Below are positions 1 to 64,000 of a stretch of DNA of 64,000 nt, piece by piece (position 1 is the stretch's first letter; every line of letters starts with the position of its first letter). A model generated the notes under the pieces. It was given only the letters and a program-made list of their open reading frames with translations, had not been told where the DNA came from and ran no database searches. Source of the DNA: Poseidonibacter ostreae (lineage in GTDB: Bacteria > Campylobacterota > Campylobacteria > Campylobacterales > Arcobacteraceae); NCBI RefSeq assembly GCF_009208075.1, contig NZ_WFKJ01000006.1:1-64000 (forward strand), given 5' to 3'. The position numbers and the translations under genes are program-made.

Positions 1-29
1 AAATCTTTTTAATAAAATACATAAAACAC

Positions 30-58
30 TTGACATTATAGAATCAATATTCTATAAT
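30..58 (+). promoter_or_regulatory. Promoter with embedded TetR-type operator
   Basis: A consensus sigma-70 promoter is visible: TTGACA at 30-35 and TATAAT at 53-58 with a 17-base spacer. The spacer and -10 are covered by a perfect inverted repeat at 36-57, TTATAGAAT-N4-ATTCTATAA. The same repeat recurs upstream of the next two genes. A repressor bound here would block RNA polymerase, so autorepression by the TetR protein starting at 80 is the simple reading (inference). Confidence 0.85.
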
Positions 59-79
59 AGTGTAAATGGAGATAGAATA

Positions 80-640
80 ATGGCGAGACCTGTAGAATAT
101 GATTTAGAAAAAGTACTTGATAGTGCAATGGAAATATTTTGGGAAAAAGGATATGAAGGTGTATCTATGGCCCAATTAGTTTCGCACACAGGTTTAAATC
201 GTAGAACTATGTATTCTTTATTTAAAGATAAACAAGGACTTTTTAAAGATTCATTAGATAATTATTATATTAAATGGTCATCACAAAAATTGAATATATT
301 AAAAAGCAACCCTGGTAAAAAAGGAATTGAGTTATTTTTTCAAAGTTTTAAATTTAGAGATAATTTTAAAGGTTGTTTATTCTCTAACACCATGAGAGAA
401 AAACAGTTTATGGATGAAGAGACATATAGTATTCCAAAACAATATTTTGATCATATATGTTCTCAAATGGAAACAAATCTTAAAGAAGCTACAAAATTAG
501 GTGAATTTAGTGCAGATCCAAAGGCAATGGCTCTTACTATTATCACATTTATTCATGGCTTTCATGTATATGGTAAATATAATCACTCTCAAAAAGATAG
601 TGATATTATAATAAATAATATATTGAGTATGATAAGATAA
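80..640 (+). CDS. TetR/AcrR family transcriptional repressor
   Basis: This 186-residue protein has the usual TetR size and layout. The N-terminal helix-turn-helix lies at about residues 8-55, with the typical segment around GYEGVSMAQLVSHTGLNRRT and then MYSLFKDKQGLF. The rest is an all-helical ligand-binding and dimer domain, with GCLFSNT near residue 97 as in many relatives. It is the first gene of a three-gene group (repressor, haloacid dehalogenase, peroxiredoxin-like) in which each gene has its own copy of the same palindrome. It therefore probably represses itself and the two genes downstream. The ligand cannot be read from the sequence; a halogenated or reactive compound would fit the targets. 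The family call is firm and the regulon is inferred. Confidence 0.92.
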   Translation: MARPVEYDLEKVLDSAMEIFWEKGYEGVSMAQLVSHTGLNRRTMYSLFKDKQGLFKDSLDNYYIKWSSQKLNILKSNPGKKGIELFFQSFKFRDNFKGCLFSNTMREKQFMDEETYSIPKQYFDHICSQMETNLKEATKLGEFSADPKAMALTIITFIHGFHVYGKYNHSQKDSDIIINNILSMIR

Positions 641-678
641 TTTAAAAATTAGTAATAAATTTTAAATTTAATCTATGG

Positions 679-700
679 TTTTAGAATTAATGTTCTATAA
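679..700 (+). promoter_or_regulatory. Second copy of the TetR operator
   Basis: The sequence TTTTAGAAT-N4-GTTCTATAA matches the operator at 36-57 except for one base in each half-site. It lies between the TetR stop and the dehalogenase start, 20 bases before the ATG at 720. A TATAAC hexamer at 696-701 could be the -10 element, but no good -35 is seen. The imperfect halves suggest a weaker site. Confidence 0.75.
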
Positions 701-719
701 CTATATAAAAGGAGATTTT

Positions 720-1397
720 ATGTCAAAGAATATAACACTTGCATTTGATGTATATGGTACATTAATTGATACAAATGGAGTTTTAGTACTTTTAGAACAG
801 TTAATAGCAGATAAAGCAAAAAGCTTTTCTCAAACATGGAGAGAGAAACAATTAGAATACTCTTTTAGACGAGCCGCAATGGTAAACTATGTAACTTTTG
901 CTACTTGTACTTTATATGCACTTGAATATACATGTAAATATTATAATGTTTCATTATCAAAAGAACAGAAAGATGAATTAATGTCAATTTGTAAAGTTTT
1001 ACCTGCTTTTGATGAAGTAAAAGAAGCTTTGACTGAATTAAAAAAAGATGGTTTTAGAATATTTGCTTTCTCAAATGGAGAAAAAGCTACACTTGAAAAG
1101 TTACTTGATAATGCAAATATAAAGGATTTATTCTTAGGTATTGTAAGTGTTGATGATATTAAAACTTTTAAACCAACACCAGGAGCATATGCACATTTTT
1201 TAAGACAAGCAGATGTAAAAGGAGAAGAAGCTTGGTTAATTTCCTCTAACTCTTTTGATGTAACAGGCTCGATATCAGCAGGAATGAAATCAGCATGGGT
1301 TCAAAGATCAAGTGATATGATTTTTGATCCATGGGAAATTAAACCTACTTTAGTTGTAAACTCTTTACTAGATTTCACAAAAAAAATTAGAGATTAA
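720..1397 (+). CDS. L-2-haloacid dehalogenase (HAD superfamily, type II)
   Basis: The predicted enzyme removes halide from L-2-haloacids with inversion, giving D-2-hydroxyacids. I start it at the ATG at 720 because AAAGGAGA sits just upstream; an in-frame ATG at 675 lies before the operator and has no such site. With this start (225 residues) every active-site residue known from Pseudomonas sp. YL L-2-haloacid dehalogenase falls at the same number: Asp10 nucleophile in DVYGT, Thr14, Arg41, Ser118, Lys151, Tyr157, Ser175, Asn177 and Asp180. This makes a true dehalogenase far more likely than a generic HAD phosphatase. It lies between two operator copies and is probably released by the same TetR signal. 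An intrinsic terminator overlaps its stop codon. Confidence 0.9.
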   Translation: MSKNITLAFDVYGTLIDTNGVLVLLEQLIADKAKSFSQTWREKQLEYSFRRAAMVNYVTFATCTLYALEYTCKYYNVSLSKEQKDELMSICKVLPAFDEVKEALTELKKDGFRIFAFSNGEKATLEKLLDNANIKDLFLGIVSVDDIKTFKPTPGAYAHFLRQADVKGEEAWLISSNSFDVTGSISAGMKSAWVQRSSDMIFDPWEIKPTLVVNSLLDFTKKIRD

Positions 1398-1414
1398 AAG
1401 AATCTAATTTTTTT
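1384..1414 (+). terminator. Intrinsic terminator after the dehalogenase gene
   Basis: An 8-bp perfect stem (AAATTAGA at 1384-1391 with TCTAATTT at 1403-1410) is followed by a T run to 1414. It overlaps the dehalogenase stop codon at 1395-1397. It separates this gene from the independently promoted peroxiredoxin-like gene. Confidence 0.8.
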
Positions 1415-1441
1415 GTAGTTATAGAATTAATATTCTATAAG
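1413..1441 (+). promoter_or_regulatory. Promoter with third copy of the TetR operator
   Basis: The repeat at 1419-1440, TTATAGAAT-N4-ATTCTATAA, is a perfect palindrome with the same half-sites as the one at 36-57. It again overlaps a -10-like TATAAG (1436-1441), with TTGTAG 17 bases upstream. The downstream leader contains a short hairpin, GCCAA-AAA-TTGGC, at 1458-1470, before the start of the peroxiredoxin-like gene. Confidence 0.8.
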
Positions 1442-1500
1442 AATATATAGAAATGGTGCCAAAAATTGGCTAATTAAATTAATAAAGTTAAGGAATAAAA

Positions 1501-2154
1501 ATGTCAAGATTAATAGATTCAATAAAAGAGTACCAAGTAGCATTTAAAAAAAAGGCTCCTTTAGAGATACAAGATATAATGTTAAAAGCAACAAAAAAAT
1601 TAGAAGATGGTAATATTAGTAAAAATGCATTAAAAATTGGAAGTAAAGCAAGTGAAATTAAATTACCAAATGCAATTGGAAAAGAAGTTTCTTTATTTGA
1701 TACTTTAGAAAATAATGATTTTGCAGTAGTAAGTTTTTATAGAGGAACATGGTGTGCATATTGTAACTTTGAATTAAAAGCTTTACAAGAAAGAAATGAT
1801 GAATTAAAACAATTAGGTGCAAAATTAATTGCAATATCTCCTCAATCTCCAGATGCAAGTTTGAGTACAAAAGAGAAACATGACTTACAGTTTGAAGTAT
1901 TAAGTGATGCAAATAATAAAGTTGCTAAAGATTATGGTTTAGTATTCTCATTAGCTGAAGAGTTAAGACCTATTTATAAAAGTTTTAATATTGATATTCC
2001 AGCAAGTAATGATGATGATTCTTATGAATTACCAATGCCAGCAACTTATGTAATAAATAAAAATAAAGAAATTATATTTGCATTTATTGATGAAGATTAC
2101 ACTAAAAGATGTGAACCTCAAGATATTATTGATGCAATTAAAAAGCACAAATAA
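1501..2154 (+). CDS. Peroxiredoxin-like (AhpC/TSA) thiol oxidoreductase
   Basis: This 217-residue protein has a thioredoxin fold of the AhpC/TSA peroxiredoxin-like group. The motif FYRGTWCAYCNFEL places a CxxC pair at Cys85 and Cys88, and the later segment PMPATYVINKNKEI is typical of the fold. The first about 45 residues form a helical extension common in this subgroup. It probably reduces peroxides or another reactive electrophile with thiols in the cytoplasm; no signal peptide is present. Transcription starts from its own promoter carrying the TetR-type operator, so it should respond together with the dehalogenase. AAGGAATA precedes the ATG. The exact substrate is unknown. Confidence 0.88.
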   Translation: MSRLIDSIKEYQVAFKKKAPLEIQDIMLKATKKLEDGNISKNALKIGSKASEIKLPNAIGKEVSLFDTLENNDFAVVSFYRGTWCAYCNFELKALQERNDELKQLGAKLIAISPQSPDASLSTKEKHDLQFEVLSDANNKVAKDYGLVFSLAEELRPIYKSFNIDIPASNDDDSYELPMPATYVINKNKEIIFAFIDEDYTKRCEPQDIIDAIKKHK

Positions 2155-2160
2155 GTATAA

Positions 2161-2193
2161 AGAACGTACTAAAATATATCAGTAGTACGTTCT
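2161..2193. terminator. Bidirectional hairpin between convergent genes
   Basis: An 11-bp perfect inverted repeat (AGAACGTACTA at 2161-2171 with TAGTACGTTCT at 2183-2193) lies between the peroxiredoxin-like gene and xerH and runs into the xerH 3' end. It lacks a long T run on either side, so it is a probable but not classic terminator. Confidence 0.5.
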
Positions 2194-3221
2194 AACTGAT
2201 CTTTATCAAAATGAGTATATATTCTAGAAGTATTAATATCAGCATGTCCTAGAGATTCTTGTACTAATATTAAGTCTTTACTTTTTTGATAAAGCATTGT
2301 AGCAAATGTATGTCTTAACATATGCGCACCATTTTTTTCTTTTCTTATCCCAATACTTAGTAATATTTTTTCAACAATACTACTAATATATGCTTGACTT
2401 AGAGCCTTAGCTTTTTGATTGCATAAAAGTAGGGTGTTATTATTTGGTTTAACTTCATTCCATTCATTTAAATCTTTTGCAATAATATTAGCTTTAATCA
2501 TTACTACTCTAGGTTTATTACCCTTACCTCTAACTTGAATTATAAAAACATCACCATCTTTATTAAAGTCTTTTAACTCAATATTTATAGCTTCACTAAC
2601 TCTAATACCTGTGTAAAGGATAATTTTGATAACAAGTCTATTTCTTGCTGCTATTTTTGCACTAAAGGGATAAAGGTCAATTGCTTCAATAAAAACTCTA
2701 ACTTCATCTTTTTTCATAAAAGAGGGTAGTTTAGTACCACTTTTACCACTTAAACCTCCCCAATTTTTAAGTTCAATACCATATCTATAAACAAAACCAT
2801 TTGTTTCTTCATTTTGCTTATCAATATATCCAAAGAAAGTCACTAGTGAAATTCTATAGTTTTTCTTTGTTGCATCAGATAATTTACTAGTTTGTGTAAT
2901 TAAAAAATCTCGTAAAAGCTCTTCATCCATTTCTTTCATAGAACTAGGACCATAGTTAATCATAAAGTTGTATAGCTTTTCAAGGGGTATAAAGTATACA
3001 TGAATACTATTAACCCCAATATTACGTACTTCTTTAATAGTTAGTTTTAAGCTCTCAATTGAATCAAAACCAATTGTAAGTTCTTGTAGTATAAGAGCAA
3101 GTCTATCTTTATTTTTTACTTGTCTATTTGAAAGAGATGTAATCTTATTTCTAATAAACCTTGATAACCAGAATAAATACGTTTTACTAAATGTATCTTC
3201 ACAATCTAATGGATATTTCAA
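2169..3221 (-). CDS. xerH: Tyrosine recombinase XerH (chromosome dimer resolution)
   Basis: The 350-residue protein matches the single-recombinase XerH of Campylobacterota along its length. Recognisable segments include TSLSNRQVK near residue 28, ATKKNYRISLVTFFGYIDKQN (about 117-137), and a C-terminal catalytic domain with Arg207 (TGIRVSE), a lysine in the RGKGNKP turn, His300 and Arg303 (HMLRH), His326 (LGH) and Tyr335. In Helicobacter this enzyme alone resolves chromosome dimers at difH with FtsK, replacing XerC/XerD. It is the last gene of a minus-strand run. A difH-like palindrome lies 34-61 bases upstream of its start. Core gene, not a phage integrase. Confidence 0.92.
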   Translation of the reverse strand: MKYPLDCEDTFSKTYLFWLSRFIRNKITSLSNRQVKNKDRLALILQELTIGFDSIESLKLTIKEVRNIGVNSIHVYFIPLEKLYNFMINYGPSSMKEMDEELLRDFLITQTSKLSDATKKNYRISLVTFFGYIDKQNEETNGFVYRYGIELKNWGGLSGKSGTKLPSFMKKDEVRVFIEAIDLYPFSAKIAARNRLVIKIILYTGIRVSEAINIELKDFNKDGDVFIIQVRGKGNKPRVVMIKANIIAKDLNEWNEVKPNNNTLLLCNQKAKALSQAYISSIVEKILLSIGIRKEKNGAHMLRHTFATMLYQKSKDLILVQESLGHADINTSRIYTHFDKDQLERTTDIF

Positions 3222-3254
3222 TTTTAACCTTCTTTATACTTTAAAATATATTTT

Positions 3255-3282
3255 ACTTTTGGAAACTATAATTTCCAAATTA
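3255..3282. other. Candidate difH recombination site
   Basis: A perfect 8-base inverted repeat, TTTGGAAA (3258-3265) and TTTCCAAA (3272-3279), flanks a 6-base centre CTATAA. That is the arm-6-arm geometry of Xer target sites. It lies in the short gap upstream of xerH. From memory, the centre and inner arms (GAAA-CTATAA-TTTC) resemble the streptococcal XerS site difSL, and single-recombinase genes often sit beside their site. The position would mark the terminus region. I cannot compare it with curated difH sites here. Confidence 0.55.
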
Positions 3283-3333
3283 TATTATATCTTTACTTTG
3301 AGATGAATATAACTGTATATAATTAAAAAAGTT

Positions 3334-3612
3334 TTACCAAAAAGTTGCAGTTTCACAGCTAGTGTTATTATTGTCTTCTAATTCTAAGTAGATGTTATCA
3401 CTATAATCAATGTATAAACTATAATCCCCTATTGAGACAGTTTTCTCTATATCTCTTTTGTTTAAATAAATGTCTTCACAATATTGACTTAAGTCCGATA
3501 AATGGTATTCCACCATAGAAGGTGCCATATTATCAATAGCACCCTCAATTGAGTTAAAATCATCAACACCAAAAGTGTTATACAAAGATGTTTTATTTAA
3601 TAATGTAATCAT
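3334..3612 (-). CDS. Small hypothetical protein
   Basis: I do not recognise this 92-residue acidic protein. It has no signal peptide or membrane segment; the middle is rich in Asp, Ser and Tyr (GDYSLYIDYSDNIYLELED) and suggests short beta strands. It starts 11 bases after the stop of the coiled-coil gene upstream, so the two are probably co-transcribed on the minus strand. It lies between that gene and the difH-like site and xerH. Its conserved reading frame and tight spacing support a real gene. Confidence 0.6.
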   Translation of the reverse strand: MITLLNKTSLYNTFGVDDFNSIEGAIDNMAPSMVEYHLSDLSQYCEDIYLNKRDIEKTVSIGDYSLYIDYSDNIYLELEDNNNTSCETATFW

Positions 3613-3623
3613 TATTATAGTTT

Positions 3624-4106
3624 CTAGTTGTTAAATCCATTTAAAAGTGAGGCCATTCTATTTAAATCTATTTTGTTATCCTCAGACTTATTCTCATCAG
3701 GTTTTTTTTCATCGTTTTCATTGTTATTAGTATTATTAGAGAAGATATTACCTTCAGTAGTTTCTTCTTCTACTTTAGAAGGAACCTCTTCTGCAGTTTT
3801 AATTTCATTTAAAGTATTATCAGAAGAACTATTTTGTGTATTATCTCCTGAAACTTTTTTATTTAATAAACCTTCAATTTTACCTAACATTGAAGAAATA
3901 TTAGAATTATCTTCTTCAGTATTTGTTTTGAAGTCATTTACATTTACTTCTAAATCTTCTTTAACAGTCTCTAATTCAAGAACTTCATCTTCTAGTTCAG
4001 TAATTCTGTTTTCTAATTTAGTGTTTTTTTCTTCAAGTTCTTCATAGGCTTTTATCAAAGTATTTAAAGCATTGTTTAGTTTTGAAATTGTTTCTGCATT
4101 TGTCAT
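3624..4106 (-). CDS. Coiled-coil protein of unknown function
   Basis: This 160-residue protein is predicted to be a long coiled coil over about residues 5-90, with heptad-like Leu/Ile spacing in KLENRITELEDEVLELE. A low-complexity acidic tail rich in Asn, Glu and Ser follows and it ends with IDLNRMASLLNGFNN. It has no signal peptide. Coiled coils of this size occur in ZapB-like division and chromosome-organising proteins, but I see no sequence signature that names it. It lies 50 bases downstream of prlC and 11 bases upstream of another unknown. The serine-rich open frame on the opposite strand is only its shadow. Confidence 0.7.
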   Translation of the reverse strand: MTNAETISKLNNALNTLIKAYEELEEKNTKLENRITELEDEVLELETVKEDLEVNVNDFKTNTEEDNSNISSMLGKIEGLLNKKVSGDNTQNSSSDNTLNEIKTAEEVPSKVEEETTEGNIFSNNTNNNENDEKKPDENKSEDNKIDLNRMASLLNGFNN

Positions 4107-4156
4107 TTTTATTAAATCCTCACTGATATTATTATTATTTGTTATTATTGCTAAAT

Positions 4157-6124
4157 TTAGCTAATAATTCCATCAATTTTTAATAAAGAATCAATACTTG
4201 GCTTTCTTTGTGCAAAATTGTAAAATAATTGATCCATATTTGATGAACCACCTTTTGATAAAATAGTCTCTTTATATTTTAAAGCAAGCTCTTTATTAAA
4301 GATATTTCCTGAGTCAATAAACATATAGAAAGCATCGGCACTAAGTACTTCTGCCCATTTATATGAGTAATACCCTGCTGAATATCCTCCTGCAAAAATA
4401 TGAGAGAAACCATTTTGAAATTTGTTATAAGAAGGTGGTATTATTGCTGCAAATTCTTTTCTTACTTCATCTAGTAAATTTTGTACTTCTTCTTCACTAT
4501 TGTATAAGTCTTGATATAGTTTAAAGTCAAACAAAGCAAACTCTACTTGTCTTACTAAAGATAGTGAAGATTGAAAGTTTTTAGCTTTAATAATTCTGTT
4601 AATTGCTTCATCATCAAGTACTTCTTGAGTTTTATAATGTTTTGCAAATAGTTTTAATACATCTTTATCGTATGAAAAGTATTCTAAAAACTGTGATGGA
4701 AACTCAACTGTATCCCAAGCAACACCTGAAATTCCACTTACATATGGATCTTCGATATCACTAACTAAATGGTGTAGTGCATGTCCCATTTCATGAAAAA
4801 GTGTTACAACATCTGAGTGTCTTAATAATGATGGTGTAGTATCAGTAGATTGTGGAAAATTACATACAATAAAAGCAGTAGGAAGATGTTTTTCTCCTTT
4901 TGAATCTACATAATGAGAGTGCCAGTTATTCATCCAAGCCCCTCCTCTTTTATCTTTTCTAGCTTCTAGGTCAATATATATTCTTGCAATTTCTTTTTCA
5001 TTTGATAAAAGATTATAAACTCTTACCTTGTCATCCCAAGCTTTTGCATCTGTTTGAACAAACTTGATATCAAACATTTGATATAAGAAGTCAAAGAAAC
5101 CATTTAATACTGATTCTTGTTCAAAATAAGGTCTATAATACTCTTCATCTAAGTCATATTTAGCTTTCTTAAGCTTTTCAGAATAATAAGCCATATCAGA
5201 TGATCTAAAATCATTTATTCCATCTTTACTAGCTAATTGTTTGATTTCTTCTAACTCTTCAATTGCTTTAGCTTTTCCCTTATGTCCTAACTCTTCTAAG
5301 AATGTTACTACCTCTTCTTCTTTTGAAGCCATTTTAGTTTGTAAAGAGTATTCTGAATAAGAGTTAAATCCTAAGATTTTCACTTTTTCATTTTTTAATT
5401 TAAGTATTTGTTCTATAATCTTTCCATTTTGAGGAGCTTTTGTACAATATGCTTTATAAATCTCTTCTCTTCTATCTCTTGATGTTCCATATGTTATATA
5501 AGCCATATAAGAAGGTATTTGTAAAGTAAACTTATATTTTGTTTTACCATCTTCTTCAAACTTTGCTAACTCTAAATCTGAAACAGGTATTTCTTTTATA
5601 TCTTCTTCATTTTCAATAATCATTTCAAATTCATTTGTTGCATCAAGTAAGTTTTGTGAAAACTTATGAGATAACTCACTTAGAGTTAAATTGATATCTT
5701 CTAATCTTTTCTTTTTATCATTATCTAAGTGGCATCCAGAAAGAATAAAGTCTCTTATCTCATTTTCTAATACTTTATTTTGTATATCATTTAAACTAGT
5801 TTTATAGTTAGACTGTATAGCTTTTAAAGCTATATAAATACTTTCATTTTGAGATATCCAAGTTTCATATTTTGATATAACAGGAAGGCATTCTTCATAA
5901 ACTTTTCCTGTAACTTCAGAATTTTTTACTGAATCAATATGAAAAATTGGAGTAAGAAAATCATTTATGCTCTCCCCTATTTCTTCATAAGGCATTACAA
6001 AATTCTCATATGTTTTCTCTTCTATTTTCATAAGTTCTAATATTTCATTTTTTGATTGTTCTAATAATTTTTCTAATAATACTTTTGACTGTGTTAATTC
6101 TTCTAAATTAAATTCTTTAAACAT
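4157..6124 (-). CDS. prlC: M3 family zinc oligopeptidase (oligopeptidase A type)
   Basis: This 655-residue cytoplasmic metallopeptidase degrades short peptides, including cleaved signal peptides in relatives. The zinc motif HEMGH is at residues 444-448 and the third ligand is Glu474 in DTVEFPSQFLE. The surrounding VSGISGVAWDTVEFPSQ is characteristic of the PrlC/OpdA branch rather than PepF. The length is normal for the family and no export signal is present. It lies 14 bases downstream of prmC, in the same minus-strand run as hemW, prmC and the unknown genes before xerH. Confidence 0.93.
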   Translation of the reverse strand: MFKEFNLEELTQSKVLLEKLLEQSKNEILELMKIEEKTYENFVMPYEEIGESINDFLTPIFHIDSVKNSEVTGKVYEECLPVISKYETWISQNESIYIALKAIQSNYKTSLNDIQNKVLENEIRDFILSGCHLDNDKKKRLEDINLTLSELSHKFSQNLLDATNEFEMIIENEEDIKEIPVSDLELAKFEEDGKTKYKFTLQIPSYMAYITYGTSRDRREEIYKAYCTKAPQNGKIIEQILKLKNEKVKILGFNSYSEYSLQTKMASKEEEVVTFLEELGHKGKAKAIEELEEIKQLASKDGINDFRSSDMAYYSEKLKKAKYDLDEEYYRPYFEQESVLNGFFDFLYQMFDIKFVQTDAKAWDDKVRVYNLLSNEKEIARIYIDLEARKDKRGGAWMNNWHSHYVDSKGEKHLPTAFIVCNFPQSTDTTPSLLRHSDVVTLFHEMGHALHHLVSDIEDPYVSGISGVAWDTVEFPSQFLEYFSYDKDVLKLFAKHYKTQEVLDDEAINRIIKAKNFQSSLSLVRQVEFALFDFKLYQDLYNSEEEVQNLLDEVRKEFAAIIPPSYNKFQNGFSHIFAGGYSAGYYSYKWAEVLSADAFYMFIDSGNIFNKELALKYKETILSKGGSSNMDQLFYNFAQRKPSIDSLLKIDGIIS

Positions 6125-6138
6125 TTATATATTCCTTT

Positions 6139-6972
6139 TTATTTTTTAAATTGTATTGTAAATCCTCTATCAAACTTTTCATAGTCTTGATAGAATGAAA
6201 AACTTTTTATATCAAAATTTTGTAAATAGTTTGTTAAAGGATTTTTTTGATCATATCCCATTTCACAAAGTAAATATTCGATATTTCTTTCATTTGTTTG
6301 ATCAATTATATCTTTTAATAATTCATCACCTACTCTTCCACCAAATAATGCATTTGAAGGTTCAAATTTAACATTATCAGGTAATTTATAATCATTTGCA
6401 ATATATGGTGGATTTGATATTGTTAAATCTATATTTGTTTCATTTATATTTTCATATAAATTACTAAGTCTAAATTCAATTTTATCTTCAACACCATGTT
6501 TTACTGCATTTTTCTTTGCAAGTTCTAATGCCTTTTCATTTATATCAACAGCAATAATTTTAATATCTTCAATTAATAAAGCTAGCATAACTGAAATTAT
6601 TCCTGAACCTGTACCAATTTCAAGTACATTAATTCTTTTATTATTATCCATAGTTTTTATAATCTCAAGTGCACTATCAATTAACAGCTCTGTTTCTGGT
6701 CTTGGAATTAAAACACCCTCTTGGACTATAAAAACTTCTCCATAAAATGAGGCTTTATTTATTATATACTCCATTGGATAATTTGTTGCTCTTTTTTTTA
6801 TTAATTTTCCAAGCTCTTTTTCTTGTTCAAACTCTTTATTATAATTAAGATGTAACCATATAGTATTCTTTTCAAGTAAATACATCATTAACATCTCAAC
6901 TTCTTTAGCTGGTATATGTGTTACAAATTTTAAATCATTTGTATATTTTCTTATCGTATCTTTTATTGTCAT
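6139..6972 (-). CDS. prmC: Release factor glutamine N5-methyltransferase
   Basis: PrmC (HemK) methylates the glutamine of the GGQ motif in release factors RF1 and RF2, using S-adenosylmethionine. The 277-residue protein shows an N-terminal helical domain, then LIPRPETELL (about 87-96), the SAM-binding VLEIGTGSGIISV, and the catalytic NPPYI near residue 186. All are hallmarks of this family. It is separated from hemW by a 48-base gap and is followed by prlC. Confidence 0.95.
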   Translation of the reverse strand: MTIKDTIRKYTNDLKFVTHIPAKEVEMLMMYLLEKNTIWLHLNYNKEFEQEKELGKLIKKRATNYPMEYIINKASFYGEVFIVQEGVLIPRPETELLIDSALEIIKTMDNNKRINVLEIGTGSGIISVMLALLIEDIKIIAVDINEKALELAKKNAVKHGVEDKIEFRLSNLYENINETNIDLTISNPPYIANDYKLPDNVKFEPSNALFGGRVGDELLKDIIDQTNERNIEYLLCEMGYDQKNPLTNYLQNFDIKSFSFYQDYEKFDRGFTIQFKK

Positions 6973-7020
6973 ATTATGTATAAACCTCTTTTTAAACTTG
7001 ATATTATAGTTAAATTGTTA

Positions 7021-8088
7021 TTACTCTAAAATATATAAAGCTAATTCATCTGATAATAAAAAGTTTTTATTATAAATTCTTTGATTTTTTTGCAAAACTT
7101 TATCATTTTCTATTAAATGATTCACTTTTTCTAATTCTTTTTGCGTAAATAAGGATAATGCAACTCCATTTGAGCACCTAAAACCAAGAAGTATTTTTTC
7201 TGTTTTAATATCCTCTAAATCTATTGCTTCATAATCCATTTTCAAAGGATTTTCTATATATTCTTCAATACTCTTTGATGGATAATATCTTCTTTTATTT
7301 ACATAGCCAACTGCACCTGCTCCAATTCCTAAATATTCTTTATGTTCCCAATAGCCATAATTATGTTTTGATTCATATTTCTTTTCTCTTGCAAAATTTG
7401 ATATCTCATATTGCGTAAAATTATGTTCTTTAATAAAATCAAATATTTCATAAGATAGCTCTTCATCATCAATTTTAACTGATGATCTATCAAAGAATTT
7501 TGTACCTTCTTCTATCATTAATGAGTAGGCACTTAAATGTGTAATTGGAAGTGAGAAAGCTTGTTTAAAATCTTCTTTCATACTCTCTAAAGTATCACCT
7601 TGAACTCCATATATGATATCGCAGTTAATACCATTAAAACCTATACTTTTTGCATTTTGTATAGCATTTATAGCACTTTTACTCTTATGTGAACGTCCTA
7701 GAAATTTTAGCTTATCATTGTTAAAACTTTGTACTCCAAAACTAACTCTATTAACTCCATACTTATGCATAGTTTCAAGCCATTCATAAGAAGCAGAATT
7801 TGGATTTGCTTCTGTTGTAATTTCAGCGTCTTTTATTAAATATGGTTTTATCATATTTAGAACTTCTTCATACTCTTGGGCTTTTACACAAGATGGAGTT
7901 CCTCCTCCTATAAATACTGTTTCTATTTCTTTATTATGTTTTAAAACATAATTATCTAGTTCATTTTTTAATTGTTTCTTTAATGCTTTCATATACTCAA
8001 GTTTTAAATGAAACTTATCAGTATATGAATTAAATGCACAGTAAAAACATTTGCTATCGCAAAAAGGTATATGTATATATAAAAGCAA
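7021..8088 (-). CDS. hemW: Radical SAM heme chaperone HemW
   Basis: The 355-residue protein opens with MLLYIHIPFCDSKCFYCAF, giving the CxxxCxxC cluster motif at Cys10, Cys14 and Cys17. The HemN-like body follows, with FIGGGTPS, the EANP motif, and GVNRVSFGVQSF. HemW delivers heme to target proteins rather than acting as coproporphyrinogen dehydrogenase; its short N-terminus lacks the extra residues of true HemN. It is divergent from rppH, with a short shared promoter region. Its position beside rppH-lysC is conserved in Campylobacter. Confidence 0.93.
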   Translation of the reverse strand: MLLYIHIPFCDSKCFYCAFNSYTDKFHLKLEYMKALKKQLKNELDNYVLKHNKEIETVFIGGGTPSCVKAQEYEEVLNMIKPYLIKDAEITTEANPNSASYEWLETMHKYGVNRVSFGVQSFNNDKLKFLGRSHKSKSAINAIQNAKSIGFNGINCDIIYGVQGDTLESMKEDFKQAFSLPITHLSAYSLMIEEGTKFFDRSSVKIDDEELSYEIFDFIKEHNFTQYEISNFAREKKYESKHNYGYWEHKEYLGIGAGAVGYVNKRRYYPSKSIEEYIENPLKMDYEAIDLEDIKTEKILLGFRCSNGVALSLFTQKELEKVNHLIENDKVLQKNQRIYNKNFLLSDELALYILE

Positions 8089-8143
8089 TTTTTAATCCTA
8101 ATTTCTGTAAAATATTTGGCTAATTATAAGGGAAAACATATTT

Positions 8144-8638
8144 ATGACTGATAAAAATGAAATCACAAAAGATAATACTAAAAATTATAGACCCAATGTA
8201 GCAGCGATTGTACTATCAGCAAAATACCCACATACTTGTGAAATATTTATTGCATCAAGAACTGATGTTGATAATGCTTGGCAATTCCCACAAGGTGGAA
8301 TTGATGAAGGTGAAAATGCAAAAGAAGCTTTATATAGAGAGCTTGAAGAAGAAATAGGAACAAGAGAGGTAGAAATAATTGCTGAATATCCACAATGGGT
8401 ATCTTATGACTTCCCTCCAGCAATTGCAAAAAAGATGCAGCCTTACGATGGGCAAATACAAAAATATTATTTAGTAAAATTAAAAAAAGGTGCAAAAGTT
8501 AATATTGAAACTGAAATCCCTGAGTTCAGCGAATACAAATTTGTACCAACAAAAAATATTTATGACTATATAACTTTCTTTAAAAGAACAGTTTATAAAC
8601 AAGTTCTAAAATATTTTAAAACTGAAGGTTATATTTAA
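8144..8638 (+). CDS. rppH: RNA pyrophosphohydrolase (Nudix)
   Basis: RppH removes pyrophosphate from the 5' end of mRNA and so starts decay. The 164-residue protein carries a complete Nudix box beginning GGIDEGENAKEALYRELEEE (about residues 49-68) followed by IGT. The substrate-side residues YPQWVSYDFP and the YKFVP segment are typical of RppH/NudH. It heads the plus-strand operon rppH-lysC-hobA-holB-folP, which is conserved in Campylobacter and Helicobacter. Confidence 0.94.
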   Translation: MTDKNEITKDNTKNYRPNVAAIVLSAKYPHTCEIFIASRTDVDNAWQFPQGGIDEGENAKEALYRELEEEIGTREVEIIAEYPQWVSYDFPPAIAKKMQPYDGQIQKYYLVKLKKGAKVNIETEIPEFSEYKFVPTKNIYDYITFFKRTVYKQVLKYFKTEGYI

Positions 8639-8655
8639 AAAGGAATTATGAGTAA

Positions 8656-9867
8656 ATGTTAAAAGTATTAAAATTTGGAGGTACGAGTGTTGGTACACTT
8701 GAGCGAATCCAAAATGTTGCGAATATTATAAAAAAAATTAAAGATGAGGGTCATGATGTAATTGCAGTAGTTTCTGCAATGAGTGGTGAAACAAACAAAC
8801 TAATTGAATATGCAGAGAGTTTTTCAGCACAAGCAAACCCTGCTGAAATGGATATGTTATTAAGTTCAGGTGAGAGAGTTACATCTGCACTATTATCAAT
8901 TGCTTTAAATGAGCAAGGTTACAAAGCTACATCAATGAGTGGTAGAGAAGCTGGAATTATTACAGATAATGCACATACTAAAGCTAGAATTGAAGATATT
9001 GATACAACAAATCTTAAAGATGCAATTGCAAATGGTAAGACTGTTATAGTTGCAGGTTTCCAAGGTGTTACAATTGATACAAAAAGAGTATCAACACTTG
9101 GTCGTGGTGGTAGTGATTTAACAGCAGTTGCAATTGCTGGTGCTATTAAAGCTGATATTTGTGAGATATATACAGATGTTGATGGTATTTATACTACAGA
9201 TCCTAGAATTGAACCAAAAGCAAAAAAATTAGAAAAAATTTCTTATGATGAAATGTTAGAACTAGCTTCTTTAGGAGCAAAAGTTTTACAAAACAGATCT
9301 GTAGAAATGGCAAAAAAATTAAATGTAAACTTAGTATCAAGATCTAGCTTCACACCAGAAGTTGAAGGTACGTTAATAACAAAGGAAGAGAATATTATGG
9401 AAAAACCAGTAGTAAGTGGAATCGCATTAGACAAAAATCAAATCAGAGTTGGAATGTATGGAGTAACTGATCAGCCAGGCATTGCTGCATCAATTTTTAC
9501 ATCACTTGCTGATGCTGATATTAATGTTGATATGATTGTACAAACTGTTGGTGTTGATGGTGCAACAGATTTAGATTTTACAATTCCTACTGGTGATTTT
9601 GAAGCTTGTAAAGAAGTGATGGCTAGATTTAAAGAAGACTCTAAAAAAATTGACTATAATGATGCCATTTGTAAGGTATCAATTGTAGGTGTTGGAATGA
9701 AATCACATACAGGTGTTGCTTCAAAAGCTTTTTCTTCATTAGCTAAAGAGAATATCAATATTAGAATCATATCAACTTCTGAAATAAAAATTTCAATGAT
9801 TATTGAAGTAAAATATGCAGAATTAGCAGTAAGAGCATTACACGAAGCTTATAATCTGGATAAGTAA
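8656..9867 (+). CDS. lysC: Aspartokinase
   Basis: Aspartokinase phosphorylates aspartate, the first step to lysine, diaminopimelate, threonine and methionine. The 403-residue protein has the kinase motif KFGGTSVG at residues 6-13, the substrate segment GRGGSDLTAVA, and two C-terminal ACT domains (about 265-400) that usually bind lysine or threonine for feedback control. The ATG at 8656 gives the standard N-terminus. A purine-rich AAAAGGA lies about 12 bases upstream and is better spaced for an out-of-frame five-codon frame (ATG-AGT-AAA-TGT-TAA) at 8648. lysC ends 2 bases before hobA. Confidence 0.95.
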   Translation: MLKVLKFGGTSVGTLERIQNVANIIKKIKDEGHDVIAVVSAMSGETNKLIEYAESFSAQANPAEMDMLLSSGERVTSALLSIALNEQGYKATSMSGREAGIITDNAHTKARIEDIDTTNLKDAIANGKTVIVAGFQGVTIDTKRVSTLGRGGSDLTAVAIAGAIKADICEIYTDVDGIYTTDPRIEPKAKKLEKISYDEMLELASLGAKVLQNRSVEMAKKLNVNLVSRSSFTPEVEGTLITKEENIMEKPVVSGIALDKNQIRVGMYGVTDQPGIAASIFTSLADADINVDMIVQTVGVDGATDLDFTIPTGDFEACKEVMARFKEDSKKIDYNDAICKVSIVGVGMKSHTGVASKAFSSLAKENINIRIISTSEIKISMIIEVKYAELAVRALHEAYNLDK

Positions 9868-9869
9868 GC

Positions 9870-10421
9870 GTGCAAGAATTTTTAAACTGGACAGTTGATA
9901 CAATCAGGGAAGATAGATTGATTTCTCCTTGGTTGGAAGAAAAAAAGTACGAATGGACTCCATTAGTTTCTAAAAATATTGTAAATTTATTAGAAAAAGG
10001 TGCTTCTGTAATTGTATTAACAGATAGAGATAGAGAATGGTTTTTAGAGTATGTTTTATCAAATGTTAATTCTCCTAAATTAAATAGACCATTTTTACCC
10101 TTTTATGATTTTAAATCTTTTTACAAATATATGGATAATATAAAATCTGATGATGATATTTCATATATAAAAGATATGCTAAATATATCTTTTCCTAATG
10201 GTTACTGTTTTTGGTATATAGGGAAAAGTCAAGATGTTCGTGCTGTTATTCCAAAAGTTTCTAAAAACTCTTTTTTATGGCTTTTTGATGAAGAGATACA
10301 AGATGCTTTTAATTTAAGATCAAATGATGAAGCTTTAGATATGAAACTTTTACAAATGTTTAGACTATATAATAAAACTGTAAGTTCAGCACTTTTTGCA
10401 GAAATTAACGTAGAAAACTAA
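9870..10421 (+). CDS. hobA: DnaA-associating replication initiation factor HobA
   Basis: HobA is a Campylobacterota protein that binds DnaA and helps assemble the initiation complex at oriC, acting like DiaA in E. coli. The 183-residue sequence has the SIS-like pattern seen in HobA, with KGASVIVLTDRDREWFLEYVL (about 43-64). The gene order lysC-hobA-holB-folP is the one I recall for Helicobacter and Campylobacter. The start is a GTG two bases after the lysC stop and no clear Shine-Dalgarno site is seen, suggesting translational coupling. Confidence 0.88.
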   Translation: MQEFLNWTVDTIREDRLISPWLEEKKYEWTPLVSKNIVNLLEKGASVIVLTDRDREWFLEYVLSNVNSPKLNRPFLPFYDFKSFYKYMDNIKSDDDISYIKDMLNISFPNGYCFWYIGKSQDVRAVIPKVSKNSFLWLFDEEIQDAFNLRSNDEALDMKLLQMFRLYNKTVSSALFAEINVEN

Positions 10422-10423
10422 AA

Positions 10424-11056
10424 ATGATTGATAAAAAAATTGATAAATCAACTATTTTAATAGTTAATGATATAGAAAAAACATTAAATGATTTATTAGC
10501 TTTTTATTCTCCTCATAATATTAGAATAATTAAAAATGAAGAGAAAGATGAATTTCAACTTCTACAAGCAACTCAGGCTATAAAAGAAGCGTATATTGCT
10601 TCAAATGAAAATAAATATATCTTTTTATGCGGAAGTACTTTTAGAAAAGAGGCTCAAAACTCTTTATTAAAAGTCTTAGAAGAACCTCCTCGAAATGTAA
10701 TATTTATTATTCTTACAAACTCGAAATCTTCAATCTTACCAACAATATATTCTCGAATGCCTTATAAATATATGAAAACTTCATTATTAAAAGAAGAGAT
10801 TTCTTTAGATATTTCAAAATTAGATTTAAAAGATATTTATATGTTTTTAAAAGAGAATCAAAAAATATCTAAAAATGAAGCAAAAAATGTAGTTGAATCT
10901 ATTTTACTAAAAGCTAACAAACAAAATATGAAATTATCAACTTCACAGTTAGATTTATTCTCAAAAGCCTTAAAACTTTTAGAGTTAAACTCAAGACCGA
11001 TTAATATTCTAACTACTCTACTTTTATCTTTAGCAAATCAAAAAACAAAAATCTAA
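10424..11056 (+). CDS. holB: DNA polymerase III subunit delta'
   Basis: The 210-residue protein is the short delta' of the Campylobacterota clamp loader. The segment RKEAQNSLLKVLEEPPRNVIFIILTNS, with SILPTIYSRM after it, is the conserved clamp-loader region containing the SRC-like motif. No Walker A is present, as expected for delta'. It lacks most of the C-terminal domain of E. coli HolB, which is normal in this lineage. It starts 2 bases after hobA and precedes folP. Confidence 0.9.
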   Translation: MIDKKIDKSTILIVNDIEKTLNDLLAFYSPHNIRIIKNEEKDEFQLLQATQAIKEAYIASNENKYIFLCGSTFRKEAQNSLLKVLEEPPRNVIFIILTNSKSSILPTIYSRMPYKYMKTSLLKEEISLDISKLDLKDIYMFLKENQKISKNEAKNVVESILLKANKQNMKLSTSQLDLFSKALKLLELNSRPINILTTLLLSLANQKTKI

Positions 11057-11072
11057 AACTAAGGTTTAAAAA

Positions 11073-11876
11073 ATGCAAACTTGCAAAACAAAAATCATGG
11101 GTGTTTTAAATGCAAATGAAGACTCTTTTTTTAAAGAGAGTAGATTTGATATCAAGGAAGCTAGTTTTAAAATTGAAAAGATGATTGAAAATGGTGCAAA
11201 TATTATTGATATTGGTGCAGTTTCTAGTAAGCCTGGTAGTATTGAAGTAGATGAAAAAGTAGAATTAGAGCGTTTAAAAAATATTGTTGACACTATTTAT
11301 AAAGAAAGATACTTTGAAAAAATAGATTTTTCTATTGATTCTTATTCTCCTTTAGTTATTGATTATGTTTTAAATAAAGGTTTTAAAATAGTAAATGATA
11401 TTACAGGTTTAGCAAATGATGAAGTTTGTAAAATAAGTGCTAAGTATAATGCAAAAGTAATCATAATGCACATGCAAAATAAACCATCTAATATGCAAGA
11501 AAAACCAGAATATAAGAATGTTGTTTTAGATATTGATGAATATTTTAAAAAGCAAATTCAAAAAGCAAAAAGTTTTGGAATCAAAGATATAGCTTTAGAT
11601 GTTGGTATTGGTTTTGGAAAAACTTTAGAACATAACTTATTGCTTTTAAATAAACTAGAGTATTTTAAACATTTTGGATATGAATTATTAATAGGTGCGA
11701 GTAGAAAATCTATGATTGATATGATTACGCCCTGTGAAATAAAAGATAGATTACCTGGAACTTTAGCAATTCACTTAGAGTCAGTTAATAGAGGTGCTTC
11801 AATTATTAGATGTCATGATGTTTATGAACATTATCAAGCTTTAAAAGTTCAAGAAGCAATTAACTCAATTTCTTGA
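11073..11876 (+). CDS. folP: Dihydropteroate synthase
   Basis: FolP joins p-aminobenzoate to dihydropterin pyrophosphate in folate synthesis and is the sulfonamide target. The 267-residue protein shows IMGVLNANEDSFF at the start, GANIIDIGAVSSKPG for the pterin-binding loop, DSY and NDITGL, and GIGFGKT with GASRKSMI near the end. The ATG at 11073 puts the IMGVLN motif at the usual distance from the N-terminus. It is the last gene of the rppH operon; a terminator hairpin overlaps its stop. Confidence 0.94.
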   Translation: MQTCKTKIMGVLNANEDSFFKESRFDIKEASFKIEKMIENGANIIDIGAVSSKPGSIEVDEKVELERLKNIVDTIYKERYFEKIDFSIDSYSPLVIDYVLNKGFKIVNDITGLANDEVCKISAKYNAKVIIMHMQNKPSNMQEKPEYKNVVLDIDEYFKKQIQKAKSFGIKDIALDVGIGFGKTLEHNLLLLNKLEYFKHFGYELLIGASRKSMIDMITPCEIKDRLPGTLAIHLESVNRGASIIRCHDVYEHYQALKVQEAINSIS

Positions 11877-11883
11877 GTTAATT
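11858..11883. terminator. Terminator hairpin between folP and tyrA
   Basis: An 11-bp perfect stem (AATTAACTCAA at 11858-11868 with TTGAGTTAATT at 11873-11883) with a 4-base loop overlaps the folP stop and lies just beyond the end of the convergent tyrA gene. It can serve both strands. Confidence 0.75.
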
Positions 11884-11886
11884 TTA

Positions 11887-12717
11887 CTATAAAATCTCGT
11901 GTAAAGTATTAGCTTTTTTCATCCATTCTTCTAGTTTTTCATACTCTTCTTTTTCAACCATTTCTCTTACTTTTTTCATATGATCTTCAAATAAATCAAT
12001 TGAGTTTAGTAAGTTTTCTCTATTTTGTTTAAAAATATCAGTCCACATATTAGGACTTGATTTAGCAATTCTACTCATATCCGTAAAACCACCAGCAGCA
12101 AGTGCAATAATAGATTTTGGGTCTTCATGATTCATTACTGTATTTGCTAAAGAAAAAGAAATAGCATGAGGAAGATGAGACATATAACAAGCATGAACAT
12201 CATGATTGTGTGAATCCATAAAAACAAGTCTCATTCCAATATCTTGAAACACTTTAATCGCCCTATTTTTATGAAGGTCTATATTATTTTCTAAATCACA
12301 TAATACGACTGTCTTTCCTTCGTATAAGTTATCCATAGATGCTTTTGGTCCAAACTTCTCAGAACCACACATAGGATGAGCTGCTATAAAATTTTCTTTT
12401 ATTTGCTCTGGAATATTTTTTACAATAAACTCTTTTGTAGAACCTAAGTCCATGATAGTAGTATTTTTATCTATATCTAGAAGGTTTGGTAAAAAAGATA
12501 TAATATTATCAACAGGAATTGCTAAAACAATTAAATCACACGAGTCTTTTAATGTTTGAATATCAACTAGCTCATCTACTAAACCTAGTTCTTGAATCTC
12601 TTTTTTTGACTTTTCACTTCTTGCATAGCCATAAACTTTTTTAGCTATTCCATATTTTTTAACTGCTTTTGCTAAAGAACCACCCATTAGTCCTAAACCA
12701 ACTATTCCTATATTCAA
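11887..12717 (-). CDS. tyrA: Prephenate dehydrogenase
   Basis: TyrA converts prephenate to 4-hydroxyphenylpyruvate in tyrosine synthesis. The 276-residue protein begins with the NAD-binding motif MNIGIVGLGLMGGSLAKAVK and has AHPMCGSEKFGP near residue 115, the conserved prephenate dehydrogenase catalytic-histidine region, followed by SHLPHAIS. It has no chorismate mutase or ACT domain. It stands alone on the minus strand, divergent from bamA. Confidence 0.93.
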   Translation of the reverse strand: MNIGIVGLGLMGGSLAKAVKKYGIAKKVYGYARSEKSKKEIQELGLVDELVDIQTLKDSCDLIVLAIPVDNIISFLPNLLDIDKNTTIMDLGSTKEFIVKNIPEQIKENFIAAHPMCGSEKFGPKASMDNLYEGKTVVLCDLENNIDLHKNRAIKVFQDIGMRLVFMDSHNHDVHACYMSHLPHAISFSLANTVMNHEDPKSIIALAAGGFTDMSRIAKSSPNMWTDIFKQNRENLLNSIDLFEDHMKKVREMVEKEEYEKLEEWMKKANTLHEIL

Positions 12718-12800
12718 GTTAACACCTTTTTTGTAAATTAATTTTGTGATTATATCTTAATATTCATATAAAGAGAATTTAGCTATATTAATGCCTAATT

Positions 12801-15065
12801 ATGAAATTAAGGAAAGTCGTGAAAAATAAAGTAATCCTATTTTCTTTAGCATGTGCAACAGCACTATGCGCAGATACAATACAATCTATAGAATATAATA
12901 ATTTAAATAAGATATCTCAAAAAATAGTAAATGAAACACTTGATATGAAACCAGGTGATGAATTCAATGATTATAAAATAAACAATGCAATAAAAGAGTT
13001 TTATAAATTCGGCTACTTTGATGATATAGTTGTTATTAATGATAACGGAAAATTACAATTAAACTTTAAAGAAAAACCTTCAATAGCCAATATTGATATA
13101 CAAGGTTATAAGTCTCGTACAGATGATATTGAATCATTAAAAACAATGATTAAACTTAAAAAAGGTTCGATGTACACTGAAAAAAGAGTTAAAGATGCGA
13201 AAAAAGTATTATTAGATCTTTTAGAAAATGATGGATATATCAACTCAGTTGTTGAAACAGAAATTGAAACTATTAATGAACACTCACTAAAACTTACATT
13301 TAATGTAAATAAAGGTGATGAAATCATTATTAAAAAAGCAAATTATTATGGAGCTAGTGAATTAGACCAAGATGATTTTGATAATGTTACAGCAAATAAA
13401 GAAAAAGAAGTAGCTTCTTGGTGGTTTGGTCAAAATGATGGTGAAGTTAAAATTGATCAATTAAAATATGATGCAAGAAGAATAAATGAATTATATTTTG
13501 AAAAAGGATATCTTGATGCACAAGTTAAAGAACCTTTTTTAAATATTGATTTTGCTTCAAATCAAGCAAATTTAGACTTCTTTATTAAAGAAGGTACTAA
13601 ATATATTACAAATGATATTAAAATTTATGTGGATTCTTCAATAGTAGATGCAAAAGACATTTACCCAGAATTAGATTTAATTGTTGGAAATACATTTAAT
13701 ATTAAAAAACTTAGACTTGACCAAGCTTATATTAAAACACAAGTTGCTAACAAGGGTTATGCTTATGCTCAAGTTAAATTTGATGTTAAAAAAGATACAA
13801 AAAACTCAAAAGTTGATATTGTACATAATGTAATTCCTGGTAAAAAAGTTTATATTAATGATGTAAAAATTTCTGGAAACTCAAGAACACTTGATAGAGT
13901 TATTAGAAGAGATGTTTATTTAGCTCCTGGAGATTTATATAATGAAACAGATTTTACTGATACAAAATCAAAATTAAGTAGATCTTCTTATTTCGAAAAA
14001 GTAAAAGTTGAACAAAAAAGAGTTAGTGAAGATAAAATTGACATCTTAATTGAAGTAGTTGAAGCAGCAACAGGTGCATTAACTCTTGGTGGTGGATATG
14101 GTTCTTATGATAAATTAATGGTTAGTGGTTCTGTTAAAGATTCAAATATCTTTGGTTCAGGATTAGGTGTAGGAATTAGTGCTGATTTATCTGCTAATAA
14201 AACTGAGTTTTCTGTAAACTTAAGTAATCCAGCTATTAATGATAGTAAATTCAATGGTGATATTGAAGCACATAATAGTGATGCAGAAATTAGTAAAAGT
14301 GTATATGATTTAGACAAAAATACAAAAGGTTTTTCTATTGGTGTTGGTCGAGAGATTCTTAGAAACTTAAGAGGTGGATTAAGATATAAACTTGACTTTA
14401 TTCAAGAAGAGTATACATATGATGATGATTCAACTGTTCCAGATGCTAGTAGATTCCAAGATGCTGAATATATATCAAGTTCATTAACTCCATATTTAAG
14501 CTTTGATAATACAGATAATTATCAATTACCAAGAGAAGGTATTAAAGCTGGAACATCTTTAGAATATGCTGGTGTTGGTGGTGATTCAAAATATCTGAAA
14601 TCAAGTACATATTTAAAATATTTTAATAGTTTAAATGATTATGCTGAATTAGATTGGATTTTTAGATTTAGAACTAGAATAAGTGCTTTAATCGATAATG
14701 GACAAATAAATCAAGGTGATTCATTATATTTAGGTGGTGTTAAAAGTTTAAGAGGATATTCTTCTTATGCCTTCCCTACAAATACAACTGGATATGTTAC
14801 AGATCCTTATAAAAGATCTTGGGCAAATTCTGTTGAAATGAGTTTCCCTTTAATTCCGAATGCTAAAATGAGATGGGCATTATTCTATGATTATGGAATG
14901 ATTGGTGAAGATAACTTTAGTGATGTAGCAAGATCAAGTACAGGTGCTGTATTAGAGTGGATATCGCCTTTAGGACCATTACAACTTATTTTTGCAAAAG
15001 CTTTAGATGCAGAAGCTGATGATGAAACATCGTCATTTGAATTTTCACTTGGGAGTAGTTTCTAA
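12801..15065 (+). CDS. bamA: Outer membrane protein assembly factor BamA
   Basis: BamA inserts beta-barrel proteins into the outer membrane. The 754-residue precursor has a signal peptide (VILFSLACATALCA, cleavage near residue 24), about five POTRA repeats to residue 420, and a C-terminal barrel. The barrel carries the family motif SLYLGGVKSLRGYSSYAFPT and ends in SFEFSLGSSF, with the terminal aromatic residue recognised by the Bam machine. The last base of its stop codon is the first base of the mqnC start, so translation is probably coupled. Confidence 0.95.
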   Translation: MKLRKVVKNKVILFSLACATALCADTIQSIEYNNLNKISQKIVNETLDMKPGDEFNDYKINNAIKEFYKFGYFDDIVVINDNGKLQLNFKEKPSIANIDIQGYKSRTDDIESLKTMIKLKKGSMYTEKRVKDAKKVLLDLLENDGYINSVVETEIETINEHSLKLTFNVNKGDEIIIKKANYYGASELDQDDFDNVTANKEKEVASWWFGQNDGEVKIDQLKYDARRINELYFEKGYLDAQVKEPFLNIDFASNQANLDFFIKEGTKYITNDIKIYVDSSIVDAKDIYPELDLIVGNTFNIKKLRLDQAYIKTQVANKGYAYAQVKFDVKKDTKNSKVDIVHNVIPGKKVYINDVKISGNSRTLDRVIRRDVYLAPGDLYNETDFTDTKSKLSRSSYFEKVKVEQKRVSEDKIDILIEVVEAATGALTLGGGYGSYDKLMVSGSVKDSNIFGSGLGVGISADLSANKTEFSVNLSNPAINDSKFNGDIEAHNSDAEISKSVYDLDKNTKGFSIGVGREILRNLRGGLRYKLDFIQEEYTYDDDSTVPDASRFQDAEYISSSLTPYLSFDNTDNYQLPREGIKAGTSLEYAGVGGDSKYLKSSTYLKYFNSLNDYAELDWIFRFRTRISALIDNGQINQGDSLYLGGVKSLRGYSSYAFPTNTTGYVTDPYKRSWANSVEMSFPLIPNAKMRWALFYDYGMIGEDNFSDVARSSTGAVLEWISPLGPLQLIFAKALDAEADDETSSFEFSLGSSF

Positions 15066-16135
15066 TGGTTAAGAAAATGGATTTATTAAATAGAAGAATA
15101 ACAAATGAAGAAGCATTAGATTTAATCCAAAATGCTTCATTATTAGAATTAGGTGAATTAGCAACTAAAAGAAAGTTAGAGTTACATCCTGATAAGACAA
15201 CATCTTTTATAGTTGATAGAAATATTAATTATACAAATGTATGTTGGGTAGATTGTAAATTTTGTGCCTTTTTTAGACATGGAAGAGATGATGATTCTTA
15301 TGTATTAAAGTTTGATGAAATTGATGCAAAAATTGATGAATTATTAGAAATTGGGGGAACTCAAATCCTTTTCCAAGGTGGAGTTCATCCAAAATTGAAA
15401 ATTGATTATTATGAAGAGTTAGTTTCACATATTCATACAAAATATCCTCAAATAACTATTCATGGTTTTTCTGCAATTGAGATTAAATATATAGCAAAAG
15501 TATCTAAAATTACAATCTTAGAAGTTTTAAAAAGACTTCAAGATAAAGGTTTAAGTTCAATTCCAGGCGCTGGTGCAGAAATATTATCAGATAGAGTAAG
15601 AGATATTATTGCACCTAATAAAATGGATAGTCTTGAATGGATTGAAGTTCATGAGCTTGCACATTCAATTGGGATGAAAACAACAGCAACAATGATGTTT
15701 GGAACAGTTGAAACTGATGAAGAGATTATTGAACATTGGGAACTTTTAAGAGATTTACAAGATAGAACTGGTGGCTTTAGAGCTTTTATTATGTGGTCTT
15801 TCCAAGGTGCTAATACAACACTTTTAAAAGAGATTCCAGATATTAAACCTCAATCTTCAAATAGATACTTAAGATTACTTGCAGTTTCAAGACTTTATTT
15901 AGATAATTTTATGAATATGCAAAGTTCTTGGGTTACACAAGGCTCTTATATAGGTCAATTAGCTTTAAATTTTGGAGCAAATGATTTAGGAAGTACAATG
16001 ATGGAAGAAAATGTAGTTAAAGCTGCAGGAGCTTCAAATAGAATGAATCAAGAAGAGATGATTAGGCTTATTAAAGATGTTGGAGAAAAACCAGCAAAAA
16101 GAAATACAGCTTATGAGATACTTGAGAGGTATTAA
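15065..16135 (+). CDS. mqnC: Cyclic dehypoxanthinyl futalosine synthase
   Basis: MqnC is a radical SAM enzyme that cyclises dehypoxanthine futalosine in the futalosine route to menaquinone, the route used by Campylobacterota. The 356-residue protein has INYTNVCWVDCKFCAFFRHG, with cluster cysteines Cys60, Cys64 and Cys67, and later GGVHPKLKIDYYE and GAGAEILSDRVR, which fit MqnC better than MqnE. The ATG at 15065 overlaps the bamA stop; a second in-frame ATG at 15077 is possible. Confidence 0.92.
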   Translation: MVKKMDLLNRRITNEEALDLIQNASLLELGELATKRKLELHPDKTTSFIVDRNINYTNVCWVDCKFCAFFRHGRDDDSYVLKFDEIDAKIDELLEIGGTQILFQGGVHPKLKIDYYEELVSHIHTKYPQITIHGFSAIEIKYIAKVSKITILEVLKRLQDKGLSSIPGAGAEILSDRVRDIIAPNKMDSLEWIEVHELAHSIGMKTTATMMFGTVETDEEIIEHWELLRDLQDRTGGFRAFIMWSFQGANTTLLKEIPDIKPQSSNRYLRLLAVSRLYLDNFMNMQSSWVTQGSYIGQLALNFGANDLGSTMMEENVVKAAGASNRMNQEEMIRLIKDVGEKPAKRNTAYEILERY

Positions 16136-16139
16136 TCCT

Positions 16140-17435
16140 TTGATTAAAAAATTTAAAAAATATTTATTTGCATTAGTAATTTTACAAGGAAGTTTAATGA
16201 GTGCTACTATAAAGCATATAGAGATAAAAGGAATTAAAGTTCCAGTAGTTTTTGAAAAACAAAATAGTTTACCAATTTTAAATTTACAATTAGTTTTTCA
16301 AAATTCAGGTTATATACAAGATAAAGAGAAAAGTGGCTTAGCTAGTTTTTCTTCAAAACTATTAAATGAGGGAACAAAAGAGTTAGGTTCTACAAAGTTT
16401 GCACAAAAACTAGAAGAAAATGCAATTTCATTACATACTTCAAATGGTTTTGAAACTTTTGTTATTGAGTTATCAAACTTAAAAGATGTATCAAATAAAT
16501 CAATTGAGTTATTAGCTAAATTAATTAAATCACCTAACTATAGTGAAGATACACTTGCAAAGTTAAAGACATTAAAAACAGGTGAATTAAAAAGAAAAGA
16601 GAATGATTTTGATTATACTGCAAAGAATTTATTAAAAGCAAATCTTTTCAAAGGTACTGCTTTAGCAAACCCTAGTTCTGGTAGTTTAGAATCAATTGAA
16701 GATATTAAACTTAAAGATATAAAGACCTTTATCAATAATACAGTTAATTTAAATAATTTAATTATTGTTGCAGGTGGAGATTTTTCTTATAAAGAGTTTG
16801 CAAAGTTAATTAAACCAGTTTTAGATGTTTTAAAACCAGGTACTAAAAGAGAATTAGAAGAGATTAATTTTGTATCTAAAGATGAAGAAGAAACACTAAT
16901 TAAAGAAACTGAACAAGCATATATTTATTTTGGTAGTTCATATAAAGTAAGTGCAAGTGATAAGGATAGATATATCGCAAAAGTTGCTTCATTTATTTTA
17001 GGTGGTTCAGGTTTTGGTTCAAGACTTATGGAAGAAATTAGAGTAAAAAGAGGCTTAGCTTATAGTGCTTATGGTTCAGTATCAATTAATAAATCTCATA
17101 CATTCTTTAGTGGTTATTTACAAACTAAAAATGAAACAGCAAAAGAAGCACAAGCTTTAGTAAAAGAGATTATTAAAGAGTTTGTAAAAAAAGGTGTTAC
17201 AAAAGATGAATTAAAAGCTGCAAAAAACTTTTTAACAGGAAGTGAACCTTTAAGAAATGAAGTTTTATCACAAAGATTAAATAAGGCTTTTACTCTTTAT
17301 TATAGAGGTTTAGATCAAGGTTACCCACAAAGAGAACTAGATTTAATTCAAGATTTAAAATTAGAAGATTTAAATGAATTTATAAAATCTCATGAAGAGA
17401 TTAATAATTTAACATTTGCAATAGTAAGGAAATAG
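16140..17435 (+). CDS. M16 family peptidase homologue lacking the zinc motif
   Basis: The most likely start is the TTG at 16140, after AGAGGT. It gives a proper signal peptide (KKFKKY, then [14 protein letters not shown]) and a 431-residue exported protein. Earlier in-frame starts lie inside mqnC. It has the two-domain M16 layout, including [21 protein letters not shown] in the second half, the classic substrate-binding signature. The first domain reads [14 protein letters not shown] where active enzymes have GxxHxxEHxxFxGT, so the HxxEH zinc site is gone. It resembles the inactive partner subunit of paired periplasmic M16 proteases. An active partner is not in the window. Confidence 0.85.
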
Positions 17436-17436
17436 T

Positions 17437-18705
17437 TTGTTAAGATTTGCACCAAGTCCTACGTCGGATATGGATATTGAAAGTTTAAGAGTTGCAATAT
17501 TTAACTATATAATTGCAAAACAATTAAATGAAGATTTAGTAATAAGAATTGAGGATATAGATAAAGAAAAAAATATTGATGGAAAAGATAAAGAAATTTT
17601 AGAAATTTTAAGTCTTTTTTCAATTGATTATTTAACTGCAGCACATCAAAGTGACTCTTTAAAATATCATCAAAAAATGGCTATGCAACTTCTTACTAAA
17701 AAGAAAGCTTTTTCTTGTTTTTGTGGAGATGCTAAACTTCAAGAGTTAGAAAATGAAGCAAAAGCAAAAAACAAACCATTTGTATATGATGGTTTTTGTG
17801 AAACTTTATCAGATGAAGCTATTTTAGAAGTAAATGCACCTTTTACTGTAAGAATTAGTAAACCAAAAGAAAATATCAAGTTTACTGATAGTTTACAAGG
17901 TGATTTTGATATAACACCTGATGAAATTGACGCTTTTAATATTTTAAAACATGACAAAACACCAACATATGATTATGCCTGTGCAGTTGATGATATGTTA
18001 ATGGATATTTCGCTTGTAATTAGAAATAAAAAACATATTGCAAGTACTGCAAAACAAATACATATTAGAAACTCTTTAGGATATACAAAAGAGATAAAGT
18101 ATGCACACTTAGCTAATATTTCTAATGTTTCAAATTCTGTAAAAGATTTAATTGATGATGGCTTTCTTCCTAGTGCAATTGCAAACTATTTAGTTCTTTT
18201 AGGAAATAAAACTCCTAAAGAAATCTTTACTTTAGAAGAAGCTATAAAGTGGTTTAATCTTGAAGATATTTCAAAAGAAGCAGTTAAATTTGATATTGAT
18301 AAATTAAGATTTATTAATAAAAAACATTTAGAACAAATGGATGAAATGAGATTATCTAAGTTATTAGGATTTGCTGATTTAGATATTGGTAAACTTGGAA
18401 AGATTTATTTAGAAGAGTTAAGTACACTTAAAGAGTTAAAAAATAAAATAGATACTATTTTTGAAGCTAAAACAACATGTCCTGGTTTTGATGAAGAGTT
18501 TGCAAAGTTAAAAGAGTGTTTACAAAATGCACCTTATTATGATAATTTTGATGATTTAAAAAAATATATCATAGAAAAAACACAATTAAAAGATGATTCT
18601 TTAGACAAACCTTTAAGATTCATTTTAACTGGAAGTAAAAGTGGACCAGATATTTCTAATATTTATCCATTAATCAAAAATTATTTAGGAGAAATTGTAA
18701 AATGA
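17437..18705 (+). CDS. Glutamyl-tRNA synthetase paralogue with both catalytic motifs lost
   Basis: This 422-residue protein is a class I GluRS by overall sequence (MLRFAPSPT at the start; [22 protein letters not shown] near residue 245) and sits where Campylobacter has gltX, before yggT-slt. It starts with TTG two bases after the previous stop, with AAGGAAAT upstream. HIGH is replaced by DIES at residues 13-16, the preceding Gly is Ser10, and RIEDTD reads RIEDID (37-42). The KMSKR loop is absent: after YAHL (222-225) the chain runs ANISNVSN straight into SVKDLIDDG, about 11 residues shorter than in active relatives. ATP-dependent charging should be impossible. The frame is otherwise intact. 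It may be a pseudoenzyme with a new role, or a gene starting to decay. Confidence 0.85.
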
Positions 18706-18974
18706 TAGATGCCTTCATTACTTCAGTACTTACTGTAGTCTTAACGATTATATCTTTATATAAATGGGTTATTATAATCTCAGCGTTACTAACATGGGTT
18801 AGACCTGATCCAAATAATCCTATTGTACAAATGTTATATAGATTAACAGAACCAGCTTATGCCTTAGTGCGAAAATATATTCCTACTGTTTTTGGTGGAA
18901 TGGATTTAGCTCCAATTATATTAATCTTTGGATTAATGTTCTTAGAGATTTTCTTAAAAAACTTATTCTTCTAG
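18702..18974 (+). CDS. YggT family membrane protein
   Basis: This 90-residue protein has two hydrophobic segments (about 5-28 and 65-88) around the YggT motif [34 protein letters not shown]. Family members are inner-membrane proteins linked to cell shape, division or osmotic response in different bacteria; the exact role is unsettled. Its ATG overlaps the preceding stop by four bases (ATGA). The gltX-yggT-slt order matches Campylobacter. Confidence 0.92.
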
Positions 18975-18983
18975 TAGAATATT

Positions 18984-20636
18984 ATGAAAAAATTATTAGC
19001 TTCACTATTTTGTCTTGTATCATTAAATCTTAATGCAAATATTGAAGCTGTTAATATTACAGATAAGGGTTTTAAAGTTACACTAGATTGGCTTGATGAA
19101 AAGCCTAAATCTTACGCAAAAGATTTCTTTATAATTCAATACTTAAATCAAAAAGATATTAGTGAAGTTGATGCTCAAATAGCTTATGATATGTCAAGAG
19201 CAAAAAAAGGAAGAGTTAAAAAAGCTTTTAATAAAAGGTTTTCAAAAATTCCAAATAAAGATTTACGATGTTATCGGGCAAGTTCTAAAGAGTTATTAAA
19301 AGAGAACTCTAGATGTATAGCTTTAGGATTGAGTATTTTTGATGCAACTAAAATGTCAAAAGAAAACCTAAAAATTGCAATCCAAAAGATTAAAGACTAC
19401 CCTACTTTAGCAAATGATTTAAAAGTTTTTGCAGATAATAATCCTTTTGATGCTTTAATAAATTCAAATACAAGTAGATTTTATAGATTATTTTTTGACT
19501 CAAGAGATACTTATCGTTTTAATATTCTAAATAATTTAATACCTCAAAGTTTTATTGATAAGTTATCACAAGAAGATACTTTTAATAGATTTATATCTTA
19601 TGTTGTTCATCGAGGAGAATTAAAAAAGCTGCAAAAGTCTTTATTTAATGTTAAGAATAATAATAAAATTACAAATCAAACTTTTTTCTCATTAGCTTTA
19701 AATGCTATTAATCATAATGAAGAAACAGTTGCATTAAACTATTTGAATAAAGCCTATAATAAGTCATATTTACAATCAGATAAAGATAGAGCACTTTTTT
19801 GGATTTATTTATTAACTCAAAATAAAACATTTTTAAATCAAACTGCTCAAAGTTGGGATAATAACCTCTACTCATTATATGCAAAAGAGTTATTAGAAGT
19901 AAAAATAGATAATATTTATTATGATATTGATATTCCAAATACGCCAAGTTCATATAATACATTAGATCAATTTGAATGGATTAAAGTTGAAGAAGATACA
20001 AAGAAAAACTTTGATGATAATAAACTTTTAAAATATGAAAACCTTTTTACAGATGTATCAACTTTACCTCATTATGCTTATGTATTAGAAAGACACTCTA
20101 AATATAAAAAGCAATATTATATAAAACCTTTTAGAGCTACTATGAAAAATTATGACCTTAGTAAACAGGTTTTAATGTATGCAATTGGAAGACAAGAGAG
20201 TAGATTTATTCAATCTGCTGTCTCTTTTGCAACTGCACAAGGTGTAATGCAAATCATGCCGTTTTTATCAAAAGCCTTAGCAAAACAATTAAAAGAGCCA
20301 TATAATATTTATGAACAGTTTTTGCCAGAAGTAAATTTAAAGTATGCAAATAAACATCTTGATTCTTTAACTAAACAATTTGATAACAACCCTTTATTTA
20401 TAGCTTATGCATATAATGGAGGTCCAGGTTATACAAGAAGTCAATTTAAACGTGGTCTTTTTAAAGAAAAAAATAGATTTGAACCATTTATGAGTATAGA
20501 ACAAATTTCCTATGCAGAAACTAGAAAATATGGAAAAAAAGTTTTATCAAACTATTATATTTATAACAACCATCTAAATGAAGAAAATAAAGTAACTTTA
20601 TCTTCTATTTTTCAAAAGTTAATTTTGCCGAATTAG
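18984..20636 (+). CDS. slt: Soluble lytic murein transglycosylase
   Basis: Slt cleaves peptidoglycan strands to 1,6-anhydromuropeptides in the periplasm. The 550-residue precursor has a signal peptide (MKKLLASLFCLVSLNLNA), a long helical superhelix, and a C-terminal lysozyme-like domain. This domain contains AIGRQESRFIQSAVSFATAQ with the catalytic Glu in QES, GVMQIMP, and AYNGGPGYTRSQF. The length is normal for Campylobacterota Slt. Its 3' end overlaps the convergent lipoprotein gene by 32 bases. Confidence 0.93.
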   Translation: MKKLLASLFCLVSLNLNANIEAVNITDKGFKVTLDWLDEKPKSYAKDFFIIQYLNQKDISEVDAQIAYDMSRAKKGRVKKAFNKRFSKIPNKDLRCYRASSKELLKENSRCIALGLSIFDATKMSKENLKIAIQKIKDYPTLANDLKVFADNNPFDALINSNTSRFYRLFFDSRDTYRFNILNNLIPQSFIDKLSQEDTFNRFISYVVHRGELKKLQKSLFNVKNNNKITNQTFFSLALNAINHNEETVALNYLNKAYNKSYLQSDKDRALFWIYLLTQNKTFLNQTAQSWDNNLYSLYAKELLEVKIDNIYYDIDIPNTPSSYNTLDQFEWIKVEEDTKKNFDDNKLLKYENLFTDVSTLPHYAYVLERHSKYKKQYYIKPFRATMKNYDLSKQVLMYAIGRQESRFIQSAVSFATAQGVMQIMPFLSKALAKQLKEPYNIYEQFLPEVNLKYANKHLDSLTKQFDNNPLFIAYAYNGGPGYTRSQFKRGLFKEKNRFEPFMSIEQISYAETRKYGKKVLSNYYIYNNHLNEENKVTLSSIFQKLILPN

Positions 20637-21084
20637 AGTTTTTATTACTTAATGTAAGCGTTAAGTTATAAGTATTTTCTACTTGATTAAACTTTACAAG
20701 GTAGTATTTTCCCCAAGTGTTTTTTGATAATATATCTTTATATCTTTCATCATTAGCTGCTATTTCTTCAATAGATTTTGGCTTTTGTTCATTTAAAGTA
20801 AAAGAGTATCCATTTTCATTTATATCTTGATTATCTTGATTAACAAAATATACAGATGTAACAAACACTTCATCTTTAGAATTAAACTCTTTAATATCTG
20901 TATTATTTAAGTAAGTTGCCCATAAAAGAGCTTTTTGCTCTTTATTTATGATTACATCAGCTTTTTTAGTATACTGCATAGCTTTAGCTTCAATTTCATT
21001 TTTATTAAAATGCTTTAAGGCAGTAGTTGATGAGCATCCTATAAATATTGTTGATAATATTGATATAGATAAAGTTTTGTACAT
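20605..21084 (-). CDS. Lipoprotein of unknown function
   Basis: This 159-residue precursor has a lipoprotein signal (LSISILSTIFIGC, lipobox ending at Cys17). The mature part is hydrophilic and contains KQKALLWATYLNNTD-like and FVTSVYFVNQD segments, with a beta-rich C-terminus. A lipoprotein gene occupies the same place in Campylobacter (between slt and mobB). The function is not known. It is convergent with slt and lies downstream of glnS on the minus strand. Confidence 0.85.
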   Translation of the reverse strand: MYKTLSISILSTIFIGCSSTTALKHFNKNEIEAKAMQYTKKADVIINKEQKALLWATYLNNTDIKEFNSKDEVFVTSVYFVNQDNQDINENGYSFTLNEQKPKSIEEIAANDERYKDILSKNTWGKYYLVKFNQVENTYNLTLTLSNKNSNSAKLTFEK

Positions 21085-21103
21085 ATATTAACCTTTTTAT
21101 TTA

Positions 21104-23377
21104 TTATTTTAACTTTTGTGCTACAAGCTTATTAACTACTTGTGGGTTTGCTTTTCCGCCAGTACTTTTTAATACTTGACCAACAAAGAAACCTAAAAGC
21201 TTTGTATTTCCATTTTTAAATTTAGCAACATTATCTGGATTTTTTTCAATAATTTCATCGATAATTGGTGAAATTATAGCAGGGTCACTAATTTGTACAA
21301 GTCCTTTATCTTCAACTATTTTTGTTGGGTTTTCTCCACTTTTTACCATTTCTTCAAATACTTGTTTTGCAATTTTACTCGATATCGTGCCATCATCAAG
21401 GATTTTTACAAGTTGAGATATTTGACTTGCTGTAAATTTAAGTTCAGATGTATCTTTTTCTTTTAACTCTCTTGCTACTTCTGTTACAACAATATTTGCT
21501 AAACTAATAGGACTATTTAATGTTGTTAAACACTCTTGATAAAATGATGAAAGCTTTTCATCCCGTGCTAAAATATTTGCTACTTCATTATTTAATCCAA
21601 ACTCTTTTGAATACTTTTCAAATAATGCTTTTTCTTCATCACTCATAGCTGTAACTTCTCCAACTATTTGTTCATTTTTAGCTTGTATTTTTACTTGAGT
21701 ATTTTCTTTGTTTTTTTGCTCAGGTTTTTCAACTTTTGTTTTTTTACCCCAAGAGTCTTTAAGTCCAACTATTTTATTAAAGACAGGTTTTTCATCACTA
21801 TAATCAATTGGATCAGCATAAAAATACCCTTGTCTTTCAAACTGGAATCTTTCATCTATTTTTTCAAGTATAACAGCAGGCTCAATAAGTGCATTTTTAA
21901 TAACTTTTAATGAATTAGGATTTAAATCTTCAATTCCCTCAGGAGCTTCATTTTTAAATAATCTATCATAAAGTCTTACTTCAACTTTTTTTGCTGCTTT
22001 TGAACATACCCATTGAATAGCACTTTTTACTTTAATTCCACTAGTATCACTTCCACTTTTAGAATTAGGATAATATTCAGCTTTTATTTCTGTAATATTT
22101 CCATCTGAGTCTTTTATAACTTCTTTGCAAGAGATTATATATCCATGTCTAAGTCGAACTGCTTGTGTAGGAGTTAAACGAAAATATCCTTTTTCAGGAT
22201 TTTGGGAAAAATCATCACGTTCAATAAAAATCTCACGTGAGAAAGGTACTTTTCTTGAACCCTCTTTTGGAACATCATGTGGATAGTATGAAGCATCAAG
22301 TTCTTCACTACCTTCATAGTTTTCTATTGTAACTTTAAGTGGGTCAAGTACTGTTAATACTCTAGGTACTTTTTTATTTAAATCATCTCTAATACAAAAT
22401 TCTAGTTGTGCAACATCAACCATTGAATTAGCTTTAGCAACTCCAATTTGATCACAAAAATTTAAAATAGATTCTTTTGTATACCCTTTTCTTTTGTATC
22501 CAGCGATTGTAGGCATTCTTGGATCATCCCAACCATTTACATATTTACCATCAACTAATTCTAAAAGTTTTCTTTTACTCATTACTGTATAGTTTATTCC
22601 AAGACGAGCAAATTCATGTTGGTATGGTCGAGGTAATTCTAGTTTTAAAGTATCTAATACCCAGTTATAAATATCACGGTTATTTTCAAACTCTAGCGTA
22701 CAAATAGAGTGAGAAACATTTTCAATATAATCAGATAAACAATGAGCAAAATCATACATTGGATAAATACACCATTTATCCCCTGCTCTAAAATGATGAG
22801 CATGTCTAATACGATATAAAAGAGGATCTCTAAGCTTCATATTAGCAGCACCCATATCAATTTTTGCTCTTAATACATGTTCTCCATCTTTAAATTCGCC
22901 ATTTTTCATTCTTTCAAAAAGGTCTAAGTTTTCTTCAATAGTTCTATTAGCAAATTTACTTCGAACTCCTGCTTGTGTAACAGTTCCCCTATTCTCACGC
23001 ATTTGTTCTTCATTTACGCTATCAACATATGCCTTATTGATTTTAATAAGTTTAACAGCATAATCATATATTTTATCAAAATAATCAGAAGTAAAACATA
23101 CGTTTTCTCCCCAATCAAATCCAAGCCAAGAAACAGCATCTTTTAAAGCTTCTACATATTTCGTATCTTCTTTAGTTGGGTTTGTATCGTCCATTCTAAG
23201 ATTACAATGACCCTTGAAGTCTGATGCAATACCAAAATTTATACAAATAGATTTTGCATGCCCTATGTGAGGAAAGCCATTTGGCTCAGGTGGAAATCTA
23301 GTAATAACTTCTTTATATTTGCCAGAGTTTAAGTCCTCATTTACTATTGCATGTAAAAAATCTTTATTTTCACTCAT
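21104..23377 (-). CDS. glnS: Glutaminyl-tRNA synthetase with C-terminal YqeY domain
   Basis: GlnRS charges tRNA-Gln directly. The 757-residue protein has the HIGH motif at 37-40 (FPPEPNGFPHIGH), the MSKRKLLELV form of the second motif, and beta-barrel domains to about residue 555. A C-terminal YqeY/GatB-like domain of about 150 residues ends in LLGFFVGQVLKSTGGKANPQ. This fusion is known in a subset of bacterial GlnRS. Many Campylobacterota instead make Gln-tRNA with a second GluRS and GatCAB, so a GlnRS here, 2.4 kb from a disarmed GluRS, is notable. It sits inside an otherwise Campylobacter-like gene order, suggesting an insertion. Confidence 0.94.
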   Translation of the reverse strand: MSENKDFLHAIVNEDLNSGKYKEVITRFPPEPNGFPHIGHAKSICINFGIASDFKGHCNLRMDDTNPTKEDTKYVEALKDAVSWLGFDWGENVCFTSDYFDKIYDYAVKLIKINKAYVDSVNEEQMRENRGTVTQAGVRSKFANRTIEENLDLFERMKNGEFKDGEHVLRAKIDMGAANMKLRDPLLYRIRHAHHFRAGDKWCIYPMYDFAHCLSDYIENVSHSICTLEFENNRDIYNWVLDTLKLELPRPYQHEFARLGINYTVMSKRKLLELVDGKYVNGWDDPRMPTIAGYKRKGYTKESILNFCDQIGVAKANSMVDVAQLEFCIRDDLNKKVPRVLTVLDPLKVTIENYEGSEELDASYYPHDVPKEGSRKVPFSREIFIERDDFSQNPEKGYFRLTPTQAVRLRHGYIISCKEVIKDSDGNITEIKAEYYPNSKSGSDTSGIKVKSAIQWVCSKAAKKVEVRLYDRLFKNEAPEGIEDLNPNSLKVIKNALIEPAVILEKIDERFQFERQGYFYADPIDYSDEKPVFNKIVGLKDSWGKKTKVEKPEQKNKENTQVKIQAKNEQIVGEVTAMSDEEKALFEKYSKEFGLNNEVANILARDEKLSSFYQECLTTLNSPISLANIVVTEVARELKEKDTSELKFTASQISQLVKILDDGTISSKIAKQVFEEMVKSGENPTKIVEDKGLVQISDPAIISPIIDEIIEKNPDNVAKFKNGNTKLLGFFVGQVLKSTGGKANPQVVNKLVAQKLK

Positions 23378-23525
23378 TCTTATTAAACCTTTTGATTTTG
23401 ATACTTTTTTAAGAGTTGTATTTTATCTTATTTGTGCTTATATAATCTAAGGATTTAGCATTAGAATAATAAAATAAACTGCTATATAAATATACTTTAA
23501 CCCTACTTTAGATAAAATCCATTTT

Positions 23526-24023
23526 ATGAATAAAAAAAGATTAGTAGTGGCCTTCTCAGGACCATCAAATAGTGGAAAAACAACAGCAATAGTAAAAGTG
23601 TCAAATATTCTACAAGATAGAGGTTTTAAAGTTTGTATTATTAAACATGATCCAAAAGATAAAGCTATGTTTGATAGACCAGGAAAAGATTCGTTTAAAT
23701 TTGGGGAAACAGGTGCAGATGTTGCAGTTGTAAGTCCAAATAAAACTACTTTATTAAAAAAACAAACTTCAACAATTGATGAAATGATTGATTTATTTGA
23801 TGATTTTGATTACTTATTAGTTGAGGGTTTAAAAACTTTAGACTTACCTAGAATTTCTATTTTTAGAAATAGTTTAAATGAAGATTACTTTAAAGTAACA
23901 GATGCAATAGCTAGCGATGATACTATTAATGATGATGATATTCCATCAACAATTGACAGATTAAACTTAAACTCTCCAGAAGATATGATTATCTGGATTG
24001 ATAAAAACGCAAAGAGAGTATAA
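23526..24023 (+). CDS. mobB: Molybdopterin-guanine dinucleotide biosynthesis protein MobB
   Basis: MobB is a GTP-binding accessory to MobA in making the guanine-dinucleotide form of the molybdenum cofactor. The 165-residue protein has the P-loop GPSNSGKTT at about residues 12-20, then [11 protein letters not shown] and [16 protein letters not shown], typical of MobB. It heads the mobB-fbp-small protein-metG run, which matches Campylobacter. It is divergent from glnS. Confidence 0.92.
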
Positions 24024-24025
24024 AT

Positions 24026-24868
24026 ATGCAAGATATAATTAAAGCAATAGAAGAAGCAAGTATTAAGATTAAAGAGTTAATTGAAACTGGTGATACAGGA
24101 AAAAGTGAACAAGAAAATTCAACTGGTGATACTCAATTAAAACTTGATATTGCAAGTGATGTAATTATTGAAGATATATTTAAAACAATTCCAAGTATTA
24201 AAGCTATTGTTTCTGAAGAACAAGAAGAGATTGTTAATTTAAATGAAAATGGTGAATATTTAATTGCTTACGATCCATTAGATGGTTCATCTTTAGTAGA
24301 TGTAAATTTATCTGTTGGTTCTATTTACGGAATTTATAAAGATAATTTTGATGCTAAAAGTATTATAGCTTCTGTTTATGTTGTATTTGGTCCACGAGTT
24401 GAAATGGTAGTTGCTATTGATGATGTTAAAATGTATAGATTAAAAAAAGGAAAATTTGAATTTATTCAAACTATTACTTTAGATGAAAAAGGAAAGCTTA
24501 ATGCACCAGGTTCAACACAAAACTGTTGGGCTCCTTTTCATAAACAATTAATTGATGATATTTTTAATGATGGTTACAGATTAAGATACTCTGGTGGTAT
24601 GGTTCCTGATTTACACCAGATTTTACTTAAAGGTGGTGGTTTATTCTCTTATCCAGGAACTACAGATAGACCAAAAGGTAAATTAAGACAATTATTTGAA
24701 GTATTCCCATTTGCTTATACTTATGAAAAAGCAAATGGTCAAGCAGTTGATGGTTTTAAAAGAGCTTTAGAAGTTGAAACTACACATATCCATGATACAA
24801 CTCCTTGTTTCTTTGGTTCAAATACTGAGATTAATAGAGTTTTAGAAGTTTATAAAAAGAATGGATAA
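24026..24868 (+). CDS. fbp: Class 1 fructose-1,6-bisphosphatase
   Basis: This gluconeogenic enzyme hydrolyses fructose 1,6-bisphosphate. The 280-residue protein has the metal-binding segment [20 protein letters not shown], with Glu residues before it, and the active-site segments [20 protein letters not shown] and [14 protein letters not shown]. It starts 2 bases after mobB and its 3' end overlaps the next small gene by 8 bases. It fits with oxaloacetate decarboxylase and PEP carboxykinase encoded a few kilobases away in a gluconeogenic lifestyle. Confidence 0.94.
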
Positions 24869-25067
24869 AACAAACGACATAGTTATTGACGAGTGGGAAA
24901 TAAAGCTTGATCAAAAACTAGTTGAAATAAAAGAGTGTCAAACAAGTAATTCCTTAGAGTCATGTACTCCATGTGATAAGTTTTTTGACTGTGACTTAAG
25001 AAAGAAATACGTCCTGGCTGTTTATTCATCAATGAATAAAGGTGCTGGCGGTGGCTTTGAATTTTAA
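24861..25067 (+). CDS. Small cysteine-containing conserved protein
   Basis: This 68-residue protein overlaps the end of fbp by 8 bases and precedes metG by 27 bases. It has four or five cysteines in a [19 protein letters not shown] pattern that could bind a metal, followed by [22 protein letters not shown] small gene sits at the same place in Campylobacter. No function is known; the cysteine spacing suggests a zinc or iron site (inference). Confidence 0.8.
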
Positions 25068-25094
25068 TATTATAATTTATAAAAGAGGTAAATA

Positions 25095-27050
25095 ATGGAA
25101 GAATCTTGTAAAAATGTTTATATAACAACACCAATATATTATGTAAATGATATAGCACATATAGGACACGCTTATACAACGATTATAGCAGATATGCTAG
25201 CTAGATATTCAAGATTAACAGGTGCGAATACTTATTTTTTAACTGGAACTGATGAGCATGGTCAAAAGATTGCACAAAGTGCAGAACAAAGAGGAAAAAC
25301 TCCTAAAGAGTATGCTGATGAAGTTTCTGGAAAGTTCAAAGCTTTATGGGATGATTTTGATATTTCTTATGATAAGTTTATTAGAACTACAGATGATGAG
25401 CATAAAACTGGTGTTCAAGCAGCATTCCAAAAGATGTATGATAAAGGTGACATTTATAAAGGTGATTATGAAGGTTATTACTGTGTATCATGTGAGACAT
25501 TCTTTACTGAAAAACAGTTAGTTGATGAGCAGTTTTGTCCTGATTGTGGAAAGCCTACAAATATTGTAAAAGAAGAGAGTTATTTCTTTAAATTATCTGC
25601 TTATGAAGATAAACTAATTAAGTGGTATGAAGAGAATGAAGACTGTATTCTTCCAAGATCTAAGAAAAATGAAATTGTAAACTTTGTTCAAGGTGGATTA
25701 AGAGACTTATCAATCTCTAGAACTTCTTTTGATTGGGGTGTTAAACTTCCTGAAGCTATGAATGAGCCAAAGCATGTTATGTATGTTTGGCTTGATGCTT
25801 TAATGAACTATATTACTGCACTTGGATACGGAACTGATGAAAAAGAGATGGGACACTGGCCTGCTTCTACTCATCTAGTAGGAAAAGATATTTTACGATT
25901 CCATGCTATTTATTGGCCAGCATTCTTAATGTCTTTAGACTTACCATTACCAAAGCATATTGCAGCTCATGGATGGTGGACTCGAGATGGTGAGAAAATG
26001 TCTAAATCAAAAGGTAATGTAGTTGATCCAAAACTTGTAGCTGATGCTTACGGTTTAGATGCATTTAGATACTTCATGCTAAGAGAAGTTCCTTTTGGTC
26101 AAGATGGTGACTTTTCACAAAAAGCTTTAATGGATAGAATCAACTCTGACTTAGGAAATGATTTAGGAAACTTATTAAACAGAATTTCTGGAATGAGTGG
26201 AAAATATTTTGACTTTAAAGTATCTTCAAAAGATGTTAAAAAGTTCCATCAAAAAGAGTTAGATGAAGTAGAAGAAATTTTTGAAAATATAGAAGAATAT
26301 CTATACAAAATGCAATTAAATAGATATTTGGAAGATATTTGGAAAGTATTAACTATTGCAAATAAAGCAATTGGTGATTATGAACCTTGGAACTTAATGA
26401 AAGAAGGTAAAAGTGATGAAGCTATGGCCTTAGTTGCTTTAATTACAAATATCATGGCTAGAGTTTCACTTCTTTTAGATTCTGTAATGCCTGATAAGAT
26501 TGCTAAAATTGCAGCTTCTTTAGGAATTACTATTGATAATAAAACTTATACATCTTTAATATTAAATAAAGAATTAATAGCTGATACAACTATTACAAAA
26601 GTTGAGCAACTTTTCCCTAGAATTGAAGAAATTCTTTTAGAACAAGCAAAACCTGCAGTTGTTGAAAAAGCTGTTGCAGAAGTTAAAGCTTCAAAAAAAG
26701 AAGATAAAGTTGAAGAAGATGATAACTTAATCACAATTGATAAGTTTTTTGAAACATCTTTAAAAATAGGAACTATTGTAGAAGCCCAAGAAGTTCCAAA
26801 ATCTAAAAAACTTTTAAAATTACAAGTTGATTTAGGTGAAGGAAGAAATAGACAAATCTTAGCAGGTATAAAAGAGTTTTATAATGCAGATGATTTAGTA
26901 GGAACACAAGCATGTGTTGTTGCAAATTTAAAGCCAGCTAAATTAATGGGAATGCTAAGTGAAGGAATGTTAATGGCTGCAAAAGATGAAAATGGTTTAT
27001 CTTTAATAAGACCAGAAGCTCCAAAAGAAATTGGAACTAAAATAAGCTAG
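25095..27050 (+). CDS. metG: Methionyl-tRNA synthetase
   Basis: MetRS charges elongator and initiator tRNA-Met. The 651-residue protein has HIGH at 22-25, a zinc-knuckle insertion with CVSCETFF and CPDCG, and EKMSKSKGN. The C-terminal EMAP/Trbp111-like tRNA-binding domain covers about residues 550-651 (FFETSLKIGTIVEAQEVPKSKK). AAAGAGG lies upstream of the ATG. Its last base is the first base of the following GTG start. Confidence 0.95.
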   Translation: MEESCKNVYITTPIYYVNDIAHIGHAYTTIIADMLARYSRLTGANTYFLTGTDEHGQKIAQSAEQRGKTPKEYADEVSGKFKALWDDFDISYDKFIRTTDDEHKTGVQAAFQKMYDKGDIYKGDYEGYYCVSCETFFTEKQLVDEQFCPDCGKPTNIVKEESYFFKLSAYEDKLIKWYEENEDCILPRSKKNEIVNFVQGGLRDLSISRTSFDWGVKLPEAMNEPKHVMYVWLDALMNYITALGYGTDEKEMGHWPASTHLVGKDILRFHAIYWPAFLMSLDLPLPKHIAAHGWWTRDGEKMSKSKGNVVDPKLVADAYGLDAFRYFMLREVPFGQDGDFSQKALMDRINSDLGNDLGNLLNRISGMSGKYFDFKVSSKDVKKFHQKELDEVEEIFENIEEYLYKMQLNRYLEDIWKVLTIANKAIGDYEPWNLMKEGKSDEAMALVALITNIMARVSLLLDSVMPDKIAKIAASLGITIDNKTYTSLILNKELIADTTITKVEQLFPRIEEILLEQAKPAVVEKAVAEVKASKKEDKVEEDDNLITIDKFFETSLKIGTIVEAQEVPKSKKLLKLQVDLGEGRNRQILAGIKEFYNADDLVGTQACVVANLKPAKLMGMLSEGMLMAAKDENGLSLIRPEAPKEIGTKIS

Positions 27051-28042
27051 TGAAAATCACTTCTATTATAGATATTATTGATGGAAAACTTTTAAATTCT
27101 CCATCAATATCTTTTATATACTCTTTTAAAACTAATGTATCAAAAGTAAAAGAAGGTGACCTTTTTATAGCTTATAATTTGGATGATATCCAATTAGCTA
27201 TCCAAAAAGGTGCTTTTGCAATAATAGTAGAAAATATTTATCCTATTGTCGATAAAGAAATTGCTTGGATAAAAGTAGATAGTCTTAATACCTCTGTAAT
27301 AAAACTAATTAGATATAAACTTGCACATTTTAATTTAGAAGCTTTTTTTTGTGATGAAATAAGTAATGAATTTCTAAAAAACTTTTCTTCTTTATCAAAT
27401 AAAAAAATAAAAATTATTCCAAAAAATTTAAAAGGTTTTGTTCCTATACTTGAAGATATTGATGATGAAACAATCCTATTTTCAAGTAATAATGAAGTAT
27501 TAGATAAAATATACCCAAATAACTTAAAGTTTGAAAATGAAGATTTTTTAGTCTCAAATTTACTTAAGCATTCACTTTTTGAAACCTCTTTCACATTTAA
27601 AAATAAGTATTTCCAAAGAGTTAAAATTCCAAGTATTTATATTGAAAGTTTTATAAGAGTTTATAATTTTTTAGATATAAAGGAGTTTGATGATTCAAAA
27701 TTGAAAAATATTAATCTTTTTAAAACAATATTTTTAGATAAGAATTTTAATATTGTTGAATTTGGGAAATCAGATAAATTTATTATTACATCAAATAATA
27801 TCTCTTTAGTAGAAAAAGAGATTTCTTATTTAAAAAGTAGATTTACTTATGGAAAGATAATTTATATAACTTCTTCTTATAATGAATGTTTACCAAAAGA
27901 GCAAATTATCTTAAAAGATATTTCTGAAATAAAAAATATTTTTAAAAAGAACTCTTTTAATGCTTCTTATATCTTTGGGTTTGATTCTGTAAATATTGAA
28001 GAAAATTTATCAAAAGTAGAAAAAGAGCTAACTCTTTTCTAG
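27050..28042 (+). CDS. Conserved protein with Mur-ligase-like N-terminus
   Basis: This 330-residue protein starts with a GTG that overlaps the metG stop by one base. The first about 110 residues (KVKEGDLFIAYNL, IQKGAFAIIVEN, IAWIKVDSLN) resemble the UDP-binding domain of Mur ligases such as MurF. However, there is no ATP-binding GTNGKT motif or ligase domain. Campylobacter has an uncharacterised gene in the same place after metS. It may be a lineage-specific degenerate Mur-ligase relative; the function is unknown. Confidence 0.7.
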   Translation: MKITSIIDIIDGKLLNSPSISFIYSFKTNVSKVKEGDLFIAYNLDDIQLAIQKGAFAIIVENIYPIVDKEIAWIKVDSLNTSVIKLIRYKLAHFNLEAFFCDEISNEFLKNFSSLSNKKIKIIPKNLKGFVPILEDIDDETILFSSNNEVLDKIYPNNLKFENEDFLVSNLLKHSLFETSFTFKNKYFQRVKIPSIYIESFIRVYNFLDIKEFDDSKLKNINLFKTIFLDKNFNIVEFGKSDKFIITSNNISLVEKEISYLKSRFTYGKIIYITSSYNECLPKEQIILKDISEIKNIFKKNSFNASYIFGFDSVNIEENLSKVEKELTLF

Positions 28043-28058
28043 ATTTGAAATCAATTTT

Positions 28059-28715
28059 CTAATATATTGTTCCAAAAGTACTTATTACTTTTCCTACAAT
28101 TTTAATATCAGAATTATTTAATACTTGTGATGGATAGTCTTTATTATCTGAAATGATATCTAGGTTACCATCAACTCTTTTTTGTATTCTTTTTACAAAT
28201 AATCCATGAACAGTAGTAAATGCATATATTCCATCTCTTGAACAATCATTTTTTGTTTTATCTAAAAATATGATATTATCATCGTTTAGTGTAGGTTCCA
28301 TTGAGTCCCCTACTACATTTATTGCATCAATATTTTTTAAATTATCTTTTCCACCTAATCTATCAATAAAATATGCAGGAACTTCTAAAGATTCAAAATC
28401 ATCATCATTTTCATATGCACCGCCACCAGCACTAACAGCAACTTCAGGAAAATACTTTATCCAGTATTTGTCTGTACTATCTACTAATGAACCTGGATTT
28501 TGGTTGTAAAGAAGCCAATTTATTGATATTTTCTTTTTTGCACAAAAATTTAATATATTAGAGTATGGAATCTTCCCTCTATTTTTCATTGTTGCAAAAT
28601 TTGCTTGCGATAATTCTAAAGAAGTTGCCACATCTTTATCGAATATTTTTCCATTTACTCCATCAGCACTTAGTATATCTTTTAATTTATCTATGATTTC
28701 ACTTACAATAAGCAT
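28059..28715 (-). CDS. S24 family (LexA/CI-like) repressor
   Basis: This 218-residue protein has an N-terminal helix-turn-helix (about 20-65: DVATSLELSQANFATMKNRG, then the CI-like KISINWLLYNQ). The C-terminal S24 peptidase domain has the serine in VVGDSMEPTL and the general-base lysine in LFVKRIQ. Upstream of the domain is AVSAGGGAYEND, where self-cleavage would be expected. Such proteins are self-cleaving stress or phage-type repressors. AAAGGA precedes the ATG. It faces a 31-residue ORF across an operator-like repeat. No phage genes are nearby, so it looks like a resident stress regulator. Confidence 0.88.
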   Translation of the reverse strand: MLIVSEIIDKLKDILSADGVNGKIFDKDVATSLELSQANFATMKNRGKIPYSNILNFCAKKKISINWLLYNQNPGSLVDSTDKYWIKYFPEVAVSAGGGAYENDDDFESLEVPAYFIDRLGGKDNLKNIDAINVVGDSMEPTLNDDNIIFLDKTKNDCSRDGIYAFTTVHGLFVKRIQKRVDGNLDIISDNKDYPSQVLNNSDIKIVGKVISTFGTIY

Positions 28716-28761
28716 TTTAAATCCTTTTACATAGTCTTTACATAATTATATTACAAAATGC

Positions 28762-28791
28762 AATATTTTTCAAGTACTTTTGGAAAATATT
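28762..28791. promoter_or_regulatory. Operator-like inverted repeat between S24 repressor and small ORF
   Basis: AATATTTTTC (28762-28771) and GGAAAATATT (28782-28791) form an inverted repeat with 9 of 10 bases paired around a 10-base centre that contains AAGTACTT. It lies in the divergent gap. TATTAT at 28788-28793 overlaps the right arm and could be the -10 of the plus-strand small ORF. Binding of the S24 repressor is inferred from position. Confidence 0.55.
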
Positions 28792-28827
28792 ATAGAATTT
28801 GAAATATTAAATACAAAAGGACACAAA

Positions 28828-28923
28828 ATGGCAAGAAAAATTATTGAAACAAGAAATAACGTTATGAATTTTTTTCATAAAGTTGACACTTTAATTTACC
28901 AGTTTGGAGATAAAGTATTATAA
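28828..28923 (+). CDS. Possible 31-residue small protein
   Basis: A short frame begins with ATG after AAAGGACAC and reads MARKIIETRNNVMNFFHKVD, then TLIYQFGDKVL and stop. It is basic at the front and amphipathic, without a clear membrane segment. It is the only frame between the S24 repressor and oadG and is transcribed away from the repressor from the shared operator region, a common place for a repressor's own target. I recognise no family. A good ribosome site supports it, but it could still be chance. Confidence 0.5.
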   Translation: MARKIIETRNNVMNFFHKVDTLIYQFGDKVL

Positions 28924-29036
28924 AAAATTCAAATTTAACAATTTAATAAAAATCAAAGATAAGTATAAATGTTAATAAAGCTAGTTTAATATATTATTAC
29001 ACTAATAATCACATTGTGGTAACCACGGAGAAAGTT

Positions 29037-29279
29037 ATGGAAATAAACTTAGTTACGGAAGCATTGAAATTTATGGCATTAGGAATGGGTGTTGTATTCT
29101 CATTTTTAATTATTATGATTTTTGTGCTTAAAGCTCAGGCTGCATTATTAACAAAATATTTTCCTGAAAAGAAAATAGAGCCAGTAAAAAGGCCAAATAC
29201 AAATGCATCATCTAATGAAACTGCAAAAGTAGCTGCTATTGTCGCAGCTGTACAGCATCACAAAAATCTAAAAGGTTAA
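29037..29279 (+). CDS. oadG: Oxaloacetate decarboxylase gamma subunit
   Basis: OadG is the small membrane anchor of the sodium-pumping oxaloacetate decarboxylase. I start it at the ATG at 29037 after GGAGAAAG, giving 80 residues; an upstream in-frame GTG at 29016 lacks this site. A single membrane helix (FMALGMGVVFSFLIIMIFVL) is followed by a charged cytoplasmic tail. A short inverted repeat, GTGGT-A-ACCAC, lies at 29016-29026 just before the ribosome site. The stop overlaps the oadA start. Confidence 0.88.
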   Translation: MEINLVTEALKFMALGMGVVFSFLIIMIFVLKAQAALLTKYFPEKKIEPVKRPNTNASSNETAKVAAIVAAVQHHKNLKG

Positions 29280-31105
29280 TGTTAATGGCGAAAAAGTATA
29301 TAGATGTAATGGATACTACATTTAGGGATGGATTCCAATCTGTCTTTGGTGGTAGAGTTTTAATGAACGACTTCTTTCCAGCTGTAGAAGCTGCAAAAGA
29401 TGCGGGTATAACTCATTTTGAGTTTGGTGGTGGAGCTAGGTTCCAATCTTTATTTTTCTACTTACAAGAAAATGCATTTGAAATGATGGACAAATTCAGA
29501 GAAATTGTTGGTCCAGATGCAAACTTACAAACTCTTGCACGTGGTATCAACACGGTAATGTTAGATACAGGTTCTAGAGAACTAATCGACTTACATGCAA
29601 AAATGTTTGCAAAACATGGTACAACAACAATCCGAAATTTTGATGCTTTAAATGATGTTCAAAACTTAGAATACTCTGCTGAGTGTATTAAGAAATATGG
29701 TTTAAATCATGAAGTAGTTGTAACTTTAATGGATTTACCTCCAGGGTGTACAGGTGCACATGATGTAGCATTTTATGAAAAGACTTTAAGACAAATTCTT
29801 GATAGTGGGGTTCCTCATGATTCACTTTGTTTTAAAGATGCTTCAGGAACTGCATCACCTCAAAAAGTATATGAAACTATTCAAATGGCTAGAAAACTAG
29901 TTGGAAATGATACTCATATTAGATTACATACTCATGAAACAGCTGGAGTTTCTGTATCTTGTTATTTAGCTGCATTAGAAGCTGGAGCTGATGGTATTGA
30001 TTTAGCAGCAAGTCCCGTTTCAGGTGGAACTTCACAACCAGATATTTTAACAATGTTACATGCAGTTAAAGGTAAGAACTACGATTTAGGTGGTCTTGAT
30101 ATTGAAAAAGTATTAAAGTATGAAGAAGTTTTAACTGATTGTTTAAAAGATTACTTTATTCCACCAGAAGCAACACAAGTATCTCCTTTAATTCCTTTCT
30201 CACCAATGCCAGGTGGAGCATTAACTGCTAACACTCAAATGATGAGAGATAATGGAACTTTAAATAAATTCCCTGAAGTAATTAAAGCTATGAGAGAAGT
30301 TGTTGAAAAAGGTGGATATGGTACATCTGTAACTCCTGTTTCTCAATTTTATTGGCAACAAGCATACGCAAACGTTATGTTTGGACCATGGAAACAAATA
30401 GCTCCAGGTTATGGGAAAATGGTACTTGGTTACTTTGGTAAAACTCCAGTAGCACCAGATGAAGAAATTGTTGCACTTGCAGCTGAAAAATTAAAAATGG
30501 AACCAACAAAAGAAAATCCTTTAGATATTGCAGATAGAGATGAAAAGAAAAAAATCTCTGTATGGAAACAAAGATTAGAACTTGAAGGTATTGAAGCTAG
30601 TGAAGAAAATATCTTTATAGCTGCTGCGTGTGATGAAAAAGGTATCGCTTTCTTAAAAGGTGAATCACCATTAAACATTAGAAAAAATGATTCTACATGT
30701 GAAAATGATAAAGAATGTAATTTAGGAGAAAATAATAGTATGAGTAATGCAAATGGAAACTATACAGTAGTAGTAGATGGTCAAAAGTTTAATGTATCAA
30801 TTGCTGAAGGTAATGCTGATATTCAAGTAACTCCTGTTGCTTCTTCAAATGAAGCACCTGCAGCCACAGCTCCTGTTGCTTCAAATGGTGAAGGTGTAGA
30901 AGTTCCTGCTGTTGTAAATGGTGCAGTTTGGAAAATTCTTGTAAAAGTTGGTGATAAAGTTGAAAAAGATCAACAAATCATGATTTTAGAAGCAATGAAA
31001 ATGGAAATTGATATTAACGCTCCAGAATCTGGAACTATAAAAGAAATTCTTGTTACACCTAATGCAGCAGTTGAGGAAGGACAAACTTTAGCCATTATTG
31101 GTTAA
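29279..31105 (+). CDS. oadA: Oxaloacetate decarboxylase alpha subunit (biotin-carrying)
   Basis: This 608-residue protein has the carboxyltransferase barrel ([10 protein letters not shown] at the start, metal site with [10 protein letters not shown]) and a linker rich in Ala, Asn and Ser. The C-terminal biotinyl domain carries EAMKMEI, Lys574 being the biotin site. By sequence alone it could also be the B subunit of pyruvate carboxylase, as annotated in Campylobacter. The flanking oadG and oadB make the decarboxylase pump the better reading. It removes the carboxyl group of oxaloacetate to biotin; OadB releases it while exporting sodium. An ATG two codons further on (29285) is an alternative start. 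Confidence 0.92.
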
Positions 31106-31124
31106 TAGTTTTATTGGAGCAATA

Positions 31125-32447
31125 ATGAAAAAAAGTTTATTTTTAATTTTATTTACTCTTTTAGCTGTATTTTCAGTAAACTCTTTTGCCGCATCAGCAC
31201 CTGCTGAAGTAACAGAAGAAAAAAAAGAGTATGTATCAAAATCAATGTCAGAATTAGTTGATTCGTTTTATAGCACAACTGGTATAAAAGCGATTATTGA
31301 TCCTCAAGAAGGATTAAAAGGGCCTCATGGTGAAGAATTAACAGTATTCGCACAAAGCTATGGTAGAGTTATTATGATTATAATTTGTTTAATCTTATTC
31401 TATTTAGCTATTAGAAAAGGTTTTGAACCATTACTTCTAATTCCTATTGGATTTGGTGGAATTTTAGCCAATATTCCAATTGCAGAAATTGCAGGTGCTG
31501 ATGGAATGCTAGGAATTATCTATAATATGGGTATTACAAATGGGTTTTTTCCACTTCTGATTTTTATGGGAGTTGGAGCTATGACTGACTTTGGTCCATT
31601 ATTAGCAAATCCTAAAACTGCATTACTTGGTGGTGCAGCACAATTTGGTATTTTTGGTTCACTAGTTGCAGCAGTTGTTCTTTCTCAATATGTTCCAGGT
31701 ATTGAATTTAGTTTAGAACAAGCAGCAGCAATTTCTATTATTGGTGGGGCTGATGGTCCAACGTCAATATTTATAGCTTCTGCTTTAGCTCCTGAATTAT
31801 TAGGTGCAATTGCAGTTGCTGCTTATTCTTATATGGCATTAGTGCCAGTTATTCAACCTCCAATTATGAGAGCGTTAACAACTGTAACTGAAAGAAAAAT
31901 AAGAATGAAAAGTACAAGAAAAGTTTCTAAATTAGAGAAAATAGTATTTCCTCTAGTTGTAGTTACATTAACTTTATTAATTTTACCAGATGCATCTCCT
32001 CTAATTGGAGCATTATGTTTAGGTAACTTTGCTAAAGAATCAGGAGTTGTTGATAGACTTTCTGATACAATGCAGAATTCATTAATCAATATAGTTACTA
32101 TCTTCTTAGGATTAGGTGTTGGTTCAAAACTAGCAGCAGAACAATTCTTAGTAGCTGAAACTATGGGTATTATGGCAATTGGACTATTAGCATTCGCTGC
32201 AGGTACTGCAATGGGTGTTTTAATGGCAAAAACAATGAACTTATTAAGTTCAAAAGACAATCAAATCAATCCTTTAATAGGTGCTGCTGGAGTATCAGCA
32301 GTTCCTATGGCAGCAAGGGTTGTAAGTAAAGAAGGTCAACAGTATGACTCATCGAACATTTTATTAATGCATGCGATGGGACCTAATGTTGCTGGAGTAA
32401 TTGGATCAGCCGTTGCAGCGGGTGTTCTTTTATCAATATTTAAATAA
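31125..32447 (+). CDS. oadB: Oxaloacetate decarboxylase beta subunit (sodium pump)
   Basis: OadB is the integral membrane subunit that decarboxylates carboxybiotin and pumps sodium outward. I start it at the ATG at 31125 after GGAGC, giving 440 residues; it opens with a cleavable-looking signal ([22 protein letters not shown]). Multiple membrane segments follow, with the family motifs [17 protein letters not shown] (conserved Asp and Ser of the sodium site) and [14 protein letters not shown]. It sits between oadA and pckA. Confidence 0.94.
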
Positions 32448-32474
32448 AAATTAATTAGTAGGAAGAATTAAATT

Positions 32475-34055
32475 ATGTCTGAGATTAAAGACTCTTTAGG
32501 TTTAGAAAATGTTGGAACGGTTAGAAGAAATCTTGATGTAGATACTCTTATGAATCACGCAGTAGAAAATGAAGGTGCTAAAATATCTTCAACTGGTGCA
32601 CTTATGATAGATACAGGTATCTTCACAGGAAGAAGTCCAAAAGATAAGTTTTTTGTTAATCAAGATCCATCAAATAAATATATTGCTTGGGGAGATATTA
32701 ATAAAAAAGTATCTACTGAAGTTTATGAAGAGTTATTAGTTACTTCAAAAAAACAATTAAGTAATAAAGACTTATATGTAACAGATGTATATTGTGGTGC
32801 ATCTTTAGATTCTAGAAAGTCTGTTAGATTTATTACTGAAGTTGCTTGGCAAGCACACTTTATTAGAAATATGTTTATTGTTCCTCAAACTCAAGAAGAG
32901 TTAGATAACTTTGAACCTGATTTCACAATATATAATGCTTGTAAAACTGTTGATATGGCATATGCTAGTCATAATTTACATTCAGAAGTATATGTAGTAT
33001 TTAATGTTGAAGAAAATATTGCAATGATTGGTGGAACTTGGTATGCAGGTGAAATGAAAAAAGGTGTTTTCTCAATGATGAATTACTGGTTGCCATTAGA
33101 TGGTAAACTTGCAATGCATTGTTCTGCAAATATTGGAGAAGATGGAGATACTGCATTATTCTTTGGTTTATCAGGAACTGGTAAAACTACACTTTCAACT
33201 GATCCTAAAAGAGCTTTAATTGGTGATGATGAACATGGTTGGGATGATAATGGTGTATTTAACTTCGAAGGTGGTTGTTATGCAAAAGTTATTAATCTTG
33301 ATAAAGATTCTGAACCAGAAATTTTTGGTGCGATTAAAAAAGGTGCAATTTTAGAAAATGTTGTTTATGATGAAAATGGAGTAGTTGATTACTCTGATGG
33401 TTCAAAAACAGAAAACACTAGAGTTTCTTATCCTTTAGATCATATTGAAAATCACACACCTGATATGAAAGGTGGTCACCCTACTAATATAATTTTCCTA
33501 TGTGCAGATGCATTTGGAGTACTTCCTCCTGTTGCAAAACTTGATAAGCAACAAGCAATGTATTACTTCCTAAGTGGATATACTGCAAAAGTTGCAGGAA
33601 CTGAAAGAGGTATTACTGAACCAGTTGCAACATTCTCTTCATGTTTTGGAGAAGCATTTTTACCTTTAAATCCTACAGTTTATGCAGAATTATTAGGTCA
33701 AAAAATCGATAAGCATAATGTAAATGTTTATTTTGTTAACACAGGATGGACAGGTGGAGCTTATGGTGTTGGTAAAAGAATGAGTATTAAAAATACTAGA
33801 GCTTGTATTAATGGAATTTTAGATGGTTCAATTGAAAACTCTGAATTCGAAACATTACCTGTATTTAATTTAAGAATTCCAAAAACACTAGATGGTGTTG
33901 AAACTGAAGTATTAAACCCTAGAAATACATGGGATAATAAAGCTGAATATGATGAAACTACTAAGAAATTAGCTGGTATGTATATTGAAAACTTTAAAAA
34001 ATACTTAACTTTAGAAAGTGAATATGATTTTACAGCTGCAGGACCAACTTTATAA
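32475..34055 (+). CDS. pckA: ATP-dependent phosphoenolpyruvate carboxykinase
   Basis: PckA converts oxaloacetate and ATP to phosphoenolpyruvate, the entry to gluconeogenesis. The 526-residue protein contains [13 protein letters not shown] near the start, the kinase loop [16 protein letters not shown], and [20 protein letters not shown], all typical of the ATP-type enzyme. It lies 27 bases after oadB with no terminator between. The group therefore handles oxaloacetate two ways: decarboxylation to pyruvate with sodium export, and conversion to PEP. A strong terminator follows. Confidence 0.96.
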
Positions 34056-34084
34056 GGTATAATTTTCCTAATAAATTTACTGTT

Positions 34085-34117
34085 AAAAGGAGTGGATTAA
34101 TTTTCACTCCTTTTTTT
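34085..34117 (+). terminator. Intrinsic terminator after pckA
   Basis: A 10-bp perfect stem (AAAAGGAGTG at 34085-34094 with CACTCCTTTT at 34105-34114) with a 10-base loop leads into a run of seven T (34111-34117). It ends the oadG-oadA-oadB-pckA transcript. Confidence 0.9.
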
Positions 34118-34139
34118 AACTAAAAAAATAGGAGAAACA

Positions 34140-34634
34140 ATGAAATTATCAAGCTTTTTAGAAGATATCAAAGAGAATGAAGAAGAGGTAGTGTATTACT
34201 GTTGTAATCACTTATTATCAAAGAAATTTGATGTTGAAAATGATTCAATAAATGACGATGAATTAAAAGAAATGTTTGTTAATTATAACAATTTTTCTAA
34301 ATTGTTAAATGATTCTGCTGGAATAATATATAAAAAATATGAAGCTGATTTAAATGATGTTTATAAAACTATGTGTAGTAAGTTTAATGAAGAGCATGAT
34401 AATAAGTATTTATTTGACTTTAGATTAGCACGAGTAGTAAATCAAGAACCTGCTCAATTTTTAGATATTGAAGATAAAGATACTCAAGAAACAGTAATTC
34501 AAAAGTTTGAAGATAAAATTAATACAATTTTAGAATCTAAGTATTTTAATGATAATAAAATTACATTATCAAATGATTTAATCATTCCTCAAAGAACATT
34601 AGATTTAATTAAATCAGCAGCTAAAGCTTCTTAA
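34140..34634 (+). CDS. Hypothetical cytoplasmic protein
   Basis: I do not recognise this 164-residue acidic, mostly helical protein (MKLSSFLEDIKENEEEVVYY...). It has two adjacent cysteines near residue 21 and no signal peptide or membrane segment. GGAGAAACA lies just before the ATG. It is a single gene between the pckA terminator and a bidirectional hairpin, so it is probably expressed on its own or by readthrough. Confidence 0.7.
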   Translation: MKLSSFLEDIKENEEEVVYYCCNHLLSKKFDVENDSINDDELKEMFVNYNNFSKLLNDSAGIIYKKYEADLNDVYKTMCSKFNEEHDNKYLFDFRLARVVNQEPAQFLDIEDKDTQETVIQKFEDKINTILESKYFNDNKITLSNDLIIPQRTLDLIKSAAKAS

Positions 34635-34649
34635 TTATAATTTTACTTT

Positions 34650-34682
34650 ATACAAATAGGGTTTTTAACACTCTATTTGTAT
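34650..34682. terminator. Bidirectional hairpin between convergent genes
   Basis: A 10-bp perfect inverted repeat (ATACAAATAG at 34650-34659 with CTATTTGTAT at 34673-34682) lies between the unknown gene ending at 34634 and the 3' end of ribBA, which it overlaps. T-rich sequence in the loop and flank fits a terminator for either strand. Confidence 0.6.
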
Positions 34683-35696
34683 CTCTTCTATAATTTCTAA
34701 ACCAAAACCATTTAATCCAACAAATGAATGTTTTCCACCACTTGTCATAAGTTTAATTTGTTTTATATTTAATGAATTAAGAATTTGTGCCCCTATTCCA
34801 TAATCTTTTTGAGACTCTTTTGATTGCATATCATCACTTAAGAATATTAATATTCCACTTTTTGATTGAAGGAAATTAATTGTTTTTAGCATTGAGTGAA
34901 GTTTTTCATCATTTAAAAATAGTTTTATATCTGGAATTACTGTATGAAATTTTACATGTGTAACTTCACTTAATTCTCCAAAAATAATTGCAGTATGAAT
35001 ATTTCCAATATGATCTTTAAACTCTTTTTTTATTGCTTTTGTTCCAAAAAAAGTAATTTCATCTCTTGAAATATTTTCAACAAGATTTTCATGTGATAAT
35101 CTATATTCAACTAAATCAGATATATAAATTTGCTTCATATCATGTTTTTGTGCAAAAATATCTAAATCATCACGTCTTGCCATTGTTCCATCTTCTTTCA
35201 TGATTTCACAAATTACAGCTTCACCATTAAGACCTGCTAATTTACATAAATCAACACTTCCCTCAGTATGTCCTGTTCGAACAAGTACTCCACCATCTTT
35301 AGCAATTAAAGGAAATATATGTCCAGGTCGTACAAGCTCTTGTGCTTTTGAAATTGGATTAGCTAAAATTCTAATAGTATCATCTCTTTCCCCTGCACTA
35401 ATTCCCGTTAAAGCATCAGTTGCATCTACTGAAACTGTAAATGCTGTTTCATAAGATGATGTGTTTGAGCTAACCATTGGATTTAAATCTAATTTGTTTG
35501 CAGTTTCTTTAGTAACTGATACACAAATTAATCCCTTTGCATGAGTAGCCATAAAATTTACTTTTTCTGGAGTACTTAGCGCTGCAGCATAAACTAAATC
35601 ACCTTCATTCTCTCTATCTTCATCATCAAGCATAATAACCATATTACCTTTTTGAATCTCTATAATTGCTTCTTTTACTCTTTGTATTGCGTTCAT
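34665..35696 (-). CDS. ribBA: 3,4-dihydroxy-2-butanone-4-phosphate synthase with inactive GTP cyclohydrolase II half
   Basis: The N-terminal about 200 residues are a complete RibB that makes the four-carbon unit of riboflavin: LDDEDRENEGDLVYAA, RPGHIFPL and RTGHTEGSVDLCKLAGL are present. The C-terminal half (about 205-343) is shaped like GTP cyclohydrolase II but has lost its zinc cysteines and the nearby catalytic segment (compare HSECLTGDALGSLKCDC in the separate ribA at 60930-61505). A hybrid of this kind is known in Helicobacter. The gene stands alone upstream of the tRNA cluster on the opposite strand. Confidence 0.93.
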   Translation of the reverse strand: MNAIQRVKEAIIEIQKGNMVIMLDDEDRENEGDLVYAAALSTPEKVNFMATHAKGLICVSVTKETANKLDLNPMVSSNTSSYETAFTVSVDATDALTGISAGERDDTIRILANPISKAQELVRPGHIFPLIAKDGGVLVRTGHTEGSVDLCKLAGLNGEAVICEIMKEDGTMARRDDLDIFAQKHDMKQIYISDLVEYRLSHENLVENISRDEITFFGTKAIKKEFKDHIGNIHTAIIFGELSEVTHVKFHTVIPDIKLFLNDEKLHSMLKTINFLQSKSGILIFLSDDMQSKESQKDYGIGAQILNSLNIKQIKLMTSGGKHSFVGLNGFGLEIIEEIQIEC

Positions 35697-35769
35697 TTTT
35701 CTTCTTTTTATATAGTATTTAATATTTTTATTATTATATCAAAAATATTGAAATTTAATCTAAAACCTC

Positions 35770-35798
35770 TTGACAAAAATATGCTTTTTTACTATAAT
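35770..35798 (+). promoter_or_regulatory. Consensus promoter of the tRNA cluster
   Basis: TTGACA (35770-35775) and TATAAT (35793-35798) match the sigma-70 consensus exactly with a 17-base spacer. The promoter lies 18 bases before the first tRNA and should drive all four tRNAs. Confidence 0.92.
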
Positions 35799-35815
35799 TT
35801 CGGCACTTAAACGAT

Positions 35816-35890
35816 TGGGGTATCGCCAAGTGGTAAGGCAACGGCTTTTGGTGCCGTCATTCGAAGGTTCGAATCCTTCTACCCCATCCA
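35816..35890 (+). tRNA. tRNA-Gln (TTG)
   Basis: The cloverleaf folds with acceptor TGGGGTA/TACCCCA, anticodon stem ACGGC/GCCGT around loop TTTTGGT (anticodon TTG), and T-arm GGTTCGAATCC. The 3' CCA is encoded. Position 73 is T, where Gln tRNAs usually have G. The first pair is T-A, as expected for tRNA-Gln. Confidence 0.95.
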
Positions 35891-35932
35891 TTAAGTAGAT
35901 ATTTTTAATTTTTATATCTAAAAATTATTGCT

Positions 35933-36009
<77 letters not shown>

Positions 36010-36024
36010 ATTTTAGTGTGTTAA

Positions 36025-36101
36025 GTCAAGGTAGCTCAGCTGGCTAGAGCGCTGGTCTCATAAGCCGGAGGTCGAGGGTTCGAGTCCCTCTCTTGACACC
36101 A
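36025..36101 (+). tRNA. tRNA with CAT anticodon (elongator Met, possibly Ile2)
   Basis: Acceptor GTCAAGG pairs with TCTTGAC (one G-T), the anticodon loop is CTCATAA, and the T-arm is GGGTTCGAGTCCC with encoded CCA. It lacks initiator features. Elongator Met is the likelier identity. A lysidine-modified tRNA-Ile2 also has a CAT gene anticodon and cannot be excluded by eye. Confidence 0.88.
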
Positions 36102-36137
36102 CTTTTTATACACTTAATTCTATTTTTTAGAATTTAT

Positions 36138-36215
36138 GCTGGTGTAGCTCAGCTTGGCTAGAGCAGCTGATTTGTAATCAGCAGGTCGGGGGTTCAAGTC
36201 CCTTCACCAGCTCCA
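36138..36215 (+). tRNA. tRNA-Thr (TGT)
   Basis: Acceptor GCTGGTG/CACCAGC, anticodon stem GCTGA/TCAGC with loop TTTGTAA (anticodon TGT), T-arm GGGGTTCAAGTCCC, discriminator T and encoded CCA. It is the last tRNA in the cluster. Confidence 0.95.
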
Positions 36216-36249
36216 TTAATCAAAACTTTTTAAAAAAGTTAAGATTAAT
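36216..36249. terminator. Bidirectional terminator between tRNA cluster and lipoprotein genes
   Basis: A long inverted repeat has an outer stem TTAATC/GATTAA and an inner AACTTTTT/AAAAAGTT. It begins right after the tRNA-Thr CCA and ends just before the 3' end of the convergent lipoprotein gene. The inner A/T runs give both strands a U-rich element. Confidence 0.75.
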
Positions 36250-36257
36250 AAATTTAA

Positions 36258-36455
36258 CTACTTCATTAACTCATCTGCTTTTTCTTTTGTTCCATTATAA
36301 ATATCAGAAGAAGTGTCTTTTGTAACTTCCCAAGTATCAGATGATAAATCCTTTATAACTTCCCATGCAGTTGAACTATCTTGTTTTATTCCTGTCCATG
36401 TTGCACATGAAGAAAAAAACAATGAACATAAAATTAAAAATAAATATTTTTTCAT
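36258..36455 (-). CDS. Small lipoprotein with 11-residue repeats
   Basis: The preferred start is the ATG at 36455 (MKKYLFLIL), which has an AGG at a better distance than the ATG two codons upstream. The 65-residue precursor has a lipoprotein signal ending FFSSC. The mature part shows three related 11-residue units, DSSTAWEVIKD, LSSDTWEVTKD and TSSDIYNGTKE, probably a single amphipathic helix. The role is unknown; it could associate with the inner face of the outer membrane. It lies 9 bases downstream of another lipoprotein gene. Confidence 0.8.
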   Translation of the reverse strand: MKKYLFLILCSLFFSSCATWTGIKQDSSTAWEVIKDLSSDTWEVTKDTSSDIYNGTKEKADELMK

Positions 36456-36464
36456 TTGCATTAC

Positions 36465-36806
36465 CTACGGATTTGGGTTTTCAAAGAATACATAAGTTGA
36501 ATAATCAGAAACTTCAAAATAAACTTTCTTTTCATTTGCATCTTTTTTAAAATCAAGATTTTCATCTAGGAAACCATATCCATATCTATATGCTCTTGAC
36601 TCTTTACCATCAGTTGAAATTGCAGTTGAAAGCTTATCAATTTTTATAAATCTTTTTATTAACTTCTCACCAGCATAAACTTCAAGTACACCATTTACAC
36701 CTGTCCAGTTTTGTAAGTATCTATTTATTTTATTTTGTTTTTCTTCACAACCATTAAAAAATAAGGCTGCTGCTATTATTGAACTTGTAAGTAAAATTTT
36801 TTTCAC
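36465..36806 (-). CDS. Lipoprotein of unknown function
   Basis: This 113-residue precursor has a signal ending in ALFFNGC (lipobox Cys20). The mature domain is small and probably beta-rich (GVNGVLEVYAGEKLIKRFIKI, then YRYGYGFLDENLDF and KVYFEVSDYSTYVFFENP). I know no family name. It is co-directional with and 9 bases upstream of the small repeat lipoprotein, so the two likely form an operon acting in the envelope. Confidence 0.8.
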   Translation of the reverse strand: MKKILLTSSIIAAALFFNGCEEKQNKINRYLQNWTGVNGVLEVYAGEKLIKRFIKIDKLSTAISTDGKESRAYRYGYGFLDENLDFKKDANEKKVYFEVSDYSTYVFFENPNP

Positions 36807-36881
36807 TCTATATTTCCTCTATATGACGTTTTTAGTATAAAAGTGTACAACAAAAGTTCTTTAAGGCTTATTTGGGCTTTT

Positions 36882-38588
36882 CTATAAAATAGCCATTTTA
36901 ATATCATTATAAGTTATTTTTTCATCAAGTTTAGTAAATATTGCTTTTAATCTAATTTTTCCATCTTCTGAAAAATCTTCATCATGATTTGTTTCTTTAA
37001 TTTGCTCAATAGCTTTATTAACTAGGTTAATTGTATTTAGACTTGGCATATATTTTGACATATCAAAATCAATATCCTCTTTTTTAATTAAACTTAAATG
37101 ATTCATAATTGTTGTTACTGTAAAGCCAGCATTTTTTGCTAAATCTTCAAGATTTGAAGATGTTTCAACTAGGTTTTTTGTCTTAATATGATTTGCTATT
37201 TTTTCTTCTATTTTAGGCTCTTTACTTAATAATACTTTTTCTTTATATATCTCTTTCTTGTCTATTGTTCCACCAAGTTTTTGTATGTATGATAATTGCA
37301 TCGCATTTAGTTGATTTTCTTCAAAAGCTTCTATTTTATTTGCTGCTTTTACTGATGCTTGTTTTATTCTAGGATCAATACTTAATATCAATGGGTCAAC
37401 ACTTAGGGCATTATCATTAAATCCCATGAGTTTTAACCCTTCAATATTTTTAATTCTTGATAAAGCTACATAACCTTGCCCTACTTCAAAAGTCTTTGAT
37501 AAATCTATTTGTGCAGCATCAAGTGTCATACCTTGAGATTTATGAATAGTAATAGCCCAAGCAAGTTTTAGAGGTATTTGAGATATTTTTGCTTGAACTT
37601 TTCCTGAATCATTTTCTATTGACCAATCTTCATATTCTACTTTTACGACATAACCATTTGAAAGTTTTACAATTGGAAGTTTTTGTTCATCTTTTGTAAA
37701 ATCAATTACTACACCAGTTGTTCCATTTATATAATATTTTTCAGGGTTGTTTTTAATAAACATTACAACAGCATCTTTTTTAAGTATTAATTCTTCTTGA
37801 ACTAAAGCTGATTTAAATAACTTTTCAATATTACCTTTTGCACCCTCGCTTGTATATTTAAAAAGTTGTGATTCCTTATCAATACTTCTTAATTCATCAT
37901 TATTAATTCTATCAACATCCATATTATGAGTATAAAGTTTTGTAGGTGTAAAATCTATATCTAAATCTTTTTGTAGTCTAGCATTTAAAATATCATGACT
38001 TTTTTGTGATACTTGACCATTTCTTATTTCATCTAAAACAAAAATAAGTTGATTATCATCTTGTCTAAACTTTTTTTCTAGATAACAAGTCTGTAAATCT
38101 AACTCTTTCCACGATGGACTTTGCCATGCAAATCTTTTTCCATCAATATTTTTTGATATTGGAGGTAACTGGAAAAAGTCACCTGAAAGAATCACTTGAA
38201 TACCACCAAATGGCTTATTAGTTTGCTTAAAGGCTTTAAGAATTTTATCAATTGAGCTAAAAATATTAGGACTTACCATAGAGATTTCATCGATGATTAA
38301 TATTTTTAGTTTTTTAAATCTAGTTTGAAGATACTTTTTATCTAATAAATTTGAAATAAAACTTTCATCAATACTATCTCTAATTCCTAAGCTAAAATAA
38401 GAATGAATAGTTTGTCCATTTAAATGTGATGCTGCAATTCCCGTTGGTGCAACAATAGTTGGAATAATTTTTCGTGACTTTAGATATAAAACAAATTCAT
38501 TTAATATATGTGTTTTACCTGTACCTGCTGATCCTGTTAAAAAAACATTTTGACCAGTTTTCAATATTTTAAGAGCTGTTTCTTGCAT
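36882..38588 (-). CDS. PIF1-like DNA helicase
   Basis: This 568-residue superfamily 1B helicase has Walker A GSAGTGKT at 19-26, VAPTGIAASHLNGQTIHSYF, Walker B LIIDEISMVS, GDFFQLPPI, and the late motif TIHKSQGMTLDAAQID...GYVALSRI. These are the PIF1/RecD2-like set, used to remove G-quadruplexes and stalled structures. A C-terminal extension (about 430-568) contains a helix-turn-helix-like segment (LEDLAKNAGFTVTTIMNHLS). It starts 41 bases after the stop of selO on the same strand. Confidence 0.9.
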   Translation of the reverse strand: MQETALKILKTGQNVFLTGSAGTGKTHILNEFVLYLKSRKIIPTIVAPTGIAASHLNGQTIHSYFSLGIRDSIDESFISNLLDKKYLQTRFKKLKILIIDEISMVSPNIFSSIDKILKAFKQTNKPFGGIQVILSGDFFQLPPISKNIDGKRFAWQSPSWKELDLQTCYLEKKFRQDDNQLIFVLDEIRNGQVSQKSHDILNARLQKDLDIDFTPTKLYTHNMDVDRINNDELRSIDKESQLFKYTSEGAKGNIEKLFKSALVQEELILKKDAVVMFIKNNPEKYYINGTTGVVIDFTKDEQKLPIVKLSNGYVVKVEYEDWSIENDSGKVQAKISQIPLKLAWAITIHKSQGMTLDAAQIDLSKTFEVGQGYVALSRIKNIEGLKLMGFNDNALSVDPLILSIDPRIKQASVKAANKIEAFEENQLNAMQLSYIQKLGGTIDKKEIYKEKVLLSKEPKIEEKIANHIKTKNLVETSSNLEDLAKNAGFTVTTIMNHLSLIKKEDIDFDMSKYMPSLNTINLVNKAIEQIKETNHDEDFSEDGKIRLKAIFTKLDEKITYNDIKMAIL

Positions 38589-38629
38589 TGTTTACCTATT
38601 TACTTAATTTTGTTTTGGATTATAGTTTA

Positions 38630-40351
38630 TTATGAGGAACAACTTACATGAGATATTCCACCAACTTCAAAGAGTTCTAATGGCTTTAATTTATAATATT
38701 TGTTGTTTATCTCATCTGATTGCTCAGAATATGGATTTGTCATTATTTCTTGAAGTTCTTCTATTAAAGAATAATCTTCTTCTTGTGCATGTAAATATGC
38801 TGGCACTAAAAACCACTCTCTTAAAGTGTATTTTGGATTTACAAGTTTCATTTGTGAAGATAAATCTTCTTTTGTTTTAGCAGTATCAATAAGAGATTTC
38901 CATTTTATTAACCATTTCTCCCAACGTTTTTCTATCTTTTTATCAAGCACTGATTCATAAAAACTTTTTTTAAGTGCATTTATATCTTTTGGTATATTTG
39001 ATAACTCTCGAAAGAAAACAGTATAATCAACTGAAGTTTTAACCATAAGAAATAAAAGTTCATTAAATAACTCTTTATCAAATGTACTAAGACCAAGTTT
39101 AGAAGTCCACATCATTTCCATTTTATTTTGCATTACTTCAGCAAAACCACTTCTAATTTCTTCTAACTCATCTAAATACTTTTCTTTTGAGTTTAATAAA
39201 GTTTTTAAAGCAGTATAAAACATATGAAAGTTTTGTTCTGCTGCTATTGGTTGATTTAAAAAAGAAAAATGATCTCCACTACTACTCCATGGTTGATAAT
39301 AAGGGTCAAATAAATCCAAGAAACCAAAAGGCCCATAATCTAATGTGTAGCCACCAGCTGCACAGTTATCACTGTTGAAGTTACCTTGACAAAATCCTAC
39401 ACGAATCCAATTCGCTACAAGTTTTGTAAGACGTGAACGAAACTCATTTGCTAATAATATTACTTTTTCTTCTATACTTAACTTTTCATCAATAACATCA
39501 CTATATTCACGCTCAATTAAATGTAAGACAATCTTTTCTAGCTCTTCCATAGCTTTTGAATGTTCGTTTTTTCGAGCACGACGTGCAAAAAGTTCTATTT
39601 GACCAACACGAATAAATGATGGTGCAACACGTGTTGAAATAGCAATATCTTCTGAAATCATCATGTCAGGATCTTTTGAATGTGAACCATGTGAATACCA
39701 TGGTCTATCAACTTTTTCAGAGTTTGAAGTAAACAGACTTAAAGAGCGTGATGTTGCAACGCCAAGAGAGTGCATATGTTCTTGTGCTAAAAACTCACGT
39801 ATACTTGATCTTAAAACTGCTCTTCCATCAGCACCTCTACAATATGGCGTTCGCCCTCCACCTTTTAATTGCATTTCCCAACGTTTACCATTTATTACAG
39901 CTTCTAATACTGAAACTGCTCTACCATCTCCATATCCATTTCCAGTACCAAAAGGACATTGTTGATAATACTCATTACCATAAATAGAAAGTGCATATCC
40001 ACACGCCCAACCTACTTTGCTCATAGGTTCTGGTACATTTGATATATCTCCTGAAAACATACTAACAAAGTCAGGTGATTTTACTAAACTATTCGCAAAG
40101 CCTAATTCTTTAAATAAGTTCTTGCTATGTGCAATGTATTTTGGATTTTTAATTGGTGTTGGTTTTACAGGAACATAATGACCTGAAAAAACTTGTCGAG
40201 GATTGTGGTCTATTCCATCTGCTGTTGATTGTAAGTCTTTATTAAGAGTATTCATAAACGAGTAATCTACGAGTTTTGCTAAATCATTCAGCGTTTCTAT
40301 AGATTTTGAGTTTTGTTTATTTTCAATTCCTGTTTTAGGGATACCTTCCAT
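38630..40351 (-). CDS. selO: Protein adenylyltransferase SelO
   Basis: SelO is a pseudokinase-fold enzyme that transfers AMP to target proteins and is linked to redox stress. The 573-residue protein has the family core [31 protein letters not shown] and the downstream segments [22 protein letters not shown] and [13 protein letters not shown]. It ends in SHVSCSS, keeping the C-terminal redox Cys that is selenocysteine in animals. The length is usual. It is divergent from the family B polymerase gene. Confidence 0.93.
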
Positions 40352-40451
40352 TTTGTGCCTTTATATTTATACTGCAATCTTACCTAAAAGTATTTAAATT
40401 AAACTATTTATAAAGAAACTCTACAGTACATATTAAATATAATTCAAGACT

Positions 40452-42398
40452 ATGAAATATTATATCTACGATTTGGAAACCTTTCCCAATATATTTACTT
40501 GTGTTATACAAAATACCAAAAGTAAAGAGTTAAGAGTATTTGAATTAAGCACAAGAGAAAATGACTTAACAAAGTTTCTAAAAACACTTGAATGGCTAAG
40601 TAAAAATGAAAAAATATTAGTAGGATATAATAATCTAAACTTTGATTATGCAGTACTACAATTTATTTACAAGAATGCAAAAAACTATGAACTAAAAGAA
40701 CTAGTTTATCAAATATTTCTTTTTGCAGATGGACTTATAAAAAATAATATCATTTATAAAGAAGATAAAAATACTTTAAAAATAAGTCAACTTGACCTTA
40801 TGAAAATTTACAACTTTGATTATAAAGCTACAAGAGTAAGTCTAAAAGTTTTAGAAGTAAATATGTGTATGGATTCTATTGAAGATTTGGATTTTAAAAT
40901 AGGCGAAAATATAAAAACAGAGCAGTTTGGCAATCTAATTAAATACAATAAACACGATGTTGAAGCTACTTTATTATTCTTTGAGCATTCAAAGGAAGCA
41001 ATAGAGTTTAGAGAAGATTTAAGTTTAAAATACAATGAAAATATGCTCAATTACAGTGATACAAAAATAGGTAAAAGGTACTTTATACGTAATCTTGAAG
41101 AAAAGCTTGGAAAAGATATATGTTATTTAAATGGCAAACCCAAACAAACCATTAGAAACTTTTTGGACTTTAACAAAATTATTTTTGACTATATTAATTT
41201 TGAAACAGTAGAGTTTCAAAGCCTACTTAAGTATCTTAAAAAGCAATATTCAAACTCTATGAATGAAGTTTTTTCAAATATCAGTAAAGAAAACTTAGAG
41301 GAACTCGGTTCATATTGCACACTAAACTCTAAAAATGAAGCTCAATCTTTACATTTAAACTACAAAGATTTTACTTTTTATCTAGGAACTGGTGGTTTAC
41401 ATGGAAGTGTTGAAAGCAAGTTTTATGATAAAAATGAAGATTTTTTAATCATAGATGTTGATGTGGCTAGCTATTATCCATCAATTGTAATTCAAAATAA
41501 TCTTTATCCTGAACACCTAGGAATTGAGTTTGTTGATATATATAAAGAGATTCGAGATTTGAGATTTTCTTATAAAAAAGGTACTTCTCAAAACAAAATG
41601 CTAAAACTAGCTCTAAACTCAACTTATGGAGATACAAACAATCAATTTAGTCCTTTTTATGACTTCAAGATGACTTTGGATATTACTATAAATGGACAGT
41701 TGATGTTGTGTATGCTTGCTGAAAAACTTATGCAAATAAAAACGGTATCTTTAATTCAAGCAAATACTGATGGTCTTACTTTTAGAATTGCTAAAAAAGA
41801 CAAGTCAAGATATGAAGATATCTCAAAAAAATGGCAAGATTTTACAGGATTAGAACTAGAAGAGATAATATATGAAAAGCTTTGGATTAGAGATGTAAAC
41901 AATTATATAGCTTTGAAGGAAAATGGTGAAGCTAAAAAAATAGGTGCATATAAATACAATCTTGCATGGAATCAAAATCATTCTTCACTTGTTGTTCAAA
42001 AAGCAGTTGAAGCATATCTAATAAAAGGTATTAAAATTGAAGATTTTATATATAATCATAGAAATAAATATGACTTTTTATTAAACTTCAAAGCTACAAA
42101 AAATATAGATTTAGTTCTTGAAAAAATTTACTCACTACAAAAATCCTATATGCCATTACCTAATACTATTAGATATTTTATAAGTAGAAATGGATATCCT
42201 CTAAAAAAGATTCTTCCAGCTTTAAATAAAGATTCGCAGCAAAGAGTAATAGGAATAAACGTAGGATACAAAGTAGAGCTTTGCAATAATATAGAAGACT
42301 TTTCTTATGAGTTTTTAGACTTTGATTATTATGTAAAAGAGGCTTATAAACTCATAGAACCATTTAATCAAAAACAAGAATCTCTTTTTGATTTCTAA
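40452..42398 (+). CDS. Phage-type family B DNA polymerase with C-terminal clamp motif
   Basis: The 648-residue protein has a full 3'-5' exonuclease set: Asp7/Glu9 in YDLETFPN, Asp65 in NLNFDY, and Tyr165/Asp169 in YNKHD. The polymerase set is also complete: motif A DVASYYPS (Asp337), motif B KLALNSTYG (Lys385, Asn389, Tyr392, Gly393) and motif C NTDG (Asp440). The compact size and the NTDG form of motif C are phage-like rather than like chromosomal Pol II. It ends in QESLFDF, close to the QxxLF beta-clamp-binding peptide, so it may use the host sliding clamp. An SF2 helicase gene follows by 87 bases. No capsid or integrase genes adjoin. It may be a domesticated phage replication gene or part of a repair or defence system. 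Confidence 0.85.
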   Translation: MKYYIYDLETFPNIFTCVIQNTKSKELRVFELSTRENDLTKFLKTLEWLSKNEKILVGYNNLNFDYAVLQFIYKNAKNYELKELVYQIFLFADGLIKNNIIYKEDKNTLKISQLDLMKIYNFDYKATRVSLKVLEVNMCMDSIEDLDFKIGENIKTEQFGNLIKYNKHDVEATLLFFEHSKEAIEFREDLSLKYNENMLNYSDTKIGKRYFIRNLEEKLGKDICYLNGKPKQTIRNFLDFNKIIFDYINFETVEFQSLLKYLKKQYSNSMNEVFSNISKENLEELGSYCTLNSKNEAQSLHLNYKDFTFYLGTGGLHGSVESKFYDKNEDFLIIDVDVASYYPSIVIQNNLYPEHLGIEFVDIYKEIRDLRFSYKKGTSQNKMLKLALNSTYGDTNNQFSPFYDFKMTLDITINGQLMLCMLAEKLMQIKTVSLIQANTDGLTFRIAKKDKSRYEDISKKWQDFTGLELEEIIYEKLWIRDVNNYIALKENGEAKKIGAYKYNLAWNQNHSSLVVQKAVEAYLIKGIKIEDFIYNHRNKYDFLLNFKATKNIDLVLEKIYSLQKSYMPLPNTIRYFISRNGYPLKKILPALNKDSQQRVIGINVGYKVELCNNIEDFSYEFLDFDYYVKEAYKLIEPFNQKQESLFDF

Positions 42399-42485
42399 AA
42401 AAACATTACAAATTGTCATCAATTTAGAATATTAGAAAATCTTTATATATACTCTTACAGAAATTAAATATTCTTAGGAGATATA

Positions 42486-43826
42486 ATGCAATTAATAATA
42501 GGATCACAAGTTAAACTTATAGATGGAACTATTGAAAAAATCTTTCCTTATGGAGAAGTTTTGCAATTGCTAAGTAAATTTAAGAATATTTGTAGTGATA
42601 TAAAATGGAATGTAAATGTTCCTGCAAGAGATAAGTGTAAAATTATAGAAAATCAAGAAACGATTAATATTAAAAATTTTAAAGCACGAGATTTTCAACA
42701 AGTTTGTATTGATAAATTTACACGAACTACACTTACGGGTTATATTTACGCTCCTACAGGTTCTGGAAAGACAAATATAGCTGCATATTTAATTGCAAAA
42801 AGAAACATAAGAACACTTTTTATTGTTCCTAAGTATGACTTAGTAAAACAAACAAAAAAAAGATTTCAAGATATTTTAGATATTGATCCATCAATGATAG
42901 GTGAACTTAGCTCTTCAAAAAAAGAGTTTGGAGCTCCTATATTAATCACTACATGGCAATCATTAAACAATAAAGCAACATTACAAAGAGTTAAAGAAGA
43001 TAAATACTCACAGATTATTTGTGATGAGATGCATAAAGCTAGTGCAAGTGTTTATTATGACGTTGTGTCTTCAATTCCAGCCATGTATAAACACGGTCTT
43101 ACTGCAACACCATATAGAAATAATATTAAAAATGAGCAAAGACTTTATGATTTAGTTGGAGAAGAGAGGGCAAGTGTTGATATATCTGATTTATATAAAA
43201 ATGGCTTTTTAGTACAACCCAATATAAGATTTAAAAATACAAATTATAAAATCGATATAGAACAAGAATACTTGCGAACATTAGATTTTAATATAAAACT
43301 AGGAATGCTTAAGAAAAATATTGATAAATCAAAAAAGAGAAAATTATTAATACTAAATGATATTAAAAAAGCTCTAGAGCTTGAAAGAAACAAGTTTAAG
43401 GCTAATCAATCGGTTATTTTAGTAAATACCCTTGAATTAGGACTGACTTTAAAAGAAGAGTTATCAACTTTATATAATGTATTATATATTGATGCAAGTA
43501 CAAAAGCAAAAGAAAGAAATGAAATATTTTCTGACTTGACTGAAAATAAAATCACTGATTACGTATTAATAGGAACTTCAAAACTTCTAGGAGAAGGTAC
43601 TGATATTCCTTCTATTAAAAATGTATTTTGTGCAAGTCCAGCTTACCCTCCTTTTGAAGATACAGCACGTTTACAACAAATCATAGGAAGAGCCATGAGA
43701 CCGTTTAAAGATAAAAATACAGCAAATATAATTATCTATAATGATGAAACAACAGGCTGGATAAATAAAAAGAAAAATGAAGTTTTTGATATTGTGGTTA
43801 ATAATGTTAAACCAATTATAAATTAA
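42486..43826 (+). CDS. Superfamily 2 helicase (UvsW/ResIII-like)
   Basis: This 446-residue ATP-dependent helicase has motif I TGSGKT (91-96), motif II DEMH (180-183), motif III GLTATP (204-209) and late motifs GTSKLLGEGTDIPS and QQIIGRAMRP. The first about 65 residues form a small extra domain. The arrangement resembles the phage T4 UvsW branch-migration helicase. TTAGGAGA gives a strong ribosome site. The gene follows the family B polymerase on the same strand, so the two may act together in recombination-dependent synthesis. A helicase partner for restriction is less likely because no methylase or nuclease is fused or adjacent. Confidence 0.85.
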   Translation: MQLIIGSQVKLIDGTIEKIFPYGEVLQLLSKFKNICSDIKWNVNVPARDKCKIIENQETINIKNFKARDFQQVCIDKFTRTTLTGYIYAPTGSGKTNIAAYLIAKRNIRTLFIVPKYDLVKQTKKRFQDILDIDPSMIGELSSSKKEFGAPILITTWQSLNNKATLQRVKEDKYSQIICDEMHKASASVYYDVVSSIPAMYKHGLTATPYRNNIKNEQRLYDLVGEERASVDISDLYKNGFLVQPNIRFKNTNYKIDIEQEYLRTLDFNIKLGMLKKNIDKSKKRKLLILNDIKKALELERNKFKANQSVILVNTLELGLTLKEELSTLYNVLYIDASTKAKERNEIFSDLTENKITDYVLIGTSKLLGEGTDIPSIKNVFCASPAYPPFEDTARLQQIIGRAMRPFKDKNTANIIIYNDETTGWINKKKNEVFDIVVNNVKPIIN

Positions 43827-43852
43827 AAAGTAATTTTTAGTGACTAATATAT

Positions 43853-43891
43853 TTGACATTATTTAATATTAATATTATAATGTATAATATT
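43853..43891 (+). promoter_or_regulatory. Orphan consensus promoter with overlapping inverted repeat
   Basis: TTGACA (43853-43858) and TATAAT (43876-43881) are exact consensus with a 17-base spacer. A perfect 9-base inverted repeat, AATATTATA-ATG-TATAATATT, covers 43871-43891 and the -10. Downstream only a five-codon frame (ATG at 43910, MDYNY) is seen before the convergent NERD gene 3' end. It may drive a short regulatory RNA, with AGTCA/TGACT and other small hairpins up to about 43990. Confidence 0.6.
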
Positions 43892-44027
43892 TTAGACAAA
43901 AGAGTAAAAATGGATTATAACTACTAGTCAAGCTTTTTATATATGACTTTATGTACTTCTAAGTATTTAAAAAACTTTTTTATTTTCTTTAAAAATGTTA
44001 ATACTTTTCCTCAACTATAATCTCTTT

Positions 44028-44966
44028 TTAATTTCCACAACTTTTACAAAAAACTTCTTTTTGTGTAAATGTATTTAAACCTTTTCTTTGTATGGTATTA
44101 CAGTTTATACAGATAAAACTTAGCATTTCATGTCCCATATATTTTTTTGAAGATTGAATATCTTTAAATTTATTTAAATTCTTTGGATTTAACTTTGAAA
44201 TAATATCAATTTTTTCTTCTTTACTAGGTATATCTAGAATACTCTCTTTAGTCCTTACACCTTTTATTCTGTATTTTTTATCATAATCAATTAAAATAGG
44301 TTTATGCTCATTTATAAGAATCTTTCCAATATTTTCTATATTTTTAGTGCTTGGTAAGTTATTAGTTATCATTTTTGTAGCAGCAGATAAAATTTTTAAA
44401 GGGCTTCTTATAAAGTTAGTTCTAATATCTTCAATAAATGTATCTGCGCGACAAAACTTTTTAGGAAGAACTTTATTTTTAATCTTAACATCTGGTAAAA
44501 AAACAACATAAGACATAATATCCATTTTCATATTGTATTTTTTAAAAATTTCTTCTAATACTAAAGCATGTCTGTGTGATTGAGCTAAAGGATTTGGAAG
44601 ATTGTGTGACTCTTTAGGATAAGAGTATAACATCGTTCCATCATCATTTATTGTTACTTCAGCTTTTGTATTTTTTGTTTCAACCAATATGACACCTACT
44701 GCTACATTTATTAATAAGTGGTCAATCTGAGCAGTTAGTCCATCTAGTTCAAATCTTAAATCATGTAGTATCATATAGTTTTCACTATCCTTTAAATTAA
44801 AATCTATAAAATAAGCCGTTTCTTTTTCTCCTCTTAATCCTGATTCTAATTTTGTTAACTCTTGTCTAATTATATATTTTTGTTTTTCATTATCTGAAAG
44901 TTCAAGCTTTTTCTTTAAGCATTTGATATCTTCTTCTTTTCTTTTATCAATCTCTTTTAATAACAC
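44028..44966 (-). CDS. NERD-domain nuclease with zinc ribbon
   Basis: The 312-residue protein has an N-terminal basic helical segment, then a NERD (nuclease-related) domain with GLRGE at 43-47, QIDHLL at 80-85 (Asp82) and ETKN at 96-99 (Glu96, Lys98), the PD-(D/E)XK-like catalytic pattern. A C-terminal zinc ribbon has Cys286, Cys289, Cys307 and Cys310. NERD proteins are DNA-processing enzymes often found in plasmids and defence loci. It lies 26 bases downstream of the SF1 helicase-nuclease gene on the same strand, so a two-gene operon is likely. A defence role is inferred. Confidence 0.85.
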   Translation of the reverse strand: MLLKEIDKRKEEDIKCLKKKLELSDNEKQKYIIRQELTKLESGLRGEKETAYFIDFNLKDSENYMILHDLRFELDGLTAQIDHLLINVAVGVILVETKNTKAEVTINDDGTMLYSYPKESHNLPNPLAQSHRHALVLEEIFKKYNMKMDIMSYVVFLPDVKIKNKVLPKKFCRADTFIEDIRTNFIRSPLKILSAATKMITNNLPSTKNIENIGKILINEHKPILIDYDKKYRIKGVRTKESILDIPSKEEKIDIISKLNPKNLNKFKDIQSSKKYMGHEMLSFICINCNTIQRKGLNTFTQKEVFCKSCGN

Positions 44967-44992
44967 TTTGGTTTCCTTTTTACTCTATTCAT

Positions 44993-47527
44993 CTAAACTA
45001 ATTCTTTTAGAAGTTTAAATAATTTTTCTTCTTCTTGACTTCCATTTGTTGGAAATCTAATTAAAGGTATATTACTTTTTCTTAAAATACAATTTTTTAT
45101 TTTATCTCTCTTTAGTTGCTTTGAATTGTTTTCATGAAAAGCATATCCATCAACTTCAATAGCTAGTATAGGTAGTTTAGTGATTGTACTATATATTATA
45201 AAATCAATATGTGACCATGGATTTTTTACAAAAGTTAACTCTTCTTCATTTAATAAACTAGTATCCTTAATTATTCTATTTAATGAAATATTCAATACAA
45301 ACCGAAGGTGTTGAAACTCTATCTTCTTTAAAATATTTTCAATCACAATATTCATTAGGTTTTCTGATTTATAGGCTGAGACATGTTTCATTTTTTCTAA
45401 ATAATTGTTTAAATATGGAGCATAATTTTTATAAAGTAAATCAAATATAGAATATATTCTACTTTCTTTAATATCAAAATTGTTATATTTAATATAATCT
45501 ATTAGATCTTTCATATTTTTATTCTCTTCATTATCTGATAATACAACATAAAGCTTATCAATTGCTCTTGAAATAGCAACATTAAGAAGGTTTAAATCAT
45601 CTGCAAATTCATTTTTACCATCAACAACAGTTGTAATAATAATAGTATTTTTTTCTCGTCCTTGAAATTTATGTACTGTATCAACTTCAATCCCTGAATT
45701 CTTATTAACTTCTTTAATTAGCTCGTTAACTTGTTTTCTAAAAGGAGATACAATTCCAACGTTATTGTTGCCAATATAAGGTAAAATTTCATTTGTAATT
45801 ACATCGATTTGTCTCTGATTATATGTTCCTCTTGCATGATTTCCTACAACAGTATTATATAAAACTAATGGAATATCATTTTCTATCCTAGCTTTTGTTA
45901 ATATTATCAATTCATTATTATAAAACTTCTTGTTACAAAAACCTATAATTTTTGGATGACAACGATAATGTTCTTTCAATAAAGTTTTTGGAGCATCTTT
46001 TAAAATATTTGTAATAGATAATAATAGATTATTATTATAATGATAAAATGGATTTAACTTATATTTATTATAGATTGAATTTATTATTACTGATGTTTCA
46101 CTACTTACAATATGAGGTAATTGTTTTAAATCACCCACAATAACAACATTTTTAGCACATGATAAGGCTAAAGAACCAGCAACAATATCAACTTGAGATG
46201 ATTCATCTATTATCAAATAATCATATAGAAAACCTTTACCCGTACTATTTCGCAAAGAATGAGTTGTACTAAGTATAATTGGATACTCTTCAATAAAAGT
46301 TTTAAAGTCTTTCCATAAAATATCTTTATCAAATCTTTTTCGTTTATTAGACAATTTATATCGTTTTGATAAATATGATTTAAATAAGTGCATTGATTTC
46401 TTACTATGTAAATCCATGTTAGTTTCAAAATTAAACTCTTGTAACTTCTTCTCTAAAATTGTTATTTGTTTTTTTAATGCTTTTTCTTTTACTATGTAGA
46501 ATGTACTTTGTAACAATGCAATTATGGTGTCAATAGAATAATTATAAAATGAAAAAGATAATATTCCATATTTAAATATATTTTTCAATTTAAAAAAAAA
46601 TGATATTTTTTTATTTCTAGTTTGAAGATACTCAAAATCAGCCCATAAAGATAATATTTTAGAATAATCAAATTTTTCTAAATTTGCATATTTCTTAGCT
46701 TTGATTTCCCTCTTTTCATAGAATTCTGAAAAATATTTTTTCTCAAGTTCTAATTCTTCAAATTCTTGCTTTAATAATGCTACTTCGTTTTGTGCAGATA
46801 ACATTTCTTTTAAAGAATGAGTATCCTTTATAACTTCTTTTTCTAAATCTTCAAACGTAATATTACTATTATTTAATTCATCAAATTGTGGATAAGTAAG
46901 ATTTTGATTAGCAAAGAACTCATCTTTATTTTTATTATTTCCTAAAAAAGCAGATATAAATGATAAATCATATTTTGTTAGTTTATCAAAGACATTCATC
47001 GTTGCTGCATTGTTATTGGAAACAATGGCAACAGTTTTATTTTGCATGGAAACATTTGCTATTATGTTAAGTATAGTCTGAGTTTTACCCGTACCAGGAG
47101 GCCCTTCTATTATACTAACTTGATTTGTTAAAGCTTTTGAAATAGCAAATTCTTGACTCAAATTAAAACCAAAAGGAAATATAATTGGAGATTTGTTTTC
47201 AAATGAATCTATTTTAGCTTGATTTAGATACTTAGAGAGAGCACTCTTTTCACTCAGTTGTGTCATTTTTTCGTATTGATTAAATAAAAAATCATTCTCA
47301 GTGTCAATATTCTGAGCTAGTCGTTTTAAATATTCCAATACATTACTTGCATTCTTATTATTTAATATATTTTTTTCTATCGTAACGTTTCTTCTTGTAT
47401 AACTATATACAGTATTATTTTTATAAAATTTGATTTTTACTTTTTCTTCTTCTAAAGATGAGATACTTTCAATCTCATCTGTTTTATTTAAACCATTTAT
47501 AAATATTAGATTTCCATGTAACTTCAT
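44993..47527 (-). CDS. SF1 helicase fused to a PD-(D/E)XK-type nuclease
   Basis: The 844-residue protein has a DNA2/UPF1-like helicase core: Walker A GPPGTGKT (142-149), Walker B LIIDESSQVD, VGDLKQLPH, the EHYRCHP motif, VDTVHKFQGREK and LNVAISRAIDKL. A coiled-coil insertion lies at about 225-390. The last about 110 residues form a DUF2726/Vsr-like nuclease with HIDFII...AIEVDGYAFHE and KRDKIKNCILRKSNIPLIRF. Its ATG overlaps, by ATGA, the end of a broken DUF2779 nuclease gene, and a NERD gene follows. Helicase-nuclease fusions of this type are common in anti-phage loci, and I infer that role. It is not RecB, AddA or a known restriction subunit. Confidence 0.85.
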   Translation of the reverse strand: MKLHGNLIFINGLNKTDEIESISSLEEEKVKIKFYKNNTVYSYTRRNVTIEKNILNNKNASNVLEYLKRLAQNIDTENDFLFNQYEKMTQLSEKSALSKYLNQAKIDSFENKSPIIFPFGFNLSQEFAISKALTNQVSIIEGPPGTGKTQTILNIIANVSMQNKTVAIVSNNNAATMNVFDKLTKYDLSFISAFLGNNKNKDEFFANQNLTYPQFDELNNSNITFEDLEKEVIKDTHSLKEMLSAQNEVALLKQEFEELELEKKYFSEFYEKREIKAKKYANLEKFDYSKILSLWADFEYLQTRNKKISFFFKLKNIFKYGILSFSFYNYSIDTIIALLQSTFYIVKEKALKKQITILEKKLQEFNFETNMDLHSKKSMHLFKSYLSKRYKLSNKRKRFDKDILWKDFKTFIEEYPIILSTTHSLRNSTGKGFLYDYLIIDESSQVDIVAGSLALSCAKNVVIVGDLKQLPHIVSSETSVIINSIYNKYKLNPFYHYNNNLLLSITNILKDAPKTLLKEHYRCHPKIIGFCNKKFYNNELIILTKARIENDIPLVLYNTVVGNHARGTYNQRQIDVITNEILPYIGNNNVGIVSPFRKQVNELIKEVNKNSGIEVDTVHKFQGREKNTIIITTVVDGKNEFADDLNLLNVAISRAIDKLYVVLSDNEENKNMKDLIDYIKYNNFDIKESRIYSIFDLLYKNYAPYLNNYLEKMKHVSAYKSENLMNIVIENILKKIEFQHLRFVLNISLNRIIKDTSLLNEEELTFVKNPWSHIDFIIYSTITKLPILAIEVDGYAFHENNSKQLKRDKIKNCILRKSNIPLIRFPTNGSQEEEKLFKLLKELV

Positions 47528-47751
47528 TTTAACTTTTCCAATATATTCACAATTGTTAAAGTATCCTGCTTACAATACTCAATAAGCGATGCTCTCATTT
47601 TACTTTTCTTACCATCTTCCATCTTACTCATATTTGCAAAGGCATTCATGGCTTGGTTTCCATTTTATACACCACTTAGTTCTTTGTATACTTTTCCTAA
47701 CTCTGGTACTACATACTTGATAGAATAAATTCTATTCATATATTGAGTTAC
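47524..47751 (-). pseudogene. Remnant of a DUF2779 (RecB-like) nuclease gene
   Basis: On the minus strand the frame reads NRIYSIKYVVPELGKVYKEL, then SGV and an in-frame TAA at 47665-47667. It continues NGNQAMNAF...RASLIEYCKQDTLTIVNILE before stopping within the helicase start. SIKYV-PEL, NG-QAM and the YCK-DT box are what I know of the DUF2779 C-terminus. The N-terminal several hundred residues are missing and a stop codon interrupts the rest, so it is dead. Its TGA overlaps the helicase ATG, showing that the intact gene was once coupled to the helicase. Confidence 0.75.
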
Positions 47752-47760
47752 CTAGTATTA

Positions 47761-47913
47761 TCATCTATTAGTTTTGTAGTCATTGTATTTAAGATTATTT
47801 TCTTTTTTTATTATTTCATAAACCCAAGATAGAAAAGCTTTGTGTTCTTCTTCTCTGCTCTTTCCCATAAACTTTTGACCAAAATGCCAGTCAGACGTAT
47901 GTAATACTTTCAT
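47761..47913 (-). pseudogene. sbcD: N-terminal fragment of sbcD exonuclease gene
   Basis: A 50-codon frame starts MKVLHTSDWHFGQKFMGKSR and continues EEEHKAFLSWVYEIIKKE, which is the N-terminus of SbcD with the metal-binding DxH motif. It then runs into unrelated residues and stops. The remaining about 330 residues of SbcD, and SbcC, are absent. The fragment abuts the DUF2779 remnant, so a deletion joined two genes here. It lies downstream of the original glyS 3' end. Confidence 0.85.
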
Positions 47914-48237
47914 TATAACCTTAAATAAATTTATGAGTTTTTATAATATTTCTAAATATTTTGAATTATTATATTATTTATATAAGTTTACTCTTTTAAT
48001 TATTAAAAAATAATATCGAATTAGAATATTTTTAGTAGTTTGTATAGTGTTAAAAAATTGAAAATATTAGTATATGTAATATGTACATTTACTTATATCT
48101 AAAGGCTATGAATAATCAACAATTAGTATATTTATTTATGATTGTCTAAATTTTATAGATTGTAAGAATAAAGTTGAGGAGGAAACTTTAAAGTACCAAA
48201 AAATGGTACTTTAAATGAATATTAGTTAGTTTATATA
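47914..48237. other. Non-coding stretch between sbcD stub and the integrated element
   Basis: No convincing gene is seen in these 324 bases, which are very AT-rich. The recognisable parts are a GAGGAGGAAAC purine tract at 48175-48185, the 12-bp hairpin at 48187-48215, and the outer bases of the left attachment repeat (from 48231). Before integration this was the sequence just downstream of glyS. Confidence 0.6.
48187..48215 (-). terminator. Displaced original glyS terminator hairpin
   Basis: TTTAAAGTACCA (48187-48198) and TGGTACTTTAAA (48204-48215) form a perfect 12-bp stem with a 5-base loop. It lies 15 bases outside the left attachment repeat. If the element is removed in silico, it falls just after the glyS stop on the minus strand, so it was probably the ancestral glyS terminator. 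A T tail is weak. Confidence 0.55.
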
Positions 48238-48256
48238 GTGATTTCTTTAATATCAG
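48231..48256. repeat. Left attachment site of the glyS element
   Basis: This copy matches 57515-57540 at 25 of 26 bases; the mismatch is 48237 (A) against 57521 (C). Read on the minus strand it encodes D-I-K-E-I-T-I-stop, the end of glyS, with ACT for Thr where the present glyS has ACG. It is the old glyS end left behind by integration. Confidence 0.9.
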
Positions 48257-48637
48257 TATTAATAGTATCAAGATAGCCACTATATCGATGTTATAAAACT
48301 AATATATACCCTACTTTTAATAGAATTTAGAAATAAAAGTAGGGATAATTTAAAGTGAACTATTCCATCAAAAGCTGTACAAGATAAGCTTATCACATAC
48401 TAGCAATGATATTTTCATCCCTATACAATTAAAGCTATATTACTGCTAGAACCCTATGGGGGGGGGAATTGAAAATCTTCATAGTGATAGATAACCCCGT
48501 AGTTTTACACAATAAATTTAAGCACCTTAGGTAACATTAAGTTTAGAATTTGTTTTTACTTATATTGGAAAAGTAGTAAACTAAATATACATAATACAAA
48601 GACTCAATTTTTCTAAGAATTTTTGATATTTTAAGTA
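48257..48637. other. Left end of the element, non-coding, with G9 tract
   Basis: No gene is supported in these 381 bases. They contain the inverted arm-like repeat at 48309-48344 and a run of nine G at 48458-48466, striking in DNA this AT-rich. A minus-strand frame of 15 codons crosses the G/C run but stops in every register of the run. The stretch is the region downstream of the cargo genes up to the attachment site. Confidence 0.6.
48309..48344. repeat. Arm-like inverted repeat near left end
   Basis: CCCTACTTTT (48309-48318) and AAAAGTAGGG (48335-48344) form a perfect 10-base inverted repeat. The same unit, AAGTAGGGAT, occurs as an inverted pair near the other end (57369-57409). Paired units inside both ends suggest integrase arm-binding sites; one or both could alternatively be terminators. 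Confidence 0.65.
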
Positions 48638-49573
48638 TTAATATTTATTTTTATTACTTTCCCTACTAATCTTTTCAATCAAATTATATGTGTAATACAT
48701 GTCTTTTCCATAAATTTTAAAAAATTGTTCATCTGAAATATCTTTTTTGAACTTTCGTAAGTTTTCATTTATTTTAGTTTCTTCTTCTATTAGTTTTTTT
48801 GTATCTATAACATCAAATTTTATATCAAGATAATTTTCATATAGTTCTTTATATTGTTGCTTAACTTTATCTTCTTTTGCAAGCTTTTCCAATAAAAGAA
48901 TAGACATCGTCAAATTATCTAATAGTAAATCTCTTTCTTTCCTATTTTTTATTTTTTTCATATTTTTAAGTGCCTCTGATATAATAGAATTTTTTAACCC
49001 ATATACAAATCTTCTATTATCATTATCAGACATACTTAAAACTTTCTCAACAACATTTAGATTGAATTCTTTTAGTTGAAATAAGAATGGTTTTGATAGC
49101 ATCTTTTCTTTTGGATTAAAACTATTCTTTACACAATCTTTTTCTTCTAATATAAAAGAAAATAAAGGAAATTTATCATTCGAAATATATTGTATATTTT
49201 GCTTCATACCCAAATATAAAAGTTCTCTTGTGTCAGTTTTAAGACAATTAGTTTTTAACATTTGTACTTTTGCTAAATTTTTTAATTTTTTATAATTATT
49301 TATGACCATTTCATTACCAAGCTTCTGCTGTTCTTCATAGCTATTTAAATTTAAAGAAGTTGCAGCGACGATATTAAGAGTATCTTTTATTGCAAAAACT
49401 CTTGTAATAGATAAATTTGGTGTAAGTTGTAATGGCAACATTTTTTGGAAACTTAAACTAAAGTCTTTGGTCATTTGGTATTTGTCATATGCATATAATA
49501 GATTATTTGAAATCAAACAAAATAAAAATATATATTTAAGAATTTTTAATTTTTCTATAGTTATATATTTCAT
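48638..49573 (-). CDS. Exported protein of unknown function (element cargo)
   Basis: The 311-residue precursor has a signal peptide (about residues 10-28, YIFLFCLISNNLLYAY). The mature part is lysine-rich and largely helical, with two cysteines (KTNCLKTD and EEKDCVKN) that could pair in the periplasm. I recognise no family. Its start overlaps the end of the membrane protein gene upstream by four bases, so the two are translationally coupled. It is the last gene of the element before the left attachment site. Base composition is even more AT-rich than the housekeeping genes. Confidence 0.7.
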   Translation of the reverse strand: MKYITIEKLKILKYIFLFCLISNNLLYAYDKYQMTKDFSLSFQKMLPLQLTPNLSITRVFAIKDTLNIVAATSLNLNSYEEQQKLGNEMVINNYKKLKNLAKVQMLKTNCLKTDTRELLYLGMKQNIQYISNDKFPLFSFILEEKDCVKNSFNPKEKMLSKPFLFQLKEFNLNVVEKVLSMSDNDNRRFVYGLKNSIISEALKNMKKIKNRKERDLLLDNLTMSILLLEKLAKEDKVKQQYKELYENYLDIKFDVIDTKKLIEEETKINENLRKFKKDISDEQFFKIYGKDMYYTYNLIEKISRESNKNKY

Positions 49574-50433
49574 GATAATTTCTTTTTTTCAAAATAGAAA
49601 TCAAAATATTTTTCTTGTATTTTAAAGTATGTAGAAACTATTTTTTTAACATAATAACTTAAAATAATTGTACTTAAAATCATTGATAATATTAATGAAA
49701 AAATACTAAAGTAATAAATTGTATAGTTAACTTTCTCTGATAATAATTGTAATAAATATAACTCTTTTCTGTTAATATTTTTACTTTCATAATCATAAAG
49801 TTTATTCGTTATTTCAGGGTAAAAAATACTTACAAAATTTAAACTATTACGAAATTGCCAAAAAAGATTTTCATTTTCATAAAGTTCTTTTTTGCCATAA
49901 TCGCAATCTGTATTTCTTTTCTGATAACTATAGTTATACTTATCAAATTTATCTATATCATAAACAAGACATCTCTCGGTAAATGTATACCTTTCTTTTT
50001 CATACATGTAGTATCTATCAGTCTCTACAAAATATATTATAATATAGGCCAATCCAATTAATGCAATTGAAACAGTAATTAATTTATTAAACAAATTTTT
50101 ACTATTTTCTATGTATGAATAGTCTTTATCTATTTTTGTCATGTAGTATTTTAATAAAAGATACAAATTTGAAGGAATAATAAACAATATAAATAATATT
50201 GATAAATAATACTTTATTCTTGTTTTAGAGTTTGGAATACTTGAGTTATTGTCTAGATTGAAATAGCCCATTTTATTTAATAATAAATCAAAAAGAAAAA
50301 ATAAACAACAAATTGTAAATGTAACAATGGAGAAAAGAAGTGCAATATTTTCACCAATATTATTAATTATTAGGACACTTAATATAACTAATAATAGAAG
50401 TAGTCCAATACTTATTTTTACTTTTTTCCCCAT
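49570..50433 (-). CDS. Multi-pass membrane protein of unknown function (element cargo)
   Basis: This 287-residue protein has about five hydrophobic segments: two near residues 6-50 (GLLLLLVILSVLIINNIG; LLFSIVTFTICCLFFLFDLL), one about 75-98, one about 117-137, and one near 240-265 (FSIFSLILSMILSTIILSYY). The stretch between the fourth and fifth segments is a hydrophilic loop with two or three cysteines and many Tyr, possibly periplasmic. No family is recognised. It is coupled to the exported protein downstream and lies 47 bases after another exported protein, so the three probably form one envelope unit. Confidence 0.7.
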   Translation of the reverse strand: MGKKVKISIGLLLLLVILSVLIINNIGENIALLFSIVTFTICCLFFLFDLLLNKMGYFNLDNNSSIPNSKTRIKYYLSILFILFIIPSNLYLLLKYYMTKIDKDYSYIENSKNLFNKLITVSIALIGLAYIIIYFVETDRYYMYEKERYTFTERCLVYDIDKFDKYNYSYQKRNTDCDYGKKELYENENLFWQFRNSLNFVSIFYPEITNKLYDYESKNINRKELYLLQLLSEKVNYTIYYFSIFSLILSMILSTIILSYYVKKIVSTYFKIQEKYFDFYFEKKKLS

Positions 50434-50480
50434 AATTTATTCCTTATTTTAAATATGCTAAGTAAAATTAATGAGTTTAA

Positions 50481-51065
50481 TCATATTTTATTTAGAAAAC
50501 CTTTTAATTTCTCTTTGTTTTCTTTGTTTTTTTCTTCTAGCTTTTTCTGCTTTAGTTCTTTCTCAAAAATTTTAACTTCTTTTTCTAAATTTTTATCAAT
50601 AAGACCATAGGTAAAATTATACTCTTCATTAAAAGTATTTTTGTGACCCGAACAACCTGTGTAGACTTGTATATGTTTATTTTTAGTTTTAAATTCAAAT
50701 CTCACATAGGGTAGAGACTTTACGCGTTTAAGTTTTTTATATTTTTGCATTAAAGTATTTTCTATCATTTTATTTGCACTAGAACATTCTTCTATGCTAT
50801 TAAATTTAATACTAAATGCTTTAATTCTAAATACTTTATTACTTTTTTTTGAAACATCAAATATCAAACTCTCAAACATTTTGTTATAAGTAATAGGTTT
50901 TAATAAATAAGTATCTACAGTATCTGCATCGGAGAAACCATACCTTTGTTCCATGCTATTCCAGATTTTAGCTTTTTCACTTAGTTTCACACCTAATACA
51001 TCATTAGGATATTCACTTCCATAAACTAAATTAATTAAAATTAAAAATAAAAAAAATTTCTTCAT
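50481..51065 (-). CDS. Exported protein with C-terminal coiled coil (element cargo)
   Basis: The 194-residue precursor has a clear signal peptide (FFLFLILINLVYGS). The mature domain begins EYPNDVLGVKLSEKAKIWNS and contains a probable disulfide pair (EECSSANK and YTGCSGHK). The last about 40 residues are a highly charged coiled coil (EKELKQKKLEEKNKENKEKL). The function is unknown. It is the first gene of the three-gene cargo group. Confidence 0.7.
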   Translation of the reverse strand: MKKFFLFLILINLVYGSEYPNDVLGVKLSEKAKIWNSMEQRYGFSDADTVDTYLLKPITYNKMFESLIFDVSKKSNKVFRIKAFSIKFNSIEECSSANKMIENTLMQKYKKLKRVKSLPYVRFEFKTKNKHIQVYTGCSGHKNTFNEEYNFTYGLIDKNLEKEVKIFEKELKQKKLEEKNKENKEKLKGFLNKI

Positions 51066-51192
51066 TACAACATCCTAATAATTATTCATGTTAATTTCTA
51101 ATTGATTTTATTTTCATATTCTATAATATTATTTCTTTACTAGTGATTATTAACTAAGTATGGTAATAGAATATATTAACACTCAATTTATT

Positions 51193-51696
51193 TTATATTA
51201 TTTTTTCAAATATTTTTTTCCCAATTTTTAACGTCAGCTGTAGGTTATCACGACTTGAACTATCTGCATAATACCTCAATCTTCTGTAGCAAACATCAGA
51301 ATAAATATCACCATTAGCTTTAATGTATTTATCCATTATATATAAAAGTTTTGCAGTTTTTGCTTTATATCTTTTAGTTTTAAATTTGCCATTCATGATA
51401 AGGTCAATTTGATTAACTAAGTGTTCTGTAACAAGTGGATAGAACTTTTTCCATTCATCACCTATAACTCTTAAGTCACCAGTATATTGTGTGAATAAAG
51501 TACCTCTAATAAGATGATTTCTGCAAGGGGAACATAATTCTTTATATCTAAAGTTTAAAGGCTTTTGGCATACCTTACAATAACCATAGGAGAGTGTTTT
51601 GCATCCTTGCTGTTTATTAGCATTAATTAGGTCATGTTCTTTTTGGTTAAGTAGGATATAACTAGGTTGTCTAAATGGTGCAGTGTAAATACTCAA
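51193..51696 (-). CDS. Element protein with zinc-finger motif
   Basis: This 167-residue basic protein has CKVCQKPLNFRYKELCSPC at about residues 40-58, a four-cysteine zinc knuckle followed by a helical, lysine-rich C-terminus. A DNA- or RNA-binding role is likely from charge and zinc motif, but no family is recognised. Its start overlaps the end of the 68-residue gene upstream by four bases. It sits between the replication gene and the cargo and could regulate either. Confidence 0.65.
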   Translation of the reverse strand: MSIYTAPFRQPSYILLNQKEHDLINANKQQGCKTLSYGYCKVCQKPLNFRYKELCSPCRNHLIRGTLFTQYTGDLRVIGDEWKKFYPLVTEHLVNQIDLIMNGKFKTKRYKAKTAKLLYIMDKYIKANGDIYSDVCYRRLRYYADSSSRDNLQLTLKIGKKIFEKII

Positions 51697-51899
51697 TGTT
51701 TCTTAAACTTATTATTGACTGTTGATTGTTCTTGAAGTAACTCACAAATTAGATGATGAAAATCATCTTCTAAATAAAAGTAATCTTCACTATCTACTAC
51801 ATCGCTATCTAGTAAGTTTTTAAGTTGATAGTTTAATAAGTCAACCACTTTCTTTTTGTTCTGTTCATTAAGTGCTTTAAAGTATCTATATTCAATCAT
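51693..51899 (-). CDS. Small acidic element protein
   Basis: This 68-residue protein is helical and acidic in the middle (DLLNYQLKNLLDSDVVDSED) with a short basic tail. No family is recognised. It has GGAGACTTAAA upstream of the ATG and its stop overlaps the start of the zinc-finger protein, so the pair is co-translated. Confidence 0.6.
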   Translation of the reverse strand: MIEYRYFKALNEQNKKKVVDLLNYQLKNLLDSDVVDSEDYFYLEDDFHHLICELLQEQSTVNNKFKKH

Positions 51900-52194
51900 T
51901 TTAAGTCTCCATATAATATAGTATTATAACATATTTTATATGTATTTAAGTGGTTTGTAATAGCATTTTTAGTGGGCTGTAAATCTGTTTTTTTAGTATT
52001 CTTAGTAAGTTTTAGATTTTTCAGACTTTTAAAATATTTCAATAGATAAAGTACCGCTAATATTTACACAATAAGTTCCACAAGTACCACAAATAGGTAA
52101 AGTGCTGAAAATACTAAAGATACTATAAATACTTAAAAATCTAAAAATACAGATATTTAGGGGAGTAAGTATAAAAAATACACTTACTCAATAA
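51900..52194. other. Intergenic region with iteron-like repeats (possible origin)
   Basis: These 295 bases hold no gene. ATACT recurs with a 9-base period at 52111, 52120 and 52129, and AGTACC and AGTAT-type words recur across 51990-52100. A hairpin GAGTAAGT/ACTTACTC at 52163-52189 lies just past the stop of the primase-helicase gene. Such short regular repeats beside a replication gene resemble an iteron origin, but the match is weak. Confidence 0.35.
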
Positions 52195-54183
52195 TTAGTC
52201 TAAGAAGCTAAAATCTTCTTGTGGAATTAAACTGTAACTGTATTGGTTTTTCCCATCTGAACTTGTGATTTTAGTTCTTTGCCAACAGTGATTTATTAGA
52301 GTAACTAAGAAACCTCTAGCCTTGTCTCTACCCATAGATGAATTATCTTGTATAAATTCAACTAATGCCTTTTGTGATGTTGTTCCATTCATAATTGCAT
52401 CATTAACATCTTCTACTAAAGTTTGATTTGCTTGTACTAAGATATTTCTTTTTAATAATAATCTTGTATCAATAACATTATCAATTTTTTCAGCAGTATA
52501 GTTATCTCTATCAAACTTAAAACTCAATATTTTAGCACCATTAACTGCCCTTACTTTATCTCCCTCTAATGTTGCATATCTTGTGGAAGCATGAATATCT
52601 CCATCATCATACAAGTAGTAGAGTGTGTCACAATCAGCTTTTACATCATTAGTACCATCATAAACTAAATTACCATCTTCATTTAGATGTTTATTTGCGT
52701 GTGCTAAAGTTAGTACTGTTCCACCTTTTGCTGTAATCTTTCTCATGATGTTGTAAAATCTTTTTACAGAGTCCTTACCAAGAACATCAACAAACTTTTT
52801 AAAGGTATCTACTACTAATACTAATTTAGACAGATTTTCTTCTGTATCTGCTAAGTTACTGATATCTTTTAATATGTCTTCTGCTGAAACTCCAACATTG
52901 GCAAATGATGCCATTACATCAAAGCCGCATTTAAAACCAGTTTCTGACATATCTTTATAGTTGTTCATATTTGCATCTTCGAAGATATATAATAATTGAT
53001 ATCCATTTTGTGCAATTTGCTTTGCCCAATGTTTAGCAAGTAGAGTTTTACCACCATTCGGTCTTGCAACAATTACAGTAATATGACCTTTAAATAAAAT
53101 TTCATCCACAATATTTATTTCATTTTTTTCCATATTTTTTAGTCTTTCCTTACTCATACTGTATTTATTAATCAATGAAGAAATACTGTTAACAAATGGT
53201 TTGCTATTATTTGCAACATCAAAATCATTAACATTAAATAGTTTTTCAACTGCTTTTTTAATAGTTCTTTTGATGTAATCATCTCTATCATATTTATTAG
53301 GATTATCTGTACTTTTTGAAACTCTTATTTCATGTAAACCTTTTAGCTTAATAGCAGTTCTAACTTCTTCTATTGTAGGAACACAATCAAGATTTTTAGT
53401 ATTAGTTCTAGTTTCTTGGATAAAATCAGATATAAATGCAAAATCAATTGAACTCATATCATCAGTATCAATTAGTTCAATGTTATCAACAATTGTTTTA
53501 ATCTCATTCGTAGCAATACTATTATTCACTTGTGGAAAATCTACATTTGAAAAAATATCATCTTCTTCACCATAAATATCAATTCCAAATTCATTATTAA
53601 AATATTCTGCATTGTATTTTGAATCAGTATTTTTAATTAGTTTTGCCTTGGTTGGTTCTTTAGAATAACCTTTTGCTAGTTTTTTTAGTGTTGGATAGTT
53701 AAAAGTATTTGGTAATCTCATTATTCTATCAACATTATGAGTACCTTTATCAGCACCATACTCCCTAAAATAGTTTATCAAACCTTTATTTATTGTTTCT
53801 ACTTCTTCTTGGTTTAACTGTTCACTAAGTCTCCAAAACAATCCAATACCATTGCCACTATCAATTGCAAAAGTACAATCAATATCATCTGCTAATTCAA
53901 GTAATTTGCGTCTCATTTCTTGTGAAAATTTACCATCAGCAACTGGGTCTAAATCAAGATGTGCATATAGTATCTCAACAATATCAGATTTTTTAGGTTT
54001 TTGCTTTACTTCATTAACAACTGCATTAACACTAAAGTATATGTTGTAATCTTTGTTGTTGTATTTCTCAATGTTTGTTACATCAATTACAGGAGTACCT
54101 TTTTTTTCTTTTGAATGAATTGCTACAATGGTCGGAGGATATTCCTCTGACCAAATATCTATAAAGTTATTAAAACTCATCAC
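52195..54183 (-). CDS. Primase-helicase replication protein of the element
   Basis: The 662-residue protein joins two activities. The N-terminal about 180 residues resemble an archaeo-eukaryotic-type primase: YAHLDLDP with paired Asp, AIDSGNGIGLFWRL, and DRIMRLPNTFNYPT. The C-terminal half is a RecA-like ATPase of the RepA/AAA_25 type with Walker A ARPNGGKT (about 362-369), LLYIFEDANMNN, and a Walker B-like LVLVVDTFK. Such proteins prime and unwind replication of phages, satellites and plasmids. The start overlaps the preceding gene by 14 bases. It supports extrachromosomal replication of the excised element. Confidence 0.82.
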   Translation of the reverse strand: MMSFNNFIDIWSEEYPPTIVAIHSKEKKGTPVIDVTNIEKYNNKDYNIYFSVNAVVNEVKQKPKKSDIVEILYAHLDLDPVADGKFSQEMRRKLLELADDIDCTFAIDSGNGIGLFWRLSEQLNQEEVETINKGLINYFREYGADKGTHNVDRIMRLPNTFNYPTLKKLAKGYSKEPTKAKLIKNTDSKYNAEYFNNEFGIDIYGEEDDIFSNVDFPQVNNSIATNEIKTIVDNIELIDTDDMSSIDFAFISDFIQETRTNTKNLDCVPTIEEVRTAIKLKGLHEIRVSKSTDNPNKYDRDDYIKRTIKKAVEKLFNVNDFDVANNSKPFVNSISSLINKYSMSKERLKNMEKNEINIVDEILFKGHITVIVARPNGGKTLLAKHWAKQIAQNGYQLLYIFEDANMNNYKDMSETGFKCGFDVMASFANVGVSAEDILKDISNLADTEENLSKLVLVVDTFKKFVDVLGKDSVKRFYNIMRKITAKGGTVLTLAHANKHLNEDGNLVYDGTNDVKADCDTLYYLYDDGDIHASTRYATLEGDKVRAVNGAKILSFKFDRDNYTAEKIDNVIDTRLLLKRNILVQANQTLVEDVNDAIMNGTTSQKALVEFIQDNSSMGRDKARGFLVTLINHCWQRTKITSSDGKNQYSYSLIPQEDFSFLD

Positions 54184-54634
54184 TATGTTCTCTTAAACCA
54201 TCATAAGCTTTAACTGTATCTGTTGGTTCTATTTTTAAAGATATGCTATAATCCACAAATAAGATTGTCTCTAGAATACTTAATGGAGTAATATTACTAA
54301 CTGTTGGATATTCTTGTCTAAATGCTTTCTTATTAATGGTAGAGGCTTTATGAATTGCGGCAACAATCTCATCACTTCTACCATCTAAACTTAGTTCAAC
54401 TAGTTTTGCAAATTTATCTAATCCACAAGGTCTCCATTTAAACATTTCGTTTGAAACAAGCAGTTGTGCAACGGCATCATCTGGATTATTGTAGAACATT
54501 TGAAGTGCATTATAAGTGTTAGAGTTAATTTTGATTGTTCCAAATCTTATTCTAGGTCTAAAAGCATCAAATACTTTAAATTCCCAATCACTCATACTTG
54601 TGATGTAATTTGTGAATTCTAATTTATTACTCAT
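54170..54634 (-). CDS. Hypothetical element protein
   Basis: I do not recognise this 154-residue, mostly helical cytoplasmic protein (begins MSNKLEFTNYITSMSDWEFK). It lies one base after the excisionase-like gene and overlaps the primase-helicase start by 14 bases, so it belongs to the replication operon and may be an accessory factor. No catalytic motif is seen. Confidence 0.65.
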   Translation of the reverse strand: MSNKLEFTNYITSMSDWEFKVFDAFRPRIRFGTIKINSNTYNALQMFYNNPDDAVAQLLVSNEMFKWRPCGLDKFAKLVELSLDGRSDEIVAAIHKASTINKKAFRQEYPTVSNITPLSILETILFVDYSISLKIEPTDTVKAYDGLREHSDEF

Positions 54635-54635
54635 C

Positions 54636-54821
54636 TTACACCTCTTCTACTTTCACTGTATTAGATTGAATATAATCCTCAATAACAGCATCACTGATAA
54701 ATACTTTTGCACCGACTTTTACATATTCAAGTTTCTTATTGAATATTAATTTTTTAATCATAGGTACACTGATACCTTTTCTTTCAGATTGTTCTTTGAT
54801 TGGACGAATTTTATTTTCCAT
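54636..54821 (-). CDS. Excisionase/AlpA-like helix-turn-helix protein
   Basis: This 61-residue protein has the MerR-like winged helix of the HTH_17 excisionase family: SERKGISVPMIKKLIFNKKL, then EYVKVGAKVFISDAVIEDYI. Members act as directionality factors for tyrosine integrases or switch on element genes. AAAGGAG lies upstream of the ATG. It heads the replication operon of the element. Confidence 0.8.
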   Translation of the reverse strand: MENKIRPIKEQSERKGISVPMIKKLIFNKKLEYVKVGAKVFISDAVIEDYIQSNTVKVEEV

Positions 54822-54958
54822 AATAACTCCTTTATATCATGGTATTATTAGTATCAATCAAGATAACTAGCTTGTCTGGTTTATCTTTTGATATGACTAA
54901 TTATAAAAAGTTGGAGTATGTAGAATTGTAGAAAATATACCCTCAGGCAAGGTTATAT

Positions 54959-55879
54959 TTAGTTTTTTAGAAGTTTTTTATAGGTTTGAAGAAGTATCCC
55001 TGCAATTTCTTTCGCATTTGACAGTTTAGTTCCAATTAATACAAGTCTATTTTCTATCTCATCTCTTAACGGTTCGAATATCCTTTTTTCTTTACTAAGT
55101 GGTCTATTTATGAATATTTTACTATTGTTGAGGTTAAAAATATACTTATCGTTACACTCAAAATATTTTAAACTTCTTACTAATGGTATTTTGTATCGTG
55201 TGAGTCTTAATGAACCATCACTTAAATATGTTATATACAAAGAATAAGATTGAATATATTTCTTAAAGGGTAATGAACCAATCTTTATTTCCACACCTTT
55301 TAAGCATACATCATCAATATTCATTTTCTCTATTGCCTTTTTAGCATCTCTTGAATGATTTTTAACATCCAAAAATCTAAATGTTTTTAAATCATCTCTT
55401 ATTGTTGATACTATACTTTCATAATCTACGTAATGGTATAGGAGATAAACTTCCAAAATGTTAGTGATAGCAGTTCTTCTAGTGAGTTTATTTATAAGTT
55501 CATCTTTAAAATCCATATCCTGATATTCCATATTAGGACATTCTGGAATCATTGCGTCTAAAGTATTGCGAATTAGGTCTTTTTCATATAGTTTTTTATA
55601 AATAGAGTTAATTTTTTCTATTGCTTTTTCAATTCCTTTTTTTCTATTTGGATTATTAATTGATTTTAATTTAATTTGATATGGACTATTAAGTAAATCT
55701 TCTAAACTATATGTTTCAACTTGCATTAAATCAAAGAAATCAATAAATGCTATTTCATATACAGTTAATCCCTCTTTACTATTCCAATCATGATATTGTG
55801 TATCTATTATTTTTGCTTCAAGTTCATAAATAAAATCATTAGGTTCTAAAAGTATCTCTTCAATCTGCATTATTGTCAT
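54959..55879 (-). CDS. Hypothetical element protein next to integrase
   Basis: The 306-residue protein is not recognised. It is cytoplasmic with charged helices and a central segment rich in beta-forming residues (IQSYSLYITYLSDGSLRLTR). Its start overlaps the integrase stop by four bases, so it is translated with integrase and may assist recombination or regulate it. No nuclease or methylase motif is apparent. Confidence 0.65.
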   Translation of the reverse strand: MTIMQIEEILLEPNDFIYELEAKIIDTQYHDWNSKEGLTVYEIAFIDFFDLMQVETYSLEDLLNSPYQIKLKSINNPNRKKGIEKAIEKINSIYKKLYEKDLIRNTLDAMIPECPNMEYQDMDFKDELINKLTRRTAITNILEVYLLYHYVDYESIVSTIRDDLKTFRFLDVKNHSRDAKKAIEKMNIDDVCLKGVEIKIGSLPFKKYIQSYSLYITYLSDGSLRLTRYKIPLVRSLKYFECNDKYIFNLNNSKIFINRPLSKEKRIFEPLRDEIENRLVLIGTKLSNAKEIAGILLQTYKKLLKN

Positions 55880-57348
55880 TTTAATTTTCTCCCTTCTAAA
55901 ACATCTATTGCATATGCTATAACCTCATTACTAGCTTTAGGATACATTTCTTTAAGTCTTGTAGTATTGGCTTTAGTTTGTTCTAGAACATCTAAGTCAA
56001 TAATATCATCTTGTATCAATAATGTTTGTTCAAACTTTTGTTGTGCTTTAATAGCTTGATTAGCACCACCTTCTGCATAAGATGCCTCTGTAGTAGAGAC
56101 CTTTTGATGTGATAGCATCTTGGAAACTTCATAAATATCTGCACCGGCATCAAGTGCTGTTTGTGCTACCATAGAACGAATATCATGCAAAACCATATCA
56201 TAGATGCCTATACTCCTCATTGCATTCTTAAAGTGTTCTAGCATCTGTCTACTTTCAATTCTAAAGATTCTACCACTCTTCGTATCTTGTGCTTTTATTG
56301 CAGTTATAAGTGCTGGAGTTAGTTTAAATGTAAAATTTCTATTGGTTTTAGCATATTTTGAAAGTATGGTATATGTACCTTTTTCATAATTAATTTGTTC
56401 ATGTTCCAAATACAATACTTCATTCACTCTTCTACCGGTTAGTAAAAACCTAAAAACTCCATTGGCTTTCTTATGTTGATAATTTATTAATGCTTCAACA
56501 ATCTTTGCAGTTACTTCTACTGGTTTATTGTATTTTCTATTACCAGTTTCAACCTTAGGCATTCCTATCTTTTTCCAGTTCAATACCCTATCATTTTGTT
56601 CCAGTAGTGGTTTTAGTATTCGTTTAATACCAGCAATAGTATTGTTGGCTTTAGCAGCATTTTTTGCATCAGTAATTATTGCTTGTACATCATCCTCAGT
56701 TACTTCTGATGGTTTCTTTGAACCAATAGCTATTGATATATAGTTTCTGTAGTTTAATCCATATACTCTAAGTGTGTTAGGTTTTCTACCTTGTGCTTTC
56801 AGTTTATTGATATACTTTTCAAAACAGTAATCTAAATCACCATCTGGTTTAGATTCTACTTTGGTAATCTTTTCAATTTTTAAAGTACCTTTAGTTTTTA
56901 GTGCTTCAATCATATTACTTTTTTTAGGTATTATTGATTCTACAGCTTTTGTAATACTAGTACCTTTTGGAATATTGAAAGTTCTTTTCCCTCTACATCT
57001 TTTATTGTTGTACATAACTTCAACTGCTACTTGTATTTGATAAGTTCTATTAGGTGGTGCTGTGATACCTTTAGAAGTATATTTCACTTCTTTTGGTTCT
57101 AAGAGTAAATACATCCCTTGTGAACGCTTGTCACCTGCAGCTAATTTTATTTTATATGGTTTAGTTTTGCTGTTAGAGTTAATCTTAGATGGTACTATTT
57201 TTCTTTGTTTATAGTTCTGTTCTTTAATAGCTACTATTGCCTCTTTTACACTTGCATCATTAGCTTTAGCAGAACCATCTGTTAAAGCATCTATTACATT
57301 AAAACCAGTTTGAACTGTATCTAATCGTTTATCTTCTGAAGTACCCAT
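55876..57348 (-). CDS. Tyrosine integrase of the glyS element
   Basis: The 490-residue recombinase has an N-terminal arm-binding-like region (about 90-140), a core-binding SAM-like domain (170-255), and a catalytic domain with Arg307 (TGRRVNE), His388 and Arg391 (HDIRS), His414 (LSHQ) and Tyr424 (ASYAEGG). It is unrelated in detail to XerH in this window. It lies 166 bases from the glyS end that carries the attachment repeat, the usual place for an integrase beside its site. Confidence 0.92.
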   Translation of the reverse strand: MGTSEDKRLDTVQTGFNVIDALTDGSAKANDASVKEAIVAIKEQNYKQRKIVPSKINSNSKTKPYKIKLAAGDKRSQGMYLLLEPKEVKYTSKGITAPPNRTYQIQVAVEVMYNNKRCRGKRTFNIPKGTSITKAVESIIPKKSNMIEALKTKGTLKIEKITKVESKPDGDLDYCFEKYINKLKAQGRKPNTLRVYGLNYRNYISIAIGSKKPSEVTEDDVQAIITDAKNAAKANNTIAGIKRILKPLLEQNDRVLNWKKIGMPKVETGNRKYNKPVEVTAKIVEALINYQHKKANGVFRFLLTGRRVNEVLYLEHEQINYEKGTYTILSKYAKTNRNFTFKLTPALITAIKAQDTKSGRIFRIESRQMLEHFKNAMRSIGIYDMVLHDIRSMVAQTALDAGADIYEVSKMLSHQKVSTTEASYAEGGANQAIKAQQKFEQTLLIQDDIIDLDVLEQTKANTTRLKEMYPKASNEVIAYAIDVLEGRKLK

Positions 57349-57368
57349 AATTACTACCCTTGAAGTAA

Positions 57369-57409
57369 ATCCCTACTTTTATGTATTTTTTAGCTTATAA
57401 GTAGGGATA
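57369..57409. repeat. Arm-like inverted repeat near right end
   Basis: ATCCCTACTT (57369-57378) and AAGTAGGGAT (57399-57408) are inverted copies of the unit found near the left end at 48309-48344. They lie between the integrase start and the right attachment repeat, fitting integrase arm sites. Confidence 0.65.
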
Positions 57410-57460
57410 GTTGTATTTATTTATATATTATTGTATCTAAAATGTAGTTATATGAAGATT

Positions 57461-57487
57461 ATAAAACCCCTAGTTAAGGGATTTTAT
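57461..57487 (-). terminator. Element-borne terminator downstream of glyS
   Basis: ATAAAA-C-CCC (57461-57470) pairs with GGG-A-TTTTAT (57478-57487) with one internal mismatch and a 7-base loop. It lies 28 bases past the glyS stop on the minus strand and would replace the original terminator cut off by integration. Confidence 0.6.
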
Positions 57488-57514
57488 AAGTATTTGTAGT
57501 AAGTTGTATTTGTA

Positions 57515-57540
57515 TTATATCGTGATTTCTTTAATATCAG
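57515..57540. repeat. Right attachment site within glyS 3' end
   Basis: The 26 bases cover the last seven sense codons and most of the preceding context of glyS including the stop, and match 48231-48256 at 25 positions. Because the element supplies an equivalent end, glyS stays intact after integration. Confidence 0.9.
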
Positions 57541-59530
57541 CGATTTTTCTAAATGCTTGATATACAAGTCCGATTGTATTTTTTCTGTTTGTTTTGATTT
57601 TTTCATCTTCATGATTTACAAAAACTTTTTCAAAGAAGTTATCAAGTTGTGGCTTCATAGCAAATAAAGCTTCTAATTCTTCATCATAAGTAGCATATGA
57701 CTTTGAAGTTACTTCATTGTATTTACTTACTAGTTCTTTTTCTGCATCCTCTTCAAGTAAAGACTCATCAATAGTTAAAGTAGAGTTGATATCTAAGTCT
57801 TTGATGATATTTGCAACTCTTTTAAATGTAGCTGCTGATTCTTTGAAGTTATCACTTTGAACGATAGGGTTTAAAGCACATAGCTTTTGAGATATTTTAT
57901 AAATATCAGTTTCGCCACTTCCTAATACTGCTTTTAATACTGATGGATTAACATCAAATATTTTGAATAATCTTTCATTAAAGAATTCTATTAATTGTTT
58001 TTTATCTAAACCTTTATAGTTTGACTCTAAAGCATCTATTATTTTAGGTAAATCAATTGCTAATTTATGTTCCATTGCAATTTTTACAATACCAGCTGCT
58101 GCACGTCTTAGACCAAATGGATCTTTTGAACCAGTTGGAATTTTTCCTACAGAGAATAATCCCATTAAGTTATCAAGTTTATATGATAAAGCAATTACAG
58201 ATGAAAATGTATTTGATGGTAATTCAGAATCTTCACCATCTGGTAAATACTGCTCTTTTAGTGCTGTATAAACTAATTCGTCTTCTTTAGCTAATTTTGC
58301 GTAGTAATATCCCATTAGACCTTGAAGTTCAGTAAATTCAAACACCATTTCAGACATTAAGTCTGCTTTAGAAAGCATTACAGCTTTTTCTACTAATTCT
58401 TTTTTAGGTACATCAAAAATATCTGCTAAATGAGCTGCTATTTTTGCTTCACGTTCCGACTTTTCATCCATAGAACCTAAACCTTCTACGAAAGTAAGTT
58501 TCTTTAATCCTTCATTGCTAAGGCCATTTGCAATATCATTTTTATAGAAAAACATACCATCAGCAAGTCTTGGTCTTAATACTTTCTCATTTCCTGAAAT
58601 AATAAAACCAAAATCATCTGTTTTAGAGTTTGATACAACGATAAAGTTGTTAGTTAAAACACCATCTTTATATACTGCAAAGTATCTTTGATGTTCTTTC
58701 ATAGATGTAACAATAACTTCTTCTGGTAACTCTAAGAATTCAACATCAAATTGACCAATTAAAGCAGTTGGATATTCAGTGATTGCAACTACTTCATCAA
58801 GTAACTCTATATCAATATCAATTTTAACACTATGTCTTTGCTCAATTTCTTTCATCTGAGAAAGAATTCTTTCTCTTCTTTCATCTGGATATAAAATTAC
58901 ACCATTGTTATCAAGTTTTGCAAAGTAATCACCAGCAAAGTTATAAGTAAATGGCTCATAAGAAACCATTCTATGTGCAAATGAGAAGTTAGATGATTTA
59001 ACACCAAATAGTTCACCCTCAACTATTTGCTCACCTAAAATAATAGATAAAGATCTAATAGGTCTAATAAAACTATCAGTTCTATCTCCCCATCTCATTG
59101 ACTTTCCAAAGTTAAGTGAGTTCATAAACTCATTTACCATATCATTTAATAAATCAGAAGAATCACTTCCTTTTACTTCTTTTTTAAAGTAAAGAACCTC
59201 TCCTCTTCCTTGATCTATTTTATCAAGTTCAGATACATCAACACCACACTTCTTTGCAAATCCTAAAGCTGCACCTGTTGGTTCTCCATCTTTAAATGCT
59301 ATTTTAACTGGAGCTCCAAATTGTTCTACAATAGAGTCTTCTTGAGAAACTTGGAAGTTTTTGTGCCATAATACTAATCTTCTTGGTGTATAATAAAATT
59401 CAAAATCACATAATAATCTATTCTTTTCTAGAATATCACTCCATTTTTTTTCAATATTTGGTAACTCTTTTAAAAATGGAATTGCTGGTAATTCTTCAAC
59501 ACCTATTTCAATTAATAATGGTTTATTCAT
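57515..59530 (-). CDS. glyS: Glycyl-tRNA synthetase beta subunit
   Basis: GlyS is the tRNA-binding beta chain of the alpha2-beta2 glycyl-tRNA synthetase; glyQ is not in the window. The 671-residue protein begins MNKPLLIEIGVEELPAIP and contains RWGDRTDSFIRPIRSL and GSKDPFGLRRAAAGI, the family hallmarks. A DALR-like anticodon-binding region is near the end. The last codons (DIKEITI, stop) are the attachment site of the integrated element and have been replaced by the element's copy without changing the protein. Its start overlaps the stop of a tiny membrane protein gene by eight bases. Confidence 0.95.
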   Translation of the reverse strand: MNKPLLIEIGVEELPAIPFLKELPNIEKKWSDILEKNRLLCDFEFYYTPRRLVLWHKNFQVSQEDSIVEQFGAPVKIAFKDGEPTGAALGFAKKCGVDVSELDKIDQGRGEVLYFKKEVKGSDSSDLLNDMVNEFMNSLNFGKSMRWGDRTDSFIRPIRSLSIILGEQIVEGELFGVKSSNFSFAHRMVSYEPFTYNFAGDYFAKLDNNGVILYPDERRERILSQMKEIEQRHSVKIDIDIELLDEVVAITEYPTALIGQFDVEFLELPEEVIVTSMKEHQRYFAVYKDGVLTNNFIVVSNSKTDDFGFIISGNEKVLRPRLADGMFFYKNDIANGLSNEGLKKLTFVEGLGSMDEKSEREAKIAAHLADIFDVPKKELVEKAVMLSKADLMSEMVFEFTELQGLMGYYYAKLAKEDELVYTALKEQYLPDGEDSELPSNTFSSVIALSYKLDNLMGLFSVGKIPTGSKDPFGLRRAAAGIVKIAMEHKLAIDLPKIIDALESNYKGLDKKQLIEFFNERLFKIFDVNPSVLKAVLGSGETDIYKISQKLCALNPIVQSDNFKESAATFKRVANIIKDLDINSTLTIDESLLEEDAEKELVSKYNEVTSKSYATYDEELEALFAMKPQLDNFFEKVFVNHEDEKIKTNRKNTIGLVYQAFRKIADIKEITI

Positions 59531-59678
59531 TTATCGTATCCTTAGCTTTATTCTTCTCTTCGTTCTTTGCCACTTTATCTGTATGTTTTTTAATCTGCTG
59601 TCTATTAAAATTAATAATAAACATTGCAACCATAATCACGAACATAATTAATATAACTGTATCTAATATATCTTTCAC
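59523..59678 (-). CDS. Small single-pass membrane protein
   Basis: A 51-residue frame starts with GTG after AGGAT and overlaps the glyS start by eight bases. It reads MKDILDTVILIMFVIMVAMF then INFNRQQIKKH and a lysine-rich tail. One membrane helix covers about residues 5-24 with a basic cytoplasmic tail. The tight overlap with glyS, the ribosome site and the clear topology support a real gene. No family is recognised. Confidence 0.65.
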   Translation of the reverse strand: MKDILDTVILIMFVIMVAMFIINFNRQQIKKHTDKVAKNEEKNKAKDTINE

Positions 59679-59743
59679 ATTTATCCTAATATTTTCTTAT
59701 AAAAGTAGTTATAATATCTAAAAATCTCTTATTATTACGTAAA

Positions 59744-60115
59744 CTAATTAAGTACATTTTTATATATTATTCCATCTATTTCATTTAGTGCTATCTCTTC
59801 TATCTCATCACTTGATTCTATTAGCGCTAAAACTTTTGAATCAAACATATAGTTATCAGCAATTTTTTGAATGCTTTTAGCTAATATTTTTTCACAAACT
59901 ATATATCTTGCATTTAAACTATTTGCATAAATTGCTTCTTTTATTGAAGTAACAATTACTACATAATCTAAGTCATTTTCAAAGCAATAAGTTAATAACT
60001 TTTCGTTGTAACCAAATGAAATAAAACTATTTGCTTTTGTATTTTTAATATCTTCAACAGTAGAAATACTACAAATATCTGTATATGGTATAAGTTTATC
60101 CCCAATAAGTATCAT
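59744..60115 (-). CDS. Conserved hypothetical protein
   Basis: The 123-residue protein begins MILIGDKLIPYTDICSISTV and looks like a small alpha/beta fold (YVVIVTSIKEAIYANSLNARYIV), resembling a Rossmann-like half domain, with an acidic C-terminus. I do not know a named family. It lies 9 bases downstream of the zinc-ribbon protein in the ribA-rsmG run. Confidence 0.75.
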   Translation of the reverse strand: MILIGDKLIPYTDICSISTVEDIKNTKANSFISFGYNEKLLTYCFENDLDYVVIVTSIKEAIYANSLNARYIVCEKILAKSIQKIADNYMFDSKVLALIESSDEIEEIALNEIDGIIYKNVLN

Positions 60116-60124
60116 ACAAAACCC

Positions 60125-60343
60125 TTATTTATTTTTTAAACAATCTTTTGAGCAATAATATTTACCATTGCTTAAAACAGATTCTTTTGTTGAAATATAA
60201 GTTTGACATGTAGGACACTCAACCATTTCGTCTTCGTATTTTATATCTTTCTTTTTTACAATATTTTTTTCTCTATTCTTTTTAAAAAAGACTATATATA
60301 CTATAAATAGTACTACTGCTATTGCTAAAGTTTTTAAAATCAT
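60125..60343 (-). CDS. PP0621-type membrane-anchored zinc-ribbon protein
   Basis: This 72-residue protein has one N-terminal membrane helix (TLAIAVVLFIVYIVFF), a charged linker, and a small zinc-binding domain with CPTCQTY and YYCSKDC. This is the layout of the PP0621 family, whose function is unknown. Its ATG overlaps the rsmG stop by one base. Confidence 0.85.
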   Translation of the reverse strand: MILKTLAIAVVLFIVYIVFFKKNREKNIVKKKDIKYEDEMVECPTCQTYISTKESVLSNGKYYCSKDCLKNK

Positions 60344-60930
60344 TATTTACCTTTTATATATAAATAGTTTCTATCATTTCTATTTACAATTTTATAGTTT
60401 TTATTTACTTTTACTGCTTCTAGTTCTTCGTTTAGCATACTACCTTTATAAAATAAGTAAGAAGCATTTTCATTAACTATATCTTTTGTAATATCTAAAA
60501 GCAATGAAGTATTTGTAACAGCTCGTGAAGTTACTAAATCAACTTTTAAATCATTAACTTTTTCAACTCTATCACAGATTATAGTCAAATTATCAAGTTT
60601 TAACGAGGCTTTTACAAAGTTCAAAAAAGCTACTCTTTTAACTCTTGGTTCTATTAGATATGCTTTCATATCTTTTCTAGCAATTGCAAGTAAAAGTCCA
60701 GGATAACCAGCACCTGTTCCTATATCTGCAAAACTTTCATAAGAATCAATAAAATTTAAAGGATAAATTGAATCTAAAATATTTTCGTTTATATCTTCTA
60801 AAGTTAACCTTCCACTTAAATTATGTATCTTTCCCCACTGCTGTAAAAGTTTTGTAAAGACTGTACAATCTTTATAAAAGTTTTTATCAAATTCGAAATT
60901 GTTTTCTTCTAGAAGTTCTTGTAAATTCAT
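60343..60930 (-). CDS. rsmG: 16S rRNA (guanine527-N7) methyltransferase
   Basis: RsmG (GidB) methylates G527 of 16S rRNA; loss gives low-level streptomycin resistance in other bacteria. The 195-residue protein has HNLSGR, the SAM motif FADIGTGAGYPGLLLAI, LIEPRVKRVAFLN and VTSRAV. It shares one base with the ribA stop and one with the next start, so ribA-rsmG-small protein is one operon. Confidence 0.94.
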   Translation of the reverse strand: MNLQELLEENNFEFDKNFYKDCTVFTKLLQQWGKIHNLSGRLTLEDINENILDSIYPLNFIDSYESFADIGTGAGYPGLLLAIARKDMKAYLIEPRVKRVAFLNFVKASLKLDNLTIICDRVEKVNDLKVDLVTSRAVTNTSLLLDITKDIVNENASYLFYKGSMLNEELEAVKVNKNYKIVNRNDRNYLYIKGK

Positions 60931-61505
60931 TACAGCATATGCCCCATTTGGTCTTTTTTTGTATTTAGATAATCAATATTGTGTTCATTAACCTCTGTAA
61001 CAGCTGGAATTCTTTCAACTATTTCAACACCAATACTATTTATATAATCTATTTTATGAGGGTTATTTGTAATTAGTTTAATTTTTTTAATATTTAAATC
61101 ATTAAATATATGTTTTACTATTTTATAATTTCTCTCATCCTCTTTAAAGCCTAATTCTAAATTGGCTTCAATAGTGTTTCTGCCTTTATCTTGTAAGCAA
61201 TATGCATTTACTTTATTAAGTAAACCTATATTTCTTCCTTCTTGTCTATGGTATATAACTAAACCACCTTCTTTTGCAATAAAATCTAATGACAAATTTA
61301 ATTGATTCTGGCAATCACACTTTAAACTTCCTAGTGCATCACCTGTTAAGCATTCTGAGTGAACTCTTACATAAGGTATTTGTATATTTTCAAAATCCTC
61401 ACTCATAATTGCTAAATGTTCTTGATTGTCCTGTGTATAAGCTTTTATTTTAAAATTTCCATGTTTTGTAGGTAGGTTTGCAATATTTGATTGTATTATA
61501 TTCAT
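60930..61505 (-). CDS. ribA: GTP cyclohydrolase II
   Basis: RibA opens GTP to start riboflavin synthesis. The 191-residue stand-alone enzyme has the zinc motif in ECLTGDALGSLKCDC, the catalytic YHRQEGRNIGLLNKV, and ends with the NPHKI region. It supplies the activity missing from the C-terminal half of RibBA at 34665-35696. It is divergent from hemB. Confidence 0.94.
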   Translation of the reverse strand: MNIIQSNIANLPTKHGNFKIKAYTQDNQEHLAIMSEDFENIQIPYVRVHSECLTGDALGSLKCDCQNQLNLSLDFIAKEGGLVIYHRQEGRNIGLLNKVNAYCLQDKGRNTIEANLELGFKEDERNYKIVKHIFNDLNIKKIKLITNNPHKIDYINSIGVEIVERIPAVTEVNEHNIDYLNTKKDQMGHML

Positions 61506-61564
61506 TGTCTTTAAACCTTATTATTGTTATAATTCGCAGATTATAACCAAAAGAGGTAAATAGA

Positions 61565-62539
61565 ATGTTTAAACGATTTAGAAGACTAAGAATAAATGAA
61601 ACTTTAAGAAATCTAGTGCAAGAGACTACGGTAACACCAGATGACTTTATATATCCATTGTTTGTACGTGAAGGAAAAGGAATTAAAAACGAGGTTTCTT
61701 CAATGCCTGGAGTATTCCAAATGAGTATTGATGAAATACTAAAAGAGTGTGAATATTTAATAAGTATTGATTTAAAATCAATTATTCTTTTTGCAATTCC
61801 TGATGTAAAAGATTCAGTTGGTAGTGAATGCTTATGTAATGAAAGTATAATTTCTAGAACAATTAGAGCTATAAAAGAAAAGTTCCCACAAATGTTTGTT
61901 GTTACTGATTTATGTTTTTGTGAATATACAGATCACGGACATTGTGGAATCTTAGATCCTAAAACACAAACAGTTGATAATGACAAAACATTAGAAATTT
62001 CTGCACAACAAGCTATTATTCATGCACAAGCTGGTGCTGATATGATTGCACCATCTGGAATGATGGATGGAATTATCACAACGCTTAGAACTGCATTAGA
62101 TGAGAATGGATATGAAAATTTACCAATTATGGCATATTCTACTAAATTTGCAAGTGGATATTATGGACCATTTAGAGATGTTGCTGAATCAACACCATCT
62201 TTTGGAGATAGAAGAACATATCAGATGAATCCAGCAAATAGACTTGAAGCTATAGAAGAGTCATTAGCAGATGAGGCAGAAGGAGCTGATATCTTAATGG
62301 TTAAACCAGCTTTAGCATTTTTAGACGTAATTAGAGATATTAGAAATGCTTCAAAATTACCACTTTGTGTATATAACGTAAGTGGTGAATATGCAATGCT
62401 TAAAAATGCAGGTGCTGCAGGACTTATTGATTATGAAAGAGTAATGATGGAAACACTAATGGGCTTTAAAAGAGCTGGTGCAAATATTATTATCACATAT
62501 CATGCTAAAGAAGCTTGTGAATTAATGAGAAAAGCATAA
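61565..62539 (+). CDS. hemB: Delta-aminolevulinic acid dehydratase (porphobilinogen synthase)
   Basis: HemB condenses two aminolevulinates to porphobilinogen in heme synthesis. The 324-residue protein has the metal-binding DLCFCEYTDHGHCGIL, the first active lysine in AYSTKFASGYYGPF, and the Schiff-base lysine in ILMVKPALAFLD. AAAGAGG lies before the ATG. A histidine kinase gene follows 12 bases later. Confidence 0.95.
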   Translation: MFKRFRRLRINETLRNLVQETTVTPDDFIYPLFVREGKGIKNEVSSMPGVFQMSIDEILKECEYLISIDLKSIILFAIPDVKDSVGSECLCNESIISRTIRAIKEKFPQMFVVTDLCFCEYTDHGHCGILDPKTQTVDNDKTLEISAQQAIIHAQAGADMIAPSGMMDGIITTLRTALDENGYENLPIMAYSTKFASGYYGPFRDVAESTPSFGDRRTYQMNPANRLEAIEESLADEAEGADILMVKPALAFLDVIRDIRNASKLPLCVYNVSGEYAMLKNAGAAGLIDYERVMMETLMGFKRAGANIIITYHAKEACELMRKA

Positions 62540-62551
62540 GCTAAATTAAAA

Positions 62552-63649
62552 ATGGGCAATACTTATCAAGAAGCAATTGAAAACTCTAATATAGTATCTA
62601 AAACAGATATAAATGGAATTATTACTTTTGTAAATGATGAGTTTTGCAAAATCTCTGGATATAGTCGCAATGAGCTTGTGGGTCAAAACCATAATATCGT
62701 AAGACATCCAGATGCACTTTCTTCAAATTTTAAAACTTTATGGGATACAATTCTTTCTAAAAAACCATATAAATCTACAGTTAAAAATCTTTCTAAAAAT
62801 GGTAATACAGTTTATCTTAATACTACAATTACTCCTATACTAGACGATAATGGAAAGATAAAAGAGTTTATAGCTATTCGTTATGATGTTACAAAAGAGA
62901 TTGAACTTCAAAAAACACTTGAAGAAAAACAAAAAATACTTTTCTTACAATCACGAATGGCCTCATTAGGACAAATGCTTGGTAATATTGCACATCAGTG
63001 GAGGCAACCTCTTACAGAGCTTAACTTAACTATATTTAATATGAAAAAAGCTCATAAAAATAATGATGATGAAAAGATTGATGAATTATATAAAGATAGT
63101 AAGAATATAATTTTAAATATGTCTAATACTATTGAAGATTTTACAAACTTTTTTAATCCTCAAAAAGAAGAAAAACTTTTTTTATTAAAAGATGCAGTAG
63201 AAGAAGCATTAATAATTTTAAAAAAAGTTCTTGAAAAAGAAGAGATAAAATTAAACCTAAGCATTGATAGTCATATTGAAGTCTTAGGTGTTTCAAATGA
63301 ATTATCTCAAGTTATTATAAACTTAGTTCAAAATGCAAAAGATGCTTTTATAATAAATAATCTTACAAATAGAAGTATTGAAATTGTTTTAAAAGATGAA
63401 ATAATAGAGAATAAAGAGTATGCAACAATTTATATAAAAGATAATGCCCTAGGTGTAAATAAAGAGAGTATAGATAAGATATTTGAACCTTATTTTACAA
63501 CTAAACATAAATCGCAAGGTACAGGCTTAGGATTATTTATGTCAAAAATGATTATAGAAAAAAGTTTAGATGGAGAAATTAGCCATAAAAATATTGATAA
63601 TGGTTCAATGTTTACTATTTCTATACCAAAATCTATGGAGAGTAAATGA
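62552..63649 (+). CDS. PAS-domain sensor histidine kinase
   Basis: The 365-residue protein has an Aer-type PAS domain (about 8-115: GIITFVNDEFCKISGYSRNE, VRHPDALSSNFKTLWDTI). A histidine-phosphorylation segment SLGQMLGNIAHQWRQPL follows, then an HATPase with VIINLVQNAKDA, IYIKDNALGV and GTGLGLFMSKMII. It has no membrane segment, so it is a soluble kinase, possibly sensing redox or energy state. Its stop overlaps the start of the response regulator. The HQWRQPL form of the H-box is common in this phylum. Confidence 0.92.
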   Translation: MGNTYQEAIENSNIVSKTDINGIITFVNDEFCKISGYSRNELVGQNHNIVRHPDALSSNFKTLWDTILSKKPYKSTVKNLSKNGNTVYLNTTITPILDDNGKIKEFIAIRYDVTKEIELQKTLEEKQKILFLQSRMASLGQMLGNIAHQWRQPLTELNLTIFNMKKAHKNNDDEKIDELYKDSKNIILNMSNTIEDFTNFFNPQKEEKLFLLKDAVEEALIILKKVLEKEEIKLNLSIDSHIEVLGVSNELSQVIINLVQNAKDAFIINNLTNRSIEIVLKDEIIENKEYATIYIKDNALGVNKESIDKIFEPYFTTKHKSQGTGLGLFMSKMIIEKSLDGEISHKNIDNGSMFTISIPKSMESK

Positions 63650-64000
63650 ATATAAATTTATTAAAAACTCTAAAAATTTTAATTGTTGAAGATGAATCAA
63701 AATTAGCCTCTTTACTAAAAGAAGCAATAGGAGAGTATTTTCACTCAGTTGTTATTGCTAAAGATGGAGAAGAAGGATTTAAACGTTTTAAAGCAAATAA
63801 ACCAGATATTATCATTACTGATATTATGATGCCTAAAACTAATGGCTTAGAAATGACAAAGAATATTAAAGAAGTAGATGAATTAGTTCCTATTATAGTA
63901 TTAAGTGCATACTCTGATAAAGATAAACTATTAGAAGCTATAGATATAGGTATAAATAAATACTTTATAAAACCTTTTGATCCAGATGAGGTTTTAGAGC
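63646..64000 (+). CDS. Response regulator (partial, cut by window end)
   Basis: The gene overlaps the kinase stop by four bases (ATGA) and runs off the window after 118 codons. It shows a complete receiver domain: LIVEDESKLASLL, phosphoacceptor Asp in IIITDIMMPKTNGL, Ser/Thr in PIIVLSAYSDK, and Lys in YFIKPFDPDEV. The output domain, if any, lies beyond 64000. It is the obvious partner of the upstream PAS kinase. Confidence 0.9.
   Translation, partial: MNINLLKTLKILIVEDESKLASLLKEAIGEYFHSVVIAKDGEEGFKRFKANKPDIIITDIMMPKTNGLEMTKNIKEVDELVPIIVLSAYSDKDKLLEAIDIGINKYFIKPFDPDEVLE

Follow-up and report, generated by a model that had tools for sequence, protein, structure and literature searches.

The window, the whole 64,000-nucleotide stretch of DNA analysed here, carries a gene designated gltX2ps, whose product was recognised as a glutamyl-tRNA synthetase (GluRS) homologue devoid of its catalytic signatures. 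This gene and the features relevant to its interpretation are:

16077..17435, + strand: PqqL-like peptidase gene, upstream; conserved neighbour of intact and disarmed gltX2
17437..18705, + strand: gltX2ps, disarmed GluRS2 orthologue, 422 aa (family model, alignment, AlphaFold2, Foldseek)
17473..17484, + strand: former HIGH motif, now DIES, residues 13-16 (alignment)
17545..17562, + strand: RIEDTD, now RIEDID, residues 37-42 (alignment)
17716..17799, + strand: span with Cys94, Cys96 and Cys121 (alignment)
18025..18036, + strand: former GEDH, now NKKH, residues 197-200 (alignment)
18124..18135, + strand: junction of an 11-residue in-frame deletion, KMSKR loop gone (alignment)
18702..18974, + strand: yggT, start codon overlapping the gltX2ps stop; conserved neighbour
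21104..23377, - strand: fusion of GlnRS with a YqeY/GatB domain (family models)

The open reading frame begins with a TTG codon at 17437 behind AAGGA, comprises 422 codons and ends at 18703-18705, where its stop codon overlaps the yggT start at 18702. Frame, start context and coupling to yggT are therefore as described in an earlier reading made from the sequence alone. Alignment with the intact GluRS2 of relatives and with GltX1 of the same genome revealed the replacement of HIGN by DIES, and in comparison with intact orthologues TG is changed to TS (residues 9-10) and RIEDTD to RIEDID. Exactly 11 residues, including the KMSKR loop, are deleted in frame, which shortens the protein from 433 to 422; the sequence-only reading had put this deletion at about 11. 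A further loss, which that reading had missed, converts RGEDH to RNKKH (residues 196-200). It is confirmed that HIGH, GEDH and KMSKR are gone and that frame, start context and fold remain. The HIGH and KMSKS/KMSKR signatures of functional class I GluRS are missing from gltX2ps; ATP-dependent tRNA charging is predicted to be absent.

Membership of the GltX family, claimed earlier, was corroborated by sequence and fold: the TIGR00464 model gltX_bact matched with 338.5 bits (cut-off 289.95). For annotation this means that the protein passes a glutamate--tRNA ligase model despite its lost catalytic motifs. The AlphaFold2 model (mean pLDDT 95.2, pTM 0.90) predicts that the fold is kept intact including the C-terminal helical body, and the top Foldseek matches were all of GluRS type (E 1e-32 and TM 0.85 to 2cfo). 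A GluRS-like catalytic fold is shared with GluQ-RS/YadB (Foldseek matches 4a91 and 1nzj). YadB is a truncated yet active enzyme with queuosine tRNA(Asp) as its substrate, whereas gltX2ps is full length and has no ATP motifs; identity with GluQ-RS/YadB was rejected on a score of 131.6 bits against a cut-off of 276.7 and on the presence of the C-terminal helical body.

The gene order around gltX2ps is pqqL-gltX2-yggT-mltD, and both pqqL and yggT adjoin gltX2 at 86 of 103 Arcobacteraceae loci, intact and disarmed alike. Orthology and the common locus assign the protein, 50-85% identical to the other orthologues of the family, to the GluRS2 group. Hence, gltX2ps is orthologous to gltX2, which encodes GluRS2, the enzyme that forms Glu-tRNA(Gln) in Campylobacterota. 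It resembles the tRNA(Gln)-specific GluRS2 of Helicobacter pylori and other Campylobacterota in sequence, fold and C-terminal anticodon body, and intact Arcobacteraceae GluRS2 in synteny; it differs from GluRS2 in lacking the catalytic signatures and in residing in a genome with GlnRS. What had been called the normal gltX locus is actually the gltX2 locus and not that of the housekeeping enzyme, since GltX1, whose motifs are intact, is encoded separately elsewhere in the genome (G000:C135). Three PF00749 proteins were found in the source genome, namely gltX2ps, the canonical GltX1 and the GlnRS-YqeY fusion; the genome also encodes GatA, and AsnRS was not found in it. The indirect pathway that depends on GluRS2 goes with an absence of GlnRS, which does not hold here: glnS lies 2.4 kb downstream of gltX2ps, and the encoded enzyme has intact PHIGH and MSKRK signatures and a C-terminal GatB/YqeY domain. 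The likely cause of the disarming, a GlnRS captured by horizontal transfer, thus lies inside the window at 21104-23377, although the sequence-only reading did not name it.

The relation between GlnRS and disarming was examined in 104 Arcobacteraceae genomes, all of which gave a GltX-family match to the gltX2ps query (partial or GltX1 only in a few incomplete bins). GlnRS scored above the cut-off in 60 of them, and two more carried partial or damaged copies. Among the 99 genomes with a full-length GluRS2 orthologue, to which the motif table is limited, GluRS2 was disarmed in 56/60 genomes with GlnRS and intact in the other four, and it was intact in 38/39 genomes without GlnRS and disarmed in one. 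Most of these exceptions come from bins of low quality or with contamination. Three intact GlnRS-positive cases (G043, G047, G051) are fragmented assemblies resembling metagenome bins, and the GlnRS of G051 is cut by a contig end; the single disarmed case without GlnRS (G077) is 74% complete, and G072, also inspected, is ridden with frameshifts. In the fourth intact case, G045 (L217), the GlnRS-like sequence contains in-frame TAA and TAG codons, many where Gln is expected, and is probably a ciliate contaminant of this bacterial bin.

In the order-wide sample, 107 of 299 genomes encode GlnRS above the cut-off. Outside Arcobacteraceae, 64 GlnRS-positive genomes of five families (f3, f5, f6, f15, f19) keep a GluRS2-like gene, nearly always disarmed and ranging from almost intact (G353, G215, G310, G275, G279) to heavily diverged; six GlnRS-negative control genomes of five families are all intact. 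The disarmed copy, considered rare in the sequence-only reading, is the rule in Campylobacterales genomes with GlnRS. Because the same disarmed state recurs in dozens of species and in many independent assemblies, an assembly error was ruled out. A few genomes of f5, f15 and f19 with intact motifs, together with G043, G047 and G051, indicate that disarming of GluRS2 does not follow immediately upon GlnRS capture. About two dozen GlnRS-positive genomes outside Arcobacteraceae gave GltX1-level matches only and have probably lost gltX2; the retained function is therefore not universal. As side observations, a single GltX match and no GlnRS above the cut-off were found in G155, G167 and G267 (genus g55) and in G118, G134 and G122, and in the near-complete, GlnRS-positive genomes G110 and G153 (family f8) no ordinary GltX1 reached the usual score.

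A single disarmed ancestor was ruled out, as the disarmed copies do not form one clade and their deletions are of different sizes. On a tree of pqqL, yggT and mltD, the disarmed leaves of Arcobacteraceae fall into 17 separate clades, or 16 with weak nodes collapsed, and an order-wide GluRS2 tree with masked motif columns gave 25 disarmed clades. These counts presuppose that a loop, once deleted, does not come back; on this premise GluRS2 was disarmed independently at least 16 times in Arcobacteraceae and about 25 times order-wide. Every family with several members is monophyletic in the GluRS2 tree, whereas families are mixed and genera split in the GlnRS tree; GluRS2 is therefore inherited vertically and GlnRS horizontally, which suggests frequent horizontal transfer of GlnRS, including that of the window with its GatB/YqeY domain. 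The system amounts to a replicated natural experiment, in which an essential enzyme is relieved of its task and loses its chemistry while persisting as a protein.

The order of loss is uniform. Order-wide, HIGH without KMSK occurs in 15 sequences and KMSK without HIGH in none, which means that loss of the KMSKR loop never comes after that of HIGH. Such an order, the fact that this one loop was deleted in frame repeatedly and the company of GlnRS in nearly every disarmed lineage would fit an adaptive inactivation: active GluRS2 beside GlnRS would be harmful, because Glu placed on tRNA(Gln) competes and risks incorporation of Glu at Gln codons, and the remaining protein would serve as a competitor or sponge shielding tRNA(Gln) from GluRS1. 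We regard this explanation as the less probable one, albeit a serious contender. Positive selection is not needed for such an order, since KMSKR sits in an exposed loop that can be broken in more ways, and GatCAB is still there to repair Glu-tRNA(Gln).

Selection on the disarmed copies was estimated by a simple Nei-Gojobori procedure which, for these AT-rich genes, yields rough absolute values and a large gap to neutrality: dN/dS was 0.231 [0.204-0.260] for 25 non-overlapping disarmed pairs, a few of which may span some divergence from before disarming, 0.104 (0.080-0.129) for 13 intact pairs and 0.18-0.22 for gltX2ps against its nearest relatives. In the 25 disarmed pairs no nonsense change was observed, compared with some 674 expected under neutrality. 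These values bear on plain decay, according to which the arrival of GlnRS made gltX2 redundant and the open frame is a leftover. The ordered fall of the motifs, the disappearance of gltX2 from some GlnRS-positive genomes outside Arcobacteraceae and a few truncated or interrupted copies (G136 with 313 aa, G314 with about 300 aa, and G320) would agree with it. However, sister species showed no frameshifts or stops, and gltX2 persists in essentially all GlnRS-positive Arcobacteraceae after 16-17 independent disarmings. Simple decay was rejected on dN/dS and the absence of stops and is strongly disfavoured. The comparison across relatives supports the earlier proposal that the gene has been kept intact although its GluRS product is catalytically disarmed. 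Having lost catalytic residues while remaining under purifying selection, disarmed GluRS2 would qualify as an aminoacyl-tRNA synthetase (aaRS) pseudoenzyme.

Constraint is weaker in disarmed copies than in intact GluRS2 in all domains, and the relaxation is uneven. The rise in dN/dS from intact to disarmed copies was 4.2-fold in the second Rossmann half with KMSKR, 2.8-fold in the stem-contact domain, 2.3-fold in the first Rossmann half, 1.8-fold in the acceptor-binding domain and 1.7-fold in the anticodon body. Of 89 sites that hardly vary among intact GluRS2, 14 are kept in <60% of disarmed copies; the lost sites include H13, G15, Y178, N179, G197, D199 and K236-K239, the kept ones R3, C94, C96, C121, R139 and D185-M187. 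None of the 89 aligned GluRS2 sequences, intact or disarmed, departs from the three cysteines, whose counterparts in the alignment with E. coli GluRS are C98, C100 and C125, the zinc site of that enzyme. Constraint is lost mainly around ATP binding, and the tRNA-facing domains and zinc cysteines are kept.

The kept tRNA-facing domains would suit a trans-editing factor that retains only the hydrolysis of Glu-tRNA(Gln) and corrects mischarging by GluRS1, and hydrolysis of excess Glu-tRNA(Gln) by H. pylori GluRS2 is reported in the title of Huot 2011 (cited in PMC8406222). This possibility appears improbable to us, as constraint is relaxed at Y178 and N179, next to the glutamate pocket, and the hydrolysis chemistry may need the lost motifs. 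The retained domains could alternatively reflect fold stability and a protein-protein role rather than tRNA binding.

A structural role in a GatCAB or transamidosome complex, kept since GatCAB still makes Asn-tRNA(Asn), was considered as well. All Arcobacteraceae genomes and 50 of the 51 tested from elsewhere encode GatA, and AsnRS was found in none of the genomes tested; hence there is a reason, unrelated to tRNA(Gln), for GatCAB to persist. GlnRS-positive genomes that lost GluRS2 retain GatA just as well, and no dependence was visible. A link of GluRS2 retention to GatCAB being kept or to AsnRS being absent was accordingly rejected, the 51 genomes showing no difference, and membership of such a complex is very unlikely.

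We favour, at a probability of roughly 0.62, the interpretation of gltX2ps as a pseudo-synthetase left after a takeover, which would bind tRNA(Gln) beside GlnRS. In the ancestral state, GluRS2 would charge tRNA(Gln) with glutamate and GatCAB would then amidate it. A lineage that captures GlnRS would make Gln-tRNA(Gln) directly, so that catalysis by GluRS2 becomes redundant and its ATP and adenylate chemistry dispensable or unwanted. The KMSKR loop would go first, often by in-frame deletion, and then HIGH, the remainder staying under purifying selection. tRNA(Gln) would be bound through the acceptor-binding, stem-contact and anticodon-binding domains by a non-catalytic partner of GlnRS, which may for instance hold and hand over tRNA(Gln) or remove mischarged Glu-tRNA(Gln). 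The confidence differs between the parts: that disarmed GluRS2 arises in parallel with GlnRS and is maintained as a protein by selection is very probable, that it still binds tRNA(Gln) is slightly favoured, and any one specific downstream task is unlikely to be the right one. A tRNA-binding or regulatory role of gltX2ps, as proposed in the sequence-only reading, may be envisaged, and the maintenance of the disarmed protein suggests that it has another task in translation.

Genomic coupling of glnS and gltX2 provides a lead to such a task. Outside Arcobacteraceae, glnS lies at most 1.5 kb from the gltX2ps counterpart in 35 of the 64 GlnRS-positive genomes. In family f19 it is located directly upstream of gltX2, with an overlap of 1-8 bp in 18 genomes (L154, L155, L158, L178, L179, L186-L189, L191, L194, L195, L197, L205-L208, L210), and glnS and disarmed gltX2 are likely translationally coupled there. 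Most adjacent pairs in f15 and f5 are divergent, with 97-185 bp between the starts, and in Arcobacteraceae glnS rarely adjoins gltX2 (one locus within 1.5 kb). Since the nearly intact stages G353, G310 and G215 already show this adjacency, it precedes disarming, and we treat the coupling only as a lead to a non-catalytic partner. It is conceivable, at somewhat less than even odds, that GluRS2 has been converted time and again, upon GlnRS capture, into a non-catalytic protein whose dedicated partner is GlnRS or tRNA(Gln), a bacterial pseudo-synthetase of ~25 parallel origins with an overlapping glnS-gltX2 operon in one family. If true, a GlnRS partner of this kind would be a new bacterial translation factor.

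Other aaRS-derived proteins without charging activity are known. HisZ and similar proteins are aaRS paralogues without aminoacylation and resemble gltX2ps in this respect; HisZ belongs to another class and has another partner. A description of disarmed GluRS2 was not found in a literature search with little coverage of subscription journals. As far as the accessible text shows, Dasgupta and Basu 2014 (PMC3927822) described GlnRS alongside an obligatory GluRS2 in epsilonproteobacteria, suggested that GlnRS may be non-functional in those bacteria and examined the HIGH motif of GluRS2, with no loss reported there. The motif comparison reverses this suggestion: GlnRS looks functional, and it is GluRS2 whose catalytic motifs are gone. 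An aaRS homologue with an ablated active site that is conserved across species is described for metazoan mitochondria, where SLIMP acts as a SerRS partner (PMC10570016). SLIMP is a eukaryotic class II protein forming a heterodimer with its own catalytic paralogue, whereas gltX2ps is a bacterial class I protein with many origins, each after a different enzyme had arrived.
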